From Enterococcus mundtii (GTDB lineage Bacteria; Bacillota; Bacilli; Lactobacillales; Enterococcaceae): a DNA stretch of 64,000 nucleotides. The notes under the pieces are model-generated. The model did no database searches and had not been told where the DNA came from. It worked only from the letters and a program-made list of their open reading frames with translations. The stretch lies in the NCBI RefSeq assembly GCF_013394305.1, contig NZ_AP019810.1, forward strand, positions 1,342,501-1,406,500, in the 5' to 3' direction. The position numbers and the translations under genes are program-made. Numbering within the stretch: position 1 is the first letter of the stretch; each line of letters starts with the position of its first letter. Of this stretch, positions 1 to 64,000 are shown in pieces.

Positions 1-150
1 TAACATCCTATAAAAGATGCTGGGTTCCCCCATTCGGAAATCTCTGGATCATAGCTTACGTACAGCTCCCCAAAGCATATCGGTGTTAGTCCCGTCCTTC
101 ATCGGCTCCTAGTGCCAAGGCATCCACCGTGCGCCCTTATTCACTTAACC
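1..150 (-). rRNA. 23S ribosomal RNA, 5' end only
   Basis: The minus strand from 150 downward begins GGTTAAGTGAATAAGGGCGC and runs into the conserved first bases of bacterial 23S rRNA, including the stretch around GGTGGATGCCTTGGC. Only about 150 nt of the 5' end are present; the gene runs off the left edge. It is the second gene of an rRNA operon whose 16S gene lies upstream on the same strand. Confidence 0.97.
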
Positions 151-1941
<1,791 letters not shown>

Positions 1942-2110
1942 TGCTAGTTCCTCACAGCGAAAGCTGATGTGGAACTGTAGTTCGAAATTTACTTTCGAAC
2001 ATCATATAGTTCATTTGTTAAGCTCAATTGTTTGCTAGCATATTGCTTGCTTGTTAAAAATGTTTGTTGTCTTGAATTGAATCAAGACGCCCTACACATT
2101 TGGTTTGTCT

Positions 2111-2126
2111 TACTTTGTTCAGTTTT
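2111..2126 (-). other. 16S leader half of the precursor processing stem
   Basis: The 16 nt here (minus strand AAAACTGAACAAAGTA) are the exact reverse complement of 329-344 in the spacer. The two segments bracket the 16S gene, as expected for the long stem in pre-rRNA that RNase III cleaves. The preceding CTTTGAAAACTGAAC also resembles Gram-positive rRNA box-A leader sequence. The pairing is seen directly; the processing role is from general knowledge of rRNA operons. Confidence 0.75.
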
Positions 2127-2197
2127 CAAAGGTCTACGTGATAATTGAAACACAACTGTCTCAGCTTATCATTTGTGATTGCCGTAGCAACTTTTAT

Positions 2198-2226
2198 ATC
2201 TTAGCAAACTCTCGGATGATTGTCAA
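2198..2226 (-). promoter_or_regulatory. rRNA promoter, gene-proximal (P4)
   Basis: The -35 TTGACA (2226-2221) and -10 TAAGAT (2203-2198) are separated by exactly 17 nt. It is the nearest of four tandem promoters to the 16S gene and would give a leader of about 250 nt. Confidence 0.75.
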
Positions 2227-2285
2227 CTATTTTTTAAAAGTTTTTTTGAACTCGTTTTTCACGAGGTCGTTTTAGCAACTCACTT

Positions 2286-2314
2286 ATCATAACTCATCGT
2301 TTGTTATTTGTCAA
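2286..2314 (-). promoter_or_regulatory. rRNA promoter P3
   Basis: The -35 TTGACA (2314-2309) and -10 TATGAT (2291-2286) have a 17-nt spacer. This is the best consensus match of the four tandem rRNA promoters. Confidence 0.78.
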
Positions 2315-2381
2315 CAGTTAATTTTGTTTTTTTCTTTGCGAAATCAACGTTTATCTATTGTCGTTCACAAGCGACTTGGTT

Positions 2382-2410
2382 ATCTTATCATGTGTTGTCC
2401 CACACGTCAA
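2382..2410 (-). promoter_or_regulatory. rRNA promoter P2
   Basis: The -35 TTGACG (2410-2405) and -10 TAAGAT (2387-2382) have a 17-nt spacer, in phase with the rest of the tandem array. Confidence 0.65.
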
Positions 2411-2464
2411 GAACTTTTTTATGATCATTCAGAAGTTATGAAACTTAACTTTTGAACAAATAAT

Positions 2465-2493
2465 AATATACCAACTAAAATCTTATTGGTCAA
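2465..2493 (-). promoter_or_regulatory. rRNA promoter, distal (P1)
   Basis: The -35 TTGACC (2493-2488) and -10 TATATT (2470-2465) have a 17-nt spacer. It is the farthest of the four tandem promoters from 16S. Confidence 0.6.
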
Positions 2494-2810
2494 CGAATTT
2501 TTTTGTGTTTTTTCAAGTTTTTTAGTTATACGATTAATATGATAAAAAGCGATATAAACATTCGTTTTTTACATGGTATAAAGAGATTGAAAACCTTTAT
2601 CTATATAAATCATTCGCCATTGCAACTGTGCTGAAACTTCTATAAAGCAGACCCATTTCTAATGGTTCCGTTTTCTTTTTTTATAGCTATCTTATCCCTT
2701 GCCATAACTTTCTCTGAATTGGTTCATTGATACGCATTTACTTAAAAATTAGTTTCAATAAAGTCTTAAATATAGAACCAGATTTCAAGCAAAGTTATCT
2801 CATTTTTTCT
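2494..2810. other. Gene-free AT-rich stretch upstream of the rRNA promoters
   Basis: No convincing gene, RNA or repeat is visible between the distal rRNA promoter and the lysS terminator. The sequence is AT-rich with A and T runs, which could act as an UP-like element for the rRNA promoters. That is inference only. Confidence 0.4.
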
Positions 2811-2868
2811 CTAAAAAATAAACCGACAGCAGCTAGAAATAAAAATCATTTCTGGCTATTGTCGGTTT
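2811..2868 (-). terminator. Rho-independent terminator after lysS
   Basis: On the minus strand a long imperfect stem (AAACCGACA... pairing with ...TGTCGGTTT, 2868-2820) is followed by ATTTTTT. It lies about 40 nt past the lysS stop and insulates the rRNA promoters from the upstream block. Confidence 0.85.
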
Positions 2869-2906
2869 GGTTCCCTGAACAGGTTGTTTCTATTTATGTC
2901 TCAGAT

Positions 2907-4424
<1,518 letters not shown>

Positions 4425-4455
4425 TTATTCTCTTCCTTATAATGCCAATGAAACG

Positions 4456-4490
4456 CAAAAAAAGCAAGCCGAACTTAGTGTTTCGGCTTG
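4456..4490 (-). terminator. Terminator between dusB and lysS
   Basis: The minus strand shows stem CAAGCCGAA / TTCGGCTTG with a short loop, followed by CTTTTTTT. It lies in the 115-nt dusB-lysS gap and would stop or attenuate dusB transcripts. Confidence 0.8.
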
Positions 4491-4518
4491 AATTTCGCAA
4501 AAAACTTAGAATAACTTC

Positions 4519-5517
4519 CTAAGATTGAAGTGATAATTTTTCACTTTTTTCAACCAATTGGTCAAGCAGTTCATTGATTTCATGCTGTTTCTCAGTCTTA
4601 TTGATCGCTAATTTGATCTTGGCTGCACGTGAGATACCTTTTAGATAGTAGGAAGCGTGAGTCCGAAACTCACGACAGGCGATGGTTTCTCCTTTTAAAT
4701 CAACTAAACGTTCTAGATGTAATTTTGCAGTAGCGATTTTTTCGCGTGCGGTTGGTTCCGGAATCAGCTCTCCAGTTTCTAAATAATGTTGTGTCCGATG
4801 GATCATCCAAGGATTCCCTAAAGCAGCGCGGCCGATCATGACGCCATCGGCACCCACGTATTCCAACATGCGTTTTGCATCTTCTGGCGTTTTGACGTCC
4901 CCGTTCCCCATAAAAGGGATCGTTAGATGTTTTTTGACTTCCTTTAACACTTCCCAATTGGCTTTTCCTTCATACATTTGCACACGTGTTCGTCCGTGCA
5001 TGGCTACTGCACCGGCTCCAGCTGCTTGAGCGGCTAATGCGTTTTCGACAGCAAAAACATGTTCTTCGTCCCAACCAATACGCATTTTCACAGTAACTGG
5101 CACATCAACTGCCGATGCAACTGCATGAACCATTTCATAGACTTTATCAGGATCTAATAACCATTTTGCACCTGCTTCAGCTTTGATGATTTTATTGACT
5201 GGGCATCCCATATTGATATCAATGATATCTGCTGTAGTATGTTTCTCAACAAACTGTGCTGCTTCTACTAGTGTGTCTTTGTTCCCACCAAATATTTGCA
5301 AACTTAATGGATGCTCTGTTTCGTCGATATGCAGCATTTCCAATGTTTTTTTGTTGCGGAAATGAATACCTTGGTCACTGATCATCTCGCAAACGACCAT
5401 TCCTGCACCAAATTCTTTGACGGTTACACGAAATGCGGCGTTCGTGATCCCTGCCATTGGTGCTACAACAACGCGATTCGGTATTTCAACGTTCCCGATT
5501 TTCCATGTGTGATCCAC
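4519..5517 (-). CDS. dusB: tRNA-dihydrouridine synthase B
   Basis: FMN-dependent enzyme that reduces uridines in the tRNA D-loop to dihydrouridine. The TIM-barrel begins at [15 protein letters not shown] (about residues 17-31). The segment [11 protein letters not shown] (about residues 100-110) holds the conserved catalytic cysteine, and the GNGDV and [16 protein letters not shown] motifs bind the flavin phosphate. The 332-residue length is typical. The start is GTG, directly abutting the hslO stop (TAAGTG), with GGGAGG 7 nt before it inside hslO, so the two genes are probably translationally coupled. The DusB assignment within the Dus family rests on overall similarity and the hslO-dusB-lysS context. 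Confidence 0.95.
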
Positions 5518-6405
5518 TTATAATCCTCCCAAGGCTTCTGTCTTCAATGCTGCTAGGTCATCTTCTGTGTAGGTATACTTACTATTACAAAATGAGCAAA
5601 CTGCTTCTGCGCCATGGTCTTCATCGATCATTGCTTGGATTTCTGCTGCGCCTAAAGCAATGATTGCTTCGCCAAACTTTTCTTTCGAACAATCACATTT
5701 AAACTGCACAGGCATTTTTTCTAGTACTTGCAATTCGTCTGTTCCTAACAATCCATGCAAGATTTCTTCAGGTGTCAACCCTTCATCTAAGAGTGTAGAA
5801 ATACGTGGTGTTGTTTTCAGTTGCTCTTCGATTTTCACAATCGTTTCTTCGTCTGCTCCTGGCATGATCTGGATCATAAAACCACCCGCTGTTTTGATGG
5901 TATCATCCGTATTGACTAAGACGCTTAGCCCTACAGCTGAAGGGATTTGTTCTGAAATCGCTAAATAGTACGTGAAATCTTCAGCTAGTTCACCAGATAC
6001 AATCGGTGTTTGTCCTGAAAAAGGTTCTTTTAACCCTAGATCTTTTGTCACACTGAACATCCCTTGTGTCCCTACTGCTCCACGTACATCGATTTTTCCT
6101 TCTGCGTTCAGCGATAAACTCAGGTGTGGATTTTTGATGTACCCTTTGACATCACCTTTACCATTCGCATCAACAACGATCCCACCTGCAGGGCCATCGC
6201 CTTGGATGCGTACTGTTAATTTGTCTTCTCCTTTAACTGTCGCACCTAGCAGCAGACTGCCAACTAATGCACGGCCTAATGCTGCTGATGATGTATGCCA
6301 AGTATCATGGCGTTGCTGCGCTTCTGCGACAGTATTGGTTGCACGAACAGCATATGCTCGAACAAACCCATCATTGGCTAATGCCTTTACTAAATAATCT
6401 TCCAT
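5518..6405 (-). CDS. hslO: Redox-regulated chaperone Hsp33
   Basis: Cytoplasmic holdase chaperone switched on by oxidative unfolding. The 295-residue protein has the normal N-terminal Hsp33 fold and a C-terminal zinc centre made by Cys237-x-Cys239 and Cys270-x-x-Cys273, the four redox-sensing cysteines of the family. The ATG start has GAGG upstream. It lies between ftsH and dusB, a neighbourhood conserved in Firmicutes. A terminator behind ftsH separates it from the upstream genes. Confidence 0.97.
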   Translation of the reverse strand: MEDYLVKALANDGFVRAYAVRATNTVAEAQQRHDTWHTSSAALGRALVGSLLLGATVKGEDKLTVRIQGDGPAGGIVVDANGKGDVKGYIKNPHLSLSLNAEGKIDVRGAVGTQGMFSVTKDLGLKEPFSGQTPIVSGELAEDFTYYLAISEQIPSAVGLSVLVNTDDTIKTAGGFMIQIMPGADEETIVKIEEQLKTTPRISTLLDEGLTPEEILHGLLGTDELQVLEKMPVQFKCDCSKEKFGEAIIALGAAEIQAMIDEDHGAEAVCSFCNSKYTYTEDDLAALKTEALGGL

Positions 6406-6521
6406 TTGTATGTAACCTCATTTCCCGATTTTAAAACTCATAGTGAATCATACTAGTAACTTCCAAATTTTTCAACTTTTGAATTTGTAAATTCTACGTT
6501 TCTATTTTAATTGTCAGACAC

Positions 6522-6551
6522 AAAAAAAGAGCTGCGACTTTCGTCACAGCT
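6522..6551 (-). terminator. Terminator after ftsH
   Basis: The minus strand shows a 9-bp stem AGCTGTGAC / GTCGCAGCT with a GAAA loop, then TCTTTTTTT-like U-rich sequence. It is a strong rho-independent terminator 7 nt past the ftsH stop. Confidence 0.9.
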
Positions 6552-6558
6552 GCTTTCT

Positions 6559-8655
6559 TTATCTATTTTGATCATCTGAATGATTTTGTTCATCCGTTGA
6601 AGTCGATTGATTCTCATCATTCAACTCTTTTTTCGCTTCATCAAACTCATGTTTTTCTTCTGCTTGTTTTTCCGCATCTTTTTCTTCTAGTGCACGTTTT
6701 GCTTCTTCAAACGTTTGCGCTTCTTTTTCACTAGGGAAGTCTGCCGATTCTGCTCCTTCAGGCATTACACCTTTTTCAAAGAGAGATTTGATTGCTTTGG
6801 CATCCAATGTTTCAAATTCAAGCAGTTTTTCTGCGATCAGTTTGTGTTGCGCACGGTGTGCTTCGATGATTTCATGTGCTTTTTGATGTGCTTCCATCAA
6901 GATCTTGCGTACTTCTTGGTCGATTTCAAAAGCAACTTGTTCTGAGTATGCTTTCGTTTGACCATAGTCACGGCCTACGAATACTTGGTGGTTTCCTTCA
7001 TATTGGACAGGACCTAAGCGATCACTCATCCCATACTCTGTAACCATACTTCTTGCTAGTGCTGTTGCTTGTTCAAAGTCATTTGATGCACCAGTAGATT
7101 GAACGTTGAAGATGATTTCTTCTGCGGTACGTCCACCTAGTAATCCAACGATTTGTTCAAACATATCTTCTTTTGTCATTAAGAATTGATCTTCTTTTGG
7201 TAAAGCGATCATATATCCACCAGCACGTCCACGCGGGATGATTGTTACTTTATGAACGACACGGGCACGACTCAAGACAAGCCCAACGATCGTATGACCT
7301 GCTTCATGGTAAGCGACCATTTCGCGTTCGCGTTTGCTGATGACACGGTCTTTCTTGGCTGGTCCAGCAATCACGCGGTCTTCTGCTTCATCGATATCAG
7401 AAGCATCGATTTTTTTCTTGTTTCGACGAGCAGCTACTAATGCTGCTTCGTTTAAGACGTTTTCTAAATCCGCACCAGCAAAACCTGGTGTTTGTTGTGC
7501 TACGACTTTCAAATCAACATCGTCAGCAATTGGTTTGTTTCTTGCGTGAACTCGTAAAATCGCTTCACGGCCTTTGACATCTGGACGACCAACTAAAATT
7601 TGACGGTCAAAACGTCCTGGACGAAGCAAGGCTGGATCTAATACGTCTGAACGGTTTGTCGCTGCAATCACGATCACGCCTTCATTTCCATCGAATCCAT
7701 CCATTTCAACAAGCAATTGGTTCAGTGTTTGTTCACGTTCATCGTGTCCGCCACCCATACCAGCGCCACGTTGACGACCGACAGCATCGATTTCATCAAT
7801 AAAGATGATTGCTGGAGCATTCTTTTTCGCAGTTTCAAATAAGTCACGAACTCGGCTTGCACCGACCCCAACAAACATTTCAACAAAGTCTGAACCCGAA
7901 ATAGAGTAGAATGGTACGCCAGCTTCACCAGCAACTGCTTTGGCAAGCAACGTTTTACCAGTTCCTGGAGGTCCTTCTAAGAGAACTCCGGCTGGAATAC
8001 GTGCGCCTAATTCAATGAAGCGTCTTGGATCTTTTAGGAACTCAACGACTTCGACAAGTTCTTGTTTTTCTTCTTCCGCACCCGCTACATCAGAGAAACG
8101 AACGCGATTTGCTTTTTTGTCGGCTTCTTTTGCTTTGGATTTCCCAAAGTTCATCACACGGCCTCCGCCGCCTCCGCCGCCACCTTGTTGTCCCATCATC
8201 ATATAGAAGAAGAAGACGATGATCACGATTGGCAAGAAGCTTAATAGGAGTGATACCCATACGCCGCTACTTGATTCTTCTCTGATCGTAGTTGCTACGT
8301 TGTTGTCTTTTGCCAACTCTGTGACTTGGCTCAATGTTGTATCGTTTGGCAAAATAATCGTAGTGAAGTGCGTAGTTGATGTCTCAGTAGTACCTAGAAT
8401 CGATAGACCACCACTATTTGCAACTGTCTGTTGTTCTTTGTATTCACCTGAGATCTTATACACACCATTAGCAGGTTGCACCTCAAAGTTTTTGATTTTG
8501 CCTTCTTGTAATTGTTCAGTGAATTTTGAGTACTCGATATCTGACGACCGTTGGCCATTGTTACCAAAAATAAAGTAGACGACCATTACCATCGCTAAGA
8601 TTACGAGGACATAATACAAGGCATTTTTCATCATGCCATTGTTTTTTTTGTTCAT
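6559..8655 (-). CDS. ftsH: ATP-dependent zinc metalloprotease FtsH
   Basis: Membrane-anchored AAA+ protease that degrades misfolded and regulatory membrane proteins. Two transmembrane segments (about residues 12-30 and 133-153) flank an extracytoplasmic domain. A run of eight glycines follows the second segment. Then come the AAA domain with Walker A GPPGTGKT and Walker [10 protein letters not shown], and the M41 protease with zinc-binding HEAGH (about residue 450). The 698-residue length is slightly above many homologues because of a charged Glu/Lys/Asp/Gln-rich tail of about 60 residues. The ATG start follows GGAGG. It is downstream of tilS-hpt, the classical Firmicute order. Confidence 0.98.
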
Positions 8656-8745
8656 AGTTGTCCTCCCTATGCGTTATTTTTACTTGATAAATCTTTTATC
8701 AATCCTGACCATACTATTGTAACATAATTTATGAGAGATAGATGA

Positions 8746-9291
8746 TTAATTTGATTGATAAACGCTCGGTTTTAGTACACCGATGTATGGAAGATTTCGA
8801 TAGGCTTCTGCATAATCTAATCCATAACCTACCACAAACTCGTTTGGCACATTGAAACCAATGTAATCCGCTTCGATATCTACGACTCTGCCTTCGGGCT
8901 TATCAAGGAGTGTCACGATTTTGACTGAGTTTGCTTTACGGTATTTGAATAGATCGACTAAATAAGCAAGTGTTCTTCCGCTATCAATAATGTCTTCGAC
9001 AATCAATAAATCACGGCCTTCCACATTCGTATCCAAGTCTTTTACGATTTTTACTTCACCTGATGAAACAGTTGCGTTACCGTAACTTGAAACATCCATA
9101 AAATCCAATTCTAGGTAAGCATCGATCGAACGGATAATGTCTGCCATGAATGGGACAGCACCTTTCAATACACCAACAACCAACGGATTTTTATCTTGAT
9201 AATTTTCAGTTAACTCTTTTCCTAGTTCTTTACAACGAACTTGTATCTCTTCTTGCGTGATCAATACTCTCTCGATATCTTTTTCTAACAT
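8746..9291 (-). CDS. hpt: Hypoxanthine phosphoribosyltransferase
   Basis: Purine salvage enzyme converting hypoxanthine or guanine plus PRPP to IMP or GMP. The 181-residue protein has the type I PRTase PRPP-binding loop [14 protein letters not shown] (about residues 95-108) and an N-terminal catalytic loop typical of Hpt. Its ATG overlaps the tilS stop by one base (TGATG), with GGAG just upstream, so translation is probably coupled to tilS. The tilS-hpt-ftsH triad is conserved in Firmicutes. Confidence 0.97.
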
Positions 9292-10721
9292 CAGGTTCTC
9301 CTTCCAATTGCTTCTTTTTGATATTTGTAAAGAAGTATGTAGTGTATTTTATCAGTTTCTACACCAATACTCAAATAAGAATGGACAAAAGGGACTAGAC
9401 TCCATAGATTTCTCCCTTCATCTATAATAACCCATGAATTTTTTCGTTGTGCAACAGATATTTTTTTATCGATAAAATATCTTGACACTCTTTTGTTCAA
9501 CGTCTCCGTCAATTGGATACGATCTCCCGGTTTTTGCCGATCGACCCAAAGCGATTGTTCGGCGGATAACCATAGATCATGAGTGAAGATTTCACCTGTT
9601 TCATCCAATTTCCAATCTGGAAGTTGGTCGGGTGTGTAGATCCCTAACCATTCCGACTCTCCTAACTGAATGGATTGATTCGGTATGATTTTTAACGGAG
9701 TATTTTGGTGGTTGGTTGATCGTTCCTTTTTTCTTTCATAAAGATAAAGTACTTCATAGGAACGTTCGATCACCCAGCGTTTGCCCAGATCAATCTGCCA
9801 TTGTCCTGCGGCTTGTTCACATTGTTGTAACAACGTGTCAATCTGTTTTTCTTTGATCGTCACTTTCGTAATTGGAAAAACGTAATCAAAGAACGTGTAA
9901 AAGAAGAAGTAACGTTCAAAAGATTCCAAACTTTCGATCACCTTCCACGGAATAGATAAGCGCTCTTCTCTATACGTAAGATGTTCCGTGATCATCTGAT
10001 GAGTATTTTTTCGGATAAATTGTTCTGCCCATTGGATTTGTTGCGAGAATTTTTGGAAATGAGCCATCGCTTGGATATTTTCTTTTTTCAATTGTGGTAC
10101 GACTAAATGACGCAGTCGATTACGTTGGACAGTTAGTTCCTGATTGGTATGGTCCTCAAAAAAAGGTAAATCTTCTGCTTCCGCATACGCATACAATTGT
10201 TCTTTACTAAATGACAACAACGGTCGAATAAGTCGCCCACCAGCAAAAGGTTGCGTTTCCTTGATTCCCGCATACGTACCTAGCTGCCCACCACGAATGA
10301 TTTTCATCAAAATCGTTTCCATTTGATCATCCCCATGATGCGCTGTCATCAATGTATCATAATGATAATCTCGTACGATCTCATCAAATTTCTCATACCG
10401 AAAAGCTCGAGCAGCCGTTTCAATTCCTTGTTCCGCGGGATTCTCCCATACTTTTAAGTGGAAAGTAAGATTGTTTTTATCGCAAAAGTCAGCAAGATAG
10501 GCTGCTTCATCCGCAGAAACGCTCCGTAAGCGATGATCGATATGGACAACCCCTAGCTGAAAGCCAATTTGTTTTTGGGCGGTCATTAAGCAATCGAGTA
10601 AAACCATCGAGTCTACCCCACCGGAAACAGCAACTAGTATTTTCGCATGTTCAGACAGATAGCCACGGCGTAAGCCTCTTTTTATAAATGCTTGTTTAAA
10701 CTGACTTGCTCTTCTATCCAT
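9291..10721 (-). CDS. tilS: tRNA(Ile)-lysidine synthetase
   Basis: Essential enzyme that modifies C34 of the minor tRNA-Ile to lysidine so that it reads AUA. The N-terminal PP-loop ATPase motif SGGVDS lies near residue 35. The C-terminal substrate-binding TilS domains follow, giving about 476 residues. Two starts are possible. A GTG at 10730 sits only 2-3 nt after AAAGGAT. The ATG at 10721 lies about 11 nt after it and is preferred, because it leaves workable ribosome-binding spacing. The stop overlaps the hpt start. Confidence 0.95.
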
Positions 10722-10799
10722 TGGTGTCACATCCTTTTACAAAATAAAAAGAGCGGACAAAAGTCTGTGACAATTGCCTGCCCTTCAATTTCGCTTAGC

Positions 10800-11270
10800 T
10801 TAGCTACGGCGACCGCCACGGCCTCCGCGTTTTCCTTCTGTGTTGCGTTTTAAGGAAGTCAATCGATCATCGCTATCTTTTAAAAATGAGCTCATCAATG
10901 AATCGAAGTCTTCTTTTGTATTGGAAGGTTGGCTGCGAGAAAAAGATTTTTTCTGCGGTGCGCGTCCTCGATTATCTCGAGTTTCTTTTTGTGGATATCT
11001 CTTTTGACGATTTTCATCATTAGTTTCTACTGGTTGCTCTTGTGCTTTGCGGATAGATAAACCGATTTTCCCATCATCATTGACTGTAATGACTTTGACT
11101 GTTACCTCATCACCAACGCTCAATACATCATGAATATCCTTGATATAACCGTTTGATACTTCACTGATATGAACTAACCCTGTTTTGCCAGCTCCTAAAT
11201 CAATAAATGCGCCAAAATTTGTGATTCCTGAAACTTTTCCTTGCAGTTTTGCTCCTACCTCGATTGACAT
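10800..11270 (-). CDS. yabR: S1 RNA-binding domain protein (YabR / general stress protein 13 family)
   Basis: The N-terminal 75 residues form one S1 domain (GKVSGITNFGAFIDLGAG, then LVHISEVSNGYIKDI). The remaining half is a basic, low-complexity tail rich in Gln, Lys and Arg that ends GKRGGRGGRRS, a likely RNA-contacting region. Family members associate with RNA or ribosomes, but no exact role is settled. It lies between divIC and tilS, as yabR does in Bacillus. The ATG has AGGAGG upstream. Confidence 0.88.
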   Translation of the reverse strand: MSIEVGAKLQGKVSGITNFGAFIDLGAGKTGLVHISEVSNGYIKDIHDVLSVGDEVTVKVITVNDDGKIGLSIRKAQEQPVETNDENRQKRYPQKETRDNRGRAPQKKSFSRSQPSNTKEDFDSLMSSFLKDSDDRLTSLKRNTEGKRGGRGGRRS

Positions 11271-11316
11271 AAAAAAAATGTTCCTCCTAATTATTTCCCT
11301 TTTTTTATATTACTGC

Positions 11317-11742
11317 TTATTGGGCAGTTGTTGAACTCGTTGTTTGTTCATCGGTGTCTGCTGAATTATCTGTCGTAGATTCAAGTATCGGGTAGACTTG
11401 CTCCCCTTCTTTTGAATAGAAAAATTTGCTTCTAGCAAGTTTTGCTACGTAATCTTCATCTTTAAGCAATTTCACGTCTTCTGTGAGTTGGTCTACATCT
11501 TTATTGATTTGTTGTAACTCTGTATCTGCTTCGACTTTTAATTCATTTAAATGATTCATTCGTTGCATATCATTAAAAATTTGGAAACCTATTACAGCGA
11601 AAATGACCAAAGCACCTAAAAAGATGGCTGCTAACCTGCGTCTACGAAAAATCAATTGGCGTTGTTGTTGTTGAAATTCGACATATTTTTTCTTTGCATA
11701 CTCTGTGTCTAGTGCAGCGATTTTATTGCTTTTGTTTGCCAC
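11317..11742 (-). CDS. divIC: Cell-division protein DivIC (FtsB-like septum formation initiator)
   Basis: Bitopic membrane protein of the divisome that works with FtsL and DivIB. A basic cytoplasmic N-terminus is followed by one transmembrane segment (about residues 37-58), a coiled coil (about 62-100) and a Thr/Ser-rich acidic tail. A TTG at 11757 has no ribosome-binding site. The GTG at 11742 lies 9 nt after GGAG and is the more likely start, giving 141 residues. It sits between rqcP and yabR in the conserved Firmicute order. Confidence 0.9.
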   Translation of the reverse strand: MANKSNKIAALDTEYAKKKYVEFQQQQRQLIFRRRRLAAIFLGALVIFAVIGFQIFNDMQRMNHLNELKVEADTELQQINKDVDQLTEDVKLLKDEDYVAKLARSKFFYSKEGEQVYPILESTTDNSADTDEQTTSSTTAQ

Positions 11743-11805
11743 CTGTATTCGCTCCAATCTTTTTTGATTGTCATTCTTTATTATACCAACATCCTGAATG
11801 CTTGT

Positions 11806-12081
11806 CTAATCTATTTCGCTTGTGTTTTGTACTCGTGTTTCTGACAAGACTTCATACATTTTTTGTGCATCTTCTTTTTTTGTTGACTCATGCAACTCTG
11901 CTACCTTGATTTCCATCGTCTTGTTGCCAAATTGGATGTCCAATTGGTCTCCAACCTTGACATCACTGGAAGATTTCGTTAGTTTGCCATTGATTTTGAT
12001 TCGTCCTTTATCCGCCACTTCCTTAGCGACAGATCGGCGCTTGATGATTCGCGAGATTTTTAAAAATTTATCTAGTCGCAT
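11806..12081 (-). CDS. rqcP: S4-domain ribosome quality-control factor RqcP
   Basis: Small 91-residue protein consisting mostly of an S4 RNA-binding domain ([20 protein letters not shown], then KGRIKINGK). It matches RqcP (YabO), which Bacillus work places on stalled 50S subunits with RqcH to support alanine tailing of the nascent chain. The position between the flippase gene and divIC matches yabO. The role is transferred from the family, not shown here. Confidence 0.88.
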
Positions 12082-12090
12082 CTCATGTCC

Positions 12091-13689
12091 TCACTTTTCT
12101 TTTTTTATTTTTTTCAAACGTAAGATTTTCTTACCAAATGGCAGTAACAGCCATTCACGGATCGTAAATAATTTTGTCCAGATCACTGCATATACAAATG
12201 TGACTACGCCTATAATGACACCGCCTAGGCTGGCAAAAAGAGCAGTCGAGCGATGGCTCACTGGACCAAACAATAAGTTTAAGAAGCCATAATACACAAA
12301 CAACGCTAAGACCATCCAACCTAAACATTGGATCAATTTCTTACCAAATTTTCGTTCGTGCCAAAAACTATTGATTGCTGGAGTTTCAGTACGGACAAAA
12401 TACCATAAAGTCACTGATAGTCCAAGTAATGTCGATAAACTAGCACCGACTGTTCCTAAATAACTCGTGAGAAGCGGTGTAGCTAAAGCTTTAGCAAGCA
12501 AGCCCCAACCAGCACCCTTTAGTGAGGGGCGGAAAGAGTTTTTACTTTGAGCAATGCTTTGGTACGCTTGAATAATTGCAGTTAGTCCAATGGAAAAAAC
12601 AAATAGAACTAGTGTCATATTCCCAGCATAATCTTTAAACAATGCGTAATTGATATAAGGCAACAATACAGCTAATCCTACTGAAGCTGCCAATGCTAAT
12701 GCAGTCGTCAGACGCAAGTAAATTTTTGCTGTGGAATAAAATTGTCCTTTGACTGCACTCGTTAGGTAGCGTGTCAATGCGGGTAAGAACGTAGCACTTA
12801 AAGCTGTAGCAATAACTAATCCTAATTGAACTAACGGTTGCCCACGATCATATACTCCTTTAGCTATTTTAGATGCTTGCTCAGATAAACCATAGATTTG
12901 TAACGCATTCTTAACAAAAAAAGAATCAATCAATTGGAAGAAGATCAATAGACCACTATAAATGGAGACTAATCCCCCTTCAATCAAGAAACGGCGTACG
13001 AGTGATTTCGCTGGCCTTCTTAAAATCGGAAAGTGGCGGAAGCTCAATGCACCACCATGGATTTTTTGTTCATAATAGTACAGTACACCATATGCACATA
13101 CGCCACCAAATACTGCGCCACTCATTGCCGCTGTGCCTGTTTGATAGACTGTCCAGCCTAATCGCTTAAAGGCAATTGCGCTAAAAACAATGATTGCTAC
13201 ACGAACAATTTGTTCCACGACTTGCGAAACCGCTGTGGGCTCCATTAAAAATCGACCTTGAAAATTCCCACGATAATAAGATAGTCCTGGCATCAACAAA
13301 AACGTGAAGGAGACGATCCGAATCAACGGCATCAGTTGTTGATCCCCCATCATAAGAGCGATCCAGTGACTAAATGAAAATACGAAGAGCCAGAGTAAAA
13401 AGCCTGACCAAAAAACAAGGGGATAAAGATTTTTCAATGCTTGTCTTTGTTCGAAAGGGTCTTTTTTTTCTGCTACATATTTAGAGATAAACTGGGGTAG
13501 CCCCGACAAAGCGAGTGTCATCGCAATACCATAAATAGGATAAACTTGTTGATAAACATAAAAACCTTCATCGCCCACTAAGTTTTGCAATGGAATCCGA
13601 TAGAGTGCGCTGAGGACTTTTGCTATAAAGGAGGCAAGCGTCAACACAAAGGCACCATGCATCACTTGACGCATTTCTTTATGATCCAA
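12091..13689 (-). CDS. MOP-superfamily polysaccharide/lipid flippase (YabM/SpoVB-like)
   Basis: The 532-residue polytopic protein has about 14 predicted membrane helices and the MurJ/SpoVB/Wzx fold, with an amphipathic N-terminus followed by LASFIAKVLSALYRIPL. Relatives move undecaprenyl-linked precursors across the membrane; the substrate here is unknown, and MurJ activity is possible but unproven. The start codon is TTG with GGAAGGGG upstream. It lies 15 nt after mfd and 9 nt before rqcP, so it is co-transcribed. A basic Lys-rich tail ends the protein. Confidence 0.88.
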   Translation of the reverse strand: MDHKEMRQVMHGAFVLTLASFIAKVLSALYRIPLQNLVGDEGFYVYQQVYPIYGIAMTLALSGLPQFISKYVAEKKDPFEQRQALKNLYPLVFWSGFLLWLFVFSFSHWIALMMGDQQLMPLIRIVSFTFLLMPGLSYYRGNFQGRFLMEPTAVSQVVEQIVRVAIIVFSAIAFKRLGWTVYQTGTAAMSGAVFGGVCAYGVLYYYEQKIHGGALSFRHFPILRRPAKSLVRRFLIEGGLVSIYSGLLIFFQLIDSFFVKNALQIYGLSEQASKIAKGVYDRGQPLVQLGLVIATALSATFLPALTRYLTSAVKGQFYSTAKIYLRLTTALALAASVGLAVLLPYINYALFKDYAGNMTLVLFVFSIGLTAIIQAYQSIAQSKNSFRPSLKGAGWGLLAKALATPLLTSYLGTVGASLSTLLGLSVTLWYFVRTETPAINSFWHERKFGKKLIQCLGWMVLALFVYYGFLNLLFGPVSHRSTALFASLGGVIIGVVTFVYAVIWTKLFTIREWLLLPFGKKILRLKKIKKEK

Positions 13690-13704
13690 AGGTTCAGCCC
13701 CTTC

Positions 13705-16700
13705 CTATGCAGTCGCATATTTCTGTTCGCGCAATGCTTTGACAAATTGTTGGATTTCTTGCAACCAAACAGCAGTCGTTGTTTGAGGTGGCAAGGTCAA
13801 ACGAATCATCATTTGTTCTTTTTCCACACCAAGTCCTGCTTTTAATTTTGTGGCAGTCAGCGCTTCAAATAATTGTTCAACCGTGTAGCGTTTTGTTCCC
13901 ACTTTGCTCAACTTGAACACGATGGTTTGTTGTTGCTTACGAATCATCTCTAGCAATGCACGATCGCCATCCATTTTGATTTGTCCAATCGTCAACAAAT
14001 GCGCGACTTCTTCAGGATATTCACCAAAACGATCCAGTAGATCTGCTTCTAATTCTTCCAACATCTCTTGTGAATCCAATTCGCGAATCCGTTTATAGAT
14101 TTCGATTTTTTGGCGTTGATCTGACACATAACTTTCTGGTAGATAGGCATCGACGCCTAGATCGATCTCCACAGAAGTTTTTTCTATTTGCTGATTTTTA
14201 CCTTGTTTACGAGCGACTGCCTCACTCAACATTTGAGAGTACATATCAAAACCAACAGCATCGATAAATCCATGTTGTTGCGCCCCTAGCAAGTTACCAG
14301 CACCACGGATCGATAAATCTCGCATCGCGATTTTAAATCCTGAACCCAATTCCGTAAAGTCTTTGATTGCTTGAAGACGCTTTTCGCTGACTTCATTAAG
14401 GATTTTTTGCTGTTCGTACATAAAATAAGCATAAGCGACACGATTGCTTCGTCCGACACGTCCTCGTAATTGGTAAAGCGTAGAGAGCCCCATATAATCG
14501 GCATTTTCTACGAAGAGTGTGTTTGCATTTGGAATATCCACACCAGTTTCGATGATCGTTGTCGTCACTAAGACATCATACTGTCCCTCGATAAAGTCGA
14601 ATAATGTGTTTTCTAGTTGGACTTCCGTCATCTGTCCATGCGCATAGGCGATTCTCGCTTCGGGAACTAATGCTTGGATTTCTTCTACTTTACGTTCAAT
14701 CGTTTCTACACGATTATATAAGTAGAAAACTTGTCCCCCACGTCCCATCTCTCGCTGAATCGCTTCTCGGATCGCACCTGGATTTTTTTCCATCACATAT
14801 GTTTGGATCGGATACCGATTCGCCGGTGGTGTTTCAATCACCGATAGATCCCGTACGCCTAGCATCGACATATGCAGCGTTCGCGGAATAGGTGTCGCTG
14901 TCAAAGTCAGCACATCCACTTGCGCACGCAATTGTTTCAAACGTTCTTTGTGTTTTACACCGAAACGTTGTTCTTCATCAACGATTAATAGTCCTAAATC
15001 ACTAAATTCAATATCTTTTGACAATACACGATGAGTACCCACAACAATATCTAGTTGTCCTGTTCGTAATTCTTCGATCGTTTCTTTTTGTTGTTTCTTT
15101 GTTCGGAAACGACTCAGCAAACCAACATTCACTGGGAATCCCTCAAATCGTTCCAACATCGTTTCGTAATGTTGTTGCGCCAAGATTGTTGTCGGCACAA
15201 GAAATGCCACTTGTTTACTTTCTTTGACTGCTTTAAAAGCGGCACGTAGCGCAACTTCTGTTTTCCCATAGCCGACGTCCCCCACAAGTAAACGATCCAT
15301 CGGTTTTTCTTTTTCCATATCTCGTTTGATTTCCGCCGCACTTCGGAGTTGGTCATCTGTTTCCGAATATGGAAAAGCATTCTCAAATTCTTTTTGATAA
15401 GAGTCATCCGGACCAAATGCGTATCCTTTTTCTGCTTCTCTGACCGCATACAATTGGATCAAGTCATCCGCAATATCTTCGATTTTTGAGGAGATCTTAC
15501 GTTTCGTTTTCGTCCATTCACTACCACCGAGTTTGTTGATTCGTGGTGTTTTCGATTCCGAAGCTACATATTTTTGGATCAAATTCAACTGCGTGACAGG
15601 AATAAATAGCTTATCATCATTTTGATAAATGATCGTCATATAATCTTGGTGGACACCGTCGACCTCTAAGGTTTCCATACCGATATATTTCCCGATCCCA
15701 TGATTCGCATGGACAACGTAATCTCCAGCTTTTAATTCGTTGTAGCTTTTTAGTCGTTCTGCATTCGTTACCGTTTGACGACGTGTCTGTTTTTTTGTTG
15801 TCTTTTGAAAAATCTCTTTTTCCGTGATCGTTACGATTTTTTCTTGCGGCAACTCAAAACCTGTCATCAATGCGCCTTCGACTAATTGGACTTGTCCTTT
15901 GATCAGTTGGTCTGCTTCTGTTTCTACCACTAATATGTCTTCGTCACGCAACATTTGTTCCGCCTTACGGATACGTTCTTTCGTTGGAATGAAGATGACG
16001 ACTGTCTGCTCTTGTTTGCGCCAACGATCCATTTCCGTTTTCAGCAATGGCATTTGTCCAAAGAACTGTTGCATCGTGCGATACTGGAACTGGTAAAGTG
16101 CTTGGAACCTGAGATTTCCCATTCCTTTTTGGAATAAAGAGAAAAAAGTGGTCGCAAATTTTTCTTTTTGGATGATCCCATGTACGTCTGCCACAAATTG
16201 TTGTTCAGAGAATACGCGTAACTCACTGATTTTTTGTGTATGCCATTCCGCTGCTTCTCTCTCCATTTCGCGATTCGTTTCCATGATTCGTTGGTAATCG
16301 TCCACAATCAGCAAGCTATCTTGGGGAAAATAATCCAAAATCGATAAATGTTCAGGATACAAAAGATCCGCATAGAACTTCGCTTGGTCTGTCGGGACAT
16401 TACGTTGCCACTCCGAGATCAACTGACCGAAATAGTCATGCAAAAATTGTCGTTCAGTAGGTTCTGCGGTCGTTGCTAATTTCTTTTCTAAGAGGTTTTC
16501 TATTTTGTTGATACCGTCAAGCAGATTCTCTTGAGAATAAATTTGTTCACTTGTTGGTGGCAACCACACTTCTTCGATCTTTTCAATCGATCGTTGCGTA
16601 TCAGCTTCGAAGTATCTCATGGAATCAATTTCGACATCAAATAATTCCACACGAACAGGGTATTCAAATGTCAAAGGATAGATATCGACAATACTCCCTC

Positions 16701-17226
16701 GCATACTAAATTCCCCAGGTTTTGCGACCATCTCTGTCCGCTCATACCCCAACAAGACGAGTTGTTGCGGTAATGAGTCCACGGCGATCTCGTCGCCAAT
16801 CTGCCAATGTAATTGGGCATTGCTCCATGTTTCTTTATCAGGAAGACGTTTGTGCAATGCTGCCACTGGAAGAAGATAGATTCCTGGCTCATCTTGTTGC
16901 AAACGATTCAACGTCGCTACACGTTCAGCCCGAGCTTCAGGAGAAGAAAAAGCCATTTCTGCGGAAAGCACTTCATCTACTGGAAATAAGTGGATACTTT
17001 CAGCTGGCAGAACGTGTTGCAGATCCTCTGCCAATTGGTTGACGTAATATAAATTTGGCATCAGGATAATCAGATTTTTATCCAGTTTTTTAAACGCATG
17101 TGCAAACAACAACGTCTTAGCAGATCCAGCTAAACCTGTAATCAACTGTCTAGACATCCGTTGTTCAAGATTCATGGACCATTCAGCCACTTGAGCATCT
17201 TTGCCAATCAATTGGATCATATCCAT
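13705..17226 (-). CDS. mfd: Transcription-repair coupling factor
   Basis: DNA translocase that removes RNA polymerase stalled at lesions and recruits UvrA. The N-terminal UvrB-like module is followed by the CarD-like polymerase-interacting domain (GDYVVHANHGIGKYIGM, about residue 500). Then come the RecG-like translocase motor with Walker A GDVGYGKTEV and the DEEQ box (VDEEQRFGV), and a C-terminal TRCF domain. The 1,173-residue length is standard. The ATG start follows AAAGGAG. It sits 17 nt after pth, as in most Firmicutes. Confidence 0.98.
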   Translation of the reverse strand: MDMIQLIGKDAQVAEWSMNLEQRMSRQLITGLAGSAKTLLFAHAFKKLDKNLIILMPNLYYVNQLAEDLQHVLPAESIHLFPVDEVLSAEMAFSSPEARAERVATLNRLQQDEPGIYLLPVAALHKRLPDKETWSNAQLHWQIGDEIAVDSLPQQLVLLGYERTEMVAKPGEFSMRGSIVDIYPLTFEYPVRVELFDVEIDSMRYFEADTQRSIEKIEEVWLPPTSEQIYSQENLLDGINKIENLLEKKLATTAEPTERQFLHDYFGQLISEWQRNVPTDQAKFYADLLYPEHLSILDYFPQDSLLIVDDYQRIMETNREMEREAAEWHTQKISELRVFSEQQFVADVHGIIQKEKFATTFFSLFQKGMGNLRFQALYQFQYRTMQQFFGQMPLLKTEMDRWRKQEQTVVIFIPTKERIRKAEQMLRDEDILVVETEADQLIKGQVQLVEGALMTGFELPQEKIVTITEKEIFQKTTKKQTRRQTVTNAERLKSYNELKAGDYVVHANHGIGKYIGMETLEVDGVHQDYMTIIYQNDDKLFIPVTQLNLIQKYVASESKTPRINKLGGSEWTKTKRKISSKIEDIADDLIQLYAVREAEKGYAFGPDDSYQKEFENAFPYSETDDQLRSAAEIKRDMEKEKPMDRLLVGDVGYGKTEVALRAAFKAVKESKQVAFLVPTTILAQQHYETMLERFEGFPVNVGLLSRFRTKKQQKETIEELRTGQLDIVVGTHRVLSKDIEFSDLGLLIVDEEQRFGVKHKERLKQLRAQVDVLTLTATPIPRTLHMSMLGVRDLSVIETPPANRYPIQTYVMEKNPGAIREAIQREMGRGGQVFYLYNRVETIERKVEEIQALVPEARIAYAHGQMTEVQLENTLFDFIEGQYDVLVTTTIIETGVDIPNANTLFVENADYMGLSTLYQLRGRVGRSNRVAYAYFMYEQQKILNEVSEKRLQAIKDFTELGSGFKIAMRDLSIRGAGNLLGAQQHGFIDAVGFDMYSQMLSEAVARKQGKNQQIEKTSVEIDLGVDAYLPESYVSDQRQKIEIYKRIRELDSQEMLEELEADLLDRFGEYPEEVAHLLTIGQIKMDGDRALLEMIRKQQQTIVFKLSKVGTKRYTVEQLFEALTATKLKAGLGVEKEQMMIRLTLPPQTTTAVWLQEIQQFVKALREQKYATA

Positions 17227-17243
17227 CGTTTCATTCTCCTTTC

Positions 17244-17816
17244 TTAATTAAATTGATTCATTGTATCTATAAAAGAATGGCCATCCAATAGAAATTCAAC
17301 AGCAGCGACTGATTGATCGATGCTTTGTTCGATCAAGGGTTGCGTCTCTTTACTAAAGGGACTGAGAACATGTTGGACGACTGTTTTTTTACCTTCTGGT
17401 CGACCAATACCAACTTTTATTCGATCAAAGATCGTACTATCCAAATGAGAGATAATACTCTTGATCCCATTATGTCCGCCTGCACTTCCTTTTTGTCGTA
17501 AACGGATTTTACCGATTGCTAAATCTAGGTCATCATAAACAACCACCAACTCTTCTGGATAAATCCCAAAGTAAGTCATCAATGGACCAACCGCTCGGCC
17601 AGATTCATTCATAAATGTTTGGGGTTTGACTAATAAAATTTTCTCACCTTTGTGGAAAAATTCAGCTACTTCTGCTTCAAATGTGTTTTTCTTAAAGGTC
17701 GCTTGGTGTTTTTCAGCCAAACGATCCACCACCATAAATCCAACGTTATGCTTTGTATGTTCATATTTCGTTCCTGGGTTTCCAAGCCCTACGATCATTT
17801 TCATTTCTGCGCTCAT
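17244..17816 (-). CDS. pth: Peptidyl-tRNA hydrolase
   Basis: Recycles tRNA by cleaving peptidyl-tRNA released from stalled ribosomes. GLGNPGTKYEHTKHNVGF (about residues 10-27) contains the catalytic histidine, and VYDDLDL and GSAGGHNGIKSI are family signatures. The 190-residue length is normal. The first ATG (17816) lacks a clear Shine-Dalgarno. Most homologues begin at the MKMIVGLGNPG methionine four codons later (17804), which has none either, so the start is uncertain. It is first in the pth-mfd block. Confidence 0.96.
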   Translation of the reverse strand: MSAEMKMIVGLGNPGTKYEHTKHNVGFMVVDRLAEKHQATFKKNTFEAEVAEFFHKGEKILLVKPQTFMNESGRAVGPLMTYFGIYPEELVVVYDDLDLAIGKIRLRQKGSAGGHNGIKSIISHLDSTIFDRIKVGIGRPEGKKTVVQHVLSPFSKETQPLIEQSIDQSVAAVEFLLDGHSFIDTMNQFN

Positions 17817-17841
17817 CCAATCTTATAAACAGCACAAAAGG

Positions 17842-17865
17842 CTGGACTGCTCATAGGCGGTCCAG
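17842..17865 (-). other. Stem-loop in the pth leader
   Basis: A 9-bp stem CTGGACTGC / GCGGTCCAG with a 6-nt loop lies between the pth promoter and start. It could be a leader structure of pth or a weak terminator on either strand. No T-box or other known riboswitch motif is visible around it. Confidence 0.45.
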
Positions 17866-17902
17866 TCTTTGACTCGATTTTTTTATTATTTTAGCTCCTA
17901 TT

Positions 17903-17911
17903 AGTATAACA
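17903..17911 (-). promoter_or_regulatory. Extended -10 promoter for pth-mfd
   Basis: The minus strand reads TGTTATACT (TG-n-TATACT), an extended -10 element about 90 nt upstream of pth. No good -35 hexamer sits at 17 nt, as is common for extended -10 promoters. Confidence 0.5.
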
Positions 17912-18007
17912 CACAATCCTTTGTTACAGCTAAAAAGAGAAACTTAATAAATGAAAAAATGATTAAAATTATAATTCAAAACTAATGAAATCATTGGTTT
18001 TGCTAAA

Positions 18008-18025
18008 TAGTGAAATAACGCACAT
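18008..18025 (+). promoter_or_regulatory. Rex-like operator upstream of ldh
   Basis: TAGTGAAATAACGCACAT matches 13 of 18 positions of the Gram-positive Rex consensus TTGTGAAATATTTCACAA. Rex represses fermentation genes such as ldh when NADH is low, so the location makes sense. The match is imperfect in the second half. Confidence 0.45.
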
Positions 18026-18038
18026 GTAAGCTTTTACA
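18025..18038 (+). promoter_or_regulatory. cre-like (CcpA) site upstream of ldh
   Basis: TGTAAGCTTTTACA is a near-perfect palindrome that matches the catabolite-responsive consensus TGWAANCGNTNWCA at 13 of 14 positions, with T replacing the central G. It lies just upstream of the ldh -10 region, where CcpA activates ldh in some lactic acid bacteria. Confidence 0.5.
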
Positions 18039-18058
18039 TATGGTACAACCTTGTTATC

Positions 18059-18067
18059 TGTTATATT
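18059..18067 (+). promoter_or_regulatory. Extended -10 promoter of ldh
   Basis: TGTTATATT (TG-n-TATATT) lies about 84 nt before the ldh start codon. No consensus -35 is present at 17 nt, consistent with an activator-assisted or extended -10 promoter. Confidence 0.5.
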
Positions 18068-18150
18068 TTGTAACCAAATAGCGTGACAGCAGGCTTTTTC
18101 CATGTTAGCATAGGCATGGGAAAAACAAATCAATGGAAGGATTGATATAA

Positions 18151-19125
<975 letters not shown>

Positions 19126-19210
19126 TTAATTACTTGAGACGCTATCGTTCTCACTAAAAAAGAATACACGTTGTTCCAGAAGTAATGTCTTCGAAAACAA
19201 CCTCATCTTC

Positions 19211-19263
19211 ACAGGGAATCCTGAAAATCGACCTTCCATTTTCTAGGATTTCCTGTTTTTTTA
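19211..19263 (+). terminator. Terminator after ldh
   Basis: ACAGGGAATCCTGAAAAT pairs with ATTTTCTAGGATTTCCTGT with small bulges and is followed by TTTTTTTA, a classical rho-independent terminator. Confidence 0.85.
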
Positions 19264-19368
19264 TACACTTCCGTATATAAAATCCTTGCCTAACTATCGT
19301 TATTTTTCTAAGCAGTATGTTAATTTTTATATAAAGAGGGACATCATTTCGTCTTTTACTGTAAATTA

Positions 19369-19377
19369 TGCTATGAT
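19369..19377 (+). promoter_or_regulatory. Extended -10 promoter of the L,D-transpeptidase gene
   Basis: TGCTATGAT (TG-n-TATGAT) lies 46 nt before the start codon; no clear -35 is seen. Confidence 0.5.
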
Positions 19378-19422
19378 AGAGTCGTTACACCCTATAACTA
19401 TTATTATTAAGGAGTTGCAGAT

Positions 19423-20823
19423 ATGACAAGATCTTCTCATCGAAAAAAATCAATGCGTATTGGTTTGCTTTCTGTTCTCGGTGTGATTCTAGTATTAATC
19501 GGCTTTTACACCTACCGTAGTACATATTACACGAATCGTTTTCTTCCTAAAACGGAAGTCAATTCGATCAATGTAAGTAACCTGACTATCGACCAAGCAA
19601 ATGACAAGCTAAAAGAAGCTTATTCCAATAAGATGATTTCAATCAAAGAAAACGGAACGGTTTGGAAAGAGATTGCAAAGTCCGATCTTGGTTATAAAAA
19701 GGATTTTTCAACTGATCTAGCTTCCATCTTGAAAAACCAAAATGCTTGGACTTGGGGAATGAACTATGTAGCTGCGGCCGAAAAACAAGAAATCGATCCA
19801 CTAAGTGCGGAACGGGAACAACTGGATCAAACGATCGAGACATTGTCTACGGAATTGACTGAATTGAATAAAGAACGTACGCCTACTGCCGATGCAACGA
19901 TTGAAAAGTCTGGTGACTCATTTAAAATCAAGCCTGAAGTGAAAGGGAACACGGTCGATGTCGAAGCCGTTACGAAGGAATTGACAACTGTTGTCAATGA
20001 TGGAAAAGATACAATTGATCTGACTGAGTTCCAAAAAGAACCAACGGTCACATCTACAGATAAAAAGTTGACTGAGCAGTTAACGACAATGAATAATATC
20101 GCTAAAGTAAAAGGAACTTACAGTATCAATGGTGAAACAGTTACGATCCCTTCTTCACTCATCGTTGAATGGCTCACCTATGAAGATGGAAAACCTGCGC
20201 TTGATTCAGAAAAAGTTCGTCAATATGTTAGTGAACTTGGCGAAAAATACAATACAAGTACGAATGATACTAAATTCAAAAGTACCAAACGTGGCGAAGT
20301 AACTGTTCCTGCTGGCACGTTCAGTTGGACGATCCAAACAGATAGCGAAGTAACAGCATTAACAGAAGCGATTTTAGCAGGACAAGATTTCAAACGTTCA
20401 CCAATTGTTCAAGGTAGTACAACTGCCGACCACCCATTGATTGAGGATACGTATATCGAAGTCGATTTAGAGAATCAACATATGTGGTTCTACAAAGATG
20501 GGAAAGTAGCACTTGAAACAGATATCGTTTCAGGAAAACCTTCTACCCCTACTCCTCCTGGTGTCTTTTATGTCTGGAATAAAGAAGAAAATGCAGTATT
20601 AAGAGGAACGAACGATGATGGTACACCATATGAAAGTCCAGTGAACTATTGGATGCCAGTCGATTGGACAGGTATCGGTATCCACGATTCGGATTGGCAA
20701 CCAGAATATGGCGGCGACTTATGGCGAACTCGCGGTTCTCATGGTTGTGTCAATACGCCACCAGGTGTCATGAAAGAATTATTTGGAATGGTTGAAAAAG
20801 GTACGCCTGTTTTGATTTTTTAA
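19423..20823 (+). CDS. ldtfm: L,D-transpeptidase, Ldtfm type
   Basis: Peptidoglycan enzyme that forms 3-3 cross-links and is not blocked by most penicillins. A basic N-terminus and one membrane anchor (about residues 11-29) are followed by an extracytoplasmic region with putative peptidoglycan-binding domains and a YkuD catalytic domain (about 340-466). The SHGCVN motif places the nucleophile at Cys442 and a histidine at His440. The length of 466 residues equals that of E. faecium Ldtfm, whose catalytic cysteine is also Cys442. The ATG follows AAGGAG. It is a single-gene unit with its own promoter and terminator. Confidence 0.95.
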   Translation: MTRSSHRKKSMRIGLLSVLGVILVLIGFYTYRSTYYTNRFLPKTEVNSINVSNLTIDQANDKLKEAYSNKMISIKENGTVWKEIAKSDLGYKKDFSTDLASILKNQNAWTWGMNYVAAAEKQEIDPLSAEREQLDQTIETLSTELTELNKERTPTADATIEKSGDSFKIKPEVKGNTVDVEAVTKELTTVVNDGKDTIDLTEFQKEPTVTSTDKKLTEQLTTMNNIAKVKGTYSINGETVTIPSSLIVEWLTYEDGKPALDSEKVRQYVSELGEKYNTSTNDTKFKSTKRGEVTVPAGTFSWTIQTDSEVTALTEAILAGQDFKRSPIVQGSTTADHPLIEDTYIEVDLENQHMWFYKDGKVALETDIVSGKPSTPTPPGVFYVWNKEENAVLRGTNDDGTPYESPVNYWMPVDWTGIGIHDSDWQPEYGGDLWRTRGSHGCVNTPPGVMKELFGMVEKGTPVLIF

Positions 20824-20835
20824 TCGTAACTACTA

Positions 20836-20872
20836 GAGCACAGTTGCAGACACGCAACTGTGCTCTCTTTTT
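20836..20872 (+). terminator. Terminator after ldtfm
   Basis: A perfect 12-bp stem GAGCACAGTTGC / GCAACTGTGCTC with a 6-nt loop is followed by TCTTTTTTA. It ends at the stop codon of the convergent VanZ-like gene. Confidence 0.93.
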
Positions 20873-21378
20873 TACTTTTTCTTCTTTATAAAAGTAAATA
20901 AAATACATATAACAACTGCAGTCAATGCCCCCATCGAATCAAGCATGACATCTTGGAACATTGGTGAACGATCGCCTGTCAACATTTGATGGAACTCATC
21001 TAGACCGGCGTATCCTGTCGCAGATAACCAAGCAAGAACCCCCGTTAACCACCAGATTTTCATTTTCGGGAATACACCTAGATACAGACTACCTCCTAAT
21101 AGAAAATAGGTACCAAAATGGGCGCCTTTTCTTAAAAAGAATTCAATGAATTTGCTGTATCCAGAATGGTCGATACTGATAACACTTTCTCCATAAGTAA
21201 ACTGGATACCTGATAATGCTTCTTTAAAGGGTTGGTTTGGGAACCACGCATCAATTCTTGAAAGTTGCGATTGTTGTCCATAGGTTTGCGAGGAGCTATA
21301 AAATAAAATAGCCATGATCATTAATGCAAACACTAAATAAAAATTTCCATTTTTTCTTTGTTTTTTTAAAAACTCCAT
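20872..21378 (-). CDS. VanZ-like family membrane protein
   Basis: The 168-residue membrane protein has about four hydrophobic segments and the VanZ signature. The signature comprises the FFLRKGAHFGTYFLLG segment, then AGLDEFHQ, an arginine (GDRSP) and a conserved D-x-x-x-D/N-x-x-G helix (DVMLDSMGAL). VanZ itself gives low-level teicoplanin resistance, but most chromosomal VanZ-like proteins have no known job, so no resistance role is inferred. It has no co-directional close neighbour and converges on ldtfm. Confidence 0.85.
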   Translation of the reverse strand: MEFLKKQRKNGNFYLVFALMIMAILFYSSSQTYGQQSQLSRIDAWFPNQPFKEALSGIQFTYGESVISIDHSGYSKFIEFFLRKGAHFGTYFLLGGSLYLGVFPKMKIWWLTGVLAWLSATGYAGLDEFHQMLTGDRSPMFQDVMLDSMGALTAVVICILFTFIKKKK

Positions 21379-21456
21379 AAGTCACCTCTTCTTTCTATGA
21401 TAGCTTTTTTTTCATAAAACAACAATAATTTCTCCAAGACTTATTCCTTCTTTAAA

Positions 21457-21465
21457 TGCTATACT
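21457..21465 (+). promoter_or_regulatory. Extended -10 promoter of the M3 peptidase gene
   Basis: TGCTATACT (TG-n-TATACT) lies 36 nt before the ATG at 21501. Confidence 0.55.
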
Positions 21466-21500
21466 AGAGATAGTACCATAAATATGAGAGGGGTTTTTTG

Positions 21501-23300
21501 ATGACTTATTCGCTTAACTGGGATTTAGATTCTATCTTTCCTGGAGGAAGTGCTTCAACTGAATTAAATGAACGTTTGGCTCAATTAGAACGACAAATAG
21601 AAACATATTACGAACAAATCAATCAATGGTCATTTTCATCCGAAGATATCGATTCTCTTGTGACGATTTTGGCACTTCAAGAAAAAGTAACCAATGGCTT
21701 CAGCCAATGTAATAGTTATATTACTGCTTTATTATCTGCTAATGTAAAAGATTCCGATGCAAAGATTTTGTCTGGTAAACTCTATGCTTCATTACCACGT
21801 TGGCAAGCAGCAGATACGATCTTATCGAAAAAATTTGCAGAAATATCTGACAATGAATGGACACACTTGATTGCTCAAGATCAATTAGCTCCGATTGCTT
21901 TTCGCATGAACGAAATTCGTCGCGATGGCGCACGCTTGTTATCTGAAAATGAGGAGCACATTATCAATACATTATCTTTGGATGGTTTGAATGCCTGGAG
22001 TAGTCATTATGATACGATTGTCGCTAGCGTGACTGTACCATTTGAACAAGAGGGAGAAATCATTGAATTATCTGCTGGTCAAGCATTCAATAAAATGATG
22101 GGTGATCCTGATCCAGAAGTCCGCAAACAATTATTTACAGCTTGGGAAACTGCTTGGCAAGAAAAAGCACCTTTATTTACAGACACTTTGAATCATTTAG
22201 ATGGGTTCCGTCTATCCACCTATAAACTACACGGTACAACAGATTTCTTACAAAAGCCTTTAGAATATAATCGCTTGAAAAAAGAAACATTAGATGTAAT
22301 GTGGGAGACGATCCAAAAAAATAAACAACCCCTTGTCGATTACTTAACAAGAAAAGCCAATCTTTTCGGTAAAGAAAAAATGGAATGGCAAGACCAAGAT
22401 GCACCGATCATTCTAGGTGATATGAAAGAAAAAACCTTTACCTTTGATGAAGCGGCAGCATTTATCATTGAGAATTTCAATAAATTCAGTCCTAAAATGG
22501 CTGAATTTGCTCAAGACGCTTTTAACAAAAGTTGGATTGAAGCAGAGGATCGTCCTGGCAAACGACCTGGTGGTTACTGCACCGAATTGCCTGAAACACA
22601 AGAATCTAGAATCTTCATGACTTATAGTAATTCAGTCAACGAAGTCGCTACTTTAGCCCATGAGTTAGGTCACGCTTTCCATAGTAGTACGATGTGGGAT
22701 CTTCCAGCGTTGAATCGTGAATACGCGATGAATGTTGCTGAAACAGCAAGTACCTTTGCAGAATTGATCGTAGCTGATGCAACACTTAAAGCGGCATCAA
22801 CAAAAGAAGAAAAAATCAATTTGTTGGATACGAAACTACAAAATGCTCTGGCTATGTTCATGAATATCCATTCTCGTTTTATCTTTGAAAATCAATTCTA
22901 TACTGCTCGACAAAAAGGACTAGTCGCAGAACAAGAGATCACTGATATGATGATCGAAGCGCAAAAAGAAGGATATGCAAATGCATTATCTACTTATCAT
23001 CCTTATTTCTGGGCAGCAAAACTACATTTCTTTATTGATGATGTACCGTTTTATAATTTCCCTTATACCTTTGGTTACCTGTTCAGTTTAGGTATTTACG
23101 CCTATGCTAACGAGCAAGGTTCAAGTTTTGAACAAGAGTATATCGACTTACTACGCGATACTGCTTCGATGACAACGGAAGAATTGGCTCAAAAACACTT
23201 AGGTGTAGACTTAACGAAACCAGATTTTTGGCAAGCAGGTATCAACATGGTCTTAGAAGATATCCAAAACTTCATGGAATTGACGGAAGAATTTATTTGA
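21501..23300 (+). CDS. M3-family oligoendopeptidase (PepF-like)
   Basis: Cytoplasmic zinc metallopeptidase that trims short peptides. The zinc motif HELGHAFHSS (about residue 389) matches HExxH of family M3, with the downstream glutamate region FAELIVAD. The length of about 599 residues fits the pepF/M3 subgroup. A TTG directly before the ATG extends the frame by one codon, but the ATG at 21501 is ideally spaced from GAGAGGGG. It is monocistronic, bounded by an extended -10 promoter and a strong terminator. Confidence 0.93.
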   Translation: MTYSLNWDLDSIFPGGSASTELNERLAQLERQIETYYEQINQWSFSSEDIDSLVTILALQEKVTNGFSQCNSYITALLSANVKDSDAKILSGKLYASLPRWQAADTILSKKFAEISDNEWTHLIAQDQLAPIAFRMNEIRRDGARLLSENEEHIINTLSLDGLNAWSSHYDTIVASVTVPFEQEGEIIELSAGQAFNKMMGDPDPEVRKQLFTAWETAWQEKAPLFTDTLNHLDGFRLSTYKLHGTTDFLQKPLEYNRLKKETLDVMWETIQKNKQPLVDYLTRKANLFGKEKMEWQDQDAPIILGDMKEKTFTFDEAAAFIIENFNKFSPKMAEFAQDAFNKSWIEAEDRPGKRPGGYCTELPETQESRIFMTYSNSVNEVATLAHELGHAFHSSTMWDLPALNREYAMNVAETASTFAELIVADATLKAASTKEEKINLLDTKLQNALAMFMNIHSRFIFENQFYTARQKGLVAEQEITDMMIEAQKEGYANALSTYHPYFWAAKLHFFIDDVPFYNFPYTFGYLFSLGIYAYANEQGSSFEQEYIDLLRDTASMTTEELAQKHLGVDLTKPDFWQAGINMVLEDIQNFMELTEEFI

Positions 23301-23328
23301 TCATGCTTTCTAAGCAAGAAAATTTTAA

Positions 23329-23375
23329 AGGATCGAACAGACAGTTACCAAAAACTGTTTGTTCGATCCTTTTTA
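23329..23375 (+). terminator. Terminator after the M3 peptidase gene
   Basis: A 17-bp stem, AGGATCGAACAGACAGT pairing with ACTGTTTGTTCGATCCT with one G-U pair, is followed by TTTTTAG. Confidence 0.93.
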
Positions 23376-23382
23376 GTTTCGT

Positions 23383-23417
23383 AAAAAAAGAACTAACTCA
23401 CTTTAGAGTTAGTTCTT
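23383..23417 (-). terminator. Terminator after sagA
   Basis: A perfect 12-bp stem AAGAACTAACTC / GAGTTAGTTCTT (23388-23417) is followed on the minus strand by TTTTTTTAC. It lies 7 nt past the sagA stop. Confidence 0.93.
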
Positions 23418-23423
23418 CATAAA

Positions 23424-24926
23424 TTACATACTTACAGCAAAGTCAGGTGCATACCATTGAACTGAGCCAATTTTAACACTTTCGCCCGGTTGTGGTGCGT
23501 GGATGTATTGTCCGCCACCTAAAGAAATTGCTACGTGGTAAGTGCCACCAGCTGCTCCCCAGAATAATAAGTCTCCAGCTTTTGCTTGAGAAACTGAGAT
23601 TCTAGCTCCTGCTGATTCTTGAGGTACAGTCCAACCACCGATGTCACGACCAGTTACTTGTAGGTACACATAGCGTGTAAATCCAGAACAATCAAATCCA
23701 CTTGGATCTTTTCCACCCCATACATAAGGAGTCCCAATGTATTTCATCGCTTCAGCTACAATCGCTGCTCCATTAGTAGATGGAGCCGTTGGCGCTGGAA
23801 TTGAGGGTGCCGGTGTTGATGGCTCCGGCGTTGATGGAGCTGGTGTTGATGGAGCTGGCGTTGATGGCTCCGGCGTTGATGGAGCTGGTGTTGATGGCTC
23901 CGGCGTTGATGGTGTTGTTGTTTCTGGAACAGATGGTGTAGTAGTAGATTCTTCTGTTGAAGATTCTGGTACACTGCTTTCAGTTGTTGAATCTTCTGTT
24001 GATGTAGATGATTCAGGAACTGAAGATTGTTCTGTTGAAGATTCAGCACTTGATGATGATTCTGAAGTAGCTGATTCAGAAACTTCTGTTGATTCTTGTA
24101 CTGATGAAGAAGAAGCTTGTTCTTGCTCTTGTGCTGCTGCAGCGGCAACTGCTGCTTGTTCACGTGCTTCTCTTTCAGCTTGTTCTTGTGCTGCTTGTTG
24201 ACGCGCTTGCTCTGCTAAACGAGCTTGTTCACGAATACGTGCTTGCTCTGCTTCAGCTTCTGCTTTTTGGCGGTTCAAGTCTTCTTTTTTATCTTCTGCT
24301 GTTGCTTGTTCAGCCGCTAAAGTAGTTTTTAGGACATTTAAATCAGCTTGTTTTGATAGTAAGTCGCCTTTTTGTGATTCTAAAGCCGCTTGGTTTTCTG
24401 CTAACTCTTGTAGCTTCGCTTCATTTTCAGCTTTTTTATCTTCAACTGCCTGTTTGTCTTCTTTTTGTTGTTTCACTAAGTCTTGGTTCGCACGTACAAT
24501 TGATGACATTGCTTGAACGCGTCCGATAGCATCTGAGAATGACTCAGCATTCAATACTGCATCGATGTAGTTAGAGCTTGTACCTTTAACTTGTGTTTCA
24601 CGTGCTTGCTCTTGGATCGTTGCTTCACGTTTTTCGATACGTTCTTGTAGATCAGCAATTTCTTGTGTCAATTGAGAAGACTCTTGACGTAATGTTGCTT
24701 GATTAGCTAATAAAGTTTCAGCTTTTGTATTGATGTCAGCGACTTGACCTTCTAATGCCTCGATTTGAGATTGGGCACTTGCTTGTTGGTTTTGTAATTC
24801 CGCAATTTTTTGATCTTGTTGTTGTATTTGAGAATCAAAATCTTCCGCCGCGGCTGCGATCGGTGATGCTACGGCAGTCAAGGCCATTGAACTTACCATT
24901 ACTGCTGATATTAAACTCTTTTTCAC
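23424..24926 (-). CDS. sagA: Secreted peptidoglycan endopeptidase SagA (NlpC/P60)
   Basis: Secreted D,L-endopeptidase that cleaves peptidoglycan stem peptides during growth and daughter-cell separation. E. faecium SagA products activate host NOD2 (established for that species). The signal peptide ends at PIAAAAED (about residue 27). A Gln/Glu/Ala-rich coiled coil spans about 28-270, then a Ser/Thr/Glu stretch and a Pro-rich repeat (PEPSTPAPST units). The NlpC/P60 domain (about 385-500) has Cys413, His464 and His476 with the family spacing. The start is GTG with GGAGG 8 nt away. It lies downstream of mreC-mreD, as in E. faecium. Confidence 0.95.
   Translation of the reverse strand: MKKSLISAVMVSSMALTAVASPIAAAAEDFDSQIQQQDQKIAELQNQQASAQSQIEALEGQVADINTKAETLLANQATLRQESSQLTQEIADLQERIEKREATIQEQARETQVKGTSSNYIDAVLNAESFSDAIGRVQAMSSIVRANQDLVKQQKEDKQAVEDKKAENEAKLQELAENQAALESQKGDLLSKQADLNVLKTTLAAEQATAEDKKEDLNRQKAEAEAEQARIREQARLAEQARQQAAQEQAEREAREQAAVAAAAAQEQEQASSSSVQESTEVSESATSESSSSAESSTEQSSVPESSTSTEDSTTESSVPESSTEESTTTPSVPETTTPSTPEPSTPAPSTPEPSTPAPSTPAPSTPEPSTPAPSIPAPTAPSTNGAAIVAEAMKYIGTPYVWGGKDPSGFDCSGFTRYVYLQVTGRDIGGWTVPQESAGARISVSQAKAGDLLFWGAAGGTYHVAISLGGGQYIHAPQPGESVKIGSVQWYAPDFAVSM
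23815..23904 (-). repeat. 15-bp tandem repeats in sagA
   Basis: Six consecutive 15-bp units alternate between GTTGATGGCTCCGGC and GTTGATGGAGCTGGT/C on the plus strand, with a partial seventh at 23905-23912. They encode the P-[EA]-P-S-T linker. The near-identical units are prone to slippage, so linker length probably varies between strains. Confidence 0.93.
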
Positions 24927-24997
24927 TCTTCATTCCTCCGACTGGCTTAATTTAATAAATATCTAAAAATATTTAAGTCTTTCTTAACGATAACAAA

Positions 24998-25006
24998 ATT
25001 GTACCA
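24998..25006 (-). promoter_or_regulatory. Extended -10 promoter of sagA
   Basis: The minus strand reads TGGTACAAT (TG-n-TACAAT) about 70 nt before the GTG start. A perfect TTGACA at 25020-25015 is only 11 nt upstream of this -10, too close to serve it. Confidence 0.5.
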
Positions 25007-25153
25007 TAGCTGTATGTCAATGAGATAATAGTTATGTTACAAAAACATTTCAAAACAACTGATTATAATGACAGAAATGTAAGATGACATGGTTATTTTC
25101 ATAATACATTTTTCAATAATTAAATAATGTCCGTTTTAAATTAAATAAAAAAA

Positions 25154-25309
25154 GGCTGAGACATTGGGCCTCTCGCACCACCTAAAACAGATTAAATGGC
25201 GGGCACAGAAGTAACTTCTTCGGCAATAAGGCGCCATCCACAAAAATTTGAAAAACAATTTCCGTGGATGGCGCCTTATTTCTCGAGACTAAACACCTCT
25301 GTCCCGACC
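25154..25309. repeat. Dispersed hairpin repeat, copy A (mreD-sagA)
   Basis: This element of about 156 bp shares a core with three other places in the window: AAATGGCGGGCACAGAAG, then TAACTTCTTCGGCAATAAGG. Inverted arms AATAAGGCGCCATCCAC (25225-25241) and GTGGATGGCGCCTTATT (25264-25280) form a 17-bp perfect stem. The outer ends GGCTGAGACA and TGTCCCGACC are also complementary apart from a few positions. Its right end runs into mreD and contains the mreD stop codon. It contains no transposase, so it is MITE-like at most. Confidence 0.85.
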
Positions 25310-25813
25310 TTCTTTGAATAGCTTCTTTAATGGGAATACAAGTAGAGCGAACAATACCATATTCAATAATAATGTTGGGCCTAAATATTTAGTGATAAAG
25401 TACGTACTATCTACACTCGCAAGTTTGAATACCATTTGTACGATCAATGTAAACAACTCATAGCCTGTGATGAAAATGATGAGGCTAAAAAACTCAGTAA
25501 AAATATTTACATGGATGACCGATTTCATCCCATACATGATAAATACTAATAAAGGTAAAGCAACTGCGTAAATACCAATCACACCAATATAGTAAGAATC
25601 AAAGATAATACCTAAAACTAATGTCGTGATCAGTAAGTAGCGTTTGGAAAAACTCAAACTGCAAAATAGTAAAACCAATATCAAAAGATGCGCACTTGCC
25701 ATGTAGTCACCGCTCGACCACCTGATCATCATTCGGGTAAAGTGCCCATCGATCAACATGAGTAGGAACAGGAGGATCGGCAAATAAATGGTCATTTTCT
25801 CTTTTTTCAGCAT
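25289..25813 (-). CDS. mreD: Rod-shape-determining protein MreD
   Basis: Integral membrane partner of MreC in the peripheral wall-synthesis machine. The 174-residue protein has five or six membrane helices, and the fold and length fit MreD. It starts 3 nt after mreC. The last residues (GRDRGV) and the stop are encoded by the end of repeat copy A, which suggests the element inserted at or inside the original 3' end. Enterococci lack MreB, so MreCD here probably serve ovoid-cell elongation with SagA acting downstream. Confidence 0.93.
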   Translation of the reverse strand: MLKKEKMTIYLPILLFLLMLIDGHFTRMMIRWSSGDYMASAHLLILVLLFCSLSFSKRYLLITTLVLGIIFDSYYIGVIGIYAVALPLLVFIMYGMKSVIHVNIFTEFFSLIIFITGYELFTLIVQMVFKLASVDSTYFITKYLGPTLLLNMVLFALLVFPLKKLFKEGRDRGV

Positions 25814-25816
25814 GGA

Positions 25817-26671
25817 CTATTCCTCCACAAGACGTTTGATGATCGTTACTACTGGGAGATCATACATATCCGCATAAGGTTTGACATAGACTTCGCGATC
25901 TAGCCCATAACTATCTGGTTTTGTTCTGATGACTGTACCGATTTGTAGATCTGCTGGCGAGTTGCCTCCAAGACCTGATGTTTGTACTACGTCGCCCTCT
26001 TTGATTTCACTGTCACCTGTTAGCTGTGTCACAACTAGCGCTTGTAACTTCTCGTCATAATTCTTGAGTAAACCGAAAGATTCTCCGTTTCCAGAAGATA
26101 CGCGGACAGGAAAATGGTTGGAACTTACATTTGATGAAGTCAGCAATTCTACTTTAGAAGAAGTGGCATTGACTTCAATGACACGTCCGACTAAACCTTT
26201 TTGCGCCATGACTGCCATATTGACTTCGATTCCATCATTTGATCCTTTATCGACGACTAATAGATCTTGCCATGAGTCAGGTGAACGAGTGATCACATTT
26301 GCTGTGACTCTTTCATAACTCGTCAACGTTTGGCTTAAATCGAGTTCGCTTTTTAGTGCATCGATTTCTTTTTGCATGTTCTTGTTTTTTTGAGCTATCT
26401 CATCATAGCTGTCGATTTTTTCTTTTAACCGTTCATTTTCTGAATAGGTGGTGAAAAGATGATGTACTGAATCCACGCCATTTTGGACCCATTTGACCGG
26501 AGCAGAAATCGTCCGATCGACAAAAGAGACACTGTCGTTCACAATAGATTGGAAGAAATTGGGCTTTCCTTCATTCGCTCGCTGGGCAGCTGTCACACTT
26601 AGGACCGTTACTACAATAATAACGATGACTAAGGTAATAATGATATTTTTATTAGGATTGAACTTCTTCAC
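25817..26671 (-). CDS. mreC: Cell-shape protein MreC
   Basis: Bitopic membrane protein of the peripheral peptidoglycan synthesis complex. One N-terminal transmembrane helix (about residues 9-28) is followed by a coiled coil (about 75-112) and the extracytoplasmic beta-barrel domain (from about 120). The 284-residue length is typical. The start is GTG, 7 nt after GAGG. It is the first gene of mreC-mreD, with sagA beyond the repeat. Confidence 0.96.
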   Translation of the reverse strand: MKKFNPNKNIIITLVIVIIVVTVLSVTAAQRANEGKPNFFQSIVNDSVSFVDRTISAPVKWVQNGVDSVHHLFTTYSENERLKEKIDSYDEIAQKNKNMQKEIDALKSELDLSQTLTSYERVTANVITRSPDSWQDLLVVDKGSNDGIEVNMAVMAQKGLVGRVIEVNATSSKVELLTSSNVSSNHFPVRVSSGNGESFGLLKNYDEKLQALVVTQLTGDSEIKEGDVVQTSGLGGNSPADLQIGTVIRTKPDSYGLDREVYVKPYADMYDLPVVTIIKRLVEE

Positions 26672-26830
26672 AAAGACACCTCGAATTAAATTAGACTCTT
26701 ACCTGTAATTTTATCATTAAATAAGGGGAAACAAAAGGCTCGACCCTTCTTTTAAGCTTTTTTTAGCAAATAATTTAAACTGTCATTTTTCCGCTTCATT
26801 TCTTTTGCTACTTTGTCCTGAACCGATCCA

Positions 26831-27469
26831 TCAATCTTTACTTTGGATGACTGAAATGATTCCTTCAGAGAAGCTGAAGGATGCTTTGTCAGTGACAAAT
26901 TCATTGCTTGCATAAGAAGTTGGACGAGATACTTCCTCGTTTGATAGTTGATATTTGCTGTCAGATAGTGTCAATTGACTAACAGGTGTCAAACAACAGT
27001 AAGCCAAATACTTCATTTCAGGAATTTTTTTTATCTCGTAAGCTCCTGGTAGATAGTAAGTGATTACGTTTTGTTTGTCTTGTATTTGGATCTGTCGTAT
27101 AAAGGGTTGAAACCGTGGTTCTAATGCTAACCATAGATTAGCTAATAAATGATCTAATCTTCCACCAGTTGCACCGATCAGTGTCACGCTTGCTTCTGGA
27201 AAGTGTTCGAATGTCTTTGCTAAACCTAGCTGAGTGTCCGTATCGTCTTTCTCTGCTGGCGCTTGGTGTACTTCGACAGCTTTATCGGATACTCGTTGAT
27301 ATTCCGAGGAAGACAATGAATCAAAATCACCGATTGCTAGATCTAATGAATAGCCTTTTTCAAGTAAATAGAGTGCCCCACGGTCAATGCCCACGTATTG
27401 ATCAAATGATTGCTGTGACAAGTCTGGCCAATTTTCTGGTGATCCGCCTGCAACAAGTAATACTTCCAT
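26831..27469 (-). CDS. thiN: Thiamine pyrophosphokinase
   Basis: Transfers pyrophosphate from ATP to thiamine to make the cofactor TPP. The 212-residue protein has the catalytic GDFDS motif (about residues 47-51), the DTQLGLAKTF segment and the ATGGRLDHLLAN substrate loop of the Tpk/ThiN family. Its ATG overlaps the rpe stop by one base (TAATG). The rsgA-rpe-thiN order is conserved in Firmicutes. It complements the thiamine importer gene thiT elsewhere in the window. Confidence 0.95.
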   Translation of the reverse strand: MEVLLVAGGSPENWPDLSQQSFDQYVGIDRGALYLLEKGYSLDLAIGDFDSLSSSEYQRVSDKAVEVHQAPAEKDDTDTQLGLAKTFEHFPEASVTLIGATGGRLDHLLANLWLALEPRFQPFIRQIQIQDKQNVITYYLPGAYEIKKIPEMKYLAYCCLTPVSQLTLSDSKYQLSNEEVSRPTSYASNEFVTDKASFSFSEGIISVIQSKD

Positions 27470-28119
27470 TAGCCTAATGCCTTTTTCAATTGATCGATTT
27501 GAGCTGCTGGATCTTCTGCACTATAGACATAGGAGCCTGCAACAAATACGTCTGCACCTGCTTCACGACAAATTTTTGCAGTTTCTGGAACGATTCCACC
27601 ATCCACTTCGATTTGATAGGTCCAATCGTTCACCTTGCGTAATTCCGCTAACTCTGCGATTTTATCCACTGTTTCTGTAATAAAGCTTTGTCCGCCAAAT
27701 CCTGGATTGACTGTCATCACTAACACTTGATCAACTAAAGGCAAAACATGCTTGATCATTTCGATCGGTGTACCAGGATTGATAACGACCCCTGCTTTGA
27801 CATCTAAATCTTTGATCATCTGGATCGCACGATGGATATGTGGTGTCGATTCCACATGGACCGTAATGATATCTGAACCTGCTTTTGCAAAATCAGCAAT
27901 ATAATTTTCAGGATTGATGATCATCAAATGAACGTCTAAAGGTAGTTTTGTGACCGGACGGATTGCTTGCACTACATTCGATCCGAATGTAATGTTAGGA
28001 ACGAATTGGCCGTCCATTACGTCCACATGGATATAGTCTGCTCCACCTTTTTCTACTCGTTCAATGTCTGCTTGGAGATTGGCGAAATCTGCGCTTAAAA
28101 TCGATGGTGCTATTTTCAT
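27469..28119 (-). CDS. rpe: Ribulose-phosphate 3-epimerase
   Basis: Interconverts ribulose 5-phosphate and xylulose 5-phosphate in the pentose phosphate pathway. The 216-residue TIM barrel has the metal-binding HVDVMDGQFVPN (about residues 32-43), VMTVNPGFGGQ and IEVDGGI motifs. It starts 12 nt after rsgA and overlaps thiN by one base. Confidence 0.97.
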   Translation of the reverse strand: MKIAPSILSADFANLQADIERVEKGGADYIHVDVMDGQFVPNITFGSNVVQAIRPVTKLPLDVHLMIINPENYIADFAKAGSDIITVHVESTPHIHRAIQMIKDLDVKAGVVINPGTPIEMIKHVLPLVDQVLVMTVNPGFGGQSFITETVDKIAELAELRKVNDWTYQIEVDGGIVPETAKICREAGADVFVAGSYVYSAEDPAAQIDQLKKALG

Positions 28120-28131
28120 AAAAATACCCTC

Positions 28132-29037
28132 CTACTTTCTTCTAGTTTCTTTTTTGTTGTACATCGGTTTACGGTTTTCAACTTCTTGCAAAAATTGCAA
28201 GTAATTGTCATAGCGAGTCTGTGCAATTTCTTTTGCCGCTACTCTTCGTTTGACTTCACAATCTGGCTCTTTTACGTGCATACACTCTCTAAAGCGACAG
28301 TCTACAGAAGCATCGACAAATTCAGGGAATTGTTTGGATAACTCGACAGGTTCGATGACTAAGAAATCAATAGAACTGAAACCTGGTGTATCGGCAACCA
28401 ATCCATCATAGAGTGGTAATAACTCGACATGTCTTGTCGTGTGACGTCCACGTCCCAAAGAATCAGATATTTCACCTGTTTCTAACTCAAGCTCTGGTGA
28501 GATTTGGTTGAGCAACGTCGATTTACCTGCACCTGACTGTCCCATGAAAACAGTCAGTCTTTCTGGAAAATAGCGAACTAATTCATCCGTGTCACCCTGT
28601 GTGCGAGGGACGATCACTGGATAGCCGATTTTTTCGTAAGTCTCTTTAATTTCTTTTATTTGTGTAGAATCGACAGCTAAATCCGTTTTCGTCAAATAGA
28701 TCACTGGCTCGATCGATTCATATTCCAACATGACTAAAAAACGGTCGAGTAGATTATAAGAGAATGTTGGTTCGATCAAACTCGTCACAACAACTCCTAA
28801 ATCAACATTTGCTACTGGTGGTCGTACTAATTGATTTTTACGTGGTAAAACTTCTAGTAGATAGCCATCGGTCTTGTTTTCACTTTCAAATATGACTTGA
28901 TCGCCAACAAGGGGCGTGATCTTTCGATTACGAAAATTCCCTCGACCTCGTGTCTGATAGGTCTCTCCATCTTTATATACGTAATAAAATCCACTTATTG
29001 CTTTTCTGATTTGCCCTTTAATGAAACCCACCTCCAT
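28132..29037 (-). CDS. rsgA: Ribosome small-subunit-dependent GTPase A
   Basis: Circularly permuted GTPase that checks late 30S maturation. An N-terminal OB fold is followed by the permuted G domain, with G4 LTKTDL before G1 GQSGAGKSTLLN and G3 DTPGF. A C-terminal zinc knuckle contains CRFRECMH and a further cysteine. The upstream ATG (29037) has no Shine-Dalgarno and lies about 4 nt from the predicted transcription start. GGAGG at 29035-29031 is 8 nt before an ATT codon (29022), which begins the protein where family members usually start. An AUU start giving 296 residues is therefore plausible; the ATG coordinate is kept as the conservative choice. Confidence 0.93.
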   Translation of the reverse strand: MEVGFIKGQIRKAISGFYYVYKDGETYQTRGRGNFRNRKITPLVGDQVIFESENKTDGYLLEVLPRKNQLVRPPVANVDLGVVVTSLIEPTFSYNLLDRFLVMLEYESIEPVIYLTKTDLAVDSTQIKEIKETYEKIGYPVIVPRTQGDTDELVRYFPERLTVFMGQSGAGKSTLLNQISPELELETGEISDSLGRGRHTTRHVELLPLYDGLVADTPGFSSIDFLVIEPVELSKQFPEFVDASVDCRFRECMHVKEPDCEVKRRVAAKEIAQTRYDNYLQFLQEVENRKPMYNKKETRRK

Positions 29038-29046
29038 TTTTAGTAT

Positions 29047-29055
29047 ATTTTACCA
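29047..29055 (-). promoter_or_regulatory. Extended -10 promoter of rsgA-rpe-thiN
   Basis: The minus strand reads TGGTAAAAT (TG-n-TAAAAT). It lies past the ireK terminator and predicts a transcription start only about 3-5 nt before the rsgA ATG. Confidence 0.5.
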
Positions 29056-29088
29056 TAGGACAGCAGAAGTTAGGAGAAATCACCAAAA

Positions 29089-29144
29089 AATAGACCTAAG
29101 AATTTCCTCAAATGCCGCCGACATTTTGAATTCTCAGATCTATT
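29089..29144 (-). terminator. Terminator after ireK
   Basis: A 16-bp stem with two G-U pairs (minus strand AATAGATCTGAGAATT with AATTCTTAGGTCTATT) is followed by TTTTTGG. It separates the priA-to-ireK run from rsgA. Confidence 0.85.
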
Positions 29145-29181
29145 TTTTTCATTATCGTTTTAGTTCTTTTAATTCTGTCTA

Positions 29182-31230
29182 CTAGTCACTATCCGTCGAG
29201 GACGGTGTGGTGGTACTACTACTAGTTGTTTCGGAACTTGAACTACTGCTTGAACTGCTAGAAGAACTGCTGGAAGAATCTTTTTCAGAACTTGATGATG
29301 CTTTCGCTGGGTCTGGTCCTTTTGAGTAAATCACATTGACGATCGTTCCTGATGTGATTGATGCACCTACTCCTGGATCTGTACGGATCACTTTGTCTTT
29401 TTCTACTGTATCTGAAAACTCATACGTTTCATGACCAATGTAGTCGGCACCGATACCAGATAAGTAACTTTGCGCATCACTTTTCGTATAACCAGAAATG
29501 TCATTCAGTGTCTTCGCATCTGGTCCTTGACTCACCACGAAACTAATAAATGTCGCATCCGTCAATGGTTCCCCAAAACTTGGTGACTGACTGATGATTG
29601 CACCGGCTGGGACCGTATCACTATAATCATTCGTTGCACTGATATTCGTATAGCCATTCGTTCTCAAAATACTAAGAACTGTTTCATAGTTTTGTCCGGT
29701 GTAATCGCTCATCGTCGGCTGACTTCCTTTACTAACAGTAAAAGTAATCGTATCTGATGTGGGATCGACTTCTGTTCCTTCATCTTCTGATTGCGAGATG
29801 ATATTTCCACTAGTGACCTCATCACTAAATTCTTCTTCTTTTTTGATTCTACTTGAAGAGAAACCTAAATCCAGTAGCTGCTTGCGCGCTTCATCGTAAG
29901 ACATACCCGTAAAATCATCGAGTTGGATTTTCTTCTTACCTGTACTGATATAAAGCGTGACTTCACGATTTTGTTTCACTGTTGTTCCTGAGGCTGGATC
30001 TGTTTTGACCACATTTCCTTTCTCAATCGTATCGTCAGCAATTTCTTCAGTGTTCGTTGCTACCTTTAATTTTGCTTGTGTCAAAGCTTCTCTTGCTGAA
30101 GCTTCGGATTGACCCGAAACATCGGGAACCGTTACTTCTCCTCGTCCACCTGAAGCAAATAAAATCGCTGTCCCAATTCCTAACAAAGCAAGCAAGACCA
30201 GCAAAATGATCCACCATTTTTTTCTTTTTTTAGTCTTTACATCTGGCATTGTTTCTTCGGGATCTGGTAATTCTTCCGCTGGTTTCTCTTCGGGAAGAGG
30301 CATTGACTTAAAGGAATCTGGCATCGGTGTTTCTGCCGTCAGTGGTGTCAATACTCTTGTTTCGTTGTCCATCGCCTGGGGTTGCCATTTTTCTTCGTTT
30401 GCTCGTTCTAACGACAACACCGTTGCTAGGTCATCTGCCATTTCTTCTGCCGTTTTATACCGGTCGACAGGTTCTTTGGCTGTTGCTTTCAAGACAACAT
30501 TCTCCAATGACTGAGGTGCCCCTGGATCTAACTCTTTGATTGAAGGCAAATCATCCTGAAAATGTTTCAGTGCAATGGTGACAGCTGATTCCCCATCAAA
30601 AGGAACGCTTCCTGTCAGCATTTCATATAAAATGATCCCTAACGCATAGATATCTGATTGTTTTGTCGCCATACTACCTCTTGCTTGTTCTGGTGAAAGG
30701 TAGTGAACCGAACCAAGCATCGTATTCGTTTGGGTGATCGATGTTTCCGATAAAGCAATCGCAATACCAAAATCGGTGATTTTCACAACACCTTCATTAT
30801 CGATCAAGACATTTTGTGGTTTTAGATCTCGGTGGATGATTTGATGGCTATGTGCTAAAGAAATCGCAGACAAGATTTGTTGCATGATGTTTACTGCTGT
30901 TTCATAAGGAATCGGATAGTGCGTTTGGATATAACGTTTTAAATCCATTCCCTTTACATATTCCATAACTAAGTACTGCATGTTATCTTCTTCACCGACA
31001 TCATAAACACTGACGATATTTGGATGAACTAATTCGGTTGCCGCTAATGCTTCTCGTTGAAAACGACGGATCGCCGTTTGGTCATTTTGGAAATCAAAGC
31101 GTAGGACTTTGATTGCAACATCTCGATCTAAAATCAAGTCATGGGCTAAAAAGACATTTGCCATACCGCCACTACCGATGTTACCGGTAATTTGGTAACG
31201 ACCATTTAATTTTCTTCCTGGCTCAATCAT
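29182..31230 (-). CDS. ireK: PASTA-domain Ser/Thr protein kinase (IreK/PrkC/Stk)
   Basis: Membrane kinase that senses cell-wall state and controls intrinsic cephalosporin tolerance in enterococci (established for E. faecalis IreK). The kinase domain (about residues 10-275) has the GSGGMANVF loop, [11 protein letters not shown] catalytic loop and DFGIA. One transmembrane helix (about 342-362) follows, then four PASTA repeats (about 367-635) and a Ser/Thr-only tail. It overlaps ireP by 4 nt (ATGA), so kinase and phosphatase are translationally coupled. The poly-serine tail is low complexity and may vary. Confidence 0.95.
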
Positions 31231-31967
31231 GCAACATCCTCCTTGTATTCAATAAGAAGAACGCTGATATTATCTGCTCCGCCAGCTTCATTTGCTTGAT
31301 CCACTAATTGCGTTACTTTTTCTGATAATGATCCTTCTTGATTGATGATCGTACCGATCGTTTCTTCTGACAGCATATTCGTCAAACCATCCGAACATAG
31401 AAGCAAACGATCTTGGAGTTGCCAAAGATACGTTGCAACATCGACTTCTAATGATCCTGGCATGCCGACAGATCGAGTCAAGATATTCTTACGTGGATGA
31501 TTGACGGCCATTTCTTCGCTGATTTCACCAGATTTGACTAATTCATTTACTAAAGAATGGTCTTCCGTCAAGCGAATGATCCGATTATCGCGAAGCAAAT
31601 ACGCACGACTATCGCCAACATTGGCAATCGTGAAACGTTCCTCTGATAGGGCAGCTGCTACGATCGTTGTTCCCATTCCGTTATATTCAAGCTGTTCTTG
31701 TCCTAATTGATGAATCGCGCGGTTTTCTTCTTGGATCGCTTGGATAAACCACTGCGCGATTTTTTCGTCATCAAGTAACGCTTGCTCTTCCCAGGCTTTC
31801 CCTAAATTTGTGACGGCCATTTGACTAGCAATATCGCCTGCGCGGTGCCCACCCATGCCATCTGCTAAAACCGCCAGCGTGAGACCGACTTGGTTTTCAA
31901 ATACACTGACATAATCTTGATTCGTATTACGTCTTCTTCCTACATCTGATTGATATTCAATCTGCAT
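31227..31967 (-). CDS. ireP: PP2C-type Ser/Thr protein phosphatase (IreP/Stp)
   Basis: Cytoplasmic metal-dependent phosphatase that opposes IreK. The 246-residue protein carries the PP2C motifs RRRNTNQD (about residues 11-18), [20 protein letters not shown] and GADNIS with the metal-binding aspartates intact. It overlaps ireK by 4 nt and starts 12 nt after rsmB. Confidence 0.96.
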
Positions 31968-31979
31968 ACTTTCACCTCA

Positions 31980-33338
31980 TTACTTTTTGCGCAAACAACA
32001 AATGAAAAAGCCATCTGTATAAGATTGATGTGGATACAACGTCAACATCTTATCCTTGATTGATGATTGTAGCACAGGATCAACTAAAACATCAATCTTC
32101 TCAAAATCAGGATGTCGTTGTAAAAACGCTGAAACAACTTCTTGATTCTCTTCTTTCAAAATCGTACAAGTACTGTAGGTCAATATTCCTGAAGGTTTAA
32201 GAGCCGTAGCCACACTTTCCAAAATAGCTAGTTGGATAGCCGGTAAATTGGCTAATTCTTTTTCATTATTTTTATAACGAATATCTGGTTTTCGGCGTAA
32301 CAAGCCAAAACCGGAACATGGAGCATCTACTAAAATACGGTCAAATTGTTCTGCTTCAAACTGTTCTTTGACTTCACGTGCATCCATTTTTTGTGCGAAC
32401 ACTGCGTTGGCAACTCCTAAACGGCGAGCGTTCTCTTCCACTAGTTTTACTTTGTGGTCATGGACATCTAGAGCCACGACTTCTCCTCCACAAGTTGGAT
32501 CAAGGAACGTGGCGATATGGGTCGTTTTGCCACCAGGGGCAGCGCAGGCATCTAGTACATGATGTTCTGGCTCAATCTGCATCGCTGGTGCAACAAGCAT
32601 CGAGCTTTCATCTTGGATCGTCATCAAGCCATCGTGAAAAAGTGTCGTAGAGGCGAGTCTGCCCTTTTCAGCAATCACACCATATGGGCTTATTGGACTT
32701 GCTTTTACATCTAGTCCTTCTTCTTTCAATTGATCCAGTGCTTGTTCACGCGAAAGTTTACGGGTATCAATACGGCCACTCACATGACTTGGTTGATACA
32801 ATGAAAGACCTAACCTTTCTGTTTCCTCGTAGCCGATTTGGTCAATTAAGCGCTGTGTCAGCCAATTCGGCAGACTTAATTTAACGGCTAAACGTTCGAC
32901 TTCATCTGTGATAGTTTCCAGATCAGGTTTTCCTTGACGTAAATAATTTCTTAATACACCATTCACAAATTTCCCTGTGCCGGGGTTACCTTTGATTTTT
33001 GCAATTTCTACTGCTTCATTCAAAATTGCATGATCAGGTACTTTATCTAAAAATTCGAGTTGATAGACAGACAAATACAGCAAAGTTTTGACCCAGTCAT
33101 CCACTTTTTTTGCATTTGCAATCAATGGCGCAACATAAAATGCAATCAAACGATGGCGACTGATCGTTCCATACACTAGTTCTGTAAACAGACCGATATC
33201 TTTTTGGTTAAGGTCGCCTTGGTTGATCATCTCATTCAACAATAGATTGGAGTATGCTCCACCTTTGTTGACACGCTCTAATGTCATCAACGCCATAAAG
33301 CGAACCGAACGTTTCATTTTTTTTGGTATTTTCGCCAT
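31980..33338 (-). CDS. rsmB: 16S rRNA (cytosine-967 C5)-methyltransferase
   Basis: SAM-dependent enzyme that makes m5C in 16S rRNA. The N-terminal NusB-like domain (about residues 10-135) precedes the methyltransferase domain. That domain has DACAAPGGKT for SAM binding, DAPCSG with one conserved cysteine and YSTCT with the second. The 452-residue length is normal. The start overlaps the fmt stop by one base (TAATG). Confidence 0.96.
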   Translation of the reverse strand: MAKIPKKMKRSVRFMALMTLERVNKGGAYSNLLLNEMINQGDLNQKDIGLFTELVYGTISRHRLIAFYVAPLIANAKKVDDWVKTLLYLSVYQLEFLDKVPDHAILNEAVEIAKIKGNPGTGKFVNGVLRNYLRQGKPDLETITDEVERLAVKLSLPNWLTQRLIDQIGYEETERLGLSLYQPSHVSGRIDTRKLSREQALDQLKEEGLDVKASPISPYGVIAEKGRLASTTLFHDGLMTIQDESSMLVAPAMQIEPEHHVLDACAAPGGKTTHIATFLDPTCGGEVVALDVHDHKVKLVEENARRLGVANAVFAQKMDAREVKEQFEAEQFDRILVDAPCSGFGLLRRKPDIRYKNNEKELANLPAIQLAILESVATALKPSGILTYSTCTILKEENQEVVSAFLQRHPDFEKIDVLVDPVLQSSIKDKMLTLYPHQSYTDGFFICCLRKK

Positions 33339-34282
33339 TATTTCACCTGCTGTCCTACAGCGACTTGTTGTCCACTGCCATTTAGGAATTCTTGTATTAG
33401 TTGTTTTGCTTTACCGGCAGGTTGTAGTTCTTTGATCGATAATACCGTCTGTTCCCCACAAGCTACCCATAATTGTTTTTTATCTTTATGGATGATAGTT
33501 CCTGGTGTTTCAGATGTCGTTTCATCTGCCAACACATCTACTGCCCAAAGCTTCCAGCGTGTTCCTTCATAGGTTGTAAAAGCAATGGGCCATGGACGCA
33601 TGCCACGAACTTGGCAGTCGATTTCTTCTGCTGTTTTTTCCCAATTGATTGCTTCTTGTTCACGTGTGATATTCGGTGAAAACGTTGCTTGGTCCTCATT
33701 TTGAGGCGTAGGCGTCAATTCGCCAGAAATGATCTTTGGTAGTGTTTCTAGCAATAACTCTTTGCCTAATAGACTAAGTTTTTCAAACATCGTACCGACA
33801 TCATCTTGTTTAGTGATTGGTAGGCTTGCTTGTGAGAAAATACCGCCCGCATCCATTTTCTTGATCATCTCCATAATCGTTACACCTGTCTCTTTTTCCC
33901 CGTTGATAATGGAATAATGGACTGGTGCACCCCCACGATATTTTGGCAACAAAGAGGCATGAACATTGATTGCTCCATGTGTTGGAACTTGCAATAGTTT
34001 CTCCGGTAAGAATTGACCAAATGCTGCTGTTACCAGCACATCTGGTTGCAAATCAATGATTGTTTGCATTTCTGGAGAACCCGTGATTTTTTCTGGCTGT
34101 AGCACAAGAAGATCGTGCTTCAAAGCCGCCACTTTCACAGGTGTTGGGGTAATGATTTTTTTTCTTCCCACTGGTCGATCAGGTTGTGTCACGACAGCGA
34201 CGATCTCATACCCTTGGTCGATCAGCCCTTCTAGTACAGGAACTGAAAATGCTGGGGTTCCCATAAATACGATTTTAGTCAT
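33338..34282 (-). CDS. fmt: Methionyl-tRNA formyltransferase
   Basis: Formylates initiator Met-tRNA using 10-formyl-tetrahydrofolate. The 314-residue protein starts with FMGTPAFSVPVLEGL and carries the active-site NVHASLLPKYRGGAP (about residues 107-121). A C-terminal OB domain binds tRNA. It overlaps def by 8 nt and rsmB by 1 nt, so the chain is tightly coupled. Confidence 0.97.
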   Translation of the reverse strand: MTKIVFMGTPAFSVPVLEGLIDQGYEIVAVVTQPDRPVGRKKIITPTPVKVAALKHDLLVLQPEKITGSPEMQTIIDLQPDVLVTAAFGQFLPEKLLQVPTHGAINVHASLLPKYRGGAPVHYSIINGEKETGVTIMEMIKKMDAGGIFSQASLPITKQDDVGTMFEKLSLLGKELLLETLPKIISGELTPTPQNEDQATFSPNITREQEAINWEKTAEEIDCQVRGMRPWPIAFTTYEGTRWKLWAVDVLADETTSETPGTIIHKDKKQLWVACGEQTVLSIKELQPAGKAKQLIQEFLNGSGQQVAVGQQVK

Positions 34283-34766
34283 CTAAATGTTCCTCCATGT
34301 ATTCTTCGAGTTTTTCTTCGGGGATTTGTTCGATCATTTTATCGATAAATAAAATCCCATCTAAGTGATCGATCTCATGTTGAAAGGCACGTGCAAGATA
34401 GCCAAACGCGGTAACTTCGATTTCCTCTCCGTCACGATCATAATATCGAACTGTTACTTCATCTGCACGTTTGACTGTACCGTAGACATGCGGAATACTT
34501 AAGCAACCTTCCACATCGATACTTTCTCCTTTTGCCTCGATGATCTCAGGATTGATGAGTTCAAATTTATCCCCTTCATCGACTTCAACAATAGCGATCC
34601 GTTGATTTTTGCCGACTTGCGGCGCGGCGATGCCGACGCCGTCATTTGCCACCATTGTTTCATACAAGTTATCTAACAAGACGATAGTCTCATCAGTGAT
34701 CATATCGATTGGTTGGGCTTTTCGATTCAATTTTTTATTTGGGTGGATCATTATTGGATAACGCAT
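34275..34766 (-). CDS. def: Peptide deformylase
   Basis: Iron or zinc hydrolase that removes the formyl group from new proteins. The three signature motifs are GVGIAAPQVG, EGCLSIP and QHEIDHLDG. The start is the ATG at 34766 (MRYPIMIHP), with AAAGGA upstream, giving 163 residues. A longer frame to 34817 only reads through the priA 3' region. It is functionally paired with fmt, which it overlaps. Confidence 0.96.
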   Translation of the reverse strand: MRYPIMIHPNKKLNRKAQPIDMITDETIVLLDNLYETMVANDGVGIAAPQVGKNQRIAIVEVDEGDKFELINPEIIEAKGESIDVEGCLSIPHVYGTVKRADEVTVRYYDRDGEEIEVTAFGYLARAFQHEIDHLDGILFIDKMIEQIPEEKLEEYMEEHLDD

Positions 34767-34779
34767 AGTGTTTCCTTTC

Positions 34780-37188
34780 TTAAATAAAATGTAGCGGCTC
34801 GTTGTCGATCGCAACAAATAGATTTTGTCGCTGTTCTTTTTGACTTTGATCCAAAATTTCTTTCAGGACGTTAGGCAGTTCTGGTTCATGTTTATATTTG
34901 ATGATCAGCTGATAGTAATAGCGATTTTTCACACGTAAAACGGTGCTAGGTACCGGACCTAACAGAAGGCTGTTCGTTCCTAATACTTGTTTTAATTGAC
35001 TGGCGATCTGAAAGATTTTTTTGGCTGCGACTTGTTCTTCTGGATGACTCGTCGTGATTTTCACAGTGAAGTAATAAGGCGGATAGCCTCCACGATGGCG
35101 TACATTCATTTCTTGTTGATAAAAGCGTTCATAATTTTGTTCCTTTGCTAAAGTTACCGCATAGTGATTCGGATTAAATGTTTGGATCACGACTTCCCCA
35201 GCTTTTTCGGCTCTTCCTGCCCTTCCGGAGACTTGTGTCAATAATTGGAAGGTATGTTCACTAGAACGAAAATCTGGCAGGTTCAACGAAGTGTCTGCAT
35301 TTAGAACGCCGACTAAGGTCACATCAGGAAAATCTAACCCTTTTGCGATCATCTGCGTTCCTAGTAGAATATCCGCTTGTTTGTCCCCAAATTTTTGTAA
35401 GATTCGTTCATGCGCGCCTTTTTTTCTGGTGGTATCCACATCCATCCGCAAGATTCTTGCTTGAGGATACAGTGCTTTTAACTCTTCTTCCACTTTTTGT
35501 GTTCCCGTTCCATAATACCGGATCTTGTTTTCCCCACAATTTGGACAACGATGCGGGATCGCTTCTTCATGTCCACAATAATGGCAACGCATCGAGCGAG
35601 AATCCATATGGAGAGTCAATGAGATATCGCAATTTGGGCAAGGCAAGACAAAGCCACAATCTCGGCACATCACAAAGGAAGAATACCCTCGTCGATTCAA
35701 TAGAAGAACTGTCTGTTCTTTTTTCTCTAATCGATCTTGGATTTTTTCTTGTAATAATTGAGAGAACGTCGATGTCTGATTCTTTTCGAATTCTTCACGC
35801 ATACCAACGACTTCGATCTCAGGTAATTGCGCACTCATTTTCGCACGCTGACTCAAATGCAACATGCGATAGACCCCTTTTTGTGCACGGGCTCTTGATT
35901 CGAGGGAAGGTGTCGCGCTCCCCAAAACGATCGGGCAATGATGGTAATTCCCACGCCATATAGCTAAATCTCTGGCATGGTAACGCGGGGTTTCATCTTG
36001 TTTATAGCTCGATTCATGCTCTTCATCAATGATGATCAACCCAATGTTCTCTAGTGGGGCAAAGATCGCTGAACGCGCACCGACGACGACCTGCGCTTCA
36101 TTGCGCTCGATTTTACGCCATTCATCATATTTCTCACCTTGAGATAAGCCACTATGTAAAACTGCGACGGATTCTCCAAAGCGCCCTTTAAAACGTTCGA
36201 CCATCTGAGGGGTCAATGCGATTTCAGGAACCAACATGATTGCTGTCTTCTTCTCTGCCAAGACATCAGCAATGGCTTGAAGGTAGACTTCCGTTTTCCC
36301 ACTACCAGTAATTCCTTCAAGTAAAAAGGTTTCATTCTTTTCCTGATGACAGGCTTCAATGATCTGCTGAACCGCCGATTGTTGTTCTTCATTCAATTGT
36401 AAGGCAGTCGTTCGTTCAAATACCCGATCTTTATAAGGGTCACGATAACTTTCGACTTCTTCGATACGCAACCAACCTTTATCTCTACCTTGATTCAATA
36501 CGGCAGAACTGACTCCTTTTTCTTTGAAATAAGCAATAGGCATTGGTTTTTCCATTTCTGACAAATAAAGAAGTAATTCTTTTTGTTTTTTCGCATTTTG
36601 CCTCAAGGTGCCCCAAGCTTCATCGAGTTGTCCTTTTGACAAAAGAGAGTGAACGACACGGATCGTTTTCACTTTGTTTTTTGTATGGACTTCGTAACGG
36701 ATATCAACTAGCTTGTTTTTACGCCAACGGATCAATTGCGGTAAGATCCCAGTTTCTTCCGCTTCCTTCCAAGAAATCTCTTGTCTACCTGCGAAAAATG
36801 CAACGACTTCTGGTTCATCGGTCACTGGGTAAATGAGCTTATCGTATTCTGCTTTCATGACACTTGGTAGCATCGTTTGTAAACAGGTGATTTTAAAAGC
36901 ATACGTAATGGTTTTCATATAGTCGGCTAACCTCATCAACTCTTGATTGACAACAGGTGCCAGGTCAAGTAATTGAAGGATTGGCTTTAATTCTTTTTTT
37001 ATAGGTTGTTCGTTGGCTGTCAACGCCATCACAAAGCCTTGGACTTGGCGATTGCCGTTTCCAAATGGTATCGCTACACGCATACCGACTTGGATAGCCG
37101 CTTCCATTTCAGAAGGAACCAAGTAGGTGAATGCTTGGTCGGTTTGCATCGTTGGTACATCGACAATCACATCCGCAATAACAGTCAT
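34780..37188 (-). CDS. priA: Primosomal protein N' (replication-restart helicase PriA)
   Basis: 3'-5' DNA helicase that reloads the replisome at stalled forks. An N-terminal DNA-binding domain is followed by Walker A GITGSGKTEVYL (about residue 285) and DEEHESSY. An eight-cysteine zinc region follows (from CRDCGFVLPCPNC to CPNCGENKIRYYG), then the C-terminal helicase motifs. The 802-residue length is standard. The ATG has two purine-rich sites upstream (AAAGGAG and AAGGAG). It heads the priA-def-fmt-rsmB-ireP-ireK run. Confidence 0.97.
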   Translation of the reverse strand: MTVIADVIVDVPTMQTDQAFTYLVPSEMEAAIQVGMRVAIPFGNGNRQVQGFVMALTANEQPIKKELKPILQLLDLAPVVNQELMRLADYMKTITYAFKITCLQTMLPSVMKAEYDKLIYPVTDEPEVVAFFAGRQEISWKEAEETGILPQLIRWRKNKLVDIRYEVHTKNKVKTIRVVHSLLSKGQLDEAWGTLRQNAKKQKELLLYLSEMEKPMPIAYFKEKGVSSAVLNQGRDKGWLRIEEVESYRDPYKDRVFERTTALQLNEEQQSAVQQIIEACHQEKNETFLLEGITGSGKTEVYLQAIADVLAEKKTAIMLVPEIALTPQMVERFKGRFGESVAVLHSGLSQGEKYDEWRKIERNEAQVVVGARSAIFAPLENIGLIIIDEEHESSYKQDETPRYHARDLAIWRGNYHHCPIVLGSATPSLESRARAQKGVYRMLHLSQRAKMSAQLPEIEVVGMREEFEKNQTSTFSQLLQEKIQDRLEKKEQTVLLLNRRGYSSFVMCRDCGFVLPCPNCDISLTLHMDSRSMRCHYCGHEEAIPHRCPNCGENKIRYYGTGTQKVEEELKALYPQARILRMDVDTTRKKGAHERILQKFGDKQADILLGTQMIAKGLDFPDVTLVGVLNADTSLNLPDFRSSEHTFQLLTQVSGRAGRAEKAGEVVIQTFNPNHYAVTLAKEQNYERFYQQEMNVRHRGGYPPYYFTVKITTSHPEEQVAAKKIFQIASQLKQVLGTNSLLLGPVPSTVLRVKNRYYYQLIIKYKHEPELPNVLKEILDQSQKEQRQNLFVAIDNEPLHFI

Positions 37189-37305
37189 GGACTCCTTCTC
37201 CTTTCTTCATCTTGGTTTTAAACACAAAATGGCTCTTGCCTATTTTACTAGAGATTCCTTGTTTTGTCTTACTTTCTGCCAAATCCTAACAAAAAATTAA
37301 CGCAG

Positions 37306-37339
37306 GAAAAAAAAGAGCCTAGGAACATTTCCCAAGCTC
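37306..37339 (-). terminator. Terminator after rpoZ
   Basis: An 11-bp stem with two G-U pairs (minus strand GAGCTTGGGAA / TTCCTAGGCTC, 3-nt loop) is followed by TTTTTTTTCC. It divides gmk-rpoZ from priA. Confidence 0.85.
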
Positions 37340-37378
37340 AAATCTTTTGCTATCCATAAGCTGAATAGTGAATTGATT

Positions 37379-37684
37379 TTATAGTTTTTGCTCGTCACGG
37401 ATACGAGACTCTAATTCTTGTTGTGCACGGTCTTTTTGCGCACGACGTTCTTCGTCTTCCATACGTAGACGTTCACGTTTTAATTCAGGATGTGGATCAC
37501 TGATCACATTTCCTGCTTCGATTTCTTCTAAAGCTTGTCCAACGCTTTTGACAGAATCAAATGAATCCATTGTTGGTTGTGCTTTTGCGTCTAATTCATG
37601 TGCACGTTTACTTGCTAAGATCACTAGAGAATATTTTGAGTTCACGCGATCTAATAATGAGTCGATTGAAGGTTTTAACATCAT
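37379..37684 (-). CDS. rpoZ: RNA polymerase omega subunit
   Basis: Small subunit that helps assemble RNA polymerase around the beta' subunit. The 101-residue protein has the conserved N-terminal segment [17 protein letters not shown] and ASKRAHEL. A charged Arg/Glu helix forms the C-terminus. Two ATGs in a row are possible starts; the first (37684) is about 10 nt from AAAGGAG. It follows gmk by 4 nt, the conserved pairing. Confidence 0.95.
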
Positions 37685-37688
37685 AAGA

Positions 37689-38315
<627 letters not shown>

Positions 38316-38432
38316 TCAACTAGTCTTTTTTATACTATTGCTTATTTTGCACTTTTTTCTTGCAACTTTCAAGGCTATTTTTTTATTATAGCTAGAAAAC
38401 CTAGAAAAAGCTAGTCTACTTCCCACTAAAGA

Positions 38433-38566
38433 GTCCGAGACAAAAGTAAAAATTACTTTTGTTGGATACCTAAAAAATGAATAAACGGCGGGAACAGGAG
38501 TAACCTCTTCGGAAATAAGCCTGCCTAACGGATAGGTCATCAATTAGACAGGCTGGACACTTATTC
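38433..38566. repeat. Dispersed hairpin repeat, copy B (yicC-gmk)
   Basis: The shared core reads GAATAAACGGCGGGAACAGG, then AGTAACCTCTTCGGAAATAAG. The left arm contains an extra perfect hairpin, CAAAAGTAA / TTACTTTTG (38441-38461). The main stem is different from copies A and C: CCTGCCTAA pairs with TTAGACAGG across a short loop, and the outer AATAAG pairs with CTTATT. The yicC stop codon (38561-38563) lies in that CTTATT arm, so the element touches the gene end. Confidence 0.75.
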
Positions 38567-39451
38567 AATATTTTGGATTTGCTCACGTATTTTTTCTAAA
38601 ATCGTTTTAGACTGAACGACATGGTTTTTGATTTCGATCGCGCTTGATTTTGAGCCGATCGTATTGATTTCGCGATTCATCTCTTGTAAAAGGAAATCTA
38701 GTTCTCTACCGATGGGGTAATCTGCTTCAAGTAACTCTTCCAATTTCTGCGTATGGATGATTAAACGGTCGATTTCTTCATGGATATCGCCACGCTCTAA
38801 AAGAATCGCTATTTCGGTCAATAAACGATCTCGCTCAACTTCTGCACCAAGAAAAGCTTCTAATTTTTCTTGGTATCTCGTCTGAAATTCTTGCTCATAA
38901 ATCTCGACAAAGTTAGCTAATCCAGCAATATTTTGTTTTAATTCTGCGGTTTGTTGAAGTAACACGTTCGCCATGGCTTGGCCTTCTATACTCCGACTTT
39001 CTTCGATTGAACGAAGTGCTGTTTGCATCGTTTCTTTCGCTAATTGTGCAAGTAATTCTTGATCCTCTTCCGTTGCTTCAGCAATTGTCACAAACTCTTC
39101 GTTTAGTGCAAAACGTTCGATCAGTTTACCGATCGACAATGCGTTCGCTTCGCCATACCTTTCTTTAATACCGGTAGTCATCTGTGTATAGAGCGTATCG
39201 ATCAGTTGCCAATTGATCGTCACTTTTTTATCTTGTTCACCTAAGTATGTTAAATTAATAAAGACATCGACACGTCCTCGACTTAACTTCGTTTTGATCA
39301 ATTGTCTCAATTCATTCTCAACAAAGCCTAATACTTTAGGGCTACGTATCTGGATATCTAAAAACCGTTGATTGACGCTTTTGATCTCGATTTCAAGTTG
39401 ATAGTTCTTTTTTTCGCGGATGGCATTGCCAAAGCCAGTCATGCTCTTCAT
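38561..39451 (-). CDS. yicC: YicC/YloC-family endoribonuclease
   Basis: The 296-residue protein begins MKSMTGFGNA and continues EIEIKSVNQRFLDIQIR, the family signature. It ends with the conserved region RELDFLLQEMNREINTIGSK. Family members were recently shown to have endoribonuclease activity; the targets here are unknown. It lies between ydbC and gmk, the Firmicute yloC-gmk-rpoZ order. Its stop codon is at the border of repeat copy B. Confidence 0.92.
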   Translation of the reverse strand: MKSMTGFGNAIREKKNYQLEIEIKSVNQRFLDIQIRSPKVLGFVENELRQLIKTKLSRGRVDVFINLTYLGEQDKKVTINWQLIDTLYTQMTTGIKERYGEANALSIGKLIERFALNEEFVTIAEATEEDQELLAQLAKETMQTALRSIEESRSIEGQAMANVLLQQTAELKQNIAGLANFVEIYEQEFQTRYQEKLEAFLGAEVERDRLLTEIAILLERGDIHEEIDRLIIHTQKLEELLEADYPIGRELDFLLQEMNREINTIGSKSSAIEIKNHVVQSKTILEKIREQIQNIE

Positions 39452-39469
39452 GCGACAGAGTCCTTTCTT

Positions 39470-39688
39470 TTACATATTTTTAATTGCTTTTTGTAACTCT
39501 TCAAACTCTTCGTTCGTTAATGTTAGTCCCTTACCCATTTTTTCATGGTCCGGTGCCCAATCCCGCAAGTCAAATTTTGGTGGTCTGCCATTCCAACTCA
39601 CTAAGTTCAATTCTTTGCGCCATCCCTTATTGTTTTCAGATAAAACTGCAATTTCTTCTACGATCTCATATGAGAATTCTTGTGCCAT
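39470..39688 (-). CDS. YdbC/PC4-like single-strand nucleic-acid-binding protein
   Basis: The 72-residue protein has the sequence pattern of the Firmicute YdbC family, with SYEIVEEIAVLSENNKGW followed by ELNLVSWNGRPPKFDLRDW. The family folds like the eukaryotic coactivator PC4 and binds single-stranded DNA. It lies 2 nt after the patatin gene stop and uses a Shine-Dalgarno (GGAGG) inside that gene's last codons, so expression is coupled. Confidence 0.85.
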   Translation of the reverse strand: MAQEFSYEIVEEIAVLSENNKGWRKELNLVSWNGRPPKFDLRDWAPDHEKMGKGLTLTNEEFEELQKAIKNM

Positions 39689-39690
39689 TT

Positions 39691-41349
39691 TTATTCCTCC
39701 TTTAGATGATAAAGATAGAGATACATCAAAGTTTCTACTGTATCTGCATTGAGTTGTCGTTGTAAGCGATCACTCTTTTTTTCTTTCACGTATTGATAGA
39801 TCGCGTGTTCCTTCATTACGTGTATTTTAGCATTTCGTTCCAGTTTTCGAAACTTCAACCATTCGCTGGCATTTAATTGTCCAACCTTTTTTAAAAATGC
39901 TTCATCAATCTTACTTTCTTGGCAAATGAGCGGTAATATTTCTTCGACGGTATACACTTTATTCGGTAAGATCAATTTTTGTTTCGCTAGTAGCTCAAGC
40001 ATCGCCAATCCGCATGTTTCACTTGTGACCCTGTCTTTATATACATTACGCAAGTCCCGCCAGAATTTTTCTTTGTAAAAAAAGGATACGTCTAAATCAA
40101 GTGTTTCGACTAAGAAACGTAAGAAACGTCGCCAATAACGTTCAGCTGGCTTTGCTGTTTCAAACGTATACCAGTTTCCTTGATAGATCCCTAAACATTT
40201 TTTAGCCTCTAAATAACCTAATTGGATATTCAATTGGTTTCTTTGTCGCTCAAAAACTAAGAAACCACCTAAAGACCAGTTTGAACAACATTTCCAGGTC
40301 ACCAAAGCATCAGGTTCCTTGTATTTTTTTGTCATCCCAGGTCCTTGGACATCGACAATCAAGACTTCGGTTGCACCTTGTTGGATAGCAACATCTACTG
40401 GCACGTTATTTCGATAGCCCCCATCAACATATTTTGATCCGTCAATCTGACGATAAGCCATGGCAGGATAAAAAGAAGCAGAGGCGAGGACCCAATCGGC
40501 GATTTCTGTTGGTGCTAATGCTTGGATCCTTGTAACTGTTTCTTGAAATTCTGGGATTTTAGTTGCGATTGTATAGAGTTGCGGTTTTTCTGTACATTTG
40601 ATTTTTTCCGCATCTAGGTACTGCTCTAGTAATGCTTCCAACGGTGCAATCGAGGTTCCTCCTTCGACTACTGCACGACGTGTCATCAAGCTGGCTTCTT
40701 GGATATAACGTTGCCTCAAATCTTCTGATAAGGCAACCTCTGGTAAAGCCAATACTTGATTGGTTGACAGTTCCTGCCACAAGTCAATGGCTTGTGTTAG
40801 TTGATCCTGAACGACCAAAGCCCCATTTAGCGCACCTACAGAAGTACCAGTAACGAGTGAAATCTCTAGATTTTCTTCTTTCAATGCTTTCCAAACACCT
40901 ATTTGATAAGCACCATGAGCCCCTCCTCCGCCTAAGACAAGACCGGTATGATAGGATATTTCCTTCTCAAACGATTGCGTTCCCAAATAACCACTTTGGT
41001 GGAAAAGGTCGATCATGTTCGGTGAGATTGAATGATCAAAGCGGACGAGTCCGTATTTTTTGAAAAAATAACGAACCGTACTTTCTAGCAATAGGAAAAT
41101 ATCGGACCACTGCCAATATTCTTCTTCAATCAACACGTTGGTATAGATCAATTTTTCATTCGTTATTTCTGCAGTAAAGTAAATGTTCAGCCTTTTCGAT
41201 ACGATCTTCCATGCCTGTTGTTTTTTTGCCTGTTGCCAAAAATGTTGCCGGCTTTCTTGATGTGTAGTAAAAAAACTAAAAAGTTGTTTTGCTTGCTGCA
41301 CTCGATTCTGCTGATAACGTTCCGACCAATAGACTTTTTGAACTTTCAT
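39691..41349 (-). CDS. Patatin-like phospholipase-family protein
   Basis: Putative serine lipid acyl hydrolase. The patatin core holds the oxyanion loop GGGGAHGAYQIG (about residues 146-157), the nucleophile GTSVG and the DGGYRNN aspartate, completing the Ser-Asp dyad. Extra regions of about 140 residues before and 220 after the core have no recognised domain. A GTG at 41355 is frame-open, but the ATG at 41349 lies 5 nt after GAGG and is preferred (552 residues). No signal peptide is visible, so it is likely cytoplasmic. Confidence 0.88.
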   Translation of the reverse strand: MKVQKVYWSERYQQNRVQQAKQLFSFFTTHQESRQHFWQQAKKQQAWKIVSKRLNIYFTAEITNEKLIYTNVLIEEEYWQWSDIFLLLESTVRYFFKKYGLVRFDHSISPNMIDLFHQSGYLGTQSFEKEISYHTGLVLGGGGAHGAYQIGVWKALKEENLEISLVTGTSVGALNGALVVQDQLTQAIDLWQELSTNQVLALPEVALSEDLRQRYIQEASLMTRRAVVEGGTSIAPLEALLEQYLDAEKIKCTEKPQLYTIATKIPEFQETVTRIQALAPTEIADWVLASASFYPAMAYRQIDGSKYVDGGYRNNVPVDVAIQQGATEVLIVDVQGPGMTKKYKEPDALVTWKCCSNWSLGGFLVFERQRNQLNIQLGYLEAKKCLGIYQGNWYTFETAKPAERYWRRFLRFLVETLDLDVSFFYKEKFWRDLRNVYKDRVTSETCGLAMLELLAKQKLILPNKVYTVEEILPLICQESKIDEAFLKKVGQLNASEWLKFRKLERNAKIHVMKEHAIYQYVKEKKSDRLQRQLNADTVETLMYLYLYHLKEE

Positions 41350-41376
41350 AGACACCTCGGATTCTCTTTTTCTTTT

Positions 41377-41385
41377 ATTATATCA
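41377..41385 (-). promoter_or_regulatory. Extended -10 promoter of the patatin gene
   Basis: The minus strand reads TGATATAAT, a consensus extended -10 (TG-n-TATAAT) 28 nt before the ATG. Confidence 0.65.
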
Positions 41386-41581
41386 GTAATCAGAAAAAAA
41401 GGGTGGGGGTGAATAGTCATCTGATAACAGTGTTATATATATATAAATTTTTACTCTATGTTCATCGTTTATTCATAAAAAAAAGTTGCTTTGTAATCGA
41501 ATTTTAAAATAAAAGAAACAAGCTTTTTTTCAGTAAATGTTGTAAAATGAAAGGGATGAGATACAGGGGAGGAGGAGCATG

Positions 41582-42358
41582 ATGAGTGATTCAGTATATG
41601 TACATATCGATACAACTAGTAACGCCGTTTTGACCAAAGGGCTGACTATCAATGATTTTTCAAATAGCATCGTGCATTTTCCTCAAAATCTACTTTTGTT
41701 GGACCCTTCCGCATCTGCTGGAGAATATGAATCACACACAGGCTTGAAGGTCATTCGTGGAACTGAGAATATCCAAAGATTTTTCCAAACCGTTCGCAGC
41801 CGTAACAACAGTACGGATCTTAAATGGATCGATTTTACGGATTTGACGATGTTAAAAGAATTAAGCCCTTTAGAAATCTCAGAGTTGCTTTATTTTGGTC
41901 ATATGAAAACACATCTCCATTCACCTTTTTTCTATAAATTACAAAATAACTTTGTTTATTTTGATTTGAGCGATCATCTAGGTAGAACCTATTATCGTTA
42001 TTTAGATGAATTTTATCGGATTTTTGCCAACAAGTTAAGCACGATCTTGGCGGGAAAAATCAACGAAAAAAAATCATTCTTTCGAAAAGAGATCCCTGTT
42101 GAAAAAATCAGTGTGGAGATACTGAAAAAGATGCGTAATTTGATGCAAGAAGGAATCATTTTTTCGTTTGATCAAGCAGGTTTGGTCGATGACAAGTATG
42201 AGATCCCGATTTATGTCATTGAAGATTACGTTTGGAAATTAAAAGGAACACGTTACTTGGAAGAAAAACCGGTAGCTGTTCTCGTCTATCATGCCACTCA
42301 ACAACGTTGGCAACTAGACGGCAACGTTTCTGATTTTGTCTACAACACATTTGTATAA
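41582..42358 (+). CDS. Uncharacterised protein
   Basis: I do not recognise a family. The 258-residue protein has no signal peptide, membrane helix or cysteine-rich motif, and is rich in aromatic residues (Phe, Tyr, Trp). One segment reads LSDHLGRTYYRYLDEFYRIF (about residues 133-152), and the C-terminal part reads as mixed alpha/beta. Two adjacent ATGs exist; the second (41582) is better spaced from GGGGAGGAGG. It is a lone plus-strand gene ending at a shared bidirectional terminator. The strong ribosome-binding site and full-length frame argue it is a real expressed gene. Confidence 0.8.
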   Translation: MSDSVYVHIDTTSNAVLTKGLTINDFSNSIVHFPQNLLLLDPSASAGEYESHTGLKVIRGTENIQRFFQTVRSRNNSTDLKWIDFTDLTMLKELSPLEISELLYFGHMKTHLHSPFFYKLQNNFVYFDLSDHLGRTYYRYLDEFYRIFANKLSTILAGKINEKKSFFRKEIPVEKISVEILKKMRNLMQEGIIFSFDQAGLVDDKYEIPIYVIEDYVWKLKGTRYLEEKPVAVLVYHATQQRWQLDGNVSDFVYNTFV

Positions 42359-42380
42359 TGACAGTCAACTCCACTAAAAA

Positions 42381-42407
42381 AGCGTAAAGGTCAGCTGCCT
42401 TTACGCT
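42381..42407. terminator. Bidirectional terminator
   Basis: A perfect 10-bp stem AGCGTAAAGG / CCTTTACGCT with a 7-nt loop is flanked by A and T runs on both sides. It serves the plus-strand unknown gene and the minus-strand thiT. Confidence 0.9.
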
Positions 42408-42412
42408 TTTTT

Positions 42413-42997
42413 TTAATTTTTACTTTTACGTACCTGCAACCCTTCGGCTACAAATAAAGAAGGAACGGTCTGTTCAATACCTAATAGGACAATAGTTGTT
42501 ACAATCCCCGTAGCTAACCCACTAGCGCCATTCATGACTAAAGAGAACAACCATGGATTCATTCCCCATAGTGCGAAACTCCCCCAAAAAGCAACCCCAG
42601 CGACAAAATGCCAGAAATATCTGGCAGTCACACCAACGAATGTCGCTAAAATAATCGTTGAGGCCATTTTCTTACGATTGCCTTGCAGATAACTCTGTTG
42701 CATTCTTTGCGAAAAAATTCCTGCAACGCCAGCAAACGTAAACGCGATCGGATACTCGATCAACACTTGGATGACACTCAAGTAATAGACAGTCCCCATG
42801 GGAAAATGAAGGATTCCCCATAGAAAAGCCGATCCCATACCAGCTTTCCAACCCCTTCTCAAGGCAAATAAAGTTAAAGGGATTTGCCCGAGTGAGATTT
42901 CAAAACTACTACCTATTTGTAGAGGAATCATCGACAACACTAAAGATAATGCTGCGACGATCGTTCCCTCGCTCCAGACACGATGATTCTTATTCAT
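42413..42997 (-). CDS. thiT: Thiamine ECF transporter substrate-binding subunit ThiT
   Basis: Membrane S component that binds thiamine and works with a shared EcfA/EcfT energy module encoded elsewhere. The 194-residue protein has six membrane helices, and the aromatic- and Gly-rich segment GILHFPMGTVYYLS and RYFWHFVAGVAFWG fit the ThiT binding site. The start is the ATG at 42997; a longer frame to 43030 would run through the leader hairpin. A TPP riboswitch directly upstream supports the function independently. Confidence 0.93.
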   Translation of the reverse strand: MNKNHRVWSEGTIVAALSLVLSMIPLQIGSSFEISLGQIPLTLFALRRGWKAGMGSAFLWGILHFPMGTVYYLSVIQVLIEYPIAFTFAGVAGIFSQRMQQSYLQGNRKKMASTIILATFVGVTARYFWHFVAGVAFWGSFALWGMNPWLFSLVMNGASGLATGIVTTIVLLGIEQTVPSLFVAEGLQVRKSKN

Positions 42998-43068
42998 AAA
43001 AAAGCTTCCTCCTTTATAATTGGACATCACAAAGGAGGAAGCAAGTTTGTTTTTTTACAAACAGCTTC
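42998..43068 (-). promoter_or_regulatory. Expression platform of the TPP riboswitch
   Basis: Two exclusive hairpins are visible on the minus strand. One is GAAGC-T-GTTTGT / ACAAAC-TT-GCTTC (43068-43038). The other is a perfect 12-bp stem GCTTCCTCCTTT / AAAGGAGGAAGC (43042-43004), followed by TTTTTT directly before the ATG. The second hairpin is both an intrinsic terminator and a lock on the GGAGG ribosome-binding site. They share the GCTTC segment, so only one can form. TPP binding should favour the second. Confidence 0.85.
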
Positions 43069-43091
43069 GTGCTTTCACACTAGCTATTCAT

Positions 43092-43179
43092 TCACAATTC
43101 CTACGCTCGCATAACCGAAACAGGTACGAAGGGTTTAGAATATATTCAGTCTCAGCCCAAAATGGACTCCCCTTTGTGA
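43092..43179 (-). promoter_or_regulatory. TPP riboswitch aptamer (THI element)
   Basis: The minus strand carries the conserved TPP aptamer signatures: GGGGAG, GGGCTGAGACTGAAT, ACCC-type joining sequence, then TACCTGTTTCGGTTATGCGA and GCGTAGGAA. The P1 stem is closed by TCACAA (43179-43174) pairing with TTGTGA (43097-43092). It lies upstream of the thiamine transporter gene. Confidence 0.93.
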
Positions 43180-43206
43180 TTGTAATTATTTAGTTTTTAT
43201 TTTCCT

Positions 43207-44175
43207 TTATCTTTTTGTTTCAAATAAAGGACTAACTGGTTTGTTTTCATGGATACGTTTGATTGCGTCACCCATCAAGCCACCAACGCTTACTTCGTCA
43301 ATCTTATCAATTTTGCGATCTTCTGGCAAATAGATTGAATCCGTTACAACTAAGCGCTCGATTGCAGAGTCTTCGATTCTTTGTAAAGCAGGTCCTGACA
43401 ACACAGGATGTGTACATGAAGCATAAACGCTCACTGCTCCAGCTTCTTTCAAGGCATTAGCAGCCAATGTGATCGTTCCAGCTGTATCGATCATGTCATC
43501 GATCAAGACACACGTTTTGCCTTCTACTTGACCAATGATATTCATCACTTCTGCCACGTTTGCTTTTGGACGGCGTTTATCGATGATTGCAATTGGTGCT
43601 TTTAAAAATTCAGCCAATTTACGTGCACGAGTAACACCACCATGGTCAGGTGAAACAACGACAACATCATCGCCTTGAATCCCTTTTTCTAAGAAGTAAT
43701 TCGCAATCAGTGGTGCGCCCATCAAATGGTCGACCGGAATATCAAAGAAACCTTGGATTTGGACTGCGTGCAAGTCAAGTGTCAACATTCTTGTTGCTCC
43801 AGCTTTTTGGATCATATTTGCCACTAATTTTGCAGTGATTGGTTCACGCGCGCGCGCTTTACGGTCTTGACGTGCGTAGCCGTAATACGGCATTACAACG
43901 TTGATCGTTTTGGCACTTGCACGCTTCAATGCATCGATCATGATCAACAGTTCCATCAGGTTATCATTTACCGGACTACTTGTTGATTGAATAACGTATA
44001 CGTGTGAACCACGGATACTTTCTTCGATATTGACTTGGATCTCACCATCACTAAATTGAGTGACCGATGATTTTCCTAATTCAACCCCAACAGCTGCAGC
44101 AATTTTTTCTGCCAATGGACGATTTGAGTTTAATGCAAATATTTTTAATCTTGGATCAAAGTAATGTTTGGACAT
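43207..44175 (-). CDS. prs: Ribose-phosphate pyrophosphokinase
   Basis: Makes PRPP from ribose 5-phosphate and ATP for nucleotide, His and Trp synthesis. The signature [11 protein letters not shown], the flexible loop region [13 protein letters not shown] and the PRPP loop [13 protein letters not shown] are present. The start is the ATG at 44175 (MSKHYFDP), 5 nt after GGAGG; a GTG 8 codons upstream has no good site. This gives 322 residues. It follows glmU, a conserved pair linking UDP-GlcNAc and PRPP supply. Confidence 0.97.
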
Positions 44176-44264
44176 GAGGACCTCCGCTTTCTTTTTCACA
44201 ACTCTACTACCTAATAAATACTAGTCATATTTGCCGAATAAATCAAGTGATTTTGCAAAAAGTA

Positions 44265-45638
44265 TCAATTTGAATATGGGAGTTTCTTCGCGTGTCCTTC
44301 TTTATTGACTTGTCTAGCGCGTGCGATTGCCATCGCATGTTCAGGAACATCGTTAGTGATCGTCGAACCAGCAGCGATACATGTATTCTCTGCCACGTCT
44401 ACTGGCGCCACAAGATTCGCATTTGACCCAATAAAACTATGGTCACCGACTGTTGTATGATGTTTTGCTTTTCCGTCATAATTGACAAAGACGACACCAC
44501 ACCCCACATTGATTTCTTCACCTAGTGTTGCATCCCCGACATACGTCAAGTGACCAACTTTTGTGTTTTTGCCTATTTTTGCATTTTTCACTTCTACAAA
44601 GTTGCCGATATGGACGCCTTCTGCAATTTCTGCTTTTGGACGTAAATGGGCATACGGTCCTACATCTGCTTTACTTTTGACCACACTGTGTTCGATCACT
44701 GAGTTTTCGATGACTACTTGGTCACCGATCTTGCTATCAACAATACGTGAATGTGCACCAATAAAACAATCTTCACCAATTTTTGTTTCTCCTTGGATCT
44801 GAACGCCCGCTTCGATCACTGTATCTGAACCAATCACAACATCTGCATCAATATACGTAGTTGCAGGATCAACCAAGCTAACGCCATTGACCATATGTTT
44901 TTTGTTGATTCTTTGGCGCATCAACTCGTTAGCTTTTGCTAGTGCCATACGATCATTGACACCCATACACTCATCGAAATCTTCCGTCTGATACGCAGCA
45001 ACTGGATTTCCAGCATCTTTTAGGATCTCAACGATGTCTGTTAAATAATACTCGCCTTGTGCATTGTCTGTTCCTACTTTATTCAACGCTTCAAATAACG
45101 CTTTGTTATCGAAACAGTAAGTTCCTGTATTGATTTCTTGAACTAACGCTTCTTCTGGCGAAGCGTCTTTTTGCTCAACGATTTTTTCAACGATTCCTAC
45201 ATGGTCACGAATGATTCTGCCATAACCTGTCGGATCTTCTGCTTGTGCAGTCAAAATCGTAGCACTTGCATTTTTCCCTTGATGGTATTCAAACAAGTTG
45301 TTCAACGTCTCAGTTGTCAATAAAGGGGTGTCACCACTGATGACTAACGTCGTGCCTTCCTTACCTGCTAAAAATGAGGCTGCTTGTAGTACCGCATGAC
45401 CCGTCCCAAGTTGTTCCGCTTGTAACGCATACTCGCTACGTTCGCCTAGCTGAGCTTTGACTTTCTCTGCACCGTGACCAACGATCGTCACGATTTGATC
45501 AGGGTTTGTCTCACTTACACGGTTGATGATGTGTTCGACCATCGGTTTCCCAGAAACAGGGTGTAGGACCTTGTATAGTTTTGATTTCATGCGAGTACCT
45601 TTACCCGCGGCTAATATGATTGCATAACGTGCATCCAA
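44265..45638 (-). CDS. glmU: Bifunctional UDP-GlcNAc pyrophosphorylase / GlcN-1-P acetyltransferase
   Basis: Makes UDP-GlcNAc for peptidoglycan and teichoic acids. The N-terminal uridyltransferase has [20 protein letters not shown]; the C-terminal left-handed beta-helix has many hexapeptide repeats (for example [11 protein letters not shown]). The best start is the TTG at 45638, 8 nt after AGGAG, giving 457 residues, the usual GlmU length. An ATG further upstream (45701) would add 21 non-homologous residues. Confidence 0.96.
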
Positions 45639-45730
45639 ATGTGTCACTCCTAAATTACGATTTATTATTTTTAGTTTAGCCCAGTCGCTCTTTTTTTTCA
45701 ACTAAACGTTCATTTTAGCAACCAGGACGC

Positions 45731-45766
45731 AAAAAAAGAAGAGACATCATCCATCGCCTCTTCTTT
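45731..45766 (-). terminator. Terminator after purR
   Basis: Minus strand AAAGAAGAG pairs with CTCTTCTTT and is followed by TTTTGCG. A second small hairpin (CATAGC / GCTATG, 45770-45784) sits between it and the purR stop. Confidence 0.75.
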
Positions 45767-45793
45767 TTCCATAGCACCGCTATGTTCGTTGTT

Positions 45794-46612
45794 TTATTCT
45801 TCGAAATAGTTGCCTGGTACTACAGTGATATTTTTCGTTTTTGTATCCACATCTTTGACGTAAAGTAGCGACGTGTAGTCATTGATTGCGCGATGTCCGT
45901 TGAATTTTGACTCCGCAAACACAGTGATACCGACAAGCTCAGATTCAAATTCTTCAATCAAGCTCTTCATTCCGTTCACTGTTCCGCCGCCTTTCATAAA
46001 GTCATCGACGACAAGCACGCGAGAACCACGTTTCAAACTTCTTTTTGATAGTTCCATTTTTTCGATCCGTTCAGATGAACCTGAAACATAGTTCACACTC
46101 ACTGTAGAACCTTCTGTAATCTTAGAGTCACGACGAACGATGACAAACGGTGCGTTCAAGTAATAGGAAACGGCTTGAGCGATTGGCACCCCTTTTGTGG
46201 CTACAGTCATTACAGCATCGATTTTTTCTCCTAAATATTTTGAGGCAATGATTTTCCCTACTTGACGTAATAGCTCAGGTTCTCCTAATAGATCAGATAA
46301 GTAAACATAGCCTCCAGGGAGTAAACGGTCTTGTTCAGACAAGCGCTCAGCTAGCGATTCAACATATTTCTTTGCTTCTTCGTAGGAAATCTCCGGAATG
46401 AATAGAACACCCCCGGCTGCACCAGGGATTGTTTCAAGCGTTCCGTAACCTCTTTCTTTAAATGTTTTTTTGATGATTCCCAAATCTTCACTGATCGAAG
46501 ATTTAGCAGATTCATAACGTTCGGCAAAGCTTGTTAATGAAATCAATTCATGCGGATGATCTAATAAATACTGTGTCATATCGACAAGACGCTCACTGCG
46601 ACGTACTTTCAA
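45794..46612 (-). CDS. purR: Purine operon repressor PurR
   Basis: PRPP-responsive regulator of purine genes. An N-terminal winged helix (RRSERLVDMTQYLLDHPHELI, residues 4-24) is followed by a PRTase-like domain with the PRPP loop RVLVVDDFMKGGGTV. The best start is TTG at 46612, 9 nt after AAAGGAG, giving 272 residues, close to lactococcal PurR. The upstream ATG at 46654 adds unrelated sequence. It is transcribed alone. Confidence 0.95.
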   Translation of the reverse strand: MKVRRSERLVDMTQYLLDHPHELISLTSFAERYESAKSSISEDLGIIKKTFKERGYGTLETIPGAAGGVLFIPEISYEEAKKYVESLAERLSEQDRLLPGGYVYLSDLLGEPELLRQVGKIIASKYLGEKIDAVMTVATKGVPIAQAVSYYLNAPFVIVRRDSKITEGSTVSVNYVSGSSERIEKMELSKRSLKRGSRVLVVDDFMKGGGTVNGMKSLIEEFESELVGITVFAESKFNGHRAINDYTSLLYVKDVDTKTKNITVVPGNYFEE

Positions 46613-46719
46613 AAATTCCAGCTCCTTTTTCCAACAAATTTTATCGTGTTTCATTATATAAGTTTTTTCGGGAAAATTCGAGCATTTTATCCAAAATTAA
46701 GAAAATAGTTCGGTATTTA

Positions 46720-46771
46720 TAAAAAAGCAGGTAACTATTTAAGACATTTGTTTGTCTCAAATAACTACCTG
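46720..46771 (-). terminator. Terminator after the zinc transporter operon
   Basis: A long stem on the minus strand (CAGGTAGTTATTTGAGACA with TGTCTTAAATAGTTACCTG, two or three G-U pairs) is followed by CTTTTTTATA. Confidence 0.88.
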
Positions 46772-46787
46772 TTTTAAAAATAGTGGT

Positions 46788-47609
46788 CTATTTTTTCCTT
46801 CTAATTCCTAATAAAATACGTTTACTCAAGTTGACTAATAAGAATAAAAAGATAAATACTAATGTGATAGTTGCCCCTGGCGGTGTATCCAAGTAGAACG
46901 AACTAGTTAACCCAGAAAGCATACCAATAAAACCAACGATGATACTGATCAATATAACAATATTGAAGCTTTTCCCTAAACGCATCCCGATTGCTGCTGG
47001 TAAAACCATAATAGCAGAAATCAGCAACGCGCCTGCTATCGGGATCATGACAGCGATTGCTACCCCAGTAATGATATTGAACATCATTGACATCCAACGA
47101 ACTGGCAGCCCATCGACATGAGCGGTGTCTTCATCAAAGGTTAACACGTACATCGGACGTTTGAATAAGAAAAACAAAAGACCGATTACTGCAAACAAAA
47201 TACCTAGGAATAGAACTTGTGGCCAAGTGATCGTCACAATCGATCCAAATAAATAAGATTGGATGCTCGTGGCAGAATTACCCCCACTCAAATTCATCAA
47301 AACTAATGCAAGCGCAAGTCCTCCTGCCATTAAGATCGCAATGGAAATCTCTGAATACGTACGATACATCGAACGTAGGTATTCTAAAATGATTGCAGCG
47401 ATAACGACTACCACCATTGTGGTCATCGTTGGATTGAGATTGAGGAAAAATCCTAAGGCTACCCCTGCTAAAGAAACATGAGACAGTGTATCTGCCATCA
47501 ACGATTGCCGACGTATCACTAAGAATACTCCTAACATTGGTGCGATTCCTGCAATAAAGATCGCAGCAAGAAATGCCCGCCTCATGAATTCATATGAAAG
47601 CAACGCCAT
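46788..47609 (-). CDS. adcB: Zinc ABC transporter permease
   Basis: Membrane subunit of the AdcABC/ZnuABC zinc importer. The 273-residue protein has about eight membrane helices and the ABC-3 family pattern ([34 protein letters not shown]). The ATG at 47609 follows AAAGGAGG and lies inside the 3' end of adcC, a 28-nt overlap. The gene order is adcA-adcC-adcB. Confidence 0.95.
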
Positions 47610-48262
47610 TGAGAATCCTCCTTTCTCACTAAACGGATTTGTCGATCCGCATATTGTTTGATGTCTTCGTGATCATGAGTGATCATCAATACAGCTTTCC
47701 CATGGTCGTGTGCGCTATGGCGCAACAAACGATAAAATTCATTTCGTGATTCTTCATCCATTCCAGTAGTTGGTTCATCAAGTACAAATAAATCTGGATC
47801 AGTCGCAAAAATACGTGCTAAACTGATTCGTTGCTTTTGACCACCAGACAGCTCACCGATCCGACGATGACGCATATCCCACATACCAACAGATTCTAAG
47901 GCACGCTTGACATGCTCATGGTCTTTTTCGCTTAACCGTTTGAACCAACGACCTCTCGGATATCTGCCAGAACGTACTAATTCTAAGACTGTACTAGGAA
48001 AACCCGCATTAAAGGAAGAAACTTGTTGGGGAATGTACCCGATACTTAATTTGTCTCCGTCCTGATTTTTTCCTGCAATTTTGATGGTCCCTTTAGAGGG
48101 TTTCAATAACCCCAAAGAAGCTTTGATCAATGTAGATTTTGCCGCCCCGTTTTCACCAGTCAAAATCACAAATTCACCGGCATCTACATGATAAGAAACA
48201 CCTTCTAACACAGGTTCTTCATCATAATAGAAAGTAAGATCAGCTATTTCGATATAACGCAC
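47582..48262 (-). CDS. adcC: Zinc ABC transporter ATP-binding protein
   Basis: Energises zinc import with AdcB and AdcA. The 226-residue protein has the ABC signature LSGGQKQR, Walker [13 protein letters not shown] and the switch histidine in MITHDHED. The Walker A reads GENGAAKST: the usual Gly before Lys is Ala. This variant is found in some ZnuC-like proteins, so it need not mean loss of function. The start is GTG, 8 nt after GGGAG. Confidence 0.94.
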
Positions 48263-48280
48263 ATAGAGGACTCCCTTCCT

Positions 48281-49207
48281 TTACTTTATGCTTTCTTTTA
48301 ATGCCTCTAGGTTTTTCTCCATGGTAGAAATGTAGGTTTCACCCGCTTTGATTTGTTCATTCGTCAAACTCTCAAGAGGATTAAGTACTTCAAGTTTTAC
48401 ACCTGTTTCCTTTGATAATGTCTCTGCTACTTTAGATGACGCATTTTCTTCAAAATAGATAACTTCGATTTTATTTTGATCGACAAAATCTTTCAATTCA
48501 GCCAATCGACTAGGCGTCGGCTCTTGATCCGGTGAAACTCCTGAGATGGCTACTTGTTTTAGGTCGTAGCGATTTGCTAAATAAGCAAAGGCAGCATGTT
48601 GCGTCACAAATGTTCGATTGGTTGCACCTTTTAATGCTTCTGTATAGTTCTGATCCAATGCTTCTAATTTTTTGATATAAGCTGCGGCATTTTGGTCAAA
48701 TGTATCTTTCTTATCTGGATATTTCTTGCCGAGCTCTGTAGCAATCGTCTGTACTTCTTGGATCGCTAATGTTGGATCTAACCAAACATGAGGGTCATAG
48801 GCATGATCATGCTGATGTCCTTCTGATTCTTCGTGCTCTTCTTGTGACTCTAGACGTTCAATTCCCTTAGCGGCTTCGATCATCAACGTTCGATCGGTAT
48901 CGACCGTATCTTTCAATGAGTCAACAAAAAATTCCATATCTGAGCTGTTATAAACAAAAACATCTGCATCCGCAATGGTTGCACTTTGTTTGGCACTTGG
49001 CTCAAAATCATGGGGTTCCGTTCCTGCGGGGATCAATAATTCGACCTTCCCAGTATCACCAACGACTTCTTTCGTAAATTCATACATCGGGTAAAACGTT
49101 GCGACAACGTTCAACTCATCTTGTGCCGATTCTTGGGTTGTCTGTCCACACGCTGTAAATAGGAAAGCTCCTATTGCTAAAGATGCGGCTAATAAATATT
49201 TCTTCAT
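48281..49207 (-). CDS. adcA: Zinc-binding lipoprotein of the ABC importer
   Basis: Cluster A-I solute-binding lipoprotein that delivers zinc to AdcBC. The signal peptide ends in the lipobox FTAC (about residue 20). The His/Glu/Asp-rich loop EEHEESEGHQHDHAYDPH (about 122-139) is typical of zinc binders rather than manganese ones. The start is the ATG at 49207 after AAAGGAG, giving 308 residues. It is the first gene of the operon, behind a Zur-type box. Confidence 0.95.
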   Translation of the reverse strand: MKKYLLAASLAIGAFLFTACGQTTQESAQDELNVVATFYPMYEFTKEVVGDTGKVELLIPAGTEPHDFEPSAKQSATIADADVFVYNSSDMEFFVDSLKDTVDTDRTLMIEAAKGIERLESQEEHEESEGHQHDHAYDPHVWLDPTLAIQEVQTIATELGKKYPDKKDTFDQNAAAYIKKLEALDQNYTEALKGATNRTFVTQHAAFAYLANRYDLKQVAISGVSPDQEPTPSRLAELKDFVDQNKIEVIYFEENASSKVAETLSKETGVKLEVLNPLESLTNEQIKAGETYISTMEKNLEALKESIK

Positions 49208-49225
49208 ATATGCTCCTTTCAAAAC

Positions 49226-49245
49226 AAATCGTAATATTACGATTT
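49226..49245. promoter_or_regulatory. Zur-type operator
   Basis: AAATCGTAATATTACGATTT is a perfect 20-bp palindrome and matches the Gram-positive Zur box (TCGTAAT-n-ATTACGA) without the central base. It lies about 13-32 nt downstream of the -10 of the adcA promoter, a repressing position. Confidence 0.75.
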
Positions 49246-49258
49246 ATCAACGAGGATT

Positions 49259-49287
49259 AATGTACCAAATTAAAAAAAAACAGTCAA
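49259..49287 (-). promoter_or_regulatory. Promoter of adcACB
   Basis: The -35 TTGACT (49287-49282) and -10 TACATT (49264-49259) have a 17-nt spacer. The Zur-type palindrome lies between it and the adcA start. Confidence 0.7.
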
Positions 49288-49521
49288 TAGTTTAACCTGA
49301 TTTTCTGATTTAAATGCAAACTTACCATGTAAATCGGAAAACAAATGAATTGCCCGTCATATCAACAACGAACGTAATTGTTTTCTTTCAACTTTGGTCA
49401 AAAAGTGGCGGTTCCACACTATTATTTTATGTCCCGAGAACAATGAACGATTGGTTGAGATTGATAACAAAAAAGAAGGTAACGATCCTTCATCTTCTAA
49501 AACGAAATCAGCGGGAAAGAT
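49288..49521. other. Gene-free stretch with open frames on both strands
   Basis: Between the adcA promoter and repeat copy C, both strands stay open. On the plus strand a frame runs from 49349 into the repeat (peptide segments such as RFHTIILCPENNERLVEIDN). On the minus strand a frame reads DIFPADFVLEDEGSLPSFLL and continues upstream. Neither has a good start and ribosome-binding site. It may be the remnant of a gene or part of a larger repeat. Confidence 0.4.
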
Positions 49522-49678
49522 GTCTGGAATATTAGTCCTCTCACATCTCCTAAAACTGAATAAACGGCAGAAACAGAAGTAACCTCTTCGAAAATAAGGC
49601 GCCATCCACAAAAATTTAAAAAACAATTTTCGTGGATGGCGCCTTATTTCTCGAGGCTAAACACTTCTATTCCGACCT
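49522..49678. repeat. Dispersed hairpin repeat, copy C (adcA-ispE)
   Basis: The best-preserved copy has the core GAATAAACGGCAGAAACAGA, then AGTAACCTCTTCGAAAATAAG. The 18-bp arms AAATAAGGCGCCATCCAC (49592-49609) and GTGGATGGCGCCTTATTT (49632-49649) are perfect. The outer ends TCTGGAATA and TATTCCGA are complementary and differ from copy A in a matching way. It is 63 nt downstream of the ispE stop. Confidence 0.88.
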
Positions 49679-49741
49679 CTTTTACCGCTTATTTTTCGAA
49701 TCTGACTGCTTCCGTCATGACATCGTGTCTCTTTCATGCGT

Positions 49742-50602
49742 TTATAGCGTTCTGACAAGATAAACTTCCTCACAAAAACCTTTTAATCCGTTGTAGACGC
49801 GTTGTGCTCTGGAATAGTGTTGACAAAGGGCAAAAACAGTTGGTCCACTACCGCTCATCAGTGCCGCGTCTGCACCATATTTGATCATTCGCTCTTTGAT
49901 TTGATAAATGACCGGATGGCGTTTTCCTGTCACATCTTCAAGACTATTCCCCATTTTCGTCAACATTTTTTGATAATCTTGTTGTCGAAGCGCATCAGCC
50001 AACCCAGGAATATCTTGATGTTGGATTTTTTGCGTATCGATTTCTCGAAAAACAGTTCGTGTCGAAACACTCATTTTAGGTTTTACCAAGATAATCCAGC
50101 AAGAGGGCATCGCTGGCAACAATTGGACGATTTCTCCCTTTCCGCCTACGTAAGCTGTTTGGCCATAAACACAGTAAGGAACATCTGTCCCCACTTCCAA
50201 GCCGATCTCTGCTAGTTCTTCTAAGCTACAGCCTAACTCCCATAACCGATTGATCCCTCGCAACGCGGCAGCACAATCTGTACTTCCACCACCTAGGCCA
50301 GCAGCGACAGGAATATTTTTTTTCACAACGATTTTTACGCCTTTTTTGATTTGATATTTCTTTTTCAACAACAAAGCTGCTTGATACACATTGTTACGCT
50401 GATCTACCGGTAAAAATGCTTTATTCGTTTCAACAATGATCCGATCTTCCGATAGCTCTTCAAAGAACAAGTGATCAGCTAAATCTACACTTGACATCAC
50501 CATTTCCAACTCATGATACCCATCTGGTCTTTTATATAACACATCCAACCCTAAGTTTATCTTCGCTGGTGCTTTTTCAATCAATTCCATCCTCTCACCC
50601 AT
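49742..50602 (-). CDS. ispE: 4-diphosphocytidyl-2-C-methyl-D-erythritol kinase
   Basis: GHMP-family kinase. The 286-residue protein has KAPAKINLGLDVL at the N-terminus, the ATP loop PVAAGLGGGSTDCAAAL (about residues 95-111) and the C-terminal MSGSGPTVFAL motif. IspE normally acts in the MEP isoprenoid pathway, but enterococci make isoprenoids by mevalonate, and orphan ispE genes are known in Gram-positives. The pathway role is therefore unclear. The start may be the first ATG (50602) or the one four codons later; neither has a well-spaced site. Confidence 0.92.
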   Translation of the reverse strand: MGERMELIEKAPAKINLGLDVLYKRPDGYHELEMVMSSVDLADHLFFEELSEDRIIVETNKAFLPVDQRNNVYQAALLLKKKYQIKKGVKIVVKKNIPVAAGLGGGSTDCAAALRGINRLWELGCSLEELAEIGLEVGTDVPYCVYGQTAYVGGKGEIVQLLPAMPSCWIILVKPKMSVSTRTVFREIDTQKIQHQDIPGLADALRQQDYQKMLTKMGNSLEDVTGKRHPVIYQIKERMIKYGADAALMSGSGPTVFALCQHYSRAQRVYNGLKGFCEEVYLVRTL

Positions 50603-50702
50603 TCGAAAAGTCTAAGTCGAAAGTATTCTATCATAGGGGAAAATAAAAGTATAGCTTCCACCAACATGCGTAAACACTTTCCTCACAGCTTTACAATCAT
50701 TT

Positions 50703-53273
50703 TTACAATTCTGTCAGAACTTCTTCTGCTAGACTTGTTCCTTTTTCTTTCCCTTTGCCAATCAATAAGAAAAGCTGCCATGTGGCTAAAGTAAAACTAC
50801 TTCCTTTCATATATGCAAAATAACGGCCTTCCCAATGAGTAACATACCTTTGTTTTTCTTCGTAAGCTAATTGGAATGAGTAAAAGAAATTCCCGTAATT
50901 AAAGATGATCCTCATCACTTTTTCTTGTAAGAACGAGAAATCAGTTTCTCCGACATTTGCAAGTGGAGCCAGTCCCAGATTTGCTTCTGCATACCCATTT
51001 TTGCGATAGACATCCAATAGATTTGCAAGTAAGTAATCACCTAGACTATTCGGCTGGTTCGGCAGATACCGCAATAAATCATACCCCGCTTGGCGGTCAT
51101 TGATTGGTTGAGATGTAATAAACCCAACGATTTTCTGCTCTTTCCGAACAATACCAATACCACTCATCAAGAGATAATCTTTCTCAAAATAACCAACAGA
51201 GAAATGCTTCTCACGAGAACCATCCAACCATTTTTGAGAAACTTCTTGGATCGGTTCGAGCAACTCTTCAGGTAATTGGTCATACCAAGTAAAATGGTAG
51301 CCCTCATTCGTCAAACGTTGTAATTCGATCTGCTTTGTGCGCCAGTGTAGCGCATCTGAAGAAAGATCAGTAATTGCTGCTTCGCCAACTTTTGCAAAGT
51401 GAAAACCCGCTTCGTGAAGCATGACGACATAACTTTCGGATACTTTATAAAAAGCTAATTCATAGCCAAAACAATCGGCTTTTTTCAAAAACTCATGCGT
51501 AGCTGTACGTATCTTCGTTGGATCACCAATCGGATCACCAAGAACAAAACATTTATTCCCTTTGATTTGGTAACCAAACACTACTTTATCTTGACCATTT
51601 TCCTGATAATAAAAATAAGTATATCCAGGTAAGTGCAGATAATGACTAGTTGCCGTTCCACCATAGGCGGTCAAAAGGCGATTTAAACGCATTTGATCCA
51701 GAGGTTCACCAAACCCTGTCTCTGAAGCTAAATATTGGTACAATGCAACTAACGCAAGTAATGAGATCCCTAAACCAATCAGTCCTGAAAACCAAACATC
51801 CTCAGATGGAAAGAGAATAAAGCGATTCGCAGTTAAATCACCTACCCAAAAACTTCCACGGTGATAGCCTGCGATTGCATAAACAATAAATAAAAAGCCA
51901 AACAAACACGCATCAAATATGATTGCTCCCCAAGAATAGACGAACTTTTCACGATAAAACTCTTTTCGGGATAACCACACCGCTAATAAAATCAAAAGGT
52001 ATACAACAATCAATTCCCATGATAAGGTTCGCATCACAGTGTTGATGATGCCAAAAGCGAGTAAAGCAATCGTAGGAATAAATGCTTTTTTGACTTTCAT
52101 CGCTAAAGCTCTAGCTAGTCCTAACAATAAGAACCCAACCAGCAGATTCAATGACTGATCTAAAAAATCAAACGAAAAGGGTAAGAGTATTTGAAACAAC
52201 CGACTGACAGTCGAAAGATTCGTGATCGTTGAAAGTAAGACCATCATGATTCCCGCAAAATAAACGGCACACACTAACACCAAATGAGCAATTTTTTGAA
52301 AAAATAGTCGGGGAATATTATCTAAAAACCGATTGATTTTGACACCTGTGTGTGTCAAAAATAAAACGATCCCTGAAAGAAATGGTAGAACATAATAGAA
52401 CAAACGATAATAAAGTAACCAAACAAGTGCAACATCTTGCCGCACGCCAAGTTGACTCATTCCTAAGATCATCAGCACATCAAATGTTCCTACACCACCT
52501 GGCACCATCGTCAACATCCCAATCAATGTGGCAATGATAAACATAGGGTACAAGGACCATACAGAAATATCTACAGCCATCAAGCGCCCAATCAACAAGA
52601 AAACCACTAAGGCACCGGTCCATTGTCCAAAGGAAGCCAGCAACAAGCCCAGTAAGCCTTTAGGATAAAATTCTACAAATAGCGTTTTACGTTTCAAATA
52701 GGCAAACAAAAAGATAAGCGGTGCCAAAAAGCTACCACCAAATAACCAAATCCAATAACTGCGAAATACACTATCTGTTTGAAGAAAGAAGACATTGATG
52801 AATGTCACTAATGACCAAATAGAAAGACCCGTCAATAGAAACAAAGCAACCTTAGAGACTGTTGCCAACACCATTTTCCGATTCGTGTGCTTGCCATAAA
52901 AACTGGCGCGCAAGCTTGCTCCGACAATCCCTCCGAATCCTGCCAAGTTATTGATCGTATTCGTGATCCATGCAGATAACAAAAAGTCTTTACGACTCAT
53001 TTTGGGCTTGCCTTGTTTTTCCAATACTCGAATCGTTACCCAATCATAAAGTAACATCGGCATCACACCAATCAAACCTGCTAATATCATCCATGCTAAC
53101 GTGACATGACTTTGTTGTTCCATCGTGTGCCAGACATCTTGCCAACTCATCCCATGGGCAATGTTTGCGACTTGATTCGCCACAAAAACAAGGATCGATC
53201 CAAAGAAAATCAGCTTCAAAATCAACTGATGTGCTTTCACCCACTGGATCATTATCTGTAATTTATTTTTCAC
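50703..53273 (-). CDS. mprF: Lysylphosphatidylglycerol synthase/flippase MprF
   Basis: Adds lysine from Lys-tRNA to phosphatidylglycerol and flips it outward, reducing binding of cationic peptides and daptomycin. The N-terminal half (about residues 1-500) is a multi-helix membrane flippase. The C-terminal half is a cytosolic GNAT-like synthase domain (from about 525), with GYQIKGNKCFVLGDPIGD and NLGLAPLANVG. The GTG at 53273 is 6 nt after AAGG and is preferred over the GTG at 53279; about 856 residues. It is transcribed alone. Confidence 0.95.
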   Translation of the reverse strand: MKNKLQIMIQWVKAHQLILKLIFFGSILVFVANQVANIAHGMSWQDVWHTMEQQSHVTLAWMILAGLIGVMPMLLYDWVTIRVLEKQGKPKMSRKDFLLSAWITNTINNLAGFGGIVGASLRASFYGKHTNRKMVLATVSKVALFLLTGLSIWSLVTFINVFFLQTDSVFRSYWIWLFGGSFLAPLIFLFAYLKRKTLFVEFYPKGLLGLLLASFGQWTGALVVFLLIGRLMAVDISVWSLYPMFIIATLIGMLTMVPGGVGTFDVLMILGMSQLGVRQDVALVWLLYYRLFYYVLPFLSGIVLFLTHTGVKINRFLDNIPRLFFQKIAHLVLVCAVYFAGIMMVLLSTITNLSTVSRLFQILLPFSFDFLDQSLNLLVGFLLLGLARALAMKVKKAFIPTIALLAFGIINTVMRTLSWELIVVYLLILLAVWLSRKEFYREKFVYSWGAIIFDACLFGFLFIVYAIAGYHRGSFWVGDLTANRFILFPSEDVWFSGLIGLGISLLALVALYQYLASETGFGEPLDQMRLNRLLTAYGGTATSHYLHLPGYTYFYYQENGQDKVVFGYQIKGNKCFVLGDPIGDPTKIRTATHEFLKKADCFGYELAFYKVSESYVVMLHEAGFHFAKVGEAAITDLSSDALHWRTKQIELQRLTNEGYHFTWYDQLPEELLEPIQEVSQKWLDGSREKHFSVGYFEKDYLLMSGIGIVRKEQKIVGFITSQPINDRQAGYDLLRYLPNQPNSLGDYLLANLLDVYRKNGYAEANLGLAPLANVGETDFSFLQEKVMRIIFNYGNFFYSFQLAYEEKQRYVTHWEGRYFAYMKGSSFTLATWQLFLLIGKGKEKGTSLAEEVLTEL

Positions 53274-53364
53274 CGGCACCCTTCCTCACCTGTAGACTTT
53301 CTAAACATATACACTCATGTTATCTTATTTACATTGATTTTTCCACTTTGGGCATTAGGTTGTG

Positions 53365-53462
53365 AAAAAGCCGTTAAGCTCCAAGTAGTAAGACAGAACG
53401 TGGGAAAATAGCTCCTCATATTTTTTCACGTTTTGACTTACTATTGAAAGAGCTGGCTTTTT
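53365..53462. repeat. Long imperfect inverted repeat upstream of proC
   Basis: About 98 bp fold into one long hairpin: AAAAAGCC, AGCTC, AGTAGTAAG and AACGTG on the left pair in order with CACGTT, CTTACTA, GAGCT and GGCTTTTT on the right. It has short bulges and a loop of about 20 nt. The outer T run could end transcription on the plus strand, but there is no gene to end there. It is unlike repeat copies A-D and may be a MITE remnant or a structured RNA. Confidence 0.65.
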
Positions 53463-53571
53463 AATCGCTTTTATTCCCCCAGAAAAATCCGCCATTCACT
53501 AGCTTCACACTCACTGTCCTCCCCTTATTTATACTCTCCTTGACTTCTTCAAAATCAGTTTGTCTCTCGAC

Positions 53572-53600
53572 TTGCAGGTTATGAGAAAAAAAGCTATGCT
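53572..53600 (+). promoter_or_regulatory. Promoter of proC
   Basis: The -35 TTGCAG (53572-53577) and -10 TATGCT (53595-53600) have a 17-nt spacer; the start codon follows 22 nt later. Confidence 0.6.
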
Positions 53601-53622
53601 AAAAACCAAAGGAGAGGATTAC

Positions 53623-54417
53623 ATGAAAATCGGATTTATCGGTACAGGAAATATGGCACAAGCAATTATTCATGGTATCTTAGCAAATAATCTAGTGGCT
53701 AAAGAAGATATTTTTGTTTCAAGCGGTCATTATGAAAATGCCCAACGCTTTGCTGGTAAAGTTGGGGTCAATGCTTGCCAAACCAATCAAGAGATTGCTG
53801 AAAAAGCAGAAATCGTTGTTTTGGCAGTGAAACCAAAAATCATCGAACAGGTGTTAAATGAATTACGCGACCATCGTAAACAACAGTTGTTTATCTCAAT
53901 TGCTTCAGGAAAATCGCTTGCAACACTAGAACAAGCACTGGATCCAGAAGCTGCTATCATTCGTGTGATGCCCAATGTCAACGTGAGTGTTGGCGCGGGT
54001 GTTTCTGCAATCTGCAAAAACCAAGCAGCAACAAATGAACAGTTGACACAAGCGACACAAATCTTTGAAGCGATTGGTAGTGTCTACCCTTTAGCAGAAG
54101 ATGATTTCAGTACATTTATCGGATTGGCTGGAAGCTCACCTGCTTTTATTTATATGTTGATCGATGCAATGGGACGTGCAGGTGTTTTACATGGACTACC
54201 TAAAAAAACAGCAACAGAAATTGCCGCTAAAGCGATTTTAGGTTCCTGCCAAAAGTTCCTAGCAAGCGATGAAAATCCTTGGGAATTAGTTGATCAAGTA
54301 TCTTCTCCAGGCGGAACGACAGTTGCCGGTGTCGTCGCATTAGAAGAAGCTGGGTTTATCCCTGCAATCATCACAGGGATCACGAAAACAATCGAAAAAG
54401 ATAAAGAAATGTTGTAA
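53623..54417 (+). CDS. proC: Pyrroline-5-carboxylate reductase
   Basis: Last enzyme of proline synthesis, NAD(P)H-dependent. The Rossmann motif FIGTGNMAQAI (residues 5-15) and the C-terminal P5CR signature region (LVDQVSSPGGTTVAGV, about 219-234) are present. The start is the ATG at 53623 (MKIGFIGTG) after AAAGGAG, giving 264 residues; a frame 21 codons longer runs through the promoter. It is monocistronic with its own terminator. Confidence 0.97.
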   Translation: MKIGFIGTGNMAQAIIHGILANNLVAKEDIFVSSGHYENAQRFAGKVGVNACQTNQEIAEKAEIVVLAVKPKIIEQVLNELRDHRKQQLFISIASGKSLATLEQALDPEAAIIRVMPNVNVSVGAGVSAICKNQAATNEQLTQATQIFEAIGSVYPLAEDDFSTFIGLAGSSPAFIYMLIDAMGRAGVLHGLPKKTATEIAAKAILGSCQKFLASDENPWELVDQVSSPGGTTVAGVVALEEAGFIPAIITGITKTIEKDKEML

Positions 54418-54475
54418 ACGAAGAAGCGATGCAAGGATAGACTGAAAAAAATAAAATTTAATATTGTTAAAACAA

Positions 54476-54535
54476 AACAAGCCGAAGAATCCTAAAACGC
54501 CTGTGCCTACTTCTGGATTCTTCGGCTTGTTTATA
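54476..54535. terminator. Terminator after proC, shared with the accessory cassette
   Basis: A perfect 17-bp stem AACAAGCCGAAGAATCC / GGATTCTTCGGCTTGTT has a 22-nt loop. U-rich sequence follows on the plus strand, and on the minus strand TTTTAAC follows. It can stop proC and the convergent cassette. Confidence 0.85.
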
Positions 54536-54549
54536 TTGAACAATTGCTA

Positions 54550-54903
54550 TTATTTCTTGTTTCGCTGTGTAAACAAAATTACCCCATATAAAATTAGTAT
54601 TCCTACAAGTATTAATATAGCGTACAAAAAACGTGTAATCTCAAATTTTTCAACCCCAAATGAGCTTACTATTTTAGGTGGTAAGTAAAAACACAAGAAG
54701 AGAAGAACCACATATTGGATTTTTCTTATCCTAGTTTCATTCTTAAACGGTTTAACGGATAAAAATGGAACGCCAAAAACATAGCCTAAACCACTGGTTG
54801 ATATTAGTATGGATTTATTTCCTTTCAATAAAAACTCAACCAAGCCGATAAAGACTAATACAAGTAAAAATATAACTAGTAATTTAACGATGTATTTCTT
54901 CAT
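54550..54903 (-). CDS. Small membrane protein, candidate immunity protein
   Basis: I do not recognise a family. The 117-residue basic protein has three to four hydrophobic helices (about residues 4-25, 30-48, 62-80 and 90-112) and a charged TQRNKK end. The start is the ATG at 54903, 8 nt after the stop of the secreted-protein gene upstream, so the two form one transcript. Size, topology and pairing resemble bacteriocin immunity proteins; this is inference. AT content is higher than in neighbouring genes, suggesting transfer. Confidence 0.65.
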   Translation of the reverse strand: MKKYIVKLLVIFLLVLVFIGLVEFLLKGNKSILISTSGLGYVFGVPFLSVKPFKNETRIRKIQYVVLLFLCFYLPPKIVSSFGVEKFEITRFLYAILILVGILILYGVILFTQRNKK

Positions 54904-54911
54904 AAGGTTAG

Positions 54912-55652
54912 TCACATCGTTCGATGCTGCGTTCCATGATATACCGTCCATGAGTCATTCCATACTTCTCGAACATATAATCCAATCCAACCATTACCAC
55001 TAGTGTCTAAAGCCGATGCAATGGCTGCTCCACTAGATAGACCATATGCCCCCATATACTCAAGTAAAAATTCTGCTGCAATTGTTGCAATACCAAATAC
55101 ACCAGCTGTAAAAGTAATTAAAGACGCAATCCCTATATTTACTAGCGACCCAAATATATTTTTCCCTACAGCTAAATTCGTATAATTCCATGAGGTATAT
55201 TTCAGCCTTAGTAGATTATTTGAGAGATCATCTAACCCATTTTTTTCACTATTTTCGACTATCAATGGGTATTTTTCAGTTATTTGTCTATATTCACCAT
55301 CATTATTTTTTTCTTTTTTCTCGACAATCACTTCACTACCTGTTCTTGTTACAGCCATTGTTTCTAATGTTTGTAAATTAGTAACCTCTGCGGCCAATAC
55401 ATTATTGTTTCTATCTAGCAACTGAATAATATGCTCATTGTTTTCATCGAATTGATTAATCTTAGCAGTATTCTTATAAGTGATAACCGCATCATTAAAT
55501 AAATCCGTTTGATAAGATTTAGCCTCTGTCGTTGTTTTTTCTTGATACTCCGAGGCAAATACTGACTCATTAACTCCTAAAACCGAAAATACTATAACAC
55601 TAGCTAACGTACTGATTGTGACAGATAAGGTAATGATTTTAGATTTAATCAT
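54912..55652 (-). CDS. Secreted protein with hydrophobic Gly/Ala-rich C-terminus (bacteriocin-like candidate)
   Basis: The 246-residue product has an N-terminal signal peptide (hydrophobic core about residues 7-27, likely cut after VFA near residue 33) and a polar middle domain (about 34-160). A Gly/Ala/Ile-rich hydrophobic stretch follows (about 165-215, including SLITFTAGVFGIATIAAEF). It ends with an aromatic tail (WIGLYVREVWNDSWTVYHGT). That plan fits a membrane-active secreted bacteriocin or toxin, and the downstream small membrane gene would be its immunity. No named family is claimed. The ATG follows GGAGGAG. The gene is AT-rich with rare-codon use unlike its neighbours. Confidence 0.7.
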   Translation of the reverse strand: MIKSKIITLSVTISTLASVIVFSVLGVNESVFASEYQEKTTTEAKSYQTDLFNDAVITYKNTAKINQFDENNEHIIQLLDRNNNVLAAEVTNLQTLETMAVTRTGSEVIVEKKEKNNDGEYRQITEKYPLIVENSEKNGLDDLSNNLLRLKYTSWNYTNLAVGKNIFGSLVNIGIASLITFTAGVFGIATIAAEFLLEYMGAYGLSSGAAIASALDTSGNGWIGLYVREVWNDSWTVYHGTQHRTM

Positions 55653-55885
55653 TTATACTCCTCCAACAATATTTTGTGAGAAATCTCTCTAAATATTAAA
55701 CCACATATTTAAAGCCCTGCATTAAATAATTTATGTTTTTTTATTATTGACACAATAAACGCAATAACATACTGATAAAAAAAAACACTAAATCACTTGC
55801 TTACACCAGAAAAACAACTATAAAATAGTTATTTTAAAATTAAATAATAACAATAATATATAAAAATCCTTGTAAATTCACTTTT
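55653..55885. other. AT-rich region upstream of the secreted-protein gene
   Basis: No gene is seen. A weak promoter-like pair for the minus strand (TTGTGT 55755-55750, TAAATT 55733-55728, 16-nt spacer) and a palindrome AACTATAAAATAGTT (55816-55830) lie here. Either could control the cassette, but neither is strong. Confidence 0.35.
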
Positions 55886-55995
55886 TTCTGTTACCTTAGA
55901 ACTGAATAAACGCCGAGAACATCCGTAACCTCTTCGAGAATAAGACTGCACATTTTTATGCTTACTGTCTTAGTAATCGAAGAGGTTGTTCTTCA
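55886..55995. repeat. Dispersed hairpin repeat, copy D
   Basis: The core ACTGAATAAACGCCGAGAAC, then ATCCGTAACCTCTTCGAGAATAAG-type sequence matches copies A-C. Here the main stem is different: AACCTCTTCGA (55927-55937) pairs with TCGAAGAGGTT (55977-55987), with AGAC / GTCT inside. It lies about 80 nt past the end of the decayed gene. Confidence 0.75.
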
Positions 55996-56077
55996 TATTT
56001 TAGCTGATACTTACAGTAGTAAAATTATACTTTATCTCTATGCTATTTTTTTTGGCTAGTGTCCTTTACTGTTCGTT

Positions 56078-57327
56078 TTACAGACTAACCTGTTTTCCCT
56101 TCACGATAGACTGCTGGTAAGTGATTGTCGCGTTGATCTCTTTACTAACCTTTTTGCCATGTCTTATGATCTTTGCAGAATCTACCGCTCCATCTCTTGT
56201 TTGAGCAGGTACTTCTGTCGACATTTTGGTACTGCTTGTTTCTTTTCTAAACGTTTAGCTTGTTCAATCACTAAAAAAACACCTGTTTGCATCGTCGTTG
56301 CACCACTAAACAGCTTACTATCTCCTAATCCTTCTTCTTTTGTCTCTCTTTTGACGCGGGGGTTATCGTGGAACTCATTTTTATCCTCACCCCCTCTCAT
56401 GATCCTTGCAAAATTCGCTACTTCATCTCTTATTTGAGTAGATCTTGTCGGCGTCATTTCAGACAATTCTTGCTTTTTTTCTAAATCTTTGGTTTGTTCT
56501 AAAACAAAGAAATTAACTGTTTGCATCATTGCTAACACAGTGAATAGCTTGCCATCTCCCATTTCCTCTGCCTTTGTTTTTCTTTTGACACACGGTTGGT
56601 TATAGAACCTATTTTGATTGGCAAAATCTCTTATAATCGTTGCAAGCAATTGAGCATCCGTCAATTTGAACTTAGTAAATAATAAAGGGTCTGTTTGAAA
56701 TGCTTTGATGACAGTTTTTTTAGATGACTGAGGGGCATTTTGCTTTTTTGCTACCGCTGTAACAAATTGATCAAAATTAGGAGGTTCAAAATACTCTGCG
56801 TAGCGTGCAAGAAAATCATCTTTCACATTTTGTCCACTCAGCAAAAATCCAGTAGACGTTAGCCCATATTTAACAATATCATATGTTCCTGAAACAATAT
56901 GTGTGGTTTCATGTGTGATCGTTCTCTCTGGAGGTACTGCCATTTGGATTCCTTGTAAAATTTCTGGTCTTTTATGGAAAGCATCCGCTACAATAACGAT
57001 GCGACACTCAGCATCTTCTTTCAATACAAAGGCATAGGCTTTCGGATCATCATTACTAATGGAATAATAGGCATGTGTCTTCTCATCTAGCACAAAATCA
57101 GTCGAAACGACCCAAATATTTTCAAATCCCCAGTCTGCTGTTCGACGCAAACATTGTTCGCCTTTTGTTGCGATCGAAAGGAGTCGCTCGATTGATTCCT
57201 TTAAAATCTTCTCTTATTGAAAAGAAGGTGGTATATCAAGGAATTTTCTTAAGTATTGACCTTCGACTGTTTCTGCGATTTTATCTACTTTTAATAATTC
57301 TAAACACACATCTTTGACTAAAGTCAA
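56078..57327 (-). pseudogene. Decayed gene with HETTH metallopeptidase-like motif
   Basis: The intact middle is 322 codons (57150-56182). The frame continues upstream to 57327 except for one TAA (57216-57214), and no start codon or ribosome-binding site is seen, so the 5' end is missing. HETTH (residues 80-84 of the middle part), followed by Asp91, suggests a zincin. A unit of about 78 residues is tandemly repeated (182-259 and 260 onward). The second unit breaks at an A-run (56227-56224); shifting one base restores similarity (RDGAVDSAKIIRHGKK) and continues to 56078. The original may have been a large secreted toxin or peptidase; its family is not identified. Confidence 0.75.
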
Positions 57328-57328
57328 T

Positions 57329-57370
57329 AAAAAAAATGACCCAACAGACTAATCTAATCTGTTGGGTCAT
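57329..57370 (-). terminator. Terminator after rny
   Basis: Minus strand ATGACCCAACAGA pairs with TCTGTTGGGTCAT perfectly and is followed by TTTTTTTT. The decayed gene begins directly beyond this T run, so the junction of the accessory region is here. Confidence 0.93.
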
Positions 57371-57389
57371 CCTATATTTTAACTATTTT

Positions 57390-58946
57390 TTATTTCGCAT
57401 AATCGGTTGCACGAGTCTCTCGGATCACGATTACTTTGATGTGTCCTGGGTAATCCAGATCATCTTCGATGCGTTTACGGATATCGCGTACTAAGCGTAC
57501 CGCGTCTAAATCAGAGATTTCTTCTGGTTTGACCATGACGCGTACTTCACGTCCGGCTTGGACAGCAAAACTTGATTCAACACCGGCAAAGCTGTTTGAG
57601 ATCGTTTCTAGGCTTCTCAAACGACGGATATAGTTTTCCAATGATTCGCTTCTTGCACCTGGGCGAGCTGCTGATAATGCGTCTGCAGCGGCAACTAGGA
57701 CGGAAATAACAGAAGTCGCTTCGACATCGCCATGGTGAGAGGCGATCGCATTGATCACAACTGGATTCTCTTTGTATTTCGCTGCTAGTTCTGCACCGAT
57801 CTCAACATGTGAGCCTTCAATTTCATGGTCTAATGCTTTCCCGATATCATGCAGCAATCCCGCACGTTTCGCCAATTGGATATCTTCGCCTAACTCCGCT
57901 GCTAAGATTCCTGATAATTTCGCTACTTCGACCGAGTGTTTCAACACGTTTTGGCCATAACTTGTTCGGAAATGTAGACGACCCATGATCTTGATCAAAT
58001 CTGGATGAAGCGTATGTGCGCCGACTTCAAAGGCTGCTTCTTCTCCATATTCTCGAATCCGTTCGTCCATTTCTTTGCGTGATTTTTCAACCATTTCTTC
58101 AATACGCGCTGGATGGATCCGTCCATCTTGAATCAGTTTTTCTAATGTCATTCGTGCGATTTCTCGACGAATTGGATCAAATCCTGAAAGAACGACTGCT
58201 TCTGGTGTATCATCAATGATCAAATCGATCCCTGTAAGGGTCTCAAGGGTCCGAATGTTTCGTCCTTCACGTCCGATGATACGACCTTTCATTTCGTCAT
58301 TTGGCAATGTCACGACAGACACTGTCGTTTCAGAAACTTGATCTGCTGCACAACGTTGGATAGCCAATGAGAGCAAGTTCTTCGCTTTGCGATCTGCTTC
58401 TTCTTTTGCACGTTGTTCTGATTCTTTTACCATCAAGGTCAGTTCATGATTCAACTCTTCTTCGGTTGATTTCATGATTACTTCTCTTGCATCTTCTTTC
58501 GATAAACCAGCAATTTTTTCTAATTCTTTTTGTTGATCTTCAATCAATCTTTCAACGTCTTTTTCTCGCTCTTCAATTAATTGCTGTTTTGAACTAAGTG
58601 CCTCTTCTTTACTTTCAAGTGAGTTTTCTCGTTTTTCTAACGAGTCATCTTTACGATCTAACGTTTGTTCGCGTTGGATCAATCGATTTTCTTGAGATTT
58701 TAGCTCTAATTTACTTTCTCTCAGCTCACTTTCAACTTCAGAACGATATTTCTGATTTTCTTCCTTAGCTTCCAACAATGCTTCTTTTTTTAGAGTTTCT
58801 GCTTCTTTTTTTGCACCTTCAAGAATACTTGCAGCTGATGTTTTTGCACCAGCAATTTCTTTCTCATGACGTGACTTCGCAACCATAAACCCTAAACCAA
58901 GACCGACAATTAAACCGATGATAGCGAGGAGAATGTTGAGTCCCAT
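57390..58946 (-). CDS. rny: Ribonuclease Y
   Basis: Membrane-bound endoribonuclease that initiates mRNA decay. An N-terminal transmembrane helix (residues 3-22) precedes a long coiled coil (about 25-200), a KH domain ([15 protein letters not shown]) and an HD phosphohydrolase domain ([12 protein letters not shown]). The start is the ATG at 58946 ([11 protein letters not shown]), 7 nt after GGAGGTG, giving 518 residues, the usual length. The frame to 58991 is an extension. Confidence 0.97.
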
Positions 58947-59183
58947 TAAATCCACCTCCATACTATCTTTTCCATTTTTATCATCTACCAATTTCTATGA
59001 TAAATTATTCTAAACTATAAATATGCTGTTGCATATGTGCATAAAAACCTGCACAAGTTTATTCTAATGTTTGTTTCCAGTAGTGTCAACTTTAAATACG
59101 AAAAGAAACGGCTTCCTCGTTTTTCAAAAAAGGGAGGTTTTGAGCGAGTGATGACTTATTTTTTTGTGCTTATTCTAGAGAAA

Positions 59184-59220
59184 AATAAAAAAACATCCGG
59201 TAGTTATTAGACTACCGGAT
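59184..59220 (-). terminator. Terminator after recA
   Basis: A perfect 10-bp stem ATCCGGTAGT / ACTACCGGAT with a 6-nt loop is followed on the minus strand by GTTTTTTTATTTTTC. Confidence 0.93.
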
Positions 59221-59234
59221 ATCCGCTTATTTCT

Positions 59235-60275
59235 TTATTCATCTAGTGGTAATTCTTCTTGTGCTTCTTCTGGTGCATCAACTGGTTCACCGATGCCATA
59301 AGCTGCACGCACTAATGTAGATACTTCAGCCATCATCTCTGGATGATTTGACATATAGATTTTCGCGTTTTCACGACCTTGACCAATGCGATCTTCTTTG
59401 TAAGAATACCATGCACCACTCTTGTCAACGATATCTTTTTCAACTGCCATATCCAATAGCTCGCCTTCTTGAGAGATACCTAAGCCATACATGACATCGA
59501 CTTCAGCGATTTTGAATGGTGGCGCTACTTTATTTTTTACGACTTTGATCTTTGTACGGTTACCGACAATGTCCGTTCCTTGTTTCAATTGTTCAGCACG
59601 ACGTACTTCCAAACGGATCGTTGCATAGAACTTCAGCGCACGTCCTCCTGGTGTGATTTCTGGATTACCGAACATCACGCCAACTTTTTCACGAATTTGG
59701 TTGATGAAAATCGCGATCGTTTTTGTTTTGTTGATCGATCCTGACAGTTTACGTAAGGCTTGAGACATCAAACGAGCTTGTAACCCTACGTGTGAGTCAC
59801 CCATCTCACCGTCGATCTCTGCACGTGGTACTAAAGCTGCTACTGAGTCGATAACGACAATATCTACTGCACCACTTGATACTAAAGCATCAGCGATTTC
59901 TAATCCTTGTTCTCCTGTATCCGGTTGAGAAAGGAGTAATTCATCGATATTTACCCCTAATTTTTGGGCATATTGTGGATCTAAGGCATGTTCCGCATCA
60001 ATAAAGGCGGCAGTCCCACCATTTTTTTGGACTTCTGCGATTGCATGAAGTGCAACCGTTGTTTTACCTGAACTTTCTGGACCGTAGACTTCAATGATCC
60101 GTCCACGAGGATAGCCACCTATCCCTAAAGCAACATCTAGTGCAAGAGAACCACTTGGAATTGTCGAGATTTGTTGGTCGATTTTTTCGCCCAGTTTCAT
60201 GATCGAACCTTTCCCATAGTTCTTTTCAATTTTTTTCAATGCAGCATCTAAGGCTGCTTTACGATCATCTGCCAA
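59235..60275 (-). CDS. recA: Recombinase RecA
   Basis: Strand-exchange protein that also triggers LexA cleavage in the SOS response. Walker [14 protein letters not shown] (about residues 65-77), [15 protein letters not shown] and the [17 protein letters not shown] segment are conserved, as is an acidic C-terminus ([13 protein letters not shown]). The 346-residue length is normal. The start is TTG, 8 nt after AAGGAGG. A promoter and a LexA-type box lie in the cinA-recA gap. Confidence 0.98.
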
Positions 60276-60326
60276 TACGATAATCCTCCTTATTTTTACG
60301 ACTCAAAGTAACATTTCATTACGTTT

Positions 60327-60355
60327 ATAATATCTTTTTTATTTATAAAAAGCAA
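60327..60355 (-). promoter_or_regulatory. Promoter of recA
   Basis: The -35 TTGCTT (60355-60350) and -10 TATTAT (60332-60327) have a 17-nt spacer, 52 nt before the start codon. Confidence 0.65.
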
Positions 60356-60363
60356 GCGAAAAC

Positions 60364-60377
60364 CGAACAAATATTCG
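60364..60377. promoter_or_regulatory. LexA (DinR) box of recA
   Basis: CGAATATTTGTTCG (minus strand) matches the Gram-positive SOS box CGAACRNRYGTTCG at 12 of 14 positions. It lies 9 nt upstream of the recA -35 and only 4 nt past the cinA stop. Confidence 0.65.
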
Positions 60378-60380
60378 CAT

Positions 60381-61625
60381 TTATTTTTTTCTTAATAGTT
60401 GCTTTCTTAGCAGATCAAATCCTTGCATAATCGCGCTATTTCTGATTGCCGAACGGTCTCTTGTGAAGTGACATTCTTTTGTTTCTACGCCTTCTTTTGA
60501 TGCAACGGCAAGCCAAACTGTACCCGCAGGATGTCCTTCTAATGTGTCGGGTCCCGCTACGCCAGTAAACGCTACGGCATAATCTGTACCAACGAGTTGG
60601 CGTGCTCGAATCGCCATTTGTTCGGCGCATTCTTTACTGACTGTGCCAAACTGCTCTAACAGGTCTGGATCGATGCCTAAGAGCTTTGCTTTGGTCTCTG
60701 CTGAATAAGTCACAAAACCACCAGAAAAGACTTGAGAGACGCCAGGAATCGCTCCTAGTGCGGATTGAAAGCCTCCGGCTGTCAAACTCTCAACTGCTGT
60801 GACTGTCTTCCCCTGTTCTTTCAGTAGATCCACGACGGCTTGTGGCAACGAATAGTCATCCCCATAGCCATAAAAATATTCACCGACACGGGCTTGGATT
60901 TTTTCTTCTAGTGCGTGCAACGCTTGATTCCCTGCATGGATGTCTGACGTTTTGACGGTCAATCTCAGTGTGACTTCATTTGGTTTGGCATAAGGAGCAA
61001 TCGTGGGATTGATTTGTGTAGCAATCAAGTCTTTTAGATCGGTTACTAATTGTGATTCACCAATGCCATAGAAGCGCAACACTTTTGAGATCAGTTTTTC
61101 TTCTGAAGGGAATTGTTGTTCTAACAAGGGGCGTACTTGTTCTACAAACATCGGCTTCAACTCACTCGGTGGCCCAGGAAGTAAAAGATAGGCATTGCTT
61201 TTCGTTTGATAAAACGTGCCTAACGCTAAGCCAGTTCGATTAGGTAATGGTGTGCCACCTTCAATGATTTGGGACTGTTGTAAATTGTTATCCGTCATTT
61301 TTCTTTTTGTCGTTTCGAAAAATGCCAACAGTTTCTTGTAACCTTCTGTATTTTGGATCAGTTTTCTATCAAGGTGTTTTGCAACAACTTCTTTTGTTAA
61401 ATCATCTTCTGTTGGTCCTAATCCACCACATAAAATGATTAGTTCACTTCTTGATTCAGCTAACTGGAGTAACTCCTCCAAACGAGTCGGATTATCCCCG
61501 ACAACTGTGTGATAATAGACATCGATTCCTAGATCTGCTAACTGTTCTGATAAAAATGTCGCATTCGTATTCACGACTTGTCCAAGTAATAATTCTGTTC
61601 CTACTGCTATGATTTCAGATTTCAT
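60381..61625 (-). CDS. cinA: CinA-family nicotinamide-nucleotide amidase
   Basis: The N-terminal MoCF-like domain begins [18 protein letters not shown] and has GGLGPTEDD. The C-terminal amidase domain has the [18 protein letters not shown] and [12 protein letters not shown] motifs. CinA recycles nicotinamide mononucleotide and is competence-linked in streptococci. The 414-residue length is typical. It lies directly upstream of recA in the conserved rodZ-pgsA-cinA-recA-rny order. Confidence 0.95.
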
Positions 61626-61796
61626 ATTTGATCGCTTCCTTTAGTTGAGGTTGCTTTTGCAACATCTCTATTTATCTGTAAATCAGTCTTTGTTCGACTA
61701 ATTATCTCTACCAAATAGTATACGCTATTTGCTGATAGAATCATTTCTCCTTGCTCAATTTATTCTTGTGATTGCGTCTATGTCAAAAAAATAAAA

Positions 61797-61822
61797 ATCA
61801 GACCGGAAATGACCGATCTGAT
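61797..61822 (-). terminator. Terminator after pgsA
   Basis: Minus strand ATCAGATCGG / CCGGTCTGAT, 10 bp with one G-U pair, is followed by TTTTATTTTTTT. Confidence 0.87.
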
Positions 61823-61851
61823 TGCAAGGTTCACTAAGTGACTCTATGATT

Positions 61852-62430
61852 TTACATGGATCCTTTGAATACGCCACGATTCTTGATAAAGTAATCGACA
61901 CCTGAATAGATGGTAAAAATCAGACAAGCGTATAACATGATTTGATCAAGGGGTACATTGATCAAGTTGAATGGGATATTATTGATGAATAATAAAATGA
62001 TCGCAATCATTTGAGTAGCTGTTTTTACTTTTCCAGGCCAAGCAGCTGCCATGACTTCCCCGTCCTCGACAAGCAATAATCGTAACCCTGTTACAGCCAA
62101 CTCACGACAAACGATGATCGCAATCACCCATGCTGGCGCTCTTCCTTGACCTACCAACATGATAAAAGCTGTCATAACTAACATTTTGTCTGCTAATGGA
62201 TCAGCAAATTTTCCGAAGTTCGTCACTAATCCTCTGGAGCGAGCAATTTTCCCATCTAGCCAATCCGTCACACTTGCTAAAGCAAAAATGATGGCACCTA
62301 CTAGCTGAGTGATCGCTAATGACGTTGTTCCTACCGTTAATTGCCCCCAATCTAACGGAAGGCCGACGACTAAAATAAACACTGGAATCATACAGATTCT
62401 AAGTACAGTTAATTGATTTGGTAAATTCAC
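61852..62430 (-). CDS. pgsA: CDP-diacylglycerol--glycerol-3-phosphate phosphatidyltransferase
   Basis: Makes phosphatidylglycerol phosphate, the precursor of the lipid MprF modifies. The CDP-alcohol phosphotransferase motif D-x2-DG-x2-AR-x8-G-x3-D-x3-D is complete (from DWLDGKIARSRG to GKFADPLAD). The 192-residue protein has about five membrane helices. The start is GTG (NLPNQLTVLRI). It follows rodZ, but a terminator lies between them. Confidence 0.96.
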   Translation of the reverse strand: MNLPNQLTVLRICMIPVFILVVGLPLDWGQLTVGTTSLAITQLVGAIIFALASVTDWLDGKIARSRGLVTNFGKFADPLADKMLVMTAFIMLVGQGRAPAWVIAIIVCRELAVTGLRLLLVEDGEVMAAAWPGKVKTATQMIAIILLFINNIPFNLINVPLDQIMLYACLIFTIYSGVDYFIKNRGVFKGSM

Positions 62431-62545
62431 AAGAACGACTCCTTTCTTTCCTATTTTACGTCAGTCCAGCAAAAGTTTCCACCAATAGTCTCTCAATTGC
62501 TAAACAAATCTTTCACTACATTATAACCTACTATCTAAACAAGAA

Positions 62546-62577
62546 AAGAGAGCCCAACACGAGATTCCGGCTCTCTT
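62546..62577 (-). terminator. Terminator after rodZ
   Basis: AAGAGAGCC pairs with GGCTCTCTT, with TTTTCTTG following on the minus strand. The tail is short of a long U run. Confidence 0.7.
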
Positions 62578-62601
62578 TTACACGGTTGATGTTTAAACTA
62601 G

Positions 62602-63492
62602 TTATTCTGCATACTGCAAGGAAAGTGAAATATTCTTCAGACTCGTATTATTTGGGCCTGCGTTGATAGGCAGTTCTTCACCATTTAATTTGACCGTTGC
62701 ATTACTCGCTGCTCCAAGTGTGATCATTGCATTTGTCGTATTTTCTGGAAGTTCTGTTGTTTTTGTATCATTGGCAACCAAGGTTTCTTGATAGTGATAG
62801 TCAAACGTATTGTTCAATTGGACACCAATCCAGACACGTTCACTTGCTGTAAATTCCAATGTGATCGGTTTTTTCGCATCTTTTACCTCGATTGAAAGCG
62901 CACTTCCTGTGTCTTGTCCCGGTGTGATGATCATTTTTTTCTCTTCTTCTGTTGATTTTGTTGTCGATTCCACGGTCGATTCAACCGTTGATTCACTTGA
63001 CTCCGGTTCTTCTTCCGTGATCGAACCATCGACAGATACCGTTGAAGCTGTTCCACCAATGATCGGCTCCGATTGACGGTCTTGCCATGACATATATGCC
63101 ACTACTGTGATAATTGCTACAGCGACTAATCCTAATAAAATCACTGGCAGACTTGTCCAGAATTTTGTTAGATTCTTTTCTTCTTCGTGCATGGCTTTTC
63201 TTGAACCACTCACTGTTTCTGGTTCTGGTCGTTTTTTGATGGTCTCATCTGCGAAAGATTTTTTCCCATCAAAAACATCCACTAAATAATCACCATCTTC
63301 ACCAACAGCTTCTGCATATTGACGAATAAATGCACGAACATAAAATTTACCTGGCAATTGATCAAATTCGTTTTGATCGATCGATTCCAAGTAACGTTTT
63401 TGGATCTTCGTCATTTGTTGTAATTCATCTAATGATATTTTTTTGTTTAAACGGGCTTGCCGTAATTTTTCCCCGATGGTTTCAAAAGCCAC
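62602..63492 (-). CDS. rodZ: RodZ-like cytoskeletal/HTH membrane protein
   Basis: Bitopic protein of the elongation or septal machinery. The N-terminal HTH (residues 5-80, GEKLRQARLNKKISLDELQQ) precedes one membrane helix (about 108-129), an acidic Ser/Thr/Glu linker with repeated ESTVEST units and a C-terminal DUF4115-type domain (about 190-296). The GTG start (63492) is about 11 nt after GGAG. It corresponds to ymfM in the ymfH-ymfM-pgsA-cinA-recA neighbourhood. Confidence 0.92.
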   Translation of the reverse strand: MAFETIGEKLRQARLNKKISLDELQQMTKIQKRYLESIDQNEFDQLPGKFYVRAFIRQYAEAVGEDGDYLVDVFDGKKSFADETIKKRPEPETVSGSRKAMHEEEKNLTKFWTSLPVILLGLVAVAIITVVAYMSWQDRQSEPIIGGTASTVSVDGSITEEEPESSESTVESTVESTTKSTEEEKKMIITPGQDTGSALSIEVKDAKKPITLEFTASERVWIGVQLNNTFDYHYQETLVANDTKTTELPENTTNAMITLGAASNATVKLNGEELPINAGPNNTSLKNISLSLQYAE

Positions 63493-63787
63493 TCGTTCAT
63501 CTTCTCCAGTCTGTGTATTCTAGTCAGAAGGTGCTTTCTCTACTGAGGATCGACCATTTTTTCTGACTGCTTCTCATTGAATTTTTGCTTTATTCATGCT
63601 CAATGTATAGTGTTCCCTCTATATTGATCAATCTTGCACTCAATCTACTTAAGAATACCACAAAGCGAACTTACTTTGGACAACATTTCATCTGTTTTAA
63701 AGTGAAATTTAAAACTTTCTTTTATTCTTACAAAAAGCATGACGAAACAGCGAGTATGTCCAATAAATTCAGAGTTTTTTTACTGTT

Positions 63788-64000
63788 TCACTTTTTTGGC
63801 TGCATATAAAATTCACTAAACACATCAGCATTGATAAAAGAGCGTCCTACTTGAAGAAGATCCGTCATCTGGATTGATTCAATGATTTCTGGCAAATCAA
63901 ACAATGTTTGGTCACCAAATAGACTTTGTGTAAATTGATTGGCGATGTATTCGATGGAGTTCAATGATTGGAAATACTGCCCTAACATTTTCTTTTTCAA
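63788..64000 (-). CDS. M16-family peptidase, C-terminal fragment (YmfH-like), partial
   Basis: Only the last 70 residues are in the window; the 5' part lies beyond the right edge. The segment FQSLNSIEYIANQFTQSLFG is typical of the C-terminal part of YmfH-type M16 peptidases, and the gene order (ymfH then rodZ) supports it. The zinc-binding HxxEH would be in the missing part. Confidence 0.75.
   Translation of the reverse strand: MKKKMLGQYFQSLNSIEYIANQFTQSLFGDQTLFDLPEIIESIQMTDLLQVGRSFINADVFSEFYMQPKK

Follow-up and report, generated by a model that had tools for sequence, protein, structure and literature searches.

P0001, a secreted-type protein encoded in the analysed window (64,000 nucleotides of Enterococcus mundtii DNA), is most probably a pro-bacteriocin exported by the Sec pathway, likely of narrow spectrum, and the adjacent small protein P0002 its membrane immunity protein. 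As far as sequence can tell, this reading draws on the architecture of P0001, the pairing of its C-terminal domain with a downstream partner, the correlated divergence of the two, the loss of the toxin at loci that have kept the partner, and the presence of the pair on plasmids and in prophages; proteolytic cleavage, a membrane target, killing and immunity are what we infer for it.

A secreted-type protein and a basic membrane protein between proC and rny

The two genes lie on the same strand (Table 1), with 8 nt between the TGA of P0001 and the ATG of P0002. No obvious Shine-Dalgarno sequence precedes the P0002 start, as opposed to the GGAGGAG found ahead of P0001, and coupled translation of the two is therefore suggested. 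An alternative 133-aa call for the P0002 reading frame overlaps P0001; the MKKY start (54903) was taken because it is common to the orthologue in L004 (Enterococcus sp. 10A9_DIV0425), which has the same site and gene order as the window. The hairpin between the unit and the convergent proC is strong (−33 kcal/mol, z −7.65, U-rich tail). A consensus scan returned 0 terminator-like sites at the locus, having missed this hairpin because its loop is longer than the 8-nt limit of the scan, and recognised no sigma-70-like promoter upstream of the P0001 gene on its own strand. The inverted repeat on the upstream side may be a control element or a remnant. The GC content of the cassette (28–35%) is lower than on either the proC side (37–42%) or the rny side (35–47%), and the description of an AT-rich pair bounded by a terminator and a repeat in the initial annotation is thus borne out.

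Table 1. Features of the P0001-P0002 locus, in positions of the window
Feature	Position	Strand	Basis
P0001, bacteriocin precursor (putative), 246 aa	54912..55652	-	ORF; 88% orthologue in L004; homologues
P0002, putative immunity protein, 117 aa, basic, 3-4 membrane segments	54550..54903	-	ORF, hydropathy
GGAGGAG, Shine-Dalgarno of P0001 gene	55658..55664	-	read from sequence
Terminator-like hairpin between the P0001-P0002 unit and convergent proC	54475..54532	-	folding
Hairpin-forming inverted repeat upstream of P0001 gene	~55915-55992		z -3.36
Signal peptide, residues 1-33	55554..55652	-	hydropathy; cleavage after VFA by eye
Acidic pro-region, residues ~34-150 (boundary inferred)	55203..55553	-	charge; low-to-moderate-confidence model
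C-terminal effector domain (putative), residues ~151-246, ~97 aa	54915..55202	-	profile A2, alignment
Conserved loop DTSGNGWI, residues 216-223, half-EF-hand-like D-x-[NS]-x-N-G	54984..55007	-	
558-bp stretch, residues ~19-204, absent with identical ends in G007, G008 and G012	55040..55597	-	

One element of that description did not hold, namely that the gap between proC and rny is otherwise conserved, as its contents differ between G007, L004 and the window. The gap is occupied in G007 (L123) by a 2632-aa reading frame with five QWxxN-domain stretches, in L004 by an ISL3-family transposase, and in the window by a broken remnant of the G007-type large gene (~56162-57318, reverse strand). This remnant is a C-terminal piece with 75% identity over 367 aa to the 2632-aa protein, whose frame is uninterrupted in G007 (L123 2276-10174). 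The piece gives a sub-threshold match to Aspzincin_M35, and one HExxH motif is found in the 2632-aa protein.

Hydropathy and composition agreed with the view of P0001 as a signal-peptide protein with a Gly/Ala-rich hydrophobic C-terminal stretch. Its N-terminus was judged by eye to resemble a signal peptide (hydrophobic at ~4-29, then VFA|SE), with similar ends in the aligned homologues; the hydrophobic stretch covers residues ~166-197, and Gly and Ala make up 24% of residues 150-246. The precursor has a mass of 27.2 kDa, with 23.7 kDa for residues 35-246, and contains 0 cysteines. Across 17 aligned proteins (L032 excluded as a near-copy of L031), the region from residue 26 to the last 97 residues is net negative in all 17, and the C-terminal domain is net positive in 14, the non-cationic ones being P0001 itself (charge −1), L004 and L030. 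Six residues are invariant (T158, A212, D216, N220, G221 and T245). The D-x-[NS]-x-N-G loop, which might bind calcium, occurs in all 17 aligned proteins and in 19 of 20 genome loci, the exception being L032 with Glu at the G221 position. P0002, likewise as initially described, is a small basic membrane protein (frame 54903 to 54550, pI 10.1, charge +12) with four hydrophobic segments by window-based hydropathy.

AlphaFold models of both proteins were built from alignments of two rows each (window and L004), and are for that reason too weak to use: P0001 reached an overall pLDDT of 47, with a beta meander predicted at 64-129 (pLDDT ~59-72) and no reliable fold for the C-terminal domain (pLDDT below 50), and the P0002 model was similarly weak. 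Foldseek with the P0001 model gave no match at E ≤ 0.001. When compared to sequences of solved structures, P0001 and the domain profile had best hits at E 0.53 and 0.86, respectively, both implausible, and L018 had no relative.

Neither protein reached a cut-off in Pfam or NCBIfam, the best PHROGs hit had an E-value of 0.012, and PADLOC returned nothing, so that the earlier label of unrecognised type stands for these four resources, with no cut-off reached and no convincing match. A housekeeping identity for the large protein, which had been put forward as evidence that would speak against the bacteriocin reading, was not found: as a housekeeping or enzyme family member P0001 has no usable score (best Pfam match EssA, E 0.053; PHROG E 0.012). 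In a BLAST-level search, relatives of P0001 were present in 8 of 16 genus genomes, the window's included. A profile of the C-terminal domain built from nine sequences (A2) matched 16 of 106 family genomes, 23 of 396 genomes of the order Lactobacillales (10 of 80 genera), 2 of 398 class genomes, both from the window's family; in 398 phylum genomes its one match was the window's own genome. No match was found among phage records, and 0 of 30 pattern matches in viral contigs were confirmed. A search with the accessions of six family proteins (four secreted, two partners) found no paper; Tedim et al. 2024, cited elsewhere as reporting several putative E. faecium bacteriocins under the name 'bacAS' (as cited in PMC11008740, PMC11784074), may already list a family member.

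Pairing, loss and mobility of the family

By profile search, the domain is uninterrupted, within a single open frame, at 21 genome loci (13 in Enterococcaceae, 8 elsewhere), of which 20 were examined, the G141:C9 copy being left out. A partner matching profile A3 or A4 starts at most 45 nt downstream in all 20. Since neighbours of this kind served to build both profiles, the match follows by construction; the informative point is that these neighbours group, by sequence, into two homologous sets, whose members are small and positively charged and contain hydrophobic segments. These two partner families, a long and a short type, are both small membrane proteins by prediction, each of the 26 aligned members being net positive and having one hydrophobic segment or more; at the threshold used, 5 of 16 short partners have one hydrophobic segment only. 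No relationship between the two families was demonstrable (hhalign probability 1%). PrsW-family protease genes adjoin two of the long-type pairs, L005 and L035.

An in-frame hydrophobic N-terminus is present at 14 of the 20 uninterrupted loci. L055 falls just below the threshold, L054 is cut by the locus edge, with the hydrophobic N-terminus visible in L125, and the remaining four (G014:C1, G015:C2, G025 and G368) lack one and may therefore be dead or unsecreted. On plasmids, the partner was present at all six loci examined (H1 and five of 155 records); in L069, the region before the domain is out of frame with it.

A tree of the domain was constructed from 20 rows (16 genome loci and 4 plasmids), excluding the near-copies L032, L053, L063 and L067 and the broken L069. 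The 5 rows with long partners separated from the 15 with short partners at 100/100 support, and clade and partner type matched in 20 of 20. Toxin and partner distances were correlated within both sets (Mantel r 0.66 for the 15 short pairs, 0/5000 permutations; r 0.96 for the 5 long pairs, 45/5000 permutations). As the remaining near-copies and shared history inflate these correlations, they and the clade match support a long-standing pairing of the sequences and do not prove contact.

A broken or fragmentary domain was found at 20 loci, where the partner is intact at 15, shortened at 1, split at 2 and not found at 2. Thirteen of these loci are from Enterococcaceae (G009:C28, G002:C39, G016, G009:C77, G004, G001, G011, G005, G000:2254589, G007:443939, G008, G007:2874722 and G012) and seven from elsewhere (G183, G277, G206, G217, G347, G220 and the second copy in G292), with the partner intact at 11 and 4, respectively. 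It is split in G000:2254589 and G008, shortened in G292, and was not found at G183 and G220. The losses in G007, G008 and G012 are not independent, as one deletion of 558 bp has the same ends in all three; the partner behind it is intact in G007 and G012, and in G008 it is split by a stop codon.

Among the 106 family genomes, the 21 loci with a long-type partner comprise 4 with an uninterrupted domain, 9 with a broken domain and 8 with none, and the 32 examined of 38 short-type partner rows comprise 9, 4 and 19, respectively, 'none' meaning no domain by profile within ~1.5 kb of the partner. Some partner rows are themselves partial (e.g. G003:C55 and G009:C4). The initial annotation had counted common occurrence of the small protein without the large one as an argument against its proposal; partners are indeed often alone, but no uninterrupted domain was seen without one (20 of 20). 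With intact domains always accompanied and partners found on their own, the dependence runs one way and is, judged from gene content, the behaviour of a poison and its immunity gene. Four g6 genomes of four species (L114, L115, L116 and L118) share a solitary short-type partner, located at one common site after an aminotransferase gene (by Pfam for L118, by eye for the others); it has the look of an orphan immunity gene retained by vertical descent.

The family is also mobile. All 155 plasmid records matching the short-type toxin are from Enterococcus, and a megablast search of plasmids with one short-type pair gave 144 records, again all from Enterococcus, 125 of which cover at least 80%. Among the 60 plasmid matches listed, 50 are from E. 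faecium with at least 99% coverage of the pair; many of the plasmids listed are 4.7-8.2 kb, and many come from human blood or rectal swabs. Two small E. faecium plasmids were opened and found to encode a DUF536 protein and the pair, one of them also MobC and a relaxase; neither has a gene annotated as rep. In G048, the pair is located between phage transcriptional activator and terminase genes (PHROGs), and in G051 its neighbours include an HNH gene and a phage regulator. G141 (L056/L063) has four equal-scoring copies of the short-type pair's domain in one genome, two of which face each other on one contig, ~0.6 kb apart.

When the window was compared to L004, dN/dS was 0.24 for the P0001 gene (dS 0.24) and 0.30 for the P0002 gene (dS 0.35), which in this one comparison points to purifying selection. 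As proC has a dS of 1.22, the cassette looks to have been swapped between the species after their split and then constrained, with proC as the sole yardstick. For the P0002 gene, dN/dS was 0.93 against G007 and 0.30 against G012, values that reflect very few changes (dS 0.07).

Comparison with known systems and alternative explanations

Class II bacteriocins are smaller than ~10 kDa. The precursor of P0001 exceeds this, as initially noted, with no family over its cut-off, and a processed form of ~10 kDa is possible. The layout of a Sec signal, a pro-region and a C-terminal active part in an Enterococcus protein is analogous to that of EntV (enterococcin V583, EF1097; NF058576), the precursor of which is described as being cut by the GelE protease to a 68-aa active C-terminal form (PMC9562342, PMC6606811). 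In contrast to EntV, which requires a disulfide between two cysteines, P0001 is cysteine-free, and the DxNxNG loop is missing from four EntV-like proteins of the genus. These four, used to represent EntV and themselves below the NF058576 cut-off, aligned with the P0001 family over 32 signal-peptide columns only (hhalign 68%). P0001 gave no NCBIfam match at E ≤ 10, and L018 matched NF058576 at E 0.15 (12 of 130 bits); other genes in 6 of 16 genus genomes matched this model at E ≤ 0.001, none over the cut-off and none in the window's genome. Membership of EntV was rejected on these grounds: the missing model match, the alignment confined to the signal peptide, the lack of cysteine and the absence of the loop from EntV-like proteins. 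In L022 (G013) and L023 (G011), the EntV-like gene is followed by one for a hydrophobic protein of 226-228 aa with a CxxC motif noted by eye, for which Pfam gives only a sub-threshold 7TMR-DISM match in L022; it is perhaps a dedicated redox partner.

In plan, the pair appears nearest to streptococcin A-M57 and dysgalacticin, both compared by description only. Dysgalacticin is described as a plasmid-borne protein of ~21.5 kDa with a Sec-type leader and an adjacent membrane-associated immunity protein, DysI, which depolarises the membrane and targets a sugar PTS (PMC8308785), and the two bacteriocins are assigned to the large non-lytic class IIIb (PMC10086258). The family shares with this class plasmid-borne members, a Sec-type N-terminus and a mature part of more than 10 kDa, and with dysgalacticin the adjacent small membrane protein, for which an immunity role is putative in P0002. 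Non-Enterococcus plasmids were absent from the short-type toxin matches (0 of 155), the plasmids of streptococcin A-M57 and dysgalacticin possibly lying outside the collection. No peptidoglycan hydrolase domain of the kind found in bacteriolysins (class IIIa) was matched by Pfam in P0001 and six related toxins, and a murein endopeptidase match of L015 in NCBIfam was far below the cut-off (E 0.051, 13 of 186 bits). In a review of enterocins, class III is represented in enterococci by two proteins, each of them lytic (PMC8532689).

Small mobilizable plasmids of ~6 kb are described as carriers of bacteriocins 43 and 51 in E. faecium (pDT1 and pHY), with rep, mob, bacteriocin and immunity genes given for pDT1; unlike bacteriocin 43, placed in class IIa (PMC11275671, PMC8532689), the family proteins reach no NCBIfam bacteriocin cut-off. 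Similar to pDT1 and pHY, family pairs reside on small E. faecium plasmids. Bacteriocin 51 is reportedly a short peptide related to bacteriocin 32, and the small plasmids as its carriers were tentatively set aside on this description.

A less probable but still credible explanation is that the domain is a general polymorphic-toxin tip with cell-associated or contact action, the N-terminal part then being a carrier and not a pro-region. In the manner of polymorphic toxins, the domain may end different carriers with a partner downstream. In G292, it terminates a 799-aa secreted-type protein with a hydrophobic N-terminus (whose fn3 match, at 21.6 bits, misses the curated cut-off of 25), behind which come the partner and then another copy of the tip, broken, whose own partner is shortened. 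Short partners that stand alone or in tandem (two each in L117 and L027) are reminiscent of immunity strings. However, G292 is the one large carrier among the 20 examined loci, the other 19 encoding small proteins or 5'-altered remnants of small proteins, and the two opened plasmids carry little besides the pair. Those same sparse plasmids, and partners kept where the poison is lost, would also suit an addiction module of the plasmid or island, with a secreted poison killing cells that lose the cassette. We consider this improbable: a precursor that is secreted will inherently act on neighbouring cells, which makes addiction an effect of a bacteriocin more than an alternative to it, and the chromosomal copies and solitary partners, such as those at one site in the four g6 genomes, fit protection from a foreign toxin.

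It also seems improbable that P0001 is a host-directed or surface colonisation factor with P0002 as its membrane chaperone or anchor. The Sec-type N-terminus would agree with such a role, and the L005 plasmid also has a gene annotated as 'LMxysn_1693 family intestinal colonization protein', a family described in connection with bile salt resistance (PMC9320622); yet P0001 matched no sorting-signal family, and a chaperone or anchor should be lost with or after its client, whereas the partner outlasts the domain at 15 of the 20 broken loci and also occurs alone. Chance reading frames or a decaying phage remnant, which an AT-rich region with no recognised promoter might bring to mind, can practically be dismissed, being contradicted by the dN/dS values against L004 as well as by homologues with a conserved motif in 10 of the 80 sampled genera of the order.

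Proposed mechanism and neighbouring candidates

For the preferred reading, a pro-bacteriocin with its immunity protein, we propose the plan of EntV, which is cut by GelE. P0001 would be exported by Sec and its signal peptide removed. As long as the acidic pro-region (~34-150) is attached, the C-terminal domain would stay in solution and inactive; an extracellular protease would then cut near residue 150, both the site and the protease being guesses. The freed domain of ~97 aa, with its hydrophobic Gly/Ala-rich stretch of ~30 residues and the D-x-[NS]-x-N-G-W loop, would then dock on and insert into the membrane of related bacteria and dissipate its potential. Coupled translation of the shared transcript would supply P0002, which would sit in the producer membrane and block insertion or the receptor.

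More tentatively, and as one joint proposal that we find conceivable without favouring it, the domain could be a new, portable antibacterial effector of Lactobacillales that uses a calcium-binding D-x-[NS]-x-N-G-W loop for docking or insertion, acts in some cases as a released pro-bacteriocin and in others at the end of large surface proteins, and is opposed by membrane immunity proteins from two mutually unrelated families, which many strains keep as solitary shields; carried on small plasmids, it would then arm human-associated E. faecium with a weapon so far overlooked. If active, the family would add one more domain to the few known large non-lytic bacteriocins and account for two 'hypothetical' proteins that travel together on E. 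faecium plasmids. It would also give annotators two candidate immunity families marking possibly protected strains. Natural toxins with matched and mismatched partners make specificity directly testable.

Other candidate loci were seen alongside the family. Just upstream of a long-type pair in G014:C54 (L127 7831-8609), a 183-aa signal-peptide-like protein with no usable match in Pfam or NCBIfam is followed by a 67-aa hydrophobic reading frame, possibly another unlisted bacteriocin type. The E. faecalis plasmid Efsorialis-p1 (L069 1969-3335) encodes a 213-aa secreted-type protein (no Pfam match) and a small hydrophobic reading frame, adjoining enterocin L50-like genes and a short-type pair with a broken 5' end in a bacteriocin-rich plasmid region. 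In G048:C16 (L128 16855-17997), a phospholipase A2-domain protein is followed by two small hydrophobic reading frames, in a region that also has phage genes and a short-type pair.
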